Of a stretch of DNA of 32,135 nt, positions 1-32,135 are shown piece by piece. The notes beneath the pieces are model-generated. The model had not been told where the DNA came from. It was given only the letters and a program-made list of their open reading frames with translations, and ran no database searches. The position numbers were made by a program, and so were the translations under genes. Position 1 is the first letter of the stretch; each line of letters starts with the position of its first letter. Origin of the DNA: Smithella sp. (lineage in GTDB: Bacteria; Desulfobacterota; Syntrophia; Syntrophales; Smithellaceae); contig JAGOMJ010000027.1 in assembly GCA_017993615.1 (NCBI GenBank), positions 1 to 32,135 of the forward strand. Reading direction: 5' to 3'.

Positions 1-355
1 CAGTACTAATTTCCAACATGGTTTCTTTGCCCAGTCTGTAGGCGTCGATAATCGAGAGGAGCCAGAGAAAAATCATAAAAAATAAAATGATCAAAATGCA
101 GGACGGATTCAGTGAATGCATCACCTTAACGGATAATTGGAAAAGTCTGCCGAGCGATAACGTTGATTTGTCGACCGGTGTAACTTTCAAAACGGCCAGG
201 GTTTCCTGAACGACTAAAAGTAGAATGGATAGAATTCCGGCGGCCATGCCGGTGATGATCAGAAGGCCTCGCCTGTATTTTTTCAGATAAATCTCTCCCC
301 ATCCGGGAAACACCAGCGCGTTAAATAATGCTGCTTTGGTAGTCACGTTCATCAT
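1..355 (-). CDS. Small integral membrane protein, 3' end cut by window edge
   Basis: Translating the minus strand from the ATG at 355 gives 118 open codons that run off the left edge. The N-terminus carries a FPGWGEIYLKKYRRG motif, a PGxGxxY..G signature seen in several small bacterial membrane-protein families. Two hydrophobic segments follow, at about residues 30-49 and 86-103, with a polar stretch between them. The gene starts 28 bases after the recJ stop, so it is probably the third gene of the DUF3857-recJ operon. A second ATG lies one codon in (352), and no convincing Shine-Dalgarno sequence is visible before either; an in-frame stop shortly upstream rules out a longer form. The function is unknown; I see no catalytic motif. 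Confidence 0.72.
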   Translation of the reverse strand, partial: MMNVTTKAALFNALVFPGWGEIYLKKYRRGLLIITGMAAGILSILLLVVQETLAVLKVTPVDKSTLSLGRLFQLSVKVMHSLNPSCILIILFFMIFLWLLSIIDAYRLGKETMLEIST

Positions 356-383
356 GCAACCATCAGACGATTCTTGTTAAAGG

Positions 384-2123
384 TCATGAAACAATATTGA
401 CATCTTTGATTTTTAACTGGATGTCCGCCGAACCGTTCCAGTTGTTGATCTGCGGCGTAAAGACAATATCGAGACTGGCTCCGTCCAGAGCGGAGAGATG
501 TTTCCCCATGTTGAACCAGATCGAATCGCGGGAGGTTCCATTGCTGTTGATGCTCATTTTTAGATGATTGTTTCCGACGACAACAAGAGATGATGCTTTA
601 ACATTGTGGGCGAGAAGCAGCGGTTCAGGATTCCTGCTGCCGAAGGGAGCCAGAGCCTCCATCTGGGCCAGTAAAGCCGGGTCGATATCCTCAAGTCCAC
701 ATTCTGTATCAATCGTTATTTGAGAAGCGATTTCAGAAAATTCGGCAATGTCCCCGGTCAGTTCGTCGAGGACAGCGGAAAACTTTTCGATATTGGCTTC
801 TTCGATGGATATACCCGCGGCATGGTAGTGGCCGCCGAATGAAAGCAGTAAGTGTTCGCATTGCTGAATGCCTTTGTAGATGTTGAAACCGGAAATGCTG
901 CGCCCCGAACCCTTACCCACGCCGTTGATGATACTGATGACAAAAGCCGGGCGATTAAAAAGTTCAACCAGACGCGACGCCACGATTCCAATCACCCCCG
1001 GATGCCATTTATCGGAGGCGAAAACGAGGGAATTCATTTTTTCCAGGGAACGGTTTTTGCCGATCATTTCCAGAATGTCGCTCAATATTTTTTTCTCCAT
1101 CAACTGGCGATGGCGATTGTAGGAATCAAGCTTTTCGGCCAGAGGCCGCGCTTCCGACAGATCGTCGGTCAGAAGCAATTTAACGGCGTCGGAGGGGGAG
1201 GCGATGCGTCCGGCGGCGTTGATCCGGGGAATCAGGGAAAAGGAAGCCTTGAAAGAATCGATGACCTGATTATCCACCCCGCTGACTTCCTTGAGCGCCT
1301 TGATGCCCGGGCGGCGGCCCTCGGTGATCAACTCCAGGCCGATTTTGGTGAAGATTCGGTTTTCGTCCGTCAATGGAGCGATGTCGCCAATCGTTCCCAA
1401 CGTAACGATATCCAGATATTCTCTGAGATTCGGATAATGGTTGTCTTTCCAGAAGCCTTCCTTGTTCAAAGTGCCGCGCAGAGCGATGAGAAAGTTAAAC
1501 GCGATGCCCACGCCGGCAAGACCTTTGAAAGGGTAAGGGCAATCGTCGCGATTGGGGTTGATGGCCGCTGCTGCGGGCGGCAGTCCGCCCGATATTTCAT
1601 GATGGTCCAGAACAATCGTATCAATGCCCAGGGACCGGGCATAGGCAATCTGTTCCACATCGGAGATTCCGCAATCGACCGTAATAATCAGGCTGACGCC
1701 GTTTTTTTTGAACTCGTTGATTGCCGATTCTTTTAAGCCGTAGCCTTCCTGAATTCTGTCGGGAATGTAATAATCGAGGACGGGCGTTATTTCTCTTATG
1801 AATTTATAAAGAATGACGACCGATGTTATCCCGTCGGCGTCGTAATCGCCGTAAATCATGATCTTTTCATTGTTGTGAATGGCTTTCAGCAGGCGGGCAA
1901 CACCCTGGCGCATATCTTTCATCAGGAAAGGACTGTGTAGATCGTTTAAAGACGGTTGAAGATAATGGCGGGCCTTATCGACATCGCGAATACCTCTGTT
2001 GAGGAGAATCTGCGCAATAATCGGATGAATGCCAAACTCTTTGCTTAAGAGAGCCCCGTCATTTTTATTGCCGGCTTCCTCGATTTTCCATTTCAGCGAT
2101 GGCAATTTTCTTTGTGTTGTCAT
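384..2123 (-). CDS. recJ: Single-stranded-DNA-specific exonuclease RecJ
   Basis: RecJ is the cytoplasmic 5'-3' single-strand DNA exonuclease of recombination and mismatch repair, a DHH-family metal-dependent phosphoesterase. The 579 residues carry the family motifs in order: DYDADG (about 93-98), VDCGIS (about 149-154), LDHHE (172-176, the DHH motif), INAAGRI (301-307), and in the DHHA1 half HPGVIGIVASRL (374-385), GSGRS (405-409) and GGHYHAAG (430-437). The C-terminal 100 residues fit the OB-fold domain. The length is normal for bacterial RecJ and no key residue is missing. It begins 19 bases after the stop of the transglutaminase-like gene, so the two are probably co-transcribed. The identification is secure. 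Confidence 0.97.
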   Translation of the reverse strand: MTTQRKLPSLKWKIEEAGNKNDGALLSKEFGIHPIIAQILLNRGIRDVDKARHYLQPSLNDLHSPFLMKDMRQGVARLLKAIHNNEKIMIYGDYDADGITSVVILYKFIREITPVLDYYIPDRIQEGYGLKESAINEFKKNGVSLIITVDCGISDVEQIAYARSLGIDTIVLDHHEISGGLPPAAAAINPNRDDCPYPFKGLAGVGIAFNFLIALRGTLNKEGFWKDNHYPNLREYLDIVTLGTIGDIAPLTDENRIFTKIGLELITEGRRPGIKALKEVSGVDNQVIDSFKASFSLIPRINAAGRIASPSDAVKLLLTDDLSEARPLAEKLDSYNRHRQLMEKKILSDILEMIGKNRSLEKMNSLVFASDKWHPGVIGIVASRLVELFNRPAFVISIINGVGKGSGRSISGFNIYKGIQQCEHLLLSFGGHYHAAGISIEEANIEKFSAVLDELTGDIAEFSEIASQITIDTECGLEDIDPALLAQMEALAPFGSRNPEPLLLAHNVKASSLVVVGNNHLKMSINSNGTSRDSIWFNMGKHLSALDGASLDIVFTPQINNWNGSADIQLKIKDVNIVS

Positions 2124-2142
2124 TGTGCCGTTTCTTTTCCCG

Positions 2143-4104
2143 TTACTTATGATTTATAATATCAATGTCTTTCCGGGTGTCAAGGTTTTGGTATCTTTTA
2201 TAAAAAATAATGTTTTTTACTGCTGATTCGTGCTTTTGCAGTTCCGAAGCATATTTTTTAAACTCATTCATTTTGCCGAGAGGAATGTTCTGCTCTTCGT
2301 TTTTCGTTTCCAGATAAACACGAAATTCGGATCCTGTAAAACTGTATTTTTCTTTTCGGTAGCGGAAAGGCTTTTTAAATATATAATTTTGAGGCAATTT
2401 TTTTATTTTAAAGCCCGGCGGAAACTGATAGGTATTATTCTCCATTGCATACATGGATTGGGTCAGGCTGATGGGGTACCGCCGGATGCTGGCGGCTGTG
2501 ATGTCCCGGTATGCATCCAGCGGGATAATATTGGAAAGGACCATGGTTTCCTCGTCGAGAACCTGTGCCAGATTTCTAATCATGCCGGAAAGTTTTATTG
2601 TAAACGGCGTTCGGGTGTCTGAAAAGCTTCCCAGTTCAAGGTCTCTGATTTCAATTCCGCGGTTCTCAAAGAATTTTTTTCGTTGCTCCGGAGGAGCATA
2701 TTTGAAGGAATACCGGATGGCTTCGGCCGCTTTGCCGAAAAAATTATAAACATAATCAATAGCGGCGTTGCCTTCCGTATCGATCTTATAGCGAATCGCC
2801 AGATGATAGTAATCTTTCTTGTCGTTTAACGGCGGGGTCGTGACGAAACGGTATGAGCCGTCATCGTTGATCAGAAAGATTCTGGTGGGCAGCATGAACG
2901 GAGGCGAATCGTACGATGACGTTTCATTGGTGGCATCCAGCCAGAAGGATTTGCCTTTCAGCGGGACGACGGCAATAATATGATTAAAGGCGTTCATGGA
3001 TGGAATCGTTTCATCGAAATATTTTCCGTTGGCCGGAACAAGAGCCGGCAAGCCTTGAATGCTGGCAATTTTAAGCATGGTCAGAAGCAGAACGGTTTTG
3101 TCTTTGCAGTCGCCGTAACGCTTTTCGAACACTTCAAACGCCTGATGGGGCTTGTGGGTATGCGGTCCCAGGAGCACGGCGATGTACCGGATATTCTGGG
3201 ATACGAAATTAAAAATGGCGTTGATTTTGTCCTCATCCGTTTTTTGATCGGCAATAAGCTCGCGGGTGAAATTTTCCAGTTCGGCGCTGGACTTCATTTG
3301 TTCTTTGAAAAGTTTGATGTACCACTGGGAAATGATGTCCCAGTTGCTTAGCGTCCAGAAAGAAATCTGGGGAAATGTGTCGCGATCGAGCAGGGAGGGC
3401 ATCCGGGATTCGGGAATAATTTCCTTCTGTTTCTTGTTAATGAAAACATATTTTATTTTGTTTCCCAACGAAGTGATTTGGGGTGTGATGTCGGTTCTGA
3501 AATTTTCATATTGCAGTTTTGTGCCGGCCGGCAGGACGATTTCCATGATGTCTTCTTCGATGGGGAAAAAGTTCTGGCAAAAAAACGTTTCCGAGTAGTC
3601 CATGGATAAAACGGGTTTTAAATTTTCAATTTCATAGGCTATTTCTATAATGCAGCCGTCCTCAACCGCGGGCATGGTGAACTTCTTCACTTTGATGTCG
3701 GTGTAGAATTCATAACCGGCGTACTCCGAAGAATCGATGATATCTTTTCTGTCCAGAGCGATTATTTTTCCGTCCGGTTTGATGGTATTGGCAAAAATAA
3801 TTTTCACTTTCTGATAGCCTTCCCGGTACGAAATTGATTTCGAGGCGAAGCTGCGGCCGCGTTCGTTGAATATTTTAATGCGATCCAGGTTTCTGCTGAT
3901 GCTTCGGCCGTCTTCAAAGAATTCCACATAACTGTAGGAATACAGTAAATCGGCCCCGGCGTTCGGATGTTCCTCCGCCCGGGGAGCGTTCTGCAAGAAA
4001 GAGGCAACATCGCTTTCCGATATGCTTTTGATGAAGGGATGGATGGGGGAGCAGGAAACAATGAATAATAATAACAAAATCGATGTATTTCGGACAAGGC
4101 GCAT
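2143..4104 (-). CDS. DUF3857 / transglutaminase-like lipoprotein
   Basis: The 653-residue protein starts with a lipoprotein signal: basic MRLVR, a hydrophobic core, and a lipobox IVSC with Cys18. It should therefore be secreted and lipid-anchored in the periplasm. The layout fits DUF3857-transglutaminase proteins: a beta-rich N-terminal half (about 50-250), then a transglutaminase-like core with a candidate triad of Cys333 (RYGDCKDK), His375 (FNHIIAVV) and Asp390 (FWLDATN), then a beta-rich C-terminal part. Family members are common in Bacteroidetes and deltaproteobacteria; substrates are unknown, and peptidase or transpeptidase chemistry is as likely as cross-linking. The ATG at 4104 is preceded by AAGGATT and a strong promoter-like sequence. 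It heads the operon with recJ. Confidence 0.88.
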   Translation of the reverse strand: MRLVRNTSILLLLFIVSCSPIHPFIKSISESDVASFLQNAPRAEEHPNAGADLLYSYSYVEFFEDGRSISRNLDRIKIFNERGRSFASKSISYREGYQKVKIIFANTIKPDGKIIALDRKDIIDSSEYAGYEFYTDIKVKKFTMPAVEDGCIIEIAYEIENLKPVLSMDYSETFFCQNFFPIEEDIMEIVLPAGTKLQYENFRTDITPQITSLGNKIKYVFINKKQKEIIPESRMPSLLDRDTFPQISFWTLSNWDIISQWYIKLFKEQMKSSAELENFTRELIADQKTDEDKINAIFNFVSQNIRYIAVLLGPHTHKPHQAFEVFEKRYGDCKDKTVLLLTMLKIASIQGLPALVPANGKYFDETIPSMNAFNHIIAVVPLKGKSFWLDATNETSSYDSPPFMLPTRIFLINDDGSYRFVTTPPLNDKKDYYHLAIRYKIDTEGNAAIDYVYNFFGKAAEAIRYSFKYAPPEQRKKFFENRGIEIRDLELGSFSDTRTPFTIKLSGMIRNLAQVLDEETMVLSNIIPLDAYRDITAASIRRYPISLTQSMYAMENNTYQFPPGFKIKKLPQNYIFKKPFRYRKEKYSFTGSEFRVYLETKNEEQNIPLGKMNEFKKYASELQKHESAVKNIIFYKRYQNLDTRKDIDIINHK

Positions 4105-4127
4105 AAAAAATCCTTGATTTTTTATTG

Positions 4128-4156
4128 ATCATACAGTCTTTATCTGATGACGTCAA
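4128..4156 (-). promoter_or_regulatory. Sigma70-type promoter for the DUF3857-recJ operon
   Basis: On the minus strand a -35 box TTGACG (4156-4151), a 17-base spacer and a -10 box TATGAT (4133-4128) match the consensus at 5 of 6 positions each. Transcription would start near 4121, giving a leader of about 17 bases that holds the AAGGATT ribosome site before the ATG at 4104. The boxes were read directly; activity is inferred. Confidence 0.65.
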
Positions 4157-4187
4157 ACGATAACTGAAGCCAAGAGACCATGAGCGG

Positions 4188-4409
4188 ATGATGAGCAAGT
4201 ATTTTCAGCTGGATCGCAAGAATATCGTCGCAGTGCAATTTATTATCGAGGGGTACGAGGGCCTGGCTACCGTAACGACCATCGATGCCGCCGTGGCGGT
4301 GATTCAGATTTCCATCATGCCCGATTTTCTGCGCGAGATGAATTGCTTGCTCGATGAATTGAGTAAAAAATATCACATGAAAGAACTAGTTGATGACCGG
4401 ATCCGATAA
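4188..4409 (+). CDS. DUF4911 domain-containing protein
   Basis: This 73-residue protein has the hallmark core of DUF4911: a YFQLDRKNIVAVQF start, FIIEGYEGLATVTTID, then ISIMPDF followed by a helix. DUF4911 proteins are small cytoplasmic proteins found mostly in deltaproteobacteria and related anaerobes; the function is unknown, and the alternating strand-helix pattern suggests a small alpha/beta fold. Two ATG codons are adjacent (4188, 4191) and the ribosome site is weak. It is divergent from the DUF3857 operon and lies just before the 264-residue gene on the same strand; a hairpin spans its stop codon. The family call comes from recognition of the core motif and was not checked by a search. 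Confidence 0.72.
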   Translation: MMSKYFQLDRKNIVAVQFIIEGYEGLATVTTIDAAVAVIQISIMPDFLREMNCLLDELSKKYHMKELVDDRIR

Positions 4410-4416
4410 CCGGTCA
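4394..4416 (+). other. Hairpin spanning the DUF4911 stop codon
   Basis: TGACCGG (4394-4400) and CCGGTCA (4410-4416) are perfect 7-base complements around a 9-base loop that ends in the TAA stop of the DUF4911 gene. No T-run follows, so this does not look like a classical intrinsic terminator. It lies 16 bases before the next start codon, where a ribosome site would be expected, and might influence translation of that gene. Confidence 0.45.
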
Positions 4417-4432
4417 TGGCTGCTTATCATAT

Positions 4433-5227
4433 ATGTTCATGCTGACTCATACATATTTCCTGCAGAAAATTCTGGGTTCCGCGGAGATAAAAAATGTGGA
4501 ACCGGATATTTTTGTATACAATATCGCCCCGGATTTGCTGGCGATTCATCCGGATATAACCTCCGCCAGAACGCATAAATTAAGAAGACTGCAAACCCTT
4601 CCTGTTGAGTATCCGAAAGCGGCCTATGTCATCTATCATCTGCTGATTGATGATCTTTCGCATTACGGATATATCTGTACCGAAGACGGCGATGCATTCG
4701 ATATCCATTCCCGGGGCTATTCCTACCGGAAAGGCAATCCTCTTATCCGAGTCATACAGGATATACATGGCATTGCGGGCAAAGAAATTTCGTGTCGCGA
4801 CGCCGTTTATCAGTCCCATTTGATCATCGAAATGATATACGATCTGGTAATCGTAAGGCATCTCCGCACGTTTAAGACTGTTGAGGTGATGGTCGACGCC
4901 ATAAAATACACGGTTGAAAACAGGATGGAAGAATTTACAGAAACCCTGCGATGGCTCTACGGCCTGGAAGTAAATCAGATTCGAGAGGTGATGAGAAGCG
5001 CCCTGTTGTTCATCACGCAAGAATCGATGGAGCAAATGATGACCATCCAAGGCCGAATGCATCTTTATCAAGATAAATTCGGCCTTCCCTGCAATGATCT
5101 ATTGCTTAATAATGAATTGAACCGTTTGTTTGAGCAGGCGATGGATTTGATTGACGATGATGAGCTGTTTTTCAATGAAACAGCCGATGTAATAAAAGAA
5201 TCTCAAATAATTTCTTTTATCAGGTAG
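4433..5227 (+). CDS. Hypothetical protein, possible all-helical metal-binding hydrolase
   Basis: I do not firmly recognise this 264-residue protein. It has no signal peptide or membrane helix and looks mostly helical. Histidines and acidic residues cluster in the N-terminal half: LTHTYFLQK, a [12 protein letters not shown] segment, [29 protein letters not shown] and [10 protein letters not shown]. That order (an early H, a GPD-like APD, H..D..H, then H..IE..YD) resembles zinc-dependent phospholipase C / S1-P1-like folds, but this is inference from motif spacing only. The C-terminal half is acidic. Two in-frame ATGs (4433, 4439) are possible; neither has a clear Shine-Dalgarno sequence, so it may be translated by coupling to the DUF4911 gene 23 bases upstream. 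Its last 8 bases overlap the end of rpmB on the other strand. Confidence 0.75.
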
Positions 5228-5417
5228 CTTTCTTGACAAATCCTGAGCGAATACAACGTGTGCAAACCTTGATTCTCTTTATTGATCCGGTTTTTTCATC
5301 TACACAACGCAGGTTCTGCAGGTTGGGATACCAGACCGCCTTCTTTTTATTATTTGCATGGCTCACGGCATTACCGACAGACGGCTTTTTGCCGCATACT
5401 TCACAAACACGAGACAT
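5220..5417 (-). CDS. rpmB: 50S ribosomal protein L28
   Basis: L28 is a large-subunit ribosomal protein. The true product is 65 residues beginning [12 protein letters not shown], with [10 protein letters not shown], a WYPNLQNLR segment and the C-terminal [10 protein letters not shown]. It is the zinc-ribbon form: Cys5 and Cys8 pair with Cys52 and Cys55; an extra Cys38 lies between. The reading frame stays open a further 40 codons upstream, but the ATG at 5417 is chosen because CTGGAGGATT lies just before it and the family begins there. A promoter-like pair sits about 30 bases upstream, so it is probably transcribed separately from pfk. Its 3' end overlaps the convergent hypothetical gene by 8 bases. 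Confidence 0.97.
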
Positions 5418-5446
5418 TTTTACAATCCTCCAGAAAATGTGCGTCG

Positions 5447-5475
5447 TTACTAAACCATAAGACAGTATTTTGCAA
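5447..5475 (-). promoter_or_regulatory. Probable promoter of rpmB
   Basis: On the minus strand, TTGCAA (5475-5470), a 17-base spacer and TAGTAA (5452-5447) each match the sigma70 consensus at 4 of 6 positions. A start near 5440 would leave a leader of about 22 bases with the GGAGG ribosome site. The 181-base gap after pfk supports an independent promoter here. Confidence 0.45.
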
Positions 5476-5598
5476 GCATTTTTTCGCCAATCATGAAAGA
5501 TAAATGTCAATCGTCCTTTGTTGTGAATAAAAAACAAATTATCCGGCTGAAAGACGATGAAAATATTTTCTTAACTATCCGATATTATTAATATTCGA

Positions 5599-6897
5599 TT
5601 AATTTTTCATCGAGGCCGGCTGGCCGGTCGTCTCCAGAACCCTTAACCAGATATCCCCGCGGGGATCGATTTTTCTGCCGGAGGCGACTGCGGCCAACGG
5701 AAGATGAACATACTCATCCTTCATCAAACCGACCAGGATTCCGGTTTTTCCGGCCATTCCCGCGTGCACGGCGTATTGTCCCAGCATATTGCAGTAAATG
5801 TCATCCGAAGCGTTTGCCGGAACCGAACGAATCAGATAGCTTGGCTCAATATATTTCAGATTGATCTCCATGCTGATTTTTTTAAAATAATTTTCGATGA
5901 CGTTTTTCAGATGCGATCCGATATCGAGCAGACGAGCATTGCCTGAAGCATCTTTTTCTGCGGAGCGGTCCGTTGTGCCGAGCAAATCCTGACCGGCGCC
6001 TTCGGCGACAATGATGACAGCGTGCCCTCTGGAAATCATGCGTTTTTTTAAAAAACCCAAAAAGCCGTTTTTGCCTTCAAGATCAAAAGGCACCTCGGGA
6101 ATGAGGACAAAATTGGCATCGCTTTGTGCCAGCGCTGCGTGGGCTGCGATGTGTCCGGAGTGGCGTCCCATAATTTTGATCAGCCCGATGCCGTTGACCA
6201 TGCCCCGGGCTTCCACGTGGGCGCTTTTAATCGCATCGGCCGCTTTCTCAATCGCGGTATCAAATCCGAACGACTTCTGAATCAGATGGAGATCATTGTC
6301 TATGGTTTTGGGAATGCCGATCACGGCAATTTTAAAATTTCGTCTGGTAATTTCCGCTGTAATTTTTTCCGCCGCTCGGATGGTGCCGTCACCGCCGATA
6401 CAGAACAGGATGTTGATGTTTAATCTGTGAAGATAGTCAACGATGATTTGCACATCCTGCGGACCGCGCGATGTGGACAGGATGCTGCCTCCGAAGCTGC
6501 TGATGTCTTTCACAACATCCGGCGACAGAGAGATCAGTGGATGCCCGCAATGAGGATTTAATCCCTGGAGCCCGTATTTGACGCCAACAATCTTCTTGAC
6601 GTGATAATTGAAGTACAGCGCTGTAGTGATCGAGCGGATCACGTCGTTGATACCCGGGCAAAGGCCGCCGCAGGTAACGATAGCCGCTCTGGTGTCGGCA
6701 GGATTAAAAAAAATCTTTTCGCGGGGGCCGGCCAACTCGACGGAAAGCGGTTGTCCTTTTTTATCGGTCAGCGAACGATAGTTGTCCAGATGAGTGTTAA
6801 ACAGGGCTCTTTTGCCGTCCCGGGTAAACTTGCCCGTTTGAAGGGGAGAGACAATCATTCTTTTGCCGAGATTGGAAATGGAAAAAACGTCTTTCAT
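5599..6897 (-). CDS. 6-phosphofructokinase, long group-II type with mixed ATP/PPi signature
   Basis: This 432-residue enzyme phosphorylates fructose 6-phosphate in glycolysis. Visible motifs are GGLCPGIN (77-84), GGDGT (168-172), PKTIDND (196-202), MGRHSGHIA (243-251) and PEVPF (267-271). In phosphofructokinases a Gly at the GGDG position goes with ATP use and Asp (GGDD) with pyrophosphate, while Lys in PKTIDND is usual in PPi enzymes and Gly in short bacterial ATP enzymes. The Gly/Lys combination here is the one known from plant and trypanosomatid ATP enzymes, so ATP is the better guess but PPi is not excluded. An N-terminal extension of about 70 residues precedes the catalytic core. The ribosome site AAGGAAG lies in the end of the upstream oxidoreductase gene, three bases away, so the two are coupled. 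Confidence 0.93.
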   Translation of the reverse strand: MKDVFSISNLGKRMIVSPLQTGKFTRDGKRALFNTHLDNYRSLTDKKGQPLSVELAGPREKIFFNPADTRAAIVTCGGLCPGINDVIRSITTALYFNYHVKKIVGVKYGLQGLNPHCGHPLISLSPDVVKDISSFGGSILSTSRGPQDVQIIVDYLHRLNINILFCIGGDGTIRAAEKITAEITRRNFKIAVIGIPKTIDNDLHLIQKSFGFDTAIEKAADAIKSAHVEARGMVNGIGLIKIMGRHSGHIAAHAALAQSDANFVLIPEVPFDLEGKNGFLGFLKKRMISRGHAVIIVAEGAGQDLLGTTDRSAEKDASGNARLLDIGSHLKNVIENYFKKISMEINLKYIEPSYLIRSVPANASDDIYCNMLGQYAVHAGMAGKTGILVGLMKDEYVHLPLAAVASGRKIDPRGDIWLRVLETTGQPASMKN

Positions 6898-6900
6898 AAA

Positions 6901-8337
6901 TTACTTCCTTTGTGAAATCAGAAGATTCGCGGTATTGAGTCCGGAAAGAATTTCCGCTTCAAAACCGGCATCCGCCAGTAAGGACGCTCCGGTAAGATAA
7001 ATGTTGGCGTACCGGGTTTTACTGCCTTTAGCGGAAAAACCCGTAAAAAAAGAATTTTTGATCTGATAGCGCGGGATGATGGTGCCTCGCAGCTTAAGCG
7101 ATAGCTTCATGGATTCGTCCGGATCGAAAAACAAAATGTTTTCTTTTAAAAACGGGAAGAAATGGTCAAGTTGATTCATGATGTTTTCGGAAATAGTCTT
7201 CAGGTTATCCTTTGACCAGATTTCCTGATGATCGGGGAGGAAAACGGTGGCGCTCAGAAGAATTTTTGCAGCGGGATCCTTCATCCTCTCTTCTTTTGCC
7301 GACGATTCCAGAATGATCAGGTTGTTGTCGGCATAAAGCTCCCTGGCCGGATTGCAGATAATTGCCGAATGTCTGGCCAGCTTTTCGGGCAGCCCTGCCG
7401 GATTGACGCCCAGAAAAATGGAAAAGGGGAAATACGCCGTTTTTGCCGGCCGAAGAAAATCGCCAAAACTGAAAGTTTTCTTGTGGTCGAACAATTGGCC
7501 GATGTTTTGCCATTTTGTGCTGACGATTAAATGGCGGCTTTCGATTTTTTCGGTGTTGCCGTTATCGTCCGTATAATTCAGTTCAATGACCTTGTCTTTA
7601 TGGATCGACAGGCAATCGCATCCGGATAAATAAAGACCGTCGGACGCTTTTATTTTACGGATCAGCGAATCGACCAGGTCCTGTTTGCCCTGAGCAAAGG
7701 AGAAGGTGCCGCGCAACGGCGTGCAGGATTGCCATGATGAAAAAAAAGAATTTAACGGATCCGTTTTGAAAGAAAGAAGGGCATGCTGAGCCTGAATAAC
7801 TTTCCGGAAGGATGGGTTTTGCGACATCAGACGTTTCAAACGGATGGTGTTGAACATGCTTTCGACGAAACGGGGAATCAGTTTGAGATAATCGAAAAAA
7901 TCCTTCATTTTTTTCGGTTGAATGCCGGGATGTTCTGAAATCCATTGTCCGGCTGCGTTTGAATTTTTCTCTGCTACATCGTAGAATAATCGAAGATCGC
8001 CCTCGAGATGAGGAAACTCTCTGGCGAGCTCTTTCAGAAGTTCTTCTTTGTCATGGAAAAAGTCTATCCTTTGCGATGGGAGAATAATCTGATAGGCCGG
8101 ATTCAGCAGGCGCACCTCCGGATAAATTCCCAGATTTTTTAATGACAGATAGGCGATCTGGTTTTCGGCAAACCCGGACACCGGCGTGATCGTGCCGTCA
8201 AACGTGAGATCTCCGGCAACAGATGAGCCGGCGGTTCCTTTTTCGGAGAAGAGGGCCGTCTTCAAACCGTTGATGGCGCAGAACGCTGCGGCTACATGGG
8301 AAGAAAGATCATCGCCTATGACAATCAGATCATACAT
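6901..8337 (-). CDS. FAD/NAD(P)-dependent oxidoreductase, phytoene-desaturase/amine-oxidase-like
   Basis: The 478-residue protein starts with a beta-alpha-beta dinucleotide fold (MYDLIVIGD...ALFSEK). A substrate-cap-like helical region follows (about 100-200), with a second nucleotide-fold part and a C-terminal IYLTGASLLADAGFEAE segment typical of the FAD-binding end of the phytoene-desaturase/amine-oxidase group. The first glycine loop is degenerate: the usual GxGxxG reads GDDLSS, with only its first Gly kept. FAD may be held differently or binding may be lost. The ATG at 8337 follows AAGGACAG. It lies between purN and pfk, in the same direction and three bases from pfk, but neither neighbour indicates a substrate. 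Confidence 0.75.
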   Translation of the reverse strand: MYDLIVIGDDLSSHVAAAFCAINGLKTALFSEKGTAGSSVAGDLTFDGTITPVSGFAENQIAYLSLKNLGIYPEVRLLNPAYQIILPSQRIDFFHDKEELLKELAREFPHLEGDLRLFYDVAEKNSNAAGQWISEHPGIQPKKMKDFFDYLKLIPRFVESMFNTIRLKRLMSQNPSFRKVIQAQHALLSFKTDPLNSFFSSWQSCTPLRGTFSFAQGKQDLVDSLIRKIKASDGLYLSGCDCLSIHKDKVIELNYTDDNGNTEKIESRHLIVSTKWQNIGQLFDHKKTFSFGDFLRPAKTAYFPFSIFLGVNPAGLPEKLARHSAIICNPARELYADNNLIILESSAKEERMKDPAAKILLSATVFLPDHQEIWSKDNLKTISENIMNQLDHFFPFLKENILFFDPDESMKLSLKLRGTIIPRYQIKNSFFTGFSAKGSKTRYANIYLTGASLLADAGFEAEILSGLNTANLLISQRK

Positions 8338-8402
8338 GGATTCTGTCCTTAAACGTCATTGCCGGATCATCAGAAAAAAGACATTAGACCGGAGAAAAAC
8401 GG

Positions 8403-9017
8403 CTATGGGTGAATGAAAACTTTTCTTCCCCGGATTTCAAGTTTGCCGTCGGCAAAAAGCTGAATCGCCTGCGGATAGATTTTATGTTCTTCCTTTAAAA
8501 TTCGAGCCGCCAGGGTGTCCTCGGTGTCATCATCGCGCACCGGCACGGCTCGTTGTATAATGATCGGGCCGGTATCGACGCCCTCATCCACGAAATGAAC
8601 CGTACAGCCGGAAACTTTCACGCCGTACGTCACGGCCTGCCGCTGTCCGTGCAGACCGGGAAAAGAAGGAAGAAGGGCCGGATGGATATTCATGATCCTC
8701 CCGGGAAAAGCCTGAAGAAATCGAGGCGAGATGATACGCATAAAACCGGCCAGCGTTACCAGCTCGACGTCATGTTTTATCAACGTGTTGATAAGTTCAG
8801 AATCAAATTCCTCTTTATTTTTAAAATCGCTGTTTTTCAGCACACAAAAAGGGAGGCCGTGTTTTTTTGCCCGGATGATGCCGTAAGCATCAGGGTTATT
8901 GCTGATGACAATTTGGATGACCGCCCGAAGAGACCCCTGCTCGATGTGATCAATAATGGATTGCAGGTTGGACCCGTTTCCTGAAATCAGAATTCCCAGT
9001 TTCAATGCATCCGCCAT
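8403..9017 (-). CDS. purN: Phosphoribosylglycinamide formyltransferase (GAR transformylase)
   Basis: PurN transfers a formyl group from 10-formyltetrahydrofolate to glycinamide ribonucleotide, the third step of purine synthesis. The 204 residues show the phosphate-binding GNGSNLQ (13-19), the folate-site GFMRI and the catalytic set Asn110, His112 (MNIHPALLPSFPG) and Asp148 (DEGVDTGPI), matching Asn106/His108/Asp144 of E. coli PurN. The length is typical. It starts 9 bases after the purM stop, the usual purM-purN arrangement. A gap of 65 bases separates it from the oxidoreductase downstream. No anomaly was seen. Confidence 0.97.
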   Translation of the reverse strand: MADALKLGILISGNGSNLQSIIDHIEQGSLRAVIQIVISNNPDAYGIIRAKKHGLPFCVLKNSDFKNKEEFDSELINTLIKHDVELVTLAGFMRIISPRFLQAFPGRIMNIHPALLPSFPGLHGQRQAVTYGVKVSGCTVHFVDEGVDTGPIIIQRAVPVRDDDTEDTLAARILKEEHKIYPQAIQLFADGKLEIRGRKVFIHP

Positions 9018-9026
9018 TTGCTTTCC

Positions 9027-10076
9027 CTAGCTTTCAGAAATGATGACCTGCGGCTTTTTATCTTCCCTGATTTCAATCAGGCCGAGCGGGTACGCTTTCT
9101 CACCGAGAATTTCCAGATATTCGAGCACCGCCGGACAGTCTTTGTCGGAAACGATAATCATCATACCGATGCCCATGTTGAATACGCGGAACATTTCTTT
9201 TTCATCAATGTTGCCGATTTCACGAATGATGTTGAAAATCGGCGGGACAGGCCAACTGCCCTTGCCGATTACGGCACGGCAGGCCTGGGGGATAATTCTC
9301 GGAATGTTTTCGTAGAATCCGCCTCCGGTGACATGGACCAGGCCTTTGAGGGTGAATTTTTTAAAGAGATTCAGCAGGGCTTTAACATAAATGCGGGTCG
9401 GTTCGAGCATTTCCAGACCGACGGTTTTTTCCAGTCCGGGAAGCTTATCGTTGACGTTTAGCTTTCCTTTTTCCAGAAGAACCTTCCGCGCCAGTGAAAA
9501 TCCGTTGCTGTGCAGTCCGCTGGACGCCAGCCCGATAATACGGTCGTTGACACTGATGGTTGATCCGGTGATTAATTTGTCCGATTCAACGACTCCGACA
9601 CAGAATCCAGCCAGATCGTATTCTCCGGGAGCATAAAAACCGGGCATCTCCGCGGTTTCGCCGCCCAGAAGGGTACAGCCTGCCTGTCGGCATCCTTCCG
9701 TAATTCCCTCGATAATGCTGACGCTTTTTTCGAGCTCGATTTTTCCGGTAGCGAGATAATCGAGAAAGAAAAGCGGCTCGGCTCCCTGCACAACCACGTC
9801 ATTTACCGACATCGCGACGAGGTCGATGCCGATGGTATCGTGTTTGTCGAGCAGGTGGGCGATACGCAGCTTGGTGCCCACACCGTCGGTGGAAGATACC
9901 AGCACCGGATTTTTCAGGTCAACGGAATTTAGACGGAAAAGGCCGCCGAATCCGCCGATACCGGAGACAACCTCCTTCCGCGCCGTTGTTTTGACGGATG
10001 TTTTAATTCGTTCCACAAATTCGTTGGCGATGTCGATATCCACGCCGGCATCTTTATAGGTTATATTGTCTGTCAT
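9027..10076 (-). CDS. purM: Phosphoribosylformylglycinamidine cyclo-ligase (AIR synthetase)
   Basis: PurM closes the imidazole ring of aminoimidazole ribonucleotide using ATP, the fifth step of purine synthesis. The 349-residue protein has the family landmarks STDGVGTK (62-69, ATP/metal loop), DLVAMSVNDVVVQGAEPLFF (85-104), GGETAEMPG (138-146) and a later HVTGGGFYENIPR. The length is normal. The ATG at 10076 has an AGAGGAGC ribosome site and a good promoter about 75 bases upstream (centre to start), so it probably heads the purM-purN-oxidoreductase-pfk operon. It is divergent from recG. I see no purine riboswitch structure in the short leader. Confidence 0.97.
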   Translation of the reverse strand: MTDNITYKDAGVDIDIANEFVERIKTSVKTTARKEVVSGIGGFGGLFRLNSVDLKNPVLVSSTDGVGTKLRIAHLLDKHDTIGIDLVAMSVNDVVVQGAEPLFFLDYLATGKIELEKSVSIIEGITEGCRQAGCTLLGGETAEMPGFYAPGEYDLAGFCVGVVESDKLITGSTISVNDRIIGLASSGLHSNGFSLARKVLLEKGKLNVNDKLPGLEKTVGLEMLEPTRIYVKALLNLFKKFTLKGLVHVTGGGFYENIPRIIPQACRAVIGKGSWPVPPIFNIIREIGNIDEKEMFRVFNMGIGMMIIVSDKDCPAVLEYLEILGEKAYPLGLIEIREDKKPQVIISES

Positions 10077-10126
10077 AGCTCCTCTGAGTGATCTTAAATT
10101 TCATATGGAAGTTCTTTCGGGGTGAG

Positions 10127-10155
10127 TTTTTAACGTAATTCAACGCTTAAGTCAA
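10127..10155 (-). promoter_or_regulatory. Probable promoter of the purM operon
   Basis: On the minus strand, TTGACT (10155-10150; 5 of 6 to consensus), a 17-base spacer and TAAAAA (10132-10127; 4 of 6) form a sigma70-type promoter pointing at purM. Transcription would start near 10120, leaving a leader of about 44 bases. No other feature explains the pair. Confidence 0.55.
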
Positions 10156-10180
10156 TCATTCCTTGCGCAAATAAAATATA

Positions 10181-10192
10181 TTTGTTAACAAA
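10181..10192. promoter_or_regulatory. 12-base palindrome in the purM/recG divergent region
   Basis: TTTGTTAACAAA is a perfect palindrome in an AT-rich segment between the divergent purM and recG starts, about 26 bases upstream of the purM -35 box. It could be an operator, but such AT-rich palindromes also arise by chance and no second copy was seen. Confidence 0.25.
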
Positions 10193-10251
10193 AATATCCG
10201 GATTCATCAGAAATGATTCAGGTTTGACAGATTTGCGGCGTGGAGATTTAA

Positions 10252-12714
10252 ATGGATGCCTTAAACGAAATTCTCCAAAAAATTGATCAACCCCTGAACT
10301 TTGCTTTCCGCGATAATTACAAAAATCTTTCCAACATCAAAGATCTGGGCAGAACGCTCATAACGCTTTTGTCGAAACTTGATTCTTTTGCCGCATCGTT
10401 CGGCCGTGAGGAAATTAATCATGAGATCGGAGCATTACGGGAAATCTTTTCCGATTACGACCGGCAAAAGCTGGAATTAAAAAAAAGAAAAATTGAAAAC
10501 GCCGTCAAAATCGTCGAAAAACTCAAAACCATCATCCATTTTTTGAACATATCCGTTCCCGAACGGAATGCCGATCAAAAAACCATTGAGAAGATATCGG
10601 ATTTAAAAGAAGCCCTGGAAAAACTGAATCTGCCGGTTCAGTATTTGAAAGGTGTGGGCCCGAAAATGGCGTCCCGCTTCGCCAATAAAAAAATCGCCAC
10701 CGTGGAAGATCTGCTTTTCTTTCTGCCGCGGACTTATGAAGACCGCAGGGAAATCAGAAAAATCAACCGTCTCGAAGCCGAAAAAGTCCAATCGGCTGTG
10801 GGCAACGTGATCAGCTGTCAATATCGCTATTACGGAAGAAAAAAAATCCTGGAAACGGTGATCAGCGACAGCACGGCCAATCTGACCGCGAAGTGGTTTA
10901 AAGGGCAGATGGCGTATCTCCTGGGTGTTTTCAAAAAAGGAACCAGGGTTATTTTTACGGGCGACGTAAGACCGGATTACGTCGGAAAACAGATGATTCA
11001 TCCGGATTATGAAATTCTTGACGAGAAGGATGAAGAAAATCTTCTGAATTTCAAAAGAATCGTGCCCGTGTATTCCGAAACGGAGGGCCTTTATCAGAAA
11101 TATTATCGCAAGGTCATGAATGCCGCACTCATGAATTATTCCCGCTATGTTGCCTCTCCGATTCCGGACAGTATATGTGAAAAGCGACATTTGCTGAATG
11201 TCCATGAAGCGTTGTGGTCTGTTCATTTTCCCGGCAGTCAGGAGGACATTGATCAATTCATCTCCAGCCGTTCCGAGGCTCACCGGCGTTTGATTTACGA
11301 TGAATTTTTCTTTTTTCAGTTGGGCATGGCTGTCAAAAAATCGGGAAGAATTCTGGATCAAGGCCTTTCATTCAAAACCGATGGCACAATGCTGGATAAA
11401 TTTTATTCCAGTTTAAAGTTCGATTTAACCGCCGCTCAAAAAAGAGTCATTGAAGAAATCCTCAACGATATGTCGAAAGACACGGCGATGAACCGCCTCC
11501 TTCAGGGAGACGTTGGAAGCGGCAAGACCATTGTTTCAATGGCAGCCATGATTACCGCTTGTGAGAATTCTTATCAGGCGGCCATAATGGCGCCGACGGA
11601 AATTCTGGCCAAACAGCATTTTGAAAATATCCGTTTGTGGGCTGAGCCATTGGGATTGAAAACGGTTTTGCTTACCGGCAGCATGGCCAATGCATCACGG
11701 GGCGAAACCCTGCGCCGGATTCAAAACGGCGAGGCGGGCATCATTATCGGCACTCACGCTTTGATTCAGGAAGGTGTTGATTTTCATAAACTGGGGCTGG
11801 TTGTCATTGACGAGCAACACCGTTTCGGCGTTATTCAGAGAGCGACATTGCGATCCAAGGGCATCAACGCTGACGTGCTGGTCATGACGGCAACCCCGAT
11901 TCCGAGAACCCTGGCGATGACCGTATACGGCGATCTGGATGTCTCTGTGATCAATGAAATGCCTCCGGGGAAAAAGCCCGTGCACACTGTTGTTTTGCCG
12001 GAAAGCAAACGGGACAAAGTTTATCAGGCCATCCGCGCGGAACTGGCGAAAGGGCATCAGGCATTCATTGTTTATCCGCTGGTGGAAGAGTCGGAAACGC
12101 TGGATTTGAAAGACGCCACCAATATGTCCAGGCATTTGCAGCAGGACGTTTTTCCGGATTACCGCGTGGGATTAATCCACGGGAAAATGAAGGAAAAGGA
12201 AAAAGATGAAATTATGCGGGAATTTATGGAGAACAAAATTCATATTCTCGTTTCGACAACGGTCATCGAAGTGGGCATCGATGTTCCGAGAGCCTCATTA
12301 ATGGTTATCGAGCATGCCGAACGCTTCGGACTTTCGCAACTGCATCAGTTACGCGGCAGGGTAGGGCGGCGCGATATTCTCTCCAGCTGCATTCTGTTGG
12401 CCAATTATAAATGTTCAGCAGATGCGCGCAAAAGATTAAAAGTGATGGAAACAACAACGGACGGATTTACCATTGCGGAAGAAGATCTTGCTATCCGCGG
12501 TCCCGGCGATTTTCTGGGAACGAGACAATCCGGGCTGCCGGATTTCCGCATTGCCAGTATTATTCGCGATGCCCGTATTTTGAGCGAGGCCAAGGAGGAC
12601 GCTTTCGCTTTGGCTGCGCGCGATCCGTTTCTGGACAGAGTTGAACATCAAATTCTGAAGGAGGTCTTAATCTGGAAATGGCAGGGGAAACTGGATTTGG
12701 CCAGAACGGGGTAA
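10252..12714 (+). CDS. recG: ATP-dependent DNA helicase RecG
   Basis: RecG remodels stalled replication forks and branch-migrates Holliday junctions. The 820 residues contain the wedge-domain start (QYLKGVGPKMA, about 130-140), Walker A GDVGSGKT (419-426, Lys425), APTEILAKQH, a DEQH box (520-523), the TATPIPRT motif III, and the C-terminal helicase half with STTVIEVGIDVPRA and QLRGRVGRRD. E. coli RecG is 693 residues; the extra length is an N-terminal extension of about 125 residues, lysine-rich and helical with a possible coiled coil at about 65-95, a pattern known in longer RecG forms. The ATG at 10252 has GTGGAGA upstream. It is monocistronic as far as visible and followed by a hairpin-rich gap. 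Confidence 0.97.
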   Translation: MDALNEILQKIDQPLNFAFRDNYKNLSNIKDLGRTLITLLSKLDSFAASFGREEINHEIGALREIFSDYDRQKLELKKRKIENAVKIVEKLKTIIHFLNISVPERNADQKTIEKISDLKEALEKLNLPVQYLKGVGPKMASRFANKKIATVEDLLFFLPRTYEDRREIRKINRLEAEKVQSAVGNVISCQYRYYGRKKILETVISDSTANLTAKWFKGQMAYLLGVFKKGTRVIFTGDVRPDYVGKQMIHPDYEILDEKDEENLLNFKRIVPVYSETEGLYQKYYRKVMNAALMNYSRYVASPIPDSICEKRHLLNVHEALWSVHFPGSQEDIDQFISSRSEAHRRLIYDEFFFFQLGMAVKKSGRILDQGLSFKTDGTMLDKFYSSLKFDLTAAQKRVIEEILNDMSKDTAMNRLLQGDVGSGKTIVSMAAMITACENSYQAAIMAPTEILAKQHFENIRLWAEPLGLKTVLLTGSMANASRGETLRRIQNGEAGIIIGTHALIQEGVDFHKLGLVVIDEQHRFGVIQRATLRSKGINADVLVMTATPIPRTLAMTVYGDLDVSVINEMPPGKKPVHTVVLPESKRDKVYQAIRAELAKGHQAFIVYPLVEESETLDLKDATNMSRHLQQDVFPDYRVGLIHGKMKEKEKDEIMREFMENKIHILVSTTVIEVGIDVPRASLMVIEHAERFGLSQLHQLRGRVGRRDILSSCILLANYKCSADARKRLKVMETTTDGFTIAEEDLAIRGPGDFLGTRQSGLPDFRIASIIRDARILSEAKEDAFALAARDPFLDRVEHQILKEVLIWKWQGKLDLARTG

Positions 12715-12937
12715 TAAGCAAAGAAACAGGGCAAGGGGATTCATTACATTGTTGTGATGAAAGGGAAAGAGCTGATTCCCAATCCTTATAAATTCCCGCC
12801 GAAGACCCGACCTAAGCGGCCGCTTTTGAGCAAAGACGGTTCTGTGTTGATTTATGAAAAATCCATGTCAGCAGGTAAATTCTTTCTCTATTCCCCGGAT
12901 GGGAATCATAAGCTTGCGGGTTCAGGTGGACTTTGTT

Positions 12938-12962
12938 CAGCCAAGTCTTTTTGACTTGGCTG
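12938..12962 (+). repeat. Hairpin 1 of a REP-like inverted pair
   Basis: CAGCCAAGTC (12938-12947) and GACTTGGCTG (12953-12962) form a perfect 10-base stem around a TTTTT loop. It is preceded by GTT, so the outward flank reads GTTCAG, matching the flank of hairpin 2 on the opposite strand. There is no T-run after it, which argues against a simple terminator and for a repeated palindromic element. Confidence 0.7.
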
Positions 12963-12981
12963 TATTCAAACACAGATAAAT

Positions 12982-13004
12982 AGTCGAGTCCAAAAGACTC
13001 GACT
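12982..13004 (-). repeat. Hairpin 2 of the REP-like inverted pair
   Basis: AGTCGAGTC (12982-12990) and GACTCGACT (12996-13004) form a perfect 9-base stem around a CAAAA loop. Read on the minus strand it begins GTTCAG and matches hairpin 1 except for two substitutions in each arm, each compensated by the partner arm, plus one loop base. It is therefore an inverted, covarying copy of hairpin 1, 19 bases away. Confidence 0.7.
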
Positions 13005-13005
13005 G

Positions 13006-13039
13006 AACTTAGGGGGCTGTTAAGCGCTTTAGCCAAGTT
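13006..13039 (+). repeat. Imperfect third hairpin with a repeated half-site
   Basis: AACTT plus GGCT (13006-13010, 13015-13018) can pair with AGCC plus AAGTT (13031-13039), leaving a 4-base bulge and a 12-base loop. The right arm repeats AGCCAAGT from hairpin 1, suggesting a decayed third copy of the same element. Confidence 0.35.
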
Positions 13040-13102
13040 GGTATATCATGAATAATGTGTCTGGCGGCTCAAAGCAATCAAAGCATATTCTTTTTTTTTA
13101 AA

Positions 13103-15646
13103 TCATTTCTTGGGCACCAATGTCAGTATTTTCGTGTACTGTGTTTTTATATTTTCTTCCTTAAACGGAAAATTCTGATACTGTCCTAACCGGAATGCCG
13201 TGATGCCGTCATCGTAGTGCGGGCTTGACGGATTATCCAACTGCCCTGTGCTGTTAATGCCGACGAAAGGTTCATCGCTTCCGAAATCTACAATGATCCG
13301 CATGGCCGGAATCATCCAGGTTCCGAAATCTTTCCCGGGATGATAAGCTGAAACGTTCAGCGTGGTGTGGTCGCCGGGCGCCGGATAGGGACCTCTGTCT
13401 ACATAACCGGAGAGGAATTTGACGCCGGTCTTGTTGATGAAATCCATATAATCGGCAAACAATGTGGCATCAGTCCTCCAATGATAGGTATGCAGTTTTC
13501 CCCATTGCCACTTGTCGGGATTTTTTCCGCAGCGCTTTTCCAGAATGCCGATGGCATCCAGAACCGTTTTGGCCAGAATCAGGTCGCGTTCTTCTTTCTG
13601 AGGTGTGGTTACGTCATCCCAGAGGGGGCTTCTTTTCCCTCTGTCCGTCAAATGGTCGTGCAGTGCGGAATAGGCCAGCAGGAAGGTATGCAGCAGTGAT
13701 TGATAGGCACGTGTATTTTTCCCTCCCAGTTCGTCAGCGAAAAGATTGTCGCTCAGCGAAAACAGAAAAGCGCCGCAGAAAGCCGCCCCGGCGGAATCGA
13801 GGCGCATATTTCCGTCAAAATCTCTGAGCAGTGCCATCGCTTGATGAGCCGCCGTTGATTTTTCAGAGTTTTGCCAGACAGAACTCATGGTGTCCAGCGT
13901 TTTTTGTTCCAGCAACGCCGTTTTGATTACGTTGACAAACCTGGAATAGGTATCAAGCTGCATAGCTTTTGCATCATCCAGGGTGTAATTTTTTGCATTT
14001 TTCAACAGCTGTTCGATACGTTCGCCTCTGTCGGGATAGTACCAGGACGAGGACAGAATATAAGGAAAATCAGCAGGAACTGTCCGATGATTAGCGGTGC
14101 CCACATAGCCCTTCGCGGGGTTTTTCAAAGACGGATGTTTTGACGGTGAAAGAAATCCGTTCCAATCGTATTCACCCGTCCAACCGGGAGAGGGACAGAG
14201 ACCGCGACCTTTTTTCCGCAACGGGAAACGGCCCGTAACCTGCCAGGCGATATTTTTACGATCCGCCATGACAAGGTTCAGTGGAATGACGGACGTTTCC
14301 TGAGAAGTGTATTTAAGAATCTCATCGACCGATTTTGCGAGCATGATGTTGAAAAAAACGTCCATGGACCTGTCCGTTTCATTGCCTGCCCAACTATACG
14401 CGATTCCCAATGAAGGATTAAGCGGCATGGGAACCAGTTCATGACGGGGCTTATCGGTCAAAATATCATTGAGCAAAACGCCGTGGAGAGTTTCATAAAA
14501 GGTTCGGGTAACAGCCTTTTTTTGTCCTTTAATCCGGAAGCTTTCCTCCCTGCTGTTTGCCTTCAACCATTTATTCTTATAAAGAAAATAGAGACCGTCC
14601 GGTTTCTGTTGCAGCTTTTCCAGAAAGATATCCTGATTGTCCGCCATGACCATCGTCATGCCGATACCGATGTGCCTGTTGTATCCGGCAACAATGCCGG
14701 GAACACCGGCGATGGCAATACCGGCTCCGTCAATCTCCGGACATTTCAGATGCATCATGTGCCAGATGGAGGGCATGGTCAACGGCAGATGCGTATCATT
14801 GGCCACGATGGGTTTCCCTGATTTGGTCAGTTTTCCGGAGACCGCCCAGTTATTGGAAGCCGCCGCGGCAGGAAGAAGCAGTGTGTTGGTCAAATTAGCT
14901 ATGACGCCCAGTTGTTCAATATTTTGAGCAGCCTCTGAAAGATTGATTCCTTTCAGTTTTTTCATTTCTTCAAAGGGCAGGGGTTCATCGGGGTAAATGG
15001 GAAAAAGCCAGGCTAACTTTTCCGGTGCGACAACCTGCGCCACGTTGAGCAGGTTGATTTCTTCCTGGAGATTTTGACTCAGGCCCAGCGTTAGAACAAG
15101 AAATACATACATGGAGTCGATGGGTCTCCAGGGATCGGGTTGGTGTCCGGCCAACTTCAGAGTCGTGGGCAGAGGGACGTTGGCGAGATACGCGTTTACG
15201 CCGTCGCTGTAGATATTTAACAGTCGTCTCAGGTCGGAGGATGCCGACAGGTAAAGGGTCTGGGCGACCTGATTGAGATTCAGCGCCCGCAGATAAATAT
15301 CCATTTCCAGCGTGGCCCTGCCCAGAAGTTCGGAGAGCCTTCCCTGGCTCACAAGCCTGAATCCTTCCATCTGTGTAAAGCGGTCACAAGCGCTGATATA
15401 TCCCATGGCAAAGATAAGATCGTCCATGCTCTGCGCTTCAATGTAAGGAATGCCCAGATTGTCGCGTTTGACAGTGACGTTATCGGACAAACCGGGAAGA
15501 ACCTGTTCTCCTTCCATGGGAGGCAGGGATTTTTTGTAGGAGACGTTCAGCAAAGGCGTGCAGCCGCTGATGACTATGCATAAGATCGATGCGAAAAGAA
15601 TTGCCGATTTAAAACGCAAATGAACGACAAAAGATTGAATCCTCAT
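13103..15646 (-). CDS. Penicillin acylase family lipoprotein (Ntn amidohydrolase)
   Basis: The 847-residue precursor belongs to the penicillin G acylase / acyl-homoserine-lactone acylase family, which self-cleaves into two chains and hydrolyses amide bonds with an N-terminal serine. An N-terminal signal ends in a lipobox ISGC (Cys29), so a lipid anchor is likely. The alpha chain covers about 30-240 (TVKRDNLGIPYIEA, DRFTQMEGFR, GRLSELLG). After a spacer the nucleophile is Ser264 in AASNNWAVSGK, followed by NDTHL, AGVPGIVAGYN and a later TANHRTVP with the candidate oxyanion Asn. The ATG at 15646 has AAGGAGAG upstream. The substrate cannot be told from sequence. It is divergent from the panE-like gene and stands alone. 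Confidence 0.93.
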   Translation of the reverse strand: MRIQSFVVHLRFKSAILFASILCIVISGCTPLLNVSYKKSLPPMEGEQVLPGLSDNVTVKRDNLGIPYIEAQSMDDLIFAMGYISACDRFTQMEGFRLVSQGRLSELLGRATLEMDIYLRALNLNQVAQTLYLSASSDLRRLLNIYSDGVNAYLANVPLPTTLKLAGHQPDPWRPIDSMYVFLVLTLGLSQNLQEEINLLNVAQVVAPEKLAWLFPIYPDEPLPFEEMKKLKGINLSEAAQNIEQLGVIANLTNTLLLPAAAASNNWAVSGKLTKSGKPIVANDTHLPLTMPSIWHMMHLKCPEIDGAGIAIAGVPGIVAGYNRHIGIGMTMVMADNQDIFLEKLQQKPDGLYFLYKNKWLKANSREESFRIKGQKKAVTRTFYETLHGVLLNDILTDKPRHELVPMPLNPSLGIAYSWAGNETDRSMDVFFNIMLAKSVDEILKYTSQETSVIPLNLVMADRKNIAWQVTGRFPLRKKGRGLCPSPGWTGEYDWNGFLSPSKHPSLKNPAKGYVGTANHRTVPADFPYILSSSWYYPDRGERIEQLLKNAKNYTLDDAKAMQLDTYSRFVNVIKTALLEQKTLDTMSSVWQNSEKSTAAHQAMALLRDFDGNMRLDSAGAAFCGAFLFSLSDNLFADELGGKNTRAYQSLLHTFLLAYSALHDHLTDRGKRSPLWDDVTTPQKEERDLILAKTVLDAIGILEKRCGKNPDKWQWGKLHTYHWRTDATLFADYMDFINKTGVKFLSGYVDRGPYPAPGDHTTLNVSAYHPGKDFGTWMIPAMRIIVDFGSDEPFVGINSTGQLDNPSSPHYDDGITAFRLGQYQNFPFKEENIKTQYTKILTLVPKK

Positions 15647-15762
15647 GAAGCTCTCCTTATTTGCAGTTTGCTTTTTATTGCGTTGATATCCGGTTTTTTT
15701 GTGAAGAGTAACCTACCACATCGAAGATCATAAAAGCAAGCTGACGATCAATATGATGAAGC

Positions 15763-15789
15763 TTGACTTCAATAACAATGCAGGATAAT
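15763..15789 (+). promoter_or_regulatory. Possible promoter of the panE-like gene
   Basis: TTGACT (15763-15768) and GATAAT (15784-15789) each match 5 of 6 consensus positions, but the spacer is only 15 bases, shorter than the preferred 17. It lies 35 bases before the panE-like ATG in the divergent gap, the right place for a promoter. A longer-spaced alternative was not convincing. Confidence 0.33.
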
Positions 15790-15824
15790 TTTAATGAAAA
15801 GGCGTTTCAAACGGATGGAGCTGC

Positions 15825-16766
15825 ATGATGGGCGTGAGAATAGGCATCATTGGTATCGGCGGGGTAGGCGGATATTTCGGCGGGAAACTGGCGCGTGAGT
15901 ACGAAAAATCGGACGAATATGAAATCATATTTATCGCCCGCGGGGAACATTTAAAAGCGATTCAAAAAAACGGCCTGCAACTTTTTACGCGTGAAGGCGA
16001 TTGTGTTGTCCGGCCGAGAATAGCCACAAACAATCCCGATGAGGCGGGAATGTTTGATGTGGTGTTCTTTTGCACCAAAAGTTATTCATTGGAAAATTCG
16101 GCTGAAGCGTTCATCTCCTGCATCGGCAGACAAACCGTGGTGATTCCGTTGCTCAACGGTGTTAACAGCTCGCAACGGCTGCGCCGTGTCCTGCCGCATG
16201 CGATAGTCTTAGGCGGCAGCGTTTATATCATTTCCCATAGTGACGGACCGGGAATCATTAAGCAGGAAGGAGGCGCGTGCAAGCTGACGTTCGGAACCGA
16301 TCATGATCCGGCAGACGATTATCGATATATCCTTGATATTTTACTTCAGGCAAAGATCAACGCGGTATTAACGGACGACATTTCCGGCGTGCTCTGGATA
16401 AAATATTTGTTAATGTGTCCGCTGGGGTCTCTGACATCGGCCACCGGCAAAACATACGGGCAGATATGGGAAAATCCTGAATTACGGCAAAAAGCAAGGG
16501 CGATGATGATGGAGGTGGTTGCCGTCGCCGCCGCACATCATGTCGTTATACAGGAGCATGAAGTGGATAAAGCGATGGCGATGATTGCCGGGTTCGGATA
16601 TCATTCCAGAACATCCATGCAGCTGGATTTCGAAAAAGGCCGGCAGACGGAAATTGACGCACTGACGGCTTATCTTTGCGGGGCCGGTCGGGATTATGGC
16701 GTGCCTACGCCGTTACATGATGACGTTTATGCGCAATTAAAATCAATCAAAGAGCCGAAGGAATAA
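15825..16766 (+). CDS. panE: 2-dehydropantoate 2-reductase (ketopantoate reductase family)
   Basis: Family members reduce ketopantoate to pantoate with NADPH in pantothenate and CoA synthesis; some paralogues act on other 2-keto acids. The 313 residues show the Rossmann glycine loop IGIGGVGGYFGG near the N-terminus, FCTKSYSLE, LLNGVNSS, the WIKYLLMCPLGSLTS region with the conserved catalytic Lys, and the C-terminal SMQLDFEKGRQTEIDALTA with the substrate-binding Ser/Glu. The length is typical. Two ATGs are adjacent (15825, 15828), with GGAG a few bases before. It is 4 bases from the nitrilase-family gene, so the two form an operon. Whether it truly makes pantoate is not shown, since no other pan gene is nearby. 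Confidence 0.87.
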   Translation: MMGVRIGIIGIGGVGGYFGGKLAREYEKSDEYEIIFIARGEHLKAIQKNGLQLFTREGDCVVRPRIATNNPDEAGMFDVVFFCTKSYSLENSAEAFISCIGRQTVVIPLLNGVNSSQRLRRVLPHAIVLGGSVYIISHSDGPGIIKQEGGACKLTFGTDHDPADDYRYILDILLQAKINAVLTDDISGVLWIKYLLMCPLGSLTSATGKTYGQIWENPELRQKARAMMMEVVAVAAAHHVVIQEHEVDKAMAMIAGFGYHSRTSMQLDFEKGRQTEIDALTAYLCGAGRDYGVPTPLHDDVYAQLKSIKEPKE

Positions 16767-16770
16767 ACCC

Positions 16771-17703
16771 ATGACAATTAAAGTTGCAGCCATTCAACTG
16801 GCCACTGCCGTGGCCGAATCAGAGGAAAACATAAGGCGCTGTGAGCGCCTTTCCCTGCAGGCGGTAAACGAAGGAGCACAATGGATTGCCTTGCCTGAAT
16901 TTTTCAATACGGGCGTCAGCTGGAATCCGAATATTGCCCGGGCTATTCAATCTGCGGACGGCGAGGCGGCAACATTTCTTTGCGGCTTTTCAAAAAAATA
17001 CCGCGTTTTGATCGGGGGATCATTTTTATGCCGATTGCCCGACGGGCAAGTCCGCAACCGGTATCAATGTTATGCGCAAGGCCGGCTCGTCGGTCAGCAT
17101 GATAAAGATATTCCAACCATGTGGGAAAATTATTTTTATGAAGGCGGCGATCCCGGGGATATCGGCGTGCTCGGCTTATACGAAAATGTCAGAGTCGGCG
17201 CGGCGGTCTGCTGGGAATTTATGCGAACGATGACGGCCCGCCGGCTGCAAAACAAGGTGGATGTGGTCATCGGCGGATCATGCTGGTGGAGCATACCGAC
17301 TAATTTTCCGCTTTTTTTGCAGAAACTCTGGGAACCGGACAACAAACGCAATGCGTTGGAGGTGCTCCGGGATAACGCGCGTATTTTAGGCGTACCGGTG
17401 ATTCATGCCGCACATTGCGGGGAAATTGAATGTGCCATGCCGGGACTGCCCATGAGCTATACAGGGTTTTACGAAGGCAATGCCGTTATTCTTGATGCGG
17501 AAGGGCGGATACTTGCGCACCGTAAACCGGAAGAAGGCGAAGGGGTTGTCAGTGCGGAAATTCTAATGATGCCAAAACAGGACTCAAGAGAGATTCCCCA
17601 AGGTTACTGGTTGAGAAAAAGGGGAATCTTGCCGTTTTTTGCCTGGCACCATCAACGCTGGCTGGGACGGCGATGGTATGCCCGCCATGTGCGCGGTAAT
17701 TAG
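16771..17703 (+). CDS. Carbon-nitrogen hydrolase (nitrilase superfamily)
   Basis: The 310-residue protein has the full Glu-Lys-Cys triad of the nitrilase superfamily: Glu43 (ALPEFFNTG), Lys112 (GQHDKDIP) and Cys147 (AVCWEFMR). It should hydrolyse an amide, a carbamoyl group or possibly a nitrile in the cytoplasm; most members are amidases. The middle has an unusual tryptophan-rich GGSCWWSIPTNFP stretch after the catalytic cysteine. The C-terminus is basic (RWLGRRWYARHVRG) and may interact with membrane or nucleic acid, though that is speculative. It is tightly linked to the panE-like gene. The branch and substrate are unknown. Confidence 0.88.
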   Translation: MTIKVAAIQLATAVAESEENIRRCERLSLQAVNEGAQWIALPEFFNTGVSWNPNIARAIQSADGEAATFLCGFSKKYRVLIGGSFLCRLPDGQVRNRYQCYAQGRLVGQHDKDIPTMWENYFYEGGDPGDIGVLGLYENVRVGAAVCWEFMRTMTARRLQNKVDVVIGGSCWWSIPTNFPLFLQKLWEPDNKRNALEVLRDNARILGVPVIHAAHCGEIECAMPGLPMSYTGFYEGNAVILDAEGRILAHRKPEEGEGVVSAEILMMPKQDSREIPQGYWLRKRGILPFFAWHHQRWLGRRWYARHVRGN

Positions 17704-17748
17704 AATAATCCCCCTATATGATTTTTAATCCAACGAGAGGAGGAAACA

Positions 17749-18162
17749 TTGAAAAAGCTCATCTGGGTAATACCGTCGGTTTTATTTTTTTTGTTTGCCG
17801 GGTGTTCGGCGGGTTTACATAGCATTGAAACGGTACAACTGGCCAAAACAGTCAGGAGCTGGGATGGCGAAACGCTGCCGCAATACCTCCAGGGTCAGCC
17901 GGAGGTTACAATTCTGCGCATCAGAATTCCTGCCGGTTCAAAACTGGAAATGCATCATCATCCGGTGATTAACGCGGGCGTTTTGCTCAAGGGAGAATTG
18001 ACGGTTGTGGCGGACGATAACAAAACTTTGCATCTCAGAGCCGGAGATTCCATTGTGGAACTGGTCAACAAGAAACATTACGGGAAAAATGAAGGCAAGG
18101 AAGCGGCCGAGATTATTGTTTTCTATGCCGGTGTTGAAAATAAACCGATCACGGTCAAGTAA
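17749..18162 (+). CDS. Cupin-domain lipoprotein
   Basis: The 137-residue protein starts with TTG at 17749, chosen because GAGAGGAGGAAACA sits directly before it and the signal peptide starts there. The signal MKKLIWVIPSV... ends in a lipobox FAGC (Cys19), giving an envelope lipoprotein. The rest is one small cupin barrel: motif 1 is PAGSKLEMHHHP, with metal-ligand histidines at about 64-66, and GVLLKGELTVV follows; motif 2 has GDSIVELVNKKHYG with a further His. Similar periplasmic cupins are common in proteobacteria and are mostly uncharacterised; a metal site is likely, the reaction unknown. It follows the nitrilase gene by 45 bases and may belong to that operon. Confidence 0.85.
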   Translation: MKKLIWVIPSVLFFLFAGCSAGLHSIETVQLAKTVRSWDGETLPQYLQGQPEVTILRIRIPAGSKLEMHHHPVINAGVLLKGELTVVADDNKTLHLRAGDSIVELVNKKHYGKNEGKEAAEIIVFYAGVENKPITVK

Positions 18163-18254
18163 TGGGGCTTTTGCAAAATATCCGGTTTTTAATCGGTTTA
18201 CTTCATGTCTGGGTAATTCATTAATTATTTTAAGCATTCATGATGGATATTTCA

Positions 18255-18282
18255 TTGACAAAGCCGATCCATTTGTTATAGG
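18255..18282 (+). promoter_or_regulatory. Promoter of the hom gene cluster
   Basis: TTGACA (18255-18260) is a perfect -35 box. After a 16-base spacer comes TATAGG (18277-18282; 4 of 6), preceded by TGT, the extended -10 element. Transcription would start near 18289, about 64 bases before the hom ATG. No hairpin attenuator is obvious in the AT-rich leader. Confidence 0.55.
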
Positions 18283-18283
18283 A

Positions 18284-18313
18284 AATTAACGGAAAAAGAT
18301 TAACAATTAACGG
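18284..18313 (+). repeat. Direct repeat AATTAACGG with 21-base period at the hom start site
   Basis: AATTAACGG occurs at 18284-18292 and 18305-18313, exactly 21 bases apart (two helical turns), with a related GATTAAC between (18298-18304). It straddles the predicted transcription start of hom, a position suitable for a repressor. The repeats were read directly; regulation is inferred. Confidence 0.35.
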
Positions 18314-18352
18314 GAATTATATAAAATTATAAAATAATTTCAGGTGCATATA

Positions 18353-19663
18353 ATGAAAGAAATCCCTATCGGTCTTATCGGATTCGGAACCATCGGAACG
18401 GGCGTGGTCAAACTGTTGCGGCAAAATGAAGAGCTGATTACAAAAAAACTGGGCGCCAGGCTTGTTATAAAGAAAATTGCCGATATTGATATCACGACAC
18501 CCCGTGAAGTGAGGGTCCATAAGGGGCTCTTGACGCGGGATGCGCGGGAGATCATCAACGATAAAGACATTCCGATTATCATTGAACTGATGGGCGGGTA
18601 CGAGCCGGCGCGCACGTTTGTTCTCGAAGCTGTTGCCAACGGCAAGCATGTGGTTACCGCCAACAAAGCGCTTCTGGCGACCCACGGCAATGAAATATTC
18701 CCGGCGGCTCAGAAAAATGCGGTCAATATCGGTTTTGAAGCGAGTGTCGGCGGAACCATTCCAATCATCAAGACCTTGAAGGAAAGCCTGGTTGCCAACA
18801 GAATCATTTCCGTCATGGGCATCATGAACGGCACCTGCAACTACATCCTGAGCAAGATGACGGATGACGACAAGCCGTTCGACATGGTTTTGAAAGAGGC
18901 GCAGAAGCTGGGCTTTGCAGAAGCCGATCCGACCTTTGATATCGAAGGGATCGATACCGCGCACAAAATGGCCATTATTCTCTCACTGGCCTATGGCAGG
19001 AAAGTGAATCTCAAGGATATATATCTGGAAGGTATCACCAAAATCAGCCGTGAAGATATTTCGTTTGCGAAGGAACTGGGCTACCGGATCAAATTGCTGG
19101 CCATCGCAATGCTCAGAAACAATGCGGTAGAAGCGAGAATTCATCCGACGATGATTCCGTCAAAATGTCTTCTGGCAAATGTGAATCAGAATTACAATGC
19201 CTTTCATATCATGGGCGATGCCTCAGGCCCCGTCTTTCTTTTCGGTCAGGGAGCGGGCATGATGCCCACCGCCAGCGCGGTTTTTAGCGATGTTATGGAC
19301 AGTGCAAGAGATGTTCTGAGCGGAAAAAACGGCCGAGGGCCCTTGCGGTCGATCAACGAGTCGGCCATGATGCCAATCCGGCTGATTCCCATGGATCATG
19401 TGGAGACAAAATATTATTTCCGTTTTACCGCGGTTGACCGTCCCGGCGTGCTTTCCAGGATATCGGGTATTCTCGGGAAATACAATATCAGCATTGAAGC
19501 CTGCATTCAGAAAGCCAGAGTGAAAAGGGGAGCGGTGCCCATTGTGATGACAACGTACAAAGCCAAGGAAAGTGATGTGCAGAAAGCACTCAAGAGAATA
19601 AGCAAACTGGACATCCTCCAGGGTGAAACCATCCTGATCAGAATTGAGGACGATTTAAATTAA
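18353..19663 (+). CDS. hom: Homoserine dehydrogenase
   Basis: The enzyme reduces aspartate semialdehyde to homoserine with NAD(P)H, the branch point to threonine and methionine. The 436-residue form has the Rossmann loop GFGTIGTG (10-17), ELMGG, NKALLATHG with catalytic Lys105, EASVGGTIPI, MGIMNGTCNY, and FAEADPTFDIEGIDTAHK with the acidic substrate residues and Lys205. A C-terminal ACT domain (about 355-432; FTAVDRPGVLSRISG) suggests feedback control, usually by threonine. No aspartokinase domain is fused. The frame opens at a GTG (18344), but AGGTG then forms the ribosome site for the ATG at 18353, which gives the normal N-terminus. It leads a seven-gene co-directional cluster and sits 34 bases before the phosphoglycerate-mutase-like gene. 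Confidence 0.97.
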   Translation: MKEIPIGLIGFGTIGTGVVKLLRQNEELITKKLGARLVIKKIADIDITTPREVRVHKGLLTRDAREIINDKDIPIIIELMGGYEPARTFVLEAVANGKHVVTANKALLATHGNEIFPAAQKNAVNIGFEASVGGTIPIIKTLKESLVANRIISVMGIMNGTCNYILSKMTDDDKPFDMVLKEAQKLGFAEADPTFDIEGIDTAHKMAIILSLAYGRKVNLKDIYLEGITKISREDISFAKELGYRIKLLAIAMLRNNAVEARIHPTMIPSKCLLANVNQNYNAFHIMGDASGPVFLFGQGAGMMPTASAVFSDVMDSARDVLSGKNGRGPLRSINESAMMPIRLIPMDHVETKYYFRFTAVDRPGVLSRISGILGKYNISIEACIQKARVKRGAVPIVMTTYKAKESDVQKALKRISKLDILQGETILIRIEDDLN

Positions 19664-19697
19664 ATTATTCAAAAAAGAGATTTCTCAGAAAGGTGAT

Positions 19698-20921
19698 ATG
19701 AAGTACGTAATATTGCTGGGTGATGGTATGGCGGATTATCCGACCGATAAGCTGGGAGGAAAAACACCGCTGGAATGCGCATTCACTCCGTTCATGGATC
19801 AGATTGCCGCAGAAGGAACACTGGGCCTTGTCGATACGGTGCCCGAAGGAATTCATCCCGGAAGTGATGTGGCCACATTGAGCGTTCTGGGGTATGATCC
19901 CCGGGAAAATTATACCGGCCGCGGACCGCTGGAAGCGGCAAGCATGGGAATTGATCTCGGTCCAGATGATGTCGCGTATCGCTGCAATCTGGTTACCATC
20001 GGCGATCAGGATGGTCCGGAAGCGTTTATGGATGATTTTACCGCCGGGCACATCTCCAGCGAAGAAGCGGAAATAATCATTCGCGATATCCATCGGCACA
20101 TCGGTTCCGATCATCTGGAGTTCTTTCCCGGCGTGGGGTATCGTCATCTGCTGGTCTGGCGCAACGCCCCGGCCAATCCGGACACAACACCGCCGCATGA
20201 TATTACGGGAAAGCCCGTGGCTGAATATCTGCCGCGCGGAAATGCTGCCGCCGATGTCAATGCCATTATCAGGCGGGCGGCCGACCTTTTAAAAAATCAT
20301 CCGGTCAATGCGAAAAGACGCCAGGCGGGCAAAAAAGAGGCTAATGCCATCTGGCTGTGGGGGCAGGGGAAGAAGCCGCGGATTGTCCCTCTGACTCAGA
20401 AGTATTCCCTATCGGGAGGCATGATTTCCGCCGTTGATCTGCTTAAAGGCATTGGAACGATCGCCGGGTTGAAAGTTTGTCCGGTGCAGGGGGCAACCGG
20501 TTATATTGATACCAATTACGAAGGTAAAGCAAAAATGGCTCTGGATGTATTGAATTTCATGGACTTTGTTTTTGTCCATCTTGAAGCCCCTGATGAAATG
20601 GGACACGAAGGCAATGCCGAAGGCAAAATCCGTGCGATTGAACTTTTTGACGAAAAAATCGTCGGGCCTATTTTGACGAAAATAGGCGCATTCGGCCACT
20701 ATAGGATTATTGTTTTAAGCGATCATCCGACACCGTTGGATCTCAGGACCCATGTCAGCGATCCGAGCCCTTTTGCGGTATTGTCTTCGGAAAAAAAAGA
20801 GAACAGGGCCCCGGGAATGAGCTTTAATGAGATAAACGCCAAAGCCGGCAATCTTCTGATTTCTCCGGGGCATTTGCTGATGGAAAAATTTATCAAGGAC
20901 TGGAAGAGCGTTGTCGGTTAA
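19698..20921 (+). CDS. Archaeal-type cofactor-independent phosphoglycerate mutase or alternative homoserine kinase
   Basis: The 407-residue protein is of the ApgM family in the alkaline phosphatase superfamily. The expected metal and nucleophile positions are visible: Asp9 (LLGDGMADYP), Ser56 (HPGSDVATLSVLGYDP), Asp299 and His303 (HLEAPDEMGHEGN), Asp342-His343 (SDHPTP) and His352. Family members interconvert 3- and 2-phosphoglycerate, but a bacterial subgroup encoded next to threonine-pathway genes has been proposed as a replacement homoserine kinase (TIGRFAM 'proposed homoserine kinase'). Placement directly after hom favours that role here; sequence alone does not decide. The ATG at 19698 has AAAGGTGAT upstream. 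Its last 11 bases overlap the thioesterase start. Confidence 0.9.
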   Translation: MKYVILLGDGMADYPTDKLGGKTPLECAFTPFMDQIAAEGTLGLVDTVPEGIHPGSDVATLSVLGYDPRENYTGRGPLEAASMGIDLGPDDVAYRCNLVTIGDQDGPEAFMDDFTAGHISSEEAEIIIRDIHRHIGSDHLEFFPGVGYRHLLVWRNAPANPDTTPPHDITGKPVAEYLPRGNAAADVNAIIRRAADLLKNHPVNAKRRQAGKKEANAIWLWGQGKKPRIVPLTQKYSLSGGMISAVDLLKGIGTIAGLKVCPVQGATGYIDTNYEGKAKMALDVLNFMDFVFVHLEAPDEMGHEGNAEGKIRAIELFDEKIVGPILTKIGAFGHYRIIVLSDHPTPLDLRTHVSDPSPFAVLSSEKKENRAPGMSFNEINAKAGNLLISPGHLLMEKFIKDWKSVVG

Positions 20922-21342
20922 CAATGTAACAAAAATCAGGGTGCTTTTTGCCGATACGGATGCCATGGGGGTGGTCTATCACACGAACTACATCAAGTGG
21001 TTTGAACTCGGCAGAAACGAACTGATGCGGCAGCTGGGTGTTCCTTACAGCGAATTGACAAAGTTGAATTTGAACCTTCCGTTGATTAAGGTCGGCTGCG
21101 AATACCTGAAGTTTGCCACATACGATCAGCTTTTGGCGGTGGAAACAGAATTTGCCTATATCCGGAAAGCGACGGTTGGTTTCAATTCCAAGATATGGGA
21201 TGAAGATCAAAAACATCTTCTGGCGGAAGGCTATACGGTTCACGCTTGCACCAATCACGAGGGCAAGCTTCGCAGAATACCTCAATTGCTTTTGGAATTG
21301 GTCAAAAAATATAATATCAACACAGAGGAGGCATATGGCTGA
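20911..21342 (+). CDS. Acyl-CoA thioesterase, YbgC / 4-hydroxybenzoyl-CoA thioesterase family
   Basis: The 143-residue hotdog-fold protein carries the family signature RVLFADTDAMGVVYHTNYIK near the N-terminus, with the catalytic Asp in DAMGVVYH, then FELGRNELMR. Members hydrolyse short-chain or aromatic acyl-CoA; in Gram-negatives a YbgC-like protein often neighbours tol-pal, which is not the case here. The start is TTG at 20911, inside the end of the preceding gene, with GGAAGAG before it; the next candidate (GTG at 20941) would remove part of the first strand. The last 8 bases overlap the TPR gene, so translation is probably coupled. Its place before iorAB could link it to aryl-acyl-CoA products, which is inference. 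Confidence 0.87.
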   Translation: MSVNNVTKIRVLFADTDAMGVVYHTNYIKWFELGRNELMRQLGVPYSELTKLNLNLPLIKVGCEYLKFATYDQLLAVETEFAYIRKATVGFNSKIWDEDQKHLLAEGYTVHACTNHEGKLRRIPQLLLELVKKYNINTEEAYG

Positions 21343-22012
21343 GAAATTAACAAAACAGGATTTGGAAGGACCGGATGCTTTTCAAAACACCGTGGAACTG
21401 GTCAAGGATTACATTTCTGAAAACAAAAAGCGTTTTTACTCCATTGTGACGGCTGTCATTCTGGCATCAATGATTGCCTTTGGTATCTATATGTACTGGA
21501 GCAACTATCAGGACTCCGCCAGAGCGATGTATGCCCGGACGCAATCGAGCGCTTCCGGAAGTGAAACACAGGATATGACCGGGAACAATATCCGGATTTT
21601 CCAGGAACTGATCGAGAAATATCCGCACAGCTGGAGCGCAAGGATGGCGCATTACCGGCTGGGGAATATTTATTACAGCCTCGGTGAATATGACAAGGCC
21701 ATCGCCCACCACAAAAATTTCGTTTCTTCCCGGATTTCCGACCACGCCGGAATTAAATTTCTCGCTCTGTCGTCAATCGGATATTGTTACGAAGCCAGAA
21801 AAGATTACAAATCCGCGCTCGAATATTTTCAAAAAGCGCAAAAGGGCAACAACATCGGATTTGAATCAGTGGGGTTCAGCAATGTCGCCCGAATTTATGA
21901 ACTGATGAATGATAGAAAGAATGCGCTGGAAAATTACAAGAAAGCCCTGGAGAAAACAGCGGATTCCTCAAAAGCCGTCTTCATCAAATATAAAATTTCT
22001 TCTCTCAGTTGA
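21335..22012 (+). CDS. Membrane-anchored TPR protein, YfgM-like
   Basis: The true start is the ATG at 21335, with CAGAGGAGG directly upstream; the open frame continues 74 codons further back but there overlaps the thioesterase. The 225-residue product has a cytoplasmic N-terminal tail, one membrane helix at about 36-55 (IVTAVILASMIAFGIYMYW) and a C-terminal run of TPR-like helix pairs: AHYRLGNIYYSLGEYDKAI, ALSSIGYCYEARKDYKSAL and SNVARIYELMNDRKNALEN. This plan matches YfgM, the single-pass TPR protein associated with the Sec translocon and periplasmic chaperones in E. coli, and related deltaproteobacterial proteins. Equivalence in function is not shown. It is 16 bases before iorA. Confidence 0.85.
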   Translation: MAEKLTKQDLEGPDAFQNTVELVKDYISENKKRFYSIVTAVILASMIAFGIYMYWSNYQDSARAMYARTQSSASGSETQDMTGNNIRIFQELIEKYPHSWSARMAHYRLGNIYYSLGEYDKAIAHHKNFVSSRISDHAGIKFLALSSIGYCYEARKDYKSALEYFQKAQKGNNIGFESVGFSNVARIYELMNDRKNALENYKKALEKTADSSKAVFIKYKISSLS

Positions 22013-22028
22013 TTTGGAGGTTTGATTA

Positions 22029-23792
22029 TTGAAAGTATTGATGTCAGGTAATGAAGCCATTGCGCGCGGCGCATACGAGGCAGGCATAAGGTTTGCAACA
22101 GCTTATCCGGGAACGCCCAGTACGGAAATTCTGGAAAATTTCTGTAAATATGACGGGGTTTATGCCGAGTGGTCGACCAATGAAAAGGTTGCCGTTGAGG
22201 TTGCCATCGGCGCGGCCCTCGCCGGAGAAAAGGCAATGGCGGTCATGAAGCATGTTGGCGTCAACGTCGCCGCCGATCCTGTTTTTACCGTCAGTTATAC
22301 CGGAACGAACGGAGCCCTGGTGATTGTTACTGCCGATGATCCTTCATTGCACAGCTCCCAGAATGAACAGGATAACCGCAATTACGCCCGTTTCGCCAAA
22401 ATCCCGATGCTGGAGCCGGCCGATGCCGCTGAAGCGAAACACTACATTAAAATGGCTTTTGAAATCAGCGCGCGGTTTGATACGCCGGTTTTCTTTCGAA
22501 CCACCACGCGGGTATCTCACTCAAAATCCGTTGTCACTCTGGAAGAACCGGCTGTATACGAAGACAAGACGGGATTTGTCTATAACGCGGAAAAATATGT
22601 GATGGTTCCGCACTGTGCCAGAATCCGGAGAGCCGAGGTGGAAAAGCGCCAGCAGGCACTCAAGGAGTTTGCTGAAACGTTTCCGGAAAATAAGGTCGAA
22701 ATTACCAATGCGGAAGCAGGCATTATTACCGCCGGAATGCCTTACAATTACGCCAAGGAAGTTTTTCCGGGATATTCTTATCTGAAGCTGGGCATGGTTT
22801 ACCCGCTTCCGGAAAAAATGATTCGTGATTTTGCTTCTAAAGTTAAAAAACTATACGTTATCGAAGAGCTCGATCCTTTTCTGGAAGAACAGATCAAAGC
22901 CATGGGCATAGCAGTCACCGGCAAGGAAATTTTTCCTTATACCAGCGAATTTGATCCGGGAGTCATCCGAAATGCGATTGAAAAGCAATCCATCAAAAAA
23001 GTGTCCGATTACAAGGTGCCTTTGGCGGCGCGACCGCCGAATCTTTGTCCGGGTTGTCCGCATCGCGGATTGTTTTATGCCTTAAAAAAACATAAGGTTT
23101 ATGTTCATGGGGATATCGGCTGCTACACGCTGTCTTACATGAAACCTTTGGAGGGGCTGCATTCCTGCATCTGCATGGGCGCCAGTATCGGTATGGCTCA
23201 CGGCATGAGCAAGGCGCTCAAGGAAAAAGGGAAGGGCAAGGTTGTGGGCGTCATCGGCGATTCCACGTTTCTGCATTCGGGAATAACCCCGCTTTTGGAT
23301 ATGGCTTACAATCAAAGTGACGCGTTGATCATTATCCTGGACAATAGCACGACGGCCATGACCGGTATGCAGGAGCATCCGGGGACCGGCTATACGCTGA
23401 TGGGGATAGAGACAAAGCAAGTGAAGCTGGAAAATCTGGTTTCCGTTCTGGGCATTGAACATGTCAGGGTTGTCGATCCCATCGATCAGAAAGCAACAAC
23501 GTCCGCCATAAAAGAAGAGCTGACAAAACCGGGTCCTTCTGTGATTATTGCAAGACGACCCTGCGCGCTATTCAAGAGAAGCCATATAAAACCCAAACCG
23601 GCCTTGAAAGTCGACCCGGACAAATGTGAAGGATGCCGGGTCTGCATCGGGCTGAATTGTCCGCCGATTTCCTGGAAAAAAGGGGCAACTAAAAAAGGCT
23701 CCAAGCGAAAGGGCGTTTCTTATATTGATGCAACATTATGCAACGGTTGCGGATTATGCGCACAGGTTTGTAAATTCAACGCTATAAGTTAA
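22029..23792 (+). CDS. iorA: Indolepyruvate ferredoxin oxidoreductase, alpha subunit
   Basis: IorA is the thiamine-pyrophosphate and iron-sulfur subunit that oxidatively decarboxylates aryl-pyruvates from aromatic amino acids to aryl-acetyl-CoA, reducing ferredoxin. The 587 residues contain the N-terminal pyruvate-oxidoreductase fold (SGNEAIARGAYEAG, TAYPGTPSTEI, EWSTNEKVA), a mid-domain CPGCPHRG (340-347), and the TPP domain with GDIGCYTL, GASIGMAHG and GDSTFLHSG...LDNSTTAMTG (410-446). The C-terminal ferredoxin domain has two cysteine sets: 533, 536, 539, 544 and 571, 574, 577, 581. The start is TTG at 22029, preceded by GGAGG eight bases away; the product begins as the family does. It pairs with iorB, 18 bases downstream. 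The enzyme is oxygen-sensitive and typical of anaerobes. Confidence 0.95.
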   Translation: MKVLMSGNEAIARGAYEAGIRFATAYPGTPSTEILENFCKYDGVYAEWSTNEKVAVEVAIGAALAGEKAMAVMKHVGVNVAADPVFTVSYTGTNGALVIVTADDPSLHSSQNEQDNRNYARFAKIPMLEPADAAEAKHYIKMAFEISARFDTPVFFRTTTRVSHSKSVVTLEEPAVYEDKTGFVYNAEKYVMVPHCARIRRAEVEKRQQALKEFAETFPENKVEITNAEAGIITAGMPYNYAKEVFPGYSYLKLGMVYPLPEKMIRDFASKVKKLYVIEELDPFLEEQIKAMGIAVTGKEIFPYTSEFDPGVIRNAIEKQSIKKVSDYKVPLAARPPNLCPGCPHRGLFYALKKHKVYVHGDIGCYTLSYMKPLEGLHSCICMGASIGMAHGMSKALKEKGKGKVVGVIGDSTFLHSGITPLLDMAYNQSDALIIILDNSTTAMTGMQEHPGTGYTLMGIETKQVKLENLVSVLGIEHVRVVDPIDQKATTSAIKEELTKPGPSVIIARRPCALFKRSHIKPKPALKVDPDKCEGCRVCIGLNCPPISWKKGATKKGSKRKGVSYIDATLCNGCGLCAQVCKFNAIS

Positions 23793-23810
23793 TTTAAAGG
23801 AATTATCTAA

Positions 23811-24392
23811 ATGTCTGAAAATGAAGTAAAAAACATATTATTCGCCGGAGTCGGCGGGCAGGGTATCCTGCGGGCAAGCGACATTATCTGTGAAGTCATC
23901 ATGGAAGCCGGTTTTGACGTAAAAAAAAGCGAGGTTCACGGCATGGCCCAACGCGGAGGATGCGTAACGAGCCACGTCCGGTACGGGAAGAAGGTCTATT
24001 CTCCGCTTGCGGAGCCCGGAAGCATACAGACACTTGTATCTTTTGAGAAAATGGAATCTCTGCGATATCTTTCGTTTCTCAGAAAAGACGCCGCCATTGT
24101 CGTGAATACGGAGGAAGTCTATCCTCCTGCCGTCAACATGGGTGAGAGCCCTTATCCTGATGATGCCGTTGAATTTTTGCAAAATAATTACAAAACGGTC
24201 ATCAGTTTTGACGCGTCAAAACTGGCCCAGAAGGCTGGTAACATAAAAACGGCCAATGTTATCCTTCTGGGCGCCTTATCCAACCACATGAATATCGACA
24301 AATCCATTTGGGAACGTGTCATTAAAAAGTCGTTTCCGGAAAAGTTAATAAAAGTGAATCTGGAAGCTTTTCAAATGGGAATTCATGCTTAA
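23811..24392 (+). CDS. iorB: Indolepyruvate ferredoxin oxidoreductase, beta subunit
   Basis: IorB is the gamma-domain partner of IorA, in the pyruvate/2-ketoisovalerate oxidoreductase family, forming the CoA-binding part of the complex. The 193 residues start with the hallmark LFAGVGGQGILRASDI, then KSEVHGMAQRGGCVTSHVRYG, and later ILLGALSNHM near the C-terminus. The length is normal. The ATG at 23811 follows AAAGGA at a spacing of about nine. It lies directly after iorA in the same direction, the standard iorAB arrangement, and 53 bases before the DnaJ-type gene. Confidence 0.95.
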   Translation: MSENEVKNILFAGVGGQGILRASDIICEVIMEAGFDVKKSEVHGMAQRGGCVTSHVRYGKKVYSPLAEPGSIQTLVSFEKMESLRYLSFLRKDAAIVVNTEEVYPPAVNMGESPYPDDAVEFLQNNYKTVISFDASKLAQKAGNIKTANVILLGALSNHMNIDKSIWERVIKKSFPEKLIKVNLEAFQMGIHA

Positions 24393-24445
24393 TATAAAAC
24401 CTGATGCTTTCATCAAATATATTTAAATAATAAGAGGTAAAACAT

Positions 24446-25402
24446 ATGGCGGAAGATTATTATCAGGTCCTGGGTGTGGAAAAAAAGGCATCAGCTGATG
24501 ATATTAAGAAAGCCTATAGAAAACTGGCTCTTAAATGGCATCCGGACAAGAACCCCAATAACAAAACGGCGGAGGAAAAATTCAAAAAAATCAGTGAAGC
24601 TTATGCGGTTCTGAGCGATCCAGAAAAACGCAATCAATACGATCAATTCGGTTCGGCCGATCAATTCCGACAGCGGTATTCGCAGGAGGATATTTTCCGT
24701 AATTTCGATCTTGATGAAATACTCAGAAGCTTCGGCTTTGGAGGTATCAAAGGGGGCAGGGCAACCTTCAGAACAAACAGAAAAAGGGGGGGGTACGAAG
24801 GAGAATATGACGATCCTTTTGCCGGCCTGTTCGGCGGTGCAATGGGCGGAAACCGAGCACGTTACGCAAATATGCCGCAAAAAGGACAGGATGCCGAATA
24901 TAACTTATCAATTACGTTAGAAGAATCCGTTTTAGGGGCGGAAAAAAAGATTTCTTTTCAACTGGAAAATCGCATAGAAGATATTAATGTCAAAATTCCA
25001 GCAGGAATCAGCGCCGGTAAAAAATTAAGGCTGCCCGGCAAAGGTCTGTCCGGCTTTAATGGTGGTCCCAGCGGTGACTTATATTTGAATATTAATGTTC
25101 TGCCGCATCCAATTTTTGCCCGCGACGGCAACGATCTCCATATCGAAAAAACGATTAAATTTACTCAAGCCGCTCTTGGAACGACCATCGATGTTCCCAC
25201 CCTAGACGGAACAACCAAGCGGATCAAGATCGCTCCCGGTACTCAAAATAATACGAAGATCCGGATGAAAGGATTCGGTGTGCCCGGATTAAAGGGAGCA
25301 TTGAAGGGCGATCAGTTCGTAAAAATAAATGTTGATGTTCCCCGTAGACTGACGGACCGTCAAATAAAAATTATACAGCAACTCGCCGATGATGGATTAT
25401 AA
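24446..25402 (+). CDS. DnaJ-type co-chaperone without zinc finger (CbpA-like)
   Basis: The 318-residue protein has an N-terminal J-domain with the HPD motif at 32-34 (KWHPDKNP) and helix IV ending DQFG, a Gly/Phe-rich linker (about 70-145; [19 protein letters not shown]), then the two C-terminal substrate-binding barrels starting at [13 protein letters not shown]. The four CxxCxGxG repeats of true DnaJ are absent, so it is of the CbpA type, which stimulates DnaK ATPase and delivers substrates. No dnaK or grpE lies nearby. The ATG at 24446 has AAGAGG upstream. It is the last gene of the hom-to-iorAB run, perhaps with a promoter of its own in the 53-base gap, though none is clear. Confidence 0.93.
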
Positions 25403-25664
25403 AAGCCACACCGAATAAAACATCTAATAATCATAGCTAAATCAATCACGATAAATATAGAGACTTGGATTATGCGGCTATTTAATCAAAATTATTATGT
25501 CTTATAAGATATGTTATGTAAACATAACGGTATGGGGAAATATACAACCATCCGGTCGATTAAAAAAAGTCTCTGATCCCATTGAATCACTTTAACCCTT
25601 CTTCTAAAATAAATTTTTGAACGCCGGAATGACTATAGAATTATAATGAGTTGTGATGTTTTAT
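25403..25664. other. AT-rich intergenic region between convergent dnaJ-like and UPF0280 genes
   Basis: This 262-base gap holds no gene. The only regular element seen is the palindrome at 25513-25528. A run of seven A after the middle (minus-strand T-run) is not preceded by a strong stem, so I cannot name a terminator although both flanking genes end here. Confidence 0.5.
25513..25528. other. 16-base palindrome GTTATGT-AA-ACATAAC
   Basis: Perfect 7-base arms (25513-25519, 25522-25528) flank two A residues. The near-zero loop makes an RNA hairpin unlikely and a protein-binding site or chance palindrome more likely. It lies between two convergent gene ends, an odd place for an operator. Confidence 0.35.
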
Positions 25665-26387
25665 CTAAAGAAGTCGAACGGATCCTATGATACCCATTTC
25701 TTTTTTGCAGATGATGACAATTCCCCTGATACCGGGGATATTCATTCCGAAATCCAAAGCGGACTTAATATCAGAGTTGTTTTTTACCCTGTTGCCTATC
25801 GCAGAAGCTGCCGAATCAGCCAGGGTGGCTGATGGAGAAAGAACGCACACGGCATCAGCACTTCCGAAACTTAATGAAGGTCCCACCGAAGCGGATGATG
25901 TGCAAATTCCCACAGGCGTTTCTTCGGGCTTGATTTCTAAATGAACTTTATGGCTTAAAGGAGATTCTCCGGCAAAAATTGATACGGTCAATGTATCCTG
26001 AGATTGCAGAAAAATATCCCCGCCATTTTCAATAATGATGTTTTTTGTAGAGCTTAAAAGGTCACGTCCGACAAATTCGGATATCGCGCCTGCTACGCCC
26101 GCCATCGGACCAACGCCGCATATTTTAGATTTATCGATCATATCCCGGACAATTGCAGGGGCAAGATGGTCTTCATCAACCGGCAAAAGAGACGTTCTGA
26201 AATCGGAATGATTTTGGATATAGATTTGTAAAGAGTGACGATGATTGGCAAGCGATTGGAAGGCCTGATCTGAAAGATCGGTGTCGGATCGGATGAACAG
26301 ATCGCTTTCGGAAATTTTTACATTATAAGAAATGAGATGATCGTTCTTTATGAGCGATCTGTATGTTCTCTCCTCGTATGGCGGCAT
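25665..26387 (-). CDS. UPF0280 family protein (ApbE-like fold)
   Basis: The 240-residue protein shows the UPF0280 landmarks: YEERTYRSL near the start, CGVGPMAGVAGAISEFVG in the middle, IIENGGDIFL, then GICTSSASVGPSLSFGSADA. The GPMAG and ENGGD elements correspond to the flavin and metal loops of ApbE, the FAD-dependent FMN transferase that flavinylates proteins, but UPF0280 members are shorter and their reaction is unproven. In methanogens and deltaproteobacteria they are common. It starts 15 bases after the dnaE stop, with GAGGGGATT from the dnaE end as ribosome site, so the two are probably co-transcribed. No signal peptide is visible. Confidence 0.87.
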   Translation of the reverse strand: MPPYEERTYRSLIKNDHLISYNVKISESDLFIRSDTDLSDQAFQSLANHRHSLQIYIQNHSDFRTSLLPVDEDHLAPAIVRDMIDKSKICGVGPMAGVAGAISEFVGRDLLSSTKNIIIENGGDIFLQSQDTLTVSIFAGESPLSHKVHLEIKPEETPVGICTSSASVGPSLSFGSADAVCVLSPSATLADSAASAIGNRVKNNSDIKSALDFGMNIPGIRGIVIICKKEMGIIGSVRLL

Positions 26388-26402
26388 CTGACGTCAATCC
26401 CC

Positions 26403-29400
26403 TCATGAAAAAATTGTAGCACCCTGCCCCAGTATATTATCCGCCTCTTTTTTCAACCTCTCATTAATATCCAGGCGCAAATCATCTCCCAGATAAACGA
26501 TCGTTTCACTTTTTCCGTTCATAATATGCATATAACTTTCATATTTTCCCTGAAATTTCCGAATTGAAGAGATAAAGGATGAAATATCTTCAGCGGACAT
26601 CCTGTCGGCGTCAACCATAAAACGAACCTGTTTGTAGGGATTTTTCAAGGCTTCCGCCAGGGGAGTCACTTCTTGGGCAATTAAAGAAATTTTCTGGTTT
26701 TCTTCAGTGCCGGATATATCAAGAGTTCCTTTAACAATCACCGGTTCTTCTTCATGAAGAATATTATAGGATGTCTTGTATAAATCACCAAAAAATATAG
26801 CGTTTATTGATCCATGCAAATCTTCCAGAGTGACATACGACATGGTGTCGTTTCGTTTTGTTTTCCGTTCGTTTATGGCGCTGACCACTCCGGCAACGGT
26901 CACGGTTTCCTTGTCGCGACGGATCAGCAGATTTTCCGAATCGCTGTCTGTAACCAGTTTAAGACGATCAGTATACGGAAGCAATGGGTGTCCCGTGATA
27001 TAAAAACCCAGCGCTTCTCTTTCGAGGGACAGCAGCTTTTTGTGATCCCATTCCGGCATGTCAGGAAGTTCATAAGCGCTTAATCCGTTTTCAAAAGATG
27101 ATGAGCCGGATTCCAGCTGATCAAAGAAACTTGACTGGTTGCTTGATTTCTCCTTCTGGTTGCGTTGGGCAACCTCCATCGCTTCTTCATAACTATGCAT
27201 TAATTGACTGCGTTTATGTCCCATGGAATCGAATGCGCCGCATTTGATCAGGCTTTCAATGACCCGCTTGTTGACTTTACGCAGATCGACACGATTGAGA
27301 AAATCAATAAAGGATAGGAATTTTGCTGTTTCTCGCACGTCGATGACAGATTCAATCGCCGCCTCCCCGACATTCTTAACGGCGGTCAGACCGAAGCGAA
27401 TATTCTCACCGGAAATACTGAACCCCTTTTCCGATTCATTAATGTCAGGCGGCAGGATGTTGATGCCCATGTCCTTGCAGCTCGTCATGTGTTTAATGAT
27501 TTTGTCCCGGTTGTCTTTTTCGCTCGTCAACAAAGCGGCCATAAATTCGACCGGATAATGGGCCTTGAGATAGGCTGTCTGATACGTGATCATTGCATAG
27601 GCGGCGCTGTGGGATTTATTAAAACCGTATTCGGCGAATTTTTCCATCTGATCCCAGATAATTCTGGCCTTGTTATCGTCGATCTTCTGTTTTTTGGCGC
27701 CTTCCATAAACCGCGGTTTTTCTTTTTCCATATCCGCGACTTTTTTCTTTCCCATCACCTTGCGCAGGGTATCCGCCTGTGACATCGTGTAACCGCCGAT
27801 CGCATTGGCAATCTGCATGACCTGCTCCTGATAAAGAATAATGCCGTACGTTTCTTTCAGGATCGGCTCAAGCTGCGGAAGCTCATATGTGATTTGCTGT
27901 TTGCCGTGCTTGCGGGCAATAAAATCCGGGATCATCTTCATGGGACCCGGACGATACGCGGCAATCAGCGCGATCACGTCTTCGATGCGATCGGGTTTGA
28001 AATTGATCAGCAGATCCTTCATCCCCTCGCTTTCCAGCTGAAAAACACCGTCGGTTTCTCCCTTCATGAGCAGTTTGTATGTGTCGGGATCATCCAGCGG
28101 CAGGTTGTTAATATCCACCTCCGTGTCTTTATAGTCGCGGATGAACTGGAGAGTGTTCTTGATAACGGTTAATGTTTTCAAGCCCAGGAAATCGAATTTC
28201 GTCAGCCCGACCGTTTCAATGTCTTTCATGGTGTATTGAGAAACGATATCGTCCTTCGGGGAAAAGAGTGGGACTCGTTCCATCAGCGGAGCGTCCGAGA
28301 TCACCACACCTGCGGCATGTACGGAAGAATGACGGTTCAAGCCTTCCAGAATGAGTGATAATTTCAAGAGTTTGTCGATTTGCGGATTCTTTTTCCGTTC
28401 TTCCTCAAAACGGGGCTCCATTTTGAAGGCTTCGTTCAGGGTAATGTTGGGCGGAATAGAGGGAACCAGTTTGGCAATCCGGTCTGCGTCGCCGTAAGGA
28501 ATGTTCAAGGCACGGCCGACATCCCGGATCACACCTTTGGCCAGCATTTTACCGAATGTGCATATCTGGGTTACCTTGTCCTTTCCGTATTTTTCCGTCA
28601 CATATTTTATAACTTCGCCCCGGCGTTCCTGACAGAAATCAATATCGATATCCGGCATACTGATGCGGTCCGGATTCAGGAATCGTTCAAAGAATAGGCC
28701 ATACCGAAGAGGATCGATATCCGTAATCCGGATGGCAAAAGCCACGAGAGATCCTGCCGCAGACCCCCGGCCCGGACCGACGGGAATATCGTTGTGCTTG
28801 GCATGTTTAATAAAATCAGAAACGATGAGAAAATATCCGGCAAACCCCATTTTTTTGATGATTTCCAGCTCTTCGTGGAGACGCTTGCTATATTTTTTGC
28901 GGATGCTGTTTTCCTCTCCCGTTGAATATTTCAGGATGCTCGGCATGCGTTTTTCAAGACCTTCAACGGCCTTGCGCTCCAGATAAGCCTCCAGGGTTTC
29001 CTCCGGATGCTTCACTTCAAATTTCGGCAGATAGAATTTCCCGAATTCGAAAGTCATGTTGCATCGCTCGGCTATTTTGACCGTGTTTTCCAGCGCTTCG
29101 GGAACAGACTCGAAAAGCTCGCACATTTCCTCCGGTGATCGGACATAAAACTGATCCGTTGCCATGGTCATGCGATCTTTGTCTTCAATGGTTTTGCCGG
29201 TTTGGACGCATAAAAGCACATTGTGGGCTTCCGCATGGTCCCGTTCCAGATAATGACAGTCATTGGTGGCAATCAACGGAATGGAAAGTTCCTTGCTCAG
29301 CTCAATCAGCCCCTGATTGGCGATCTTTTGCTCGGGAATTCCGTTTTCCATGATTTCCAGATAAAAATTCTCTTCTCCGAAAATTTCCAGGTATTCCCGG

Positions 29401-29885
29401 GCGGCTCTTCTCGCCTCTTCCATGTTTCCCCGGACAAGCCATGAGGCGATCTCTCCATGCAGGCAGGCGCTCGAAGCAATCAGGCCGTCCGCACATTCCC
29501 GCAGCAGGGCCTTATCCACGCGGGGACGGTAGTAAAATCCTTCAATATGTGCGAGCGAGTTTAATTTAATCAGGTTTTTATACCCCTGCTTGTTTTTGAC
29601 TAGAACAACCAGATGGCGCGTTGATTCGCCGATGGACGACGGGGTTTTGTCTTTACGGTCTTTCGGGGCGACGTAAAGTTCAGTGCCGATGATGGGTTTA
29701 ATCCCGTTTTTAAACGCCTGTTGATAAAAATCTATCGCTCCGAACATGTTCCCGTGATCCGTAATGGCAACGGCGGGCATGGCATATGCTTTAACTTTTT
29801 TGAAAAGCTCATCCAAACGGATCATCCCGTCCAGAAGACTGTATTGCGTATGAAGATGAAGATGCACAAACTGAGAGTGTTTCAT
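26403..29885 (-). CDS. dnaE: DNA polymerase III alpha subunit
   Basis: DnaE is the replicative DNA polymerase of the chromosome. The 1160 residues, the same length as E. coli DnaE, show the N-terminal PHP domain (HLHLHTQYSLLDG), the family-C palm (GPGRGSAAGSLVAF), catalytic Asp412 and Asp414 in MPDIDIDFCQERRGE matching E. coli Asp401/Asp403, the fingers with HSSVHAAGVVISD and YGIILYQEQVMQIA, and the C-terminal OB fold (VTVAGVVSAINERKTKR). No exonuclease domain is inserted, so it is the DnaE1 type that needs a separate proofreading subunit. The ribosome site before 29885 is weak. It follows guaB by 54 bases and precedes the UPF0280 gene. Confidence 0.98.
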   Translation of the reverse strand: MKHSQFVHLHLHTQYSLLDGMIRLDELFKKVKAYAMPAVAITDHGNMFGAIDFYQQAFKNGIKPIIGTELYVAPKDRKDKTPSSIGESTRHLVVLVKNKQGYKNLIKLNSLAHIEGFYYRPRVDKALLRECADGLIASSACLHGEIASWLVRGNMEEARRAAREYLEIFGEENFYLEIMENGIPEQKIANQGLIELSKELSIPLIATNDCHYLERDHAEAHNVLLCVQTGKTIEDKDRMTMATDQFYVRSPEEMCELFESVPEALENTVKIAERCNMTFEFGKFYLPKFEVKHPEETLEAYLERKAVEGLEKRMPSILKYSTGEENSIRKKYSKRLHEELEIIKKMGFAGYFLIVSDFIKHAKHNDIPVGPGRGSAAGSLVAFAIRITDIDPLRYGLFFERFLNPDRISMPDIDIDFCQERRGEVIKYVTEKYGKDKVTQICTFGKMLAKGVIRDVGRALNIPYGDADRIAKLVPSIPPNITLNEAFKMEPRFEEERKKNPQIDKLLKLSLILEGLNRHSSVHAAGVVISDAPLMERVPLFSPKDDIVSQYTMKDIETVGLTKFDFLGLKTLTVIKNTLQFIRDYKDTEVDINNLPLDDPDTYKLLMKGETDGVFQLESEGMKDLLINFKPDRIEDVIALIAAYRPGPMKMIPDFIARKHGKQQITYELPQLEPILKETYGIILYQEQVMQIANAIGGYTMSQADTLRKVMGKKKVADMEKEKPRFMEGAKKQKIDDNKARIIWDQMEKFAEYGFNKSHSAAYAMITYQTAYLKAHYPVEFMAALLTSEKDNRDKIIKHMTSCKDMGINILPPDINESEKGFSISGENIRFGLTAVKNVGEAAIESVIDVRETAKFLSFIDFLNRVDLRKVNKRVIESLIKCGAFDSMGHKRSQLMHSYEEAMEVAQRNQKEKSSNQSSFFDQLESGSSSFENGLSAYELPDMPEWDHKKLLSLEREALGFYITGHPLLPYTDRLKLVTDSDSENLLIRRDKETVTVAGVVSAINERKTKRNDTMSYVTLEDLHGSINAIFFGDLYKTSYNILHEEEPVIVKGTLDISGTEENQKISLIAQEVTPLAEALKNPYKQVRFMVDADRMSAEDISSFISSIRKFQGKYESYMHIMNGKSETIVYLGDDLRLDINERLKKEADNILGQGATIFS

Positions 29886-29939
29886 AATTGCCGTACTTGG
29901 GAAATAATGAAAAAATAAAAAAAGCAGAAAGCAACTGAC

Positions 29940-31400
29940 TTAATCCAACCAGTAGTTGGGCGCTTCCTTAGTGATGATCACGTCATGGACATGGCTTTCT
30001 CTAAGACCGGCCTGCGTAATTTTTACAAAACGCGCTTTTTTAATCATGTCCGGAATGGTTCTGCAACCGACGTATCCCATGCCCGCTTTCAGGCCGCCGA
30101 TCAACTGAAGAATACTCGCCGATAAGGAACCGCGGAACGGCACACGCCCTTCTATGCCTTCCGGAACCGTTTTTAAGGGCGCTTCAATATCGTCGAGATA
30201 ATAGCGGTCACGACTACCCATTTTCATGGCTTCAAGCGATCCCATGCCCCGGTACACTTTATAACTTCTTCCCTGAAACAGAATGGTTTCGCCAGGACTT
30301 TCCTCCGTGCCGGCAAATAATCCGCCGATCATGACACAGTGAGCGCCGGCACCGATGGCTTTCACGATATCTCCGGAATATTTGATGCCGCCATCGGCAA
30401 TGACCGGAACCCCTTTTTTCGAGGCTATTTTGTAGGCGTCTCTGATTGCAGACATCTGTGCAACACCCACTCCGGCAATGATACGCGTGGTGCAGATGGA
30501 CCCCGGTCCAACGCCGACTTTCACAGCGTCCACGCCGGCATCCATCAATGCCTTCGCCCCGTCCGCCGTCGCCACATTACCGGCGATCAGTTCACATTTG
30601 GGAAAATCGGATTTGGTCGCTTTCACGGCCTTGATGACACCTGCGGAATGTCCGTGCGACGTGTCAATCGCAATAACGTCGACGCCTGCGGCCAGCAAAG
30701 CTTCAACTCTGGCTTCGCGATCGATGATCCCTACTGCGGCACCGACCCTTAATCGGCCGAGCGAATCTTTACAGGCATTGGGATAGCGTCTGATCTTTTC
30801 AATGTCCTTGATGGTGATCAATCCCTTCAATCGGTATTCATCATCAACAACCAGCAGTTTCTCGATGCGGTGTTCATGCAGAAGTTTTTTGGATTTTTCC
30901 AGAGAAATATTGGACGATACCGTGACAAGATTTTTTTTCGTCATGACATTCGATACCGGTTGATCCAGATTTTCTTCAAAACGGAGATCCCGATTGGTGA
31001 GGATGCCTACCAGTTTTCCTTTCTTCACGACCGGGACGCCGGAAATCGAATACTGATTCATGAGTTTCAAAGCATCGCTCACTTTCCGGTCCGGATCAAT
31101 GGTGATGGGATCGACAATCATGCCGCTTTCCGATTTCTTGACTTTATCCACTTCAATGGCCTGCTGTTCAATACTCATATTCCGGTGGATGATGCCGATG
31201 CCGCCTTCACGGGCCATGCAAATTGCTGTGCGCGATTCGGTCACCGTGTCCATGGCCGCCGAAACGATGGGAATTTTTAAAGATATGTTTTTGGTTAACG
31301 ATGTGGTTGTATCGACATCTTTCGGCAGTATATTGGACGCTGCCGGCACCAGCAGAACATCGTCAAACGTTAAAGATTCCTTAATTGTGTCATCGAGCAT
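29940..31400 (-). CDS. guaB: Inosine-5'-monophosphate dehydrogenase
   Basis: GuaB oxidises IMP to XMP with NAD+, the committed step to GMP. The 486-residue form begins [17 protein letters not shown], with SAAMDTVTE (about 47-55), two CBS domains inserted at about 95-205 ([26 protein letters not shown]), then [12 protein letters not shown] and the catalytic loop GPGSICTTR with Cys303. The IMP-binding flap reads GSRDRYYLD. The frame can also start 12 bases upstream (ATG at 31412), but GGAGGG between the two is the ribosome site for 31400, so the shorter form is chosen. It has its own probable promoter and probably leads guaB-dnaE-UPF0280. Confidence 0.97.
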
Positions 31401-31440
31401 TTTTCCCTCCATTGATAATAAATCCCGGTTGCTTGTTAAT

Positions 31441-31469
31441 AATATAGAGCCTCAACGCTCTTGTGAGAA
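31441..31469 (-). promoter_or_regulatory. Probable promoter of guaB
   Basis: On the minus strand TTCTCA (31469-31464; 4 of 6), a 17-base spacer and TATATT (31446-31441; 5 of 6) lie about 40 bases before the guaB start. The spacer contains most of a small inverted repeat, AGAGC/GCTCT (31445-31460), which overlaps the -10 box. Activity is inferred. Confidence 0.45.
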
Positions 31470-31543
31470 AATTTTATTCCCCGTAACGCTGCAGAATGCC
31501 TGTGGCGTCATCATGGTCCGTCTGTCTCAGCACCATTTAATCA

Positions 31544-32032
31544 TCAGGATGGCCTTGTCGGGCAGGCGTCCGAATCCTGAACTTGACGGATAAAATATTT
31601 TTGACCGTTCAGGGGAATAAAGAAACGGCTGCCGTCTTCCGATGATTCGATGAATTCAGCCAGTTGATAATACGCCTTGCGCGAGAATCGGGCGGTGAAT
31701 TTTCCGATCTTAACACGGCAGTACAGCACGTTTTCCTTGCCTGACCGCAGACTGTTCATGTCGAGGATTTCGCACGTATCATCGTTTAACAGAATTTCGA
31801 TCTGATCCCGGCGGTTGTCCGCATTTTTTGTTTTGAAAACGGCCAGGACAACAAACACCGTATCTTCCACGGCCAGATAACAACATTCCGGACCGAGCTT
31901 AATCAGATACCGGCCCGAATCATCAATCCGGAGATGTTCGTAAAAGATACTCAAAATATCCTTGCGAAACATGTGCGCGCCTTTATAATACCAGAGACCG
32001 TCTTTGTCTATTCTTATTTCGAAATTATCCAT
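31544..32032 (-). CDS. DUF1285-like protein
   Basis: The 162-residue protein starts [21 protein letters not shown], resembling the DUF1285 opening (IRIDxDGxWFYxG followed by a basic helix and RxDxxGxYxL), then [17 protein letters not shown] and a second half with ILDMNSLR and [17 protein letters not shown]. The second half is less typical, so the family call is moderate. The function of DUF1285 is unknown. No signal or membrane segment is visible. It starts 2 bases after the dtd stop, so dtd and this gene are one unit; the ribosome site is inside the end of dtd. A gap of 143 bases separates it from guaB. Confidence 0.72.
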
Positions 32033-32034
32033 TT

Positions 32035-32135
32035 TTAAAACATCTTTCTGCTGTCCAGTATGATGGTCACCGGACCATCGTTGACCAGGTCTATTTTCAT
32101 CATTTCCTGAAATTTTCCCGTGGCCAGACCGGGAA
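32035..32135 (-). CDS. dtd: D-aminoacyl-tRNA deacylase, C-terminal end only
   Basis: The last 33 codons of a minus-strand gene enter the window from the right edge and end in TAA at 32037-32035. They read [16 protein letters not shown] followed by [16 protein letters not shown]. The [12 protein letters not shown] ending is the hallmark C-terminus of Dtd, which removes D-amino acids mischarged on tRNA; the Gly-cisPro catalytic motif and active-site Thr lie further upstream, outside the window. The gene is cut only by the window edge. The DUF1285-like gene follows after 2 bases. Confidence 0.85.

Follow-up and report, generated by a model that had tools for sequence, protein, structure and literature searches.

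Our results indicate that the two inverted hairpins lying between recG and an acylase gene of Smithella sp. make up one copy of a dispersed repeat that is non-autonomous and REPIN-like. The DNA analysed is the whole of contig JAGOMJ010000027.1 (32,135 nucleotides), referred to here as the window. The repeat is a head-to-head doublet of two unlike halves, A and B, which has multiplied in Smithella and lies mostly in intergenic positions, and we give this reading a probability of about 0.7.

The doublet occupies positions 12935-13008 of the window, where two perfect hairpins, A (12935-12962) and B (12982-13008, inverted), stand with the tetranucleotide GTTC outermost. On the + strand, the tag of hairpin A (12935-12938) is followed by a 9-bp stem with the loop TTTTT (12939-12961; 49.9 bits against the covariance model of the family), whose arms are AGCCAAGTC (12939-12947) and GACTTGGCT (12953-12961), and then by a G at 12962. 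The C of the tag can pair with this G, and the stem of A amounts to 10 bp if C12938-G12962 is counted, that of B being 9 bp. Exact copies of hairpin A are also found at other places in the host genome. A spacer of 20 nt (12962-12981), which resembles the spacers of other copies, leads to hairpin B on the - strand (12982-13004; 46.6 bits), with the arms AGTCGAGTC (12982-12990) and GACTCGACT (12996-13004), the loop CAAAA as read on the + strand, and its own GTTC tag at 13005-13008 (- strand; GAAC on the + strand). In a repeat search of the window the halves appear as a single inverted pair of 27 nt with 81% complementarity. Their stems differ at position 3 (C/T) and position 5 (A/G), with matching differences on the other side of the stem (G/A and T/C), so that both changes are compensated; the two inverted hairpins, the common outer flank and the two compensated differences described in the sequence-only reading are thus all present. 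Folded as single-stranded DNA, the doublet gives one hairpin for each half (z = -5.8, matched by none of 200 shuffles), and as RNA its minimum-energy form is one long imperfect hairpin spanning the whole doublet. The pair is not a chance occurrence, given that the full pattern at up to three mismatches has 26 places per strand in the host genome, against 2 for the reversed control, and that the window has exactly two matches to the half-pattern, where 0.31 would be expected by chance at ≤3 mismatches.

The earlier proposal that the pair is one unit of a genomic repeat family was borne out by searches with the pattern and with a covariance model, which place copies both in the host genome and in its congeners. 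The model rests on 34 distinct hairpins. Run against the host genome (2.52 Mb in 105 contigs, 97.7% complete and, like the other assemblies, a draft) it gave 29 matches, two of which are the same palindrome on both strands, leaving about 28 hairpins, at the low end of the published REP copy-number range. The range of the family is at genus level, that of Smithella: 16 congeners have 0-15 matches each, other genera of the same family only a few, as traces, and 24 genomes from other families of the order have none. Exact matches in named genome records fall mostly in Smithella or Syntrophaceae, with two other records; an exact match in Haliea, with a different loop and no partner hairpin, is likely to be due to chance. 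Viral contigs searched for an exact match gave none, Rfam returned only chance-level matches to microRNA families, far below gathering scores, and none of the papers searched joins Smithella with 'repetitive extragenic palindromic'. Over 63 distinct copies the tag has G in first position in 63, T in second in 56, T in third in 62 and C in fourth in 57, the foot being GTTC in most. Nearly all of the host's hairpins are situated between ORFs. The neighbouring genes are unrelated (recG/acylase, selA, thiolase/phosphoglycerate mutase, peptidase U32, aminotransferase, hrpA), and copies are found between co-directional, convergent and divergent genes, and also within a reading frame. As palindromic repeats of 20-40 bp, mostly between genes and in many copies, they are REPs in the loose sense.

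As in REPINs, the unit that is copied is the doublet, which has two unlike halves here. Among 77 hairpins at 44 loci there are 26 close pairs, a few of them not independent (three tandem copies at contig C54, orthologous copies at selA), and all 26 are head-to-head with GTTC outermost. Where both halves could be typed, 21 of 22 pairs combine one A-type half (CCAAG) with one B-type half (TCGAG). Moreover, the likeness between copies at unrelated loci runs through the spacer (84-91%), reaching 91% over 81 nt between the window copy and that of contig C45. Doublets are about 74-90 bp long, with spacer lengths clustering at 13, 19-20 and 32 nt, and the over-represented unit is the inverted doublet with its tag outermost, as the definition of a REPIN demands.

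At the window site the doublet is a derived insertion, given that in four congeners (G005, G007, G008 and G010) the recG-acylase gap measures some 40-80 bp and is without it. The gap of the window is 388 bp and contains a WD40-like gene fragment (about 190 bp), the doublet and a further repeat. The truncated fragment lies directly to the left of the doublet, in a frame at 12718-12954 (+ strand) that ends inside hairpin A, and has 64% amino acid identity to a 377-aa WD40-like protein that adjoins another doublet in contig C45. The window doublet arrived along with, or adjacent to, other DNA, and the insertion junctions are not readable exactly, as the relatives are only about 75-80% identical and the insertion includes the gene fragment. 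The window copy is probably without essential function at this locus. Directly to the right of the doublet, at 13025-13061, there is a second short repeat (TTTAGCCAAGTTGGTATATCATGAATAATGTGTCTGG region) with matches of 86-92% in G002, G004, G008 and G013 and none elsewhere in the host genome.

A broader proposal, tentative and rather unlikely, is that the family constitutes a third tag class (GTTC) of REPIN-like doublets with fixed unlike halves, moved by a non-RAYT enzyme, and that the doublets may also be points of recombination at which gene cassettes are acquired or duplicated. The idea of recombination points comes from toxin-antitoxin pairs by copies at three congeneric loci, from the duplication of the hrpA end and from the foreign fragment that abuts the window copy. 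The toxin-antitoxin pairs (ParE-like, HicAB and ParDE-like) are found beside or between copies at L153 (G011:C331), L151 (G013:C249) and L208 (G009:C170). The pair at G011:C331 is flanked by two copies in direct orientation, all of it lying between a dinB-like and a lexA-like gene, and at G015:C6 a single copy is found between the same two genes. In the host, a doublet lies in frame in the 3' part of hrpA (DUF3418; L022 4669-5315, G000:C54:36668-37314) and contributes about 23 residues. A unit of 290 bp, comprising doublet and hrpA end, is in tandem there, three doublets enclosing two gene-end copies, an arrangement that unequal crossing-over between doublets would give. The copies at C5 and G013:C249 had been considered orthologous, and this was dropped, as the element is in different gaps of the same neighbourhood.

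The position of the doublet, between the convergent genes recG and acylase, would suit a transcription terminator that works in both directions, and the orthologous spacers of G007 and G008 do hold a terminator-type inverted repeat with flanking A/T runs (that of G005 holds a different palindrome). However, neither hairpin runs directly from its stem into a U-run, as an intrinsic terminator does: hairpin A is followed by GTATTC and hairpin B, on the - strand, by ATTTATC. The single terminator-like match, on the - strand, has to be read against a scan that gives 1 site, and 1.1 in shuffles, and the sequence belongs to a repeat family. A dedicated terminator role is therefore unlikely: the U-run is missing, and elsewhere the family occurs between gene pairs of every orientation, whether co-directional, convergent or divergent, and even within a reading frame. 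A secondary effect on mRNA ends is possible, and at the window site the doublet may have come to act as a weak 3'-end element.

That the pair is a canonical REP or REPIN mobilised by a resident RAYT, as the sequence-only reading had suggested, was not borne out; it is now quite improbable and, for known RAYTs, largely refuted. The anatomy is alike, with inverted doublets and the tag outermost, and RAYT-type Y1 genes are common in congeners, but the tag is GTTC and not GTAG or GTGG, and the GT[AG]G foot by which RAYT-linked REPs are defined (PMC6006769) is present in 0 of 63 distinct copies. No RAYT was found in the host genome (draft, 97.7% complete), whose only Y1_Tnp gene is of the IS200 type, and no Y1_Tnp gene at all in G011, which has about 14 GTTC copies. 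The RAYT-locus flanks examined in congeners (about 1.5 kb on each side where the contig allows) contain no GTTC hairpin; they carry GTAG REPs or no REP at all, with at least four in the former group, and in several these REPs are of the type GTAGGGCGCGTTCCCCGAACGCGCC. The genes at L106, L109, L111 and L112 are ordinary Smithella RAYT genes with GTAG REPs in their flanks. The GTAG-REP and GTTC families are decoupled, as their copy numbers do not go together: GTAG matches number 141 in G004, 34 in G015, 24 in G008 and 2 (weak) in the host, and GTTC hairpins 4, 1, 4 and about 28, respectively.

Other candidates fared no better. The IS200-type TnpA gene of the host, on the short contig C8 (L029 3001-3430), runs into the contig end, which cuts off its right end. 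It was rejected as mobiliser because the hairpin at its left end, upstream of the gene (CCACAGGCGTGAGCCTGTGG), is unrelated to the GTTC hairpins, and because G011, with many copies, has no Y1 gene. On comparison of the left end only, the end hairpins of an IS200/IS605-derived miniature element of this TnpA are likewise not those of the doublet. No autonomous element, with hairpins around a transposase gene, was seen, the neighbours being ordinary genes at all host copies examined and at many in congeners. An integron attC site was rejected by inspection, with the R-box arrangement the wrong way round (GTT outside). For the REPIN-like, non-autonomous repeat that we favour, the mobiliser would not be of the resident RAYT type, and may have been lost from these genomes or not be recognisable in them. 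By analogy with REPINs, the doublet may have spread as a unit via a single-stranded hairpin intermediate that a trans-acting endonuclease of the Y1/HUH type would cleave at its GTTC foot, and an HUH-type enzyme of this kind seems to be the likeliest mobiliser.

The compensated pairs had been taken as a sign of selection on the hairpin, and this holds for the family, though not for the window site, where the compensation did not arise. In the 34-sequence alignment, 92.9% of cells are paired (85.1% when shuffled), six pairs are changed on both sides (3.3 when shuffled) and double-change cells number 39 against 12.4, a value reached by 0 of 500 shuffles; sliding the partners abolishes the signal. 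Part of this covariation goes back to a single ancient A/B split that was passed on to many copies, so that the cells are not independent events, and compensated variation beyond the split is seen, for example, in the first stem pair (A-T, G-C, T-A). For the family, the covariation in these 34 sequences supports constraint at the level of the hairpin. In the window pair, the A/B compensation reflects two fixed half-types that co-occur in almost every doublet. Much of the family is old and not actively moving, given that the selA copy is common to four species (the host, G004, G008 and G011). The stems of the selA copies are less changed than the spacer, with an unpaired change in G004 and G008 and a G-T wobble in G008, and no compensation is seen at single loci. 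Old copies, such as that at C5 and others, lose pairing uncompensated and keep 5-7 of 9 pairs. Since compensation is family-wide but absent at single loci, and old copies lose pairs, constraint on multiplying copies followed by decay fits better than per-site upkeep by the host. That the host maintains each individual copy as a binding site or regulatory RNA is the least probable reading, for although family-wide stem covariation and the retention of the selA hairpins in four species, with stems less changed than spacer, speak for it, hairpin numbers differ greatly from one congener to another (0 to about 28) and pairing is lost without compensation in old copies, including selA in G004 and G008.

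One genus holds both RAYT-linked GTAG repeats and transposase-less doublets, and from species to species the copy numbers of the two change independently of each other. Smithella hence lends itself to comparative work on an open question, the spread of REP families that have no transposase of their own, for example those of the CGTC kind, and the fixed A+B make-up is a concrete substrate for candidate enzymes.

REPINs have been described as REP doublets that form hairpins (Bertels and Rainey 2011, PMC3116915). The Smithella family is like them in its inverted doublet with the tag outermost, its extragenic position, the doublet as replicating unit and a spacer conserved less than the hairpins, and unlike them in its GTTC tag, its low copy number (about 28 hairpins) and its two unlike halves (A and B), and in that no RAYT is found beside it or in the host genome; nor does it have the GT[AG]G foot of RAYT-linked REPs (PMC6006769). 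The GTAG REPs of congeneric Smithella are also short palindromes in inverted arrangements, and stand side by side with GTTC repeats downstream of selA in G004 and G008, but they have another tag and stem (GTAGGGACTGTTCCCCGAACAGTCC type), flank RAYT genes and are nearly absent from the host. CGTC REPs carry the tag CGTC, TGTC or CCTC, A-T pairs at stem positions 1-2 and a CCA tail (Di Nocera et al. 2013, PMC3733652). With these the GTTC doublets share a stem of 8-9 bp, a loop of 4-5 nt and the absence of a linked transposase, as well as mostly head-to-head dimers, common heterodimers, rare clusters and some intragenic units; they differ in the tag, and have neither the A-T pairs at the start of the stem nor the CCA tail. 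The GTTC doublets are thus a new REP-like family, REPIN-like in behaviour and outside the GTAG/RAYT and CGTC classes. In overall layout they come closest to the CGTC REPs, which likewise lack a transposase, but tag, stem ends and tail set the two apart.
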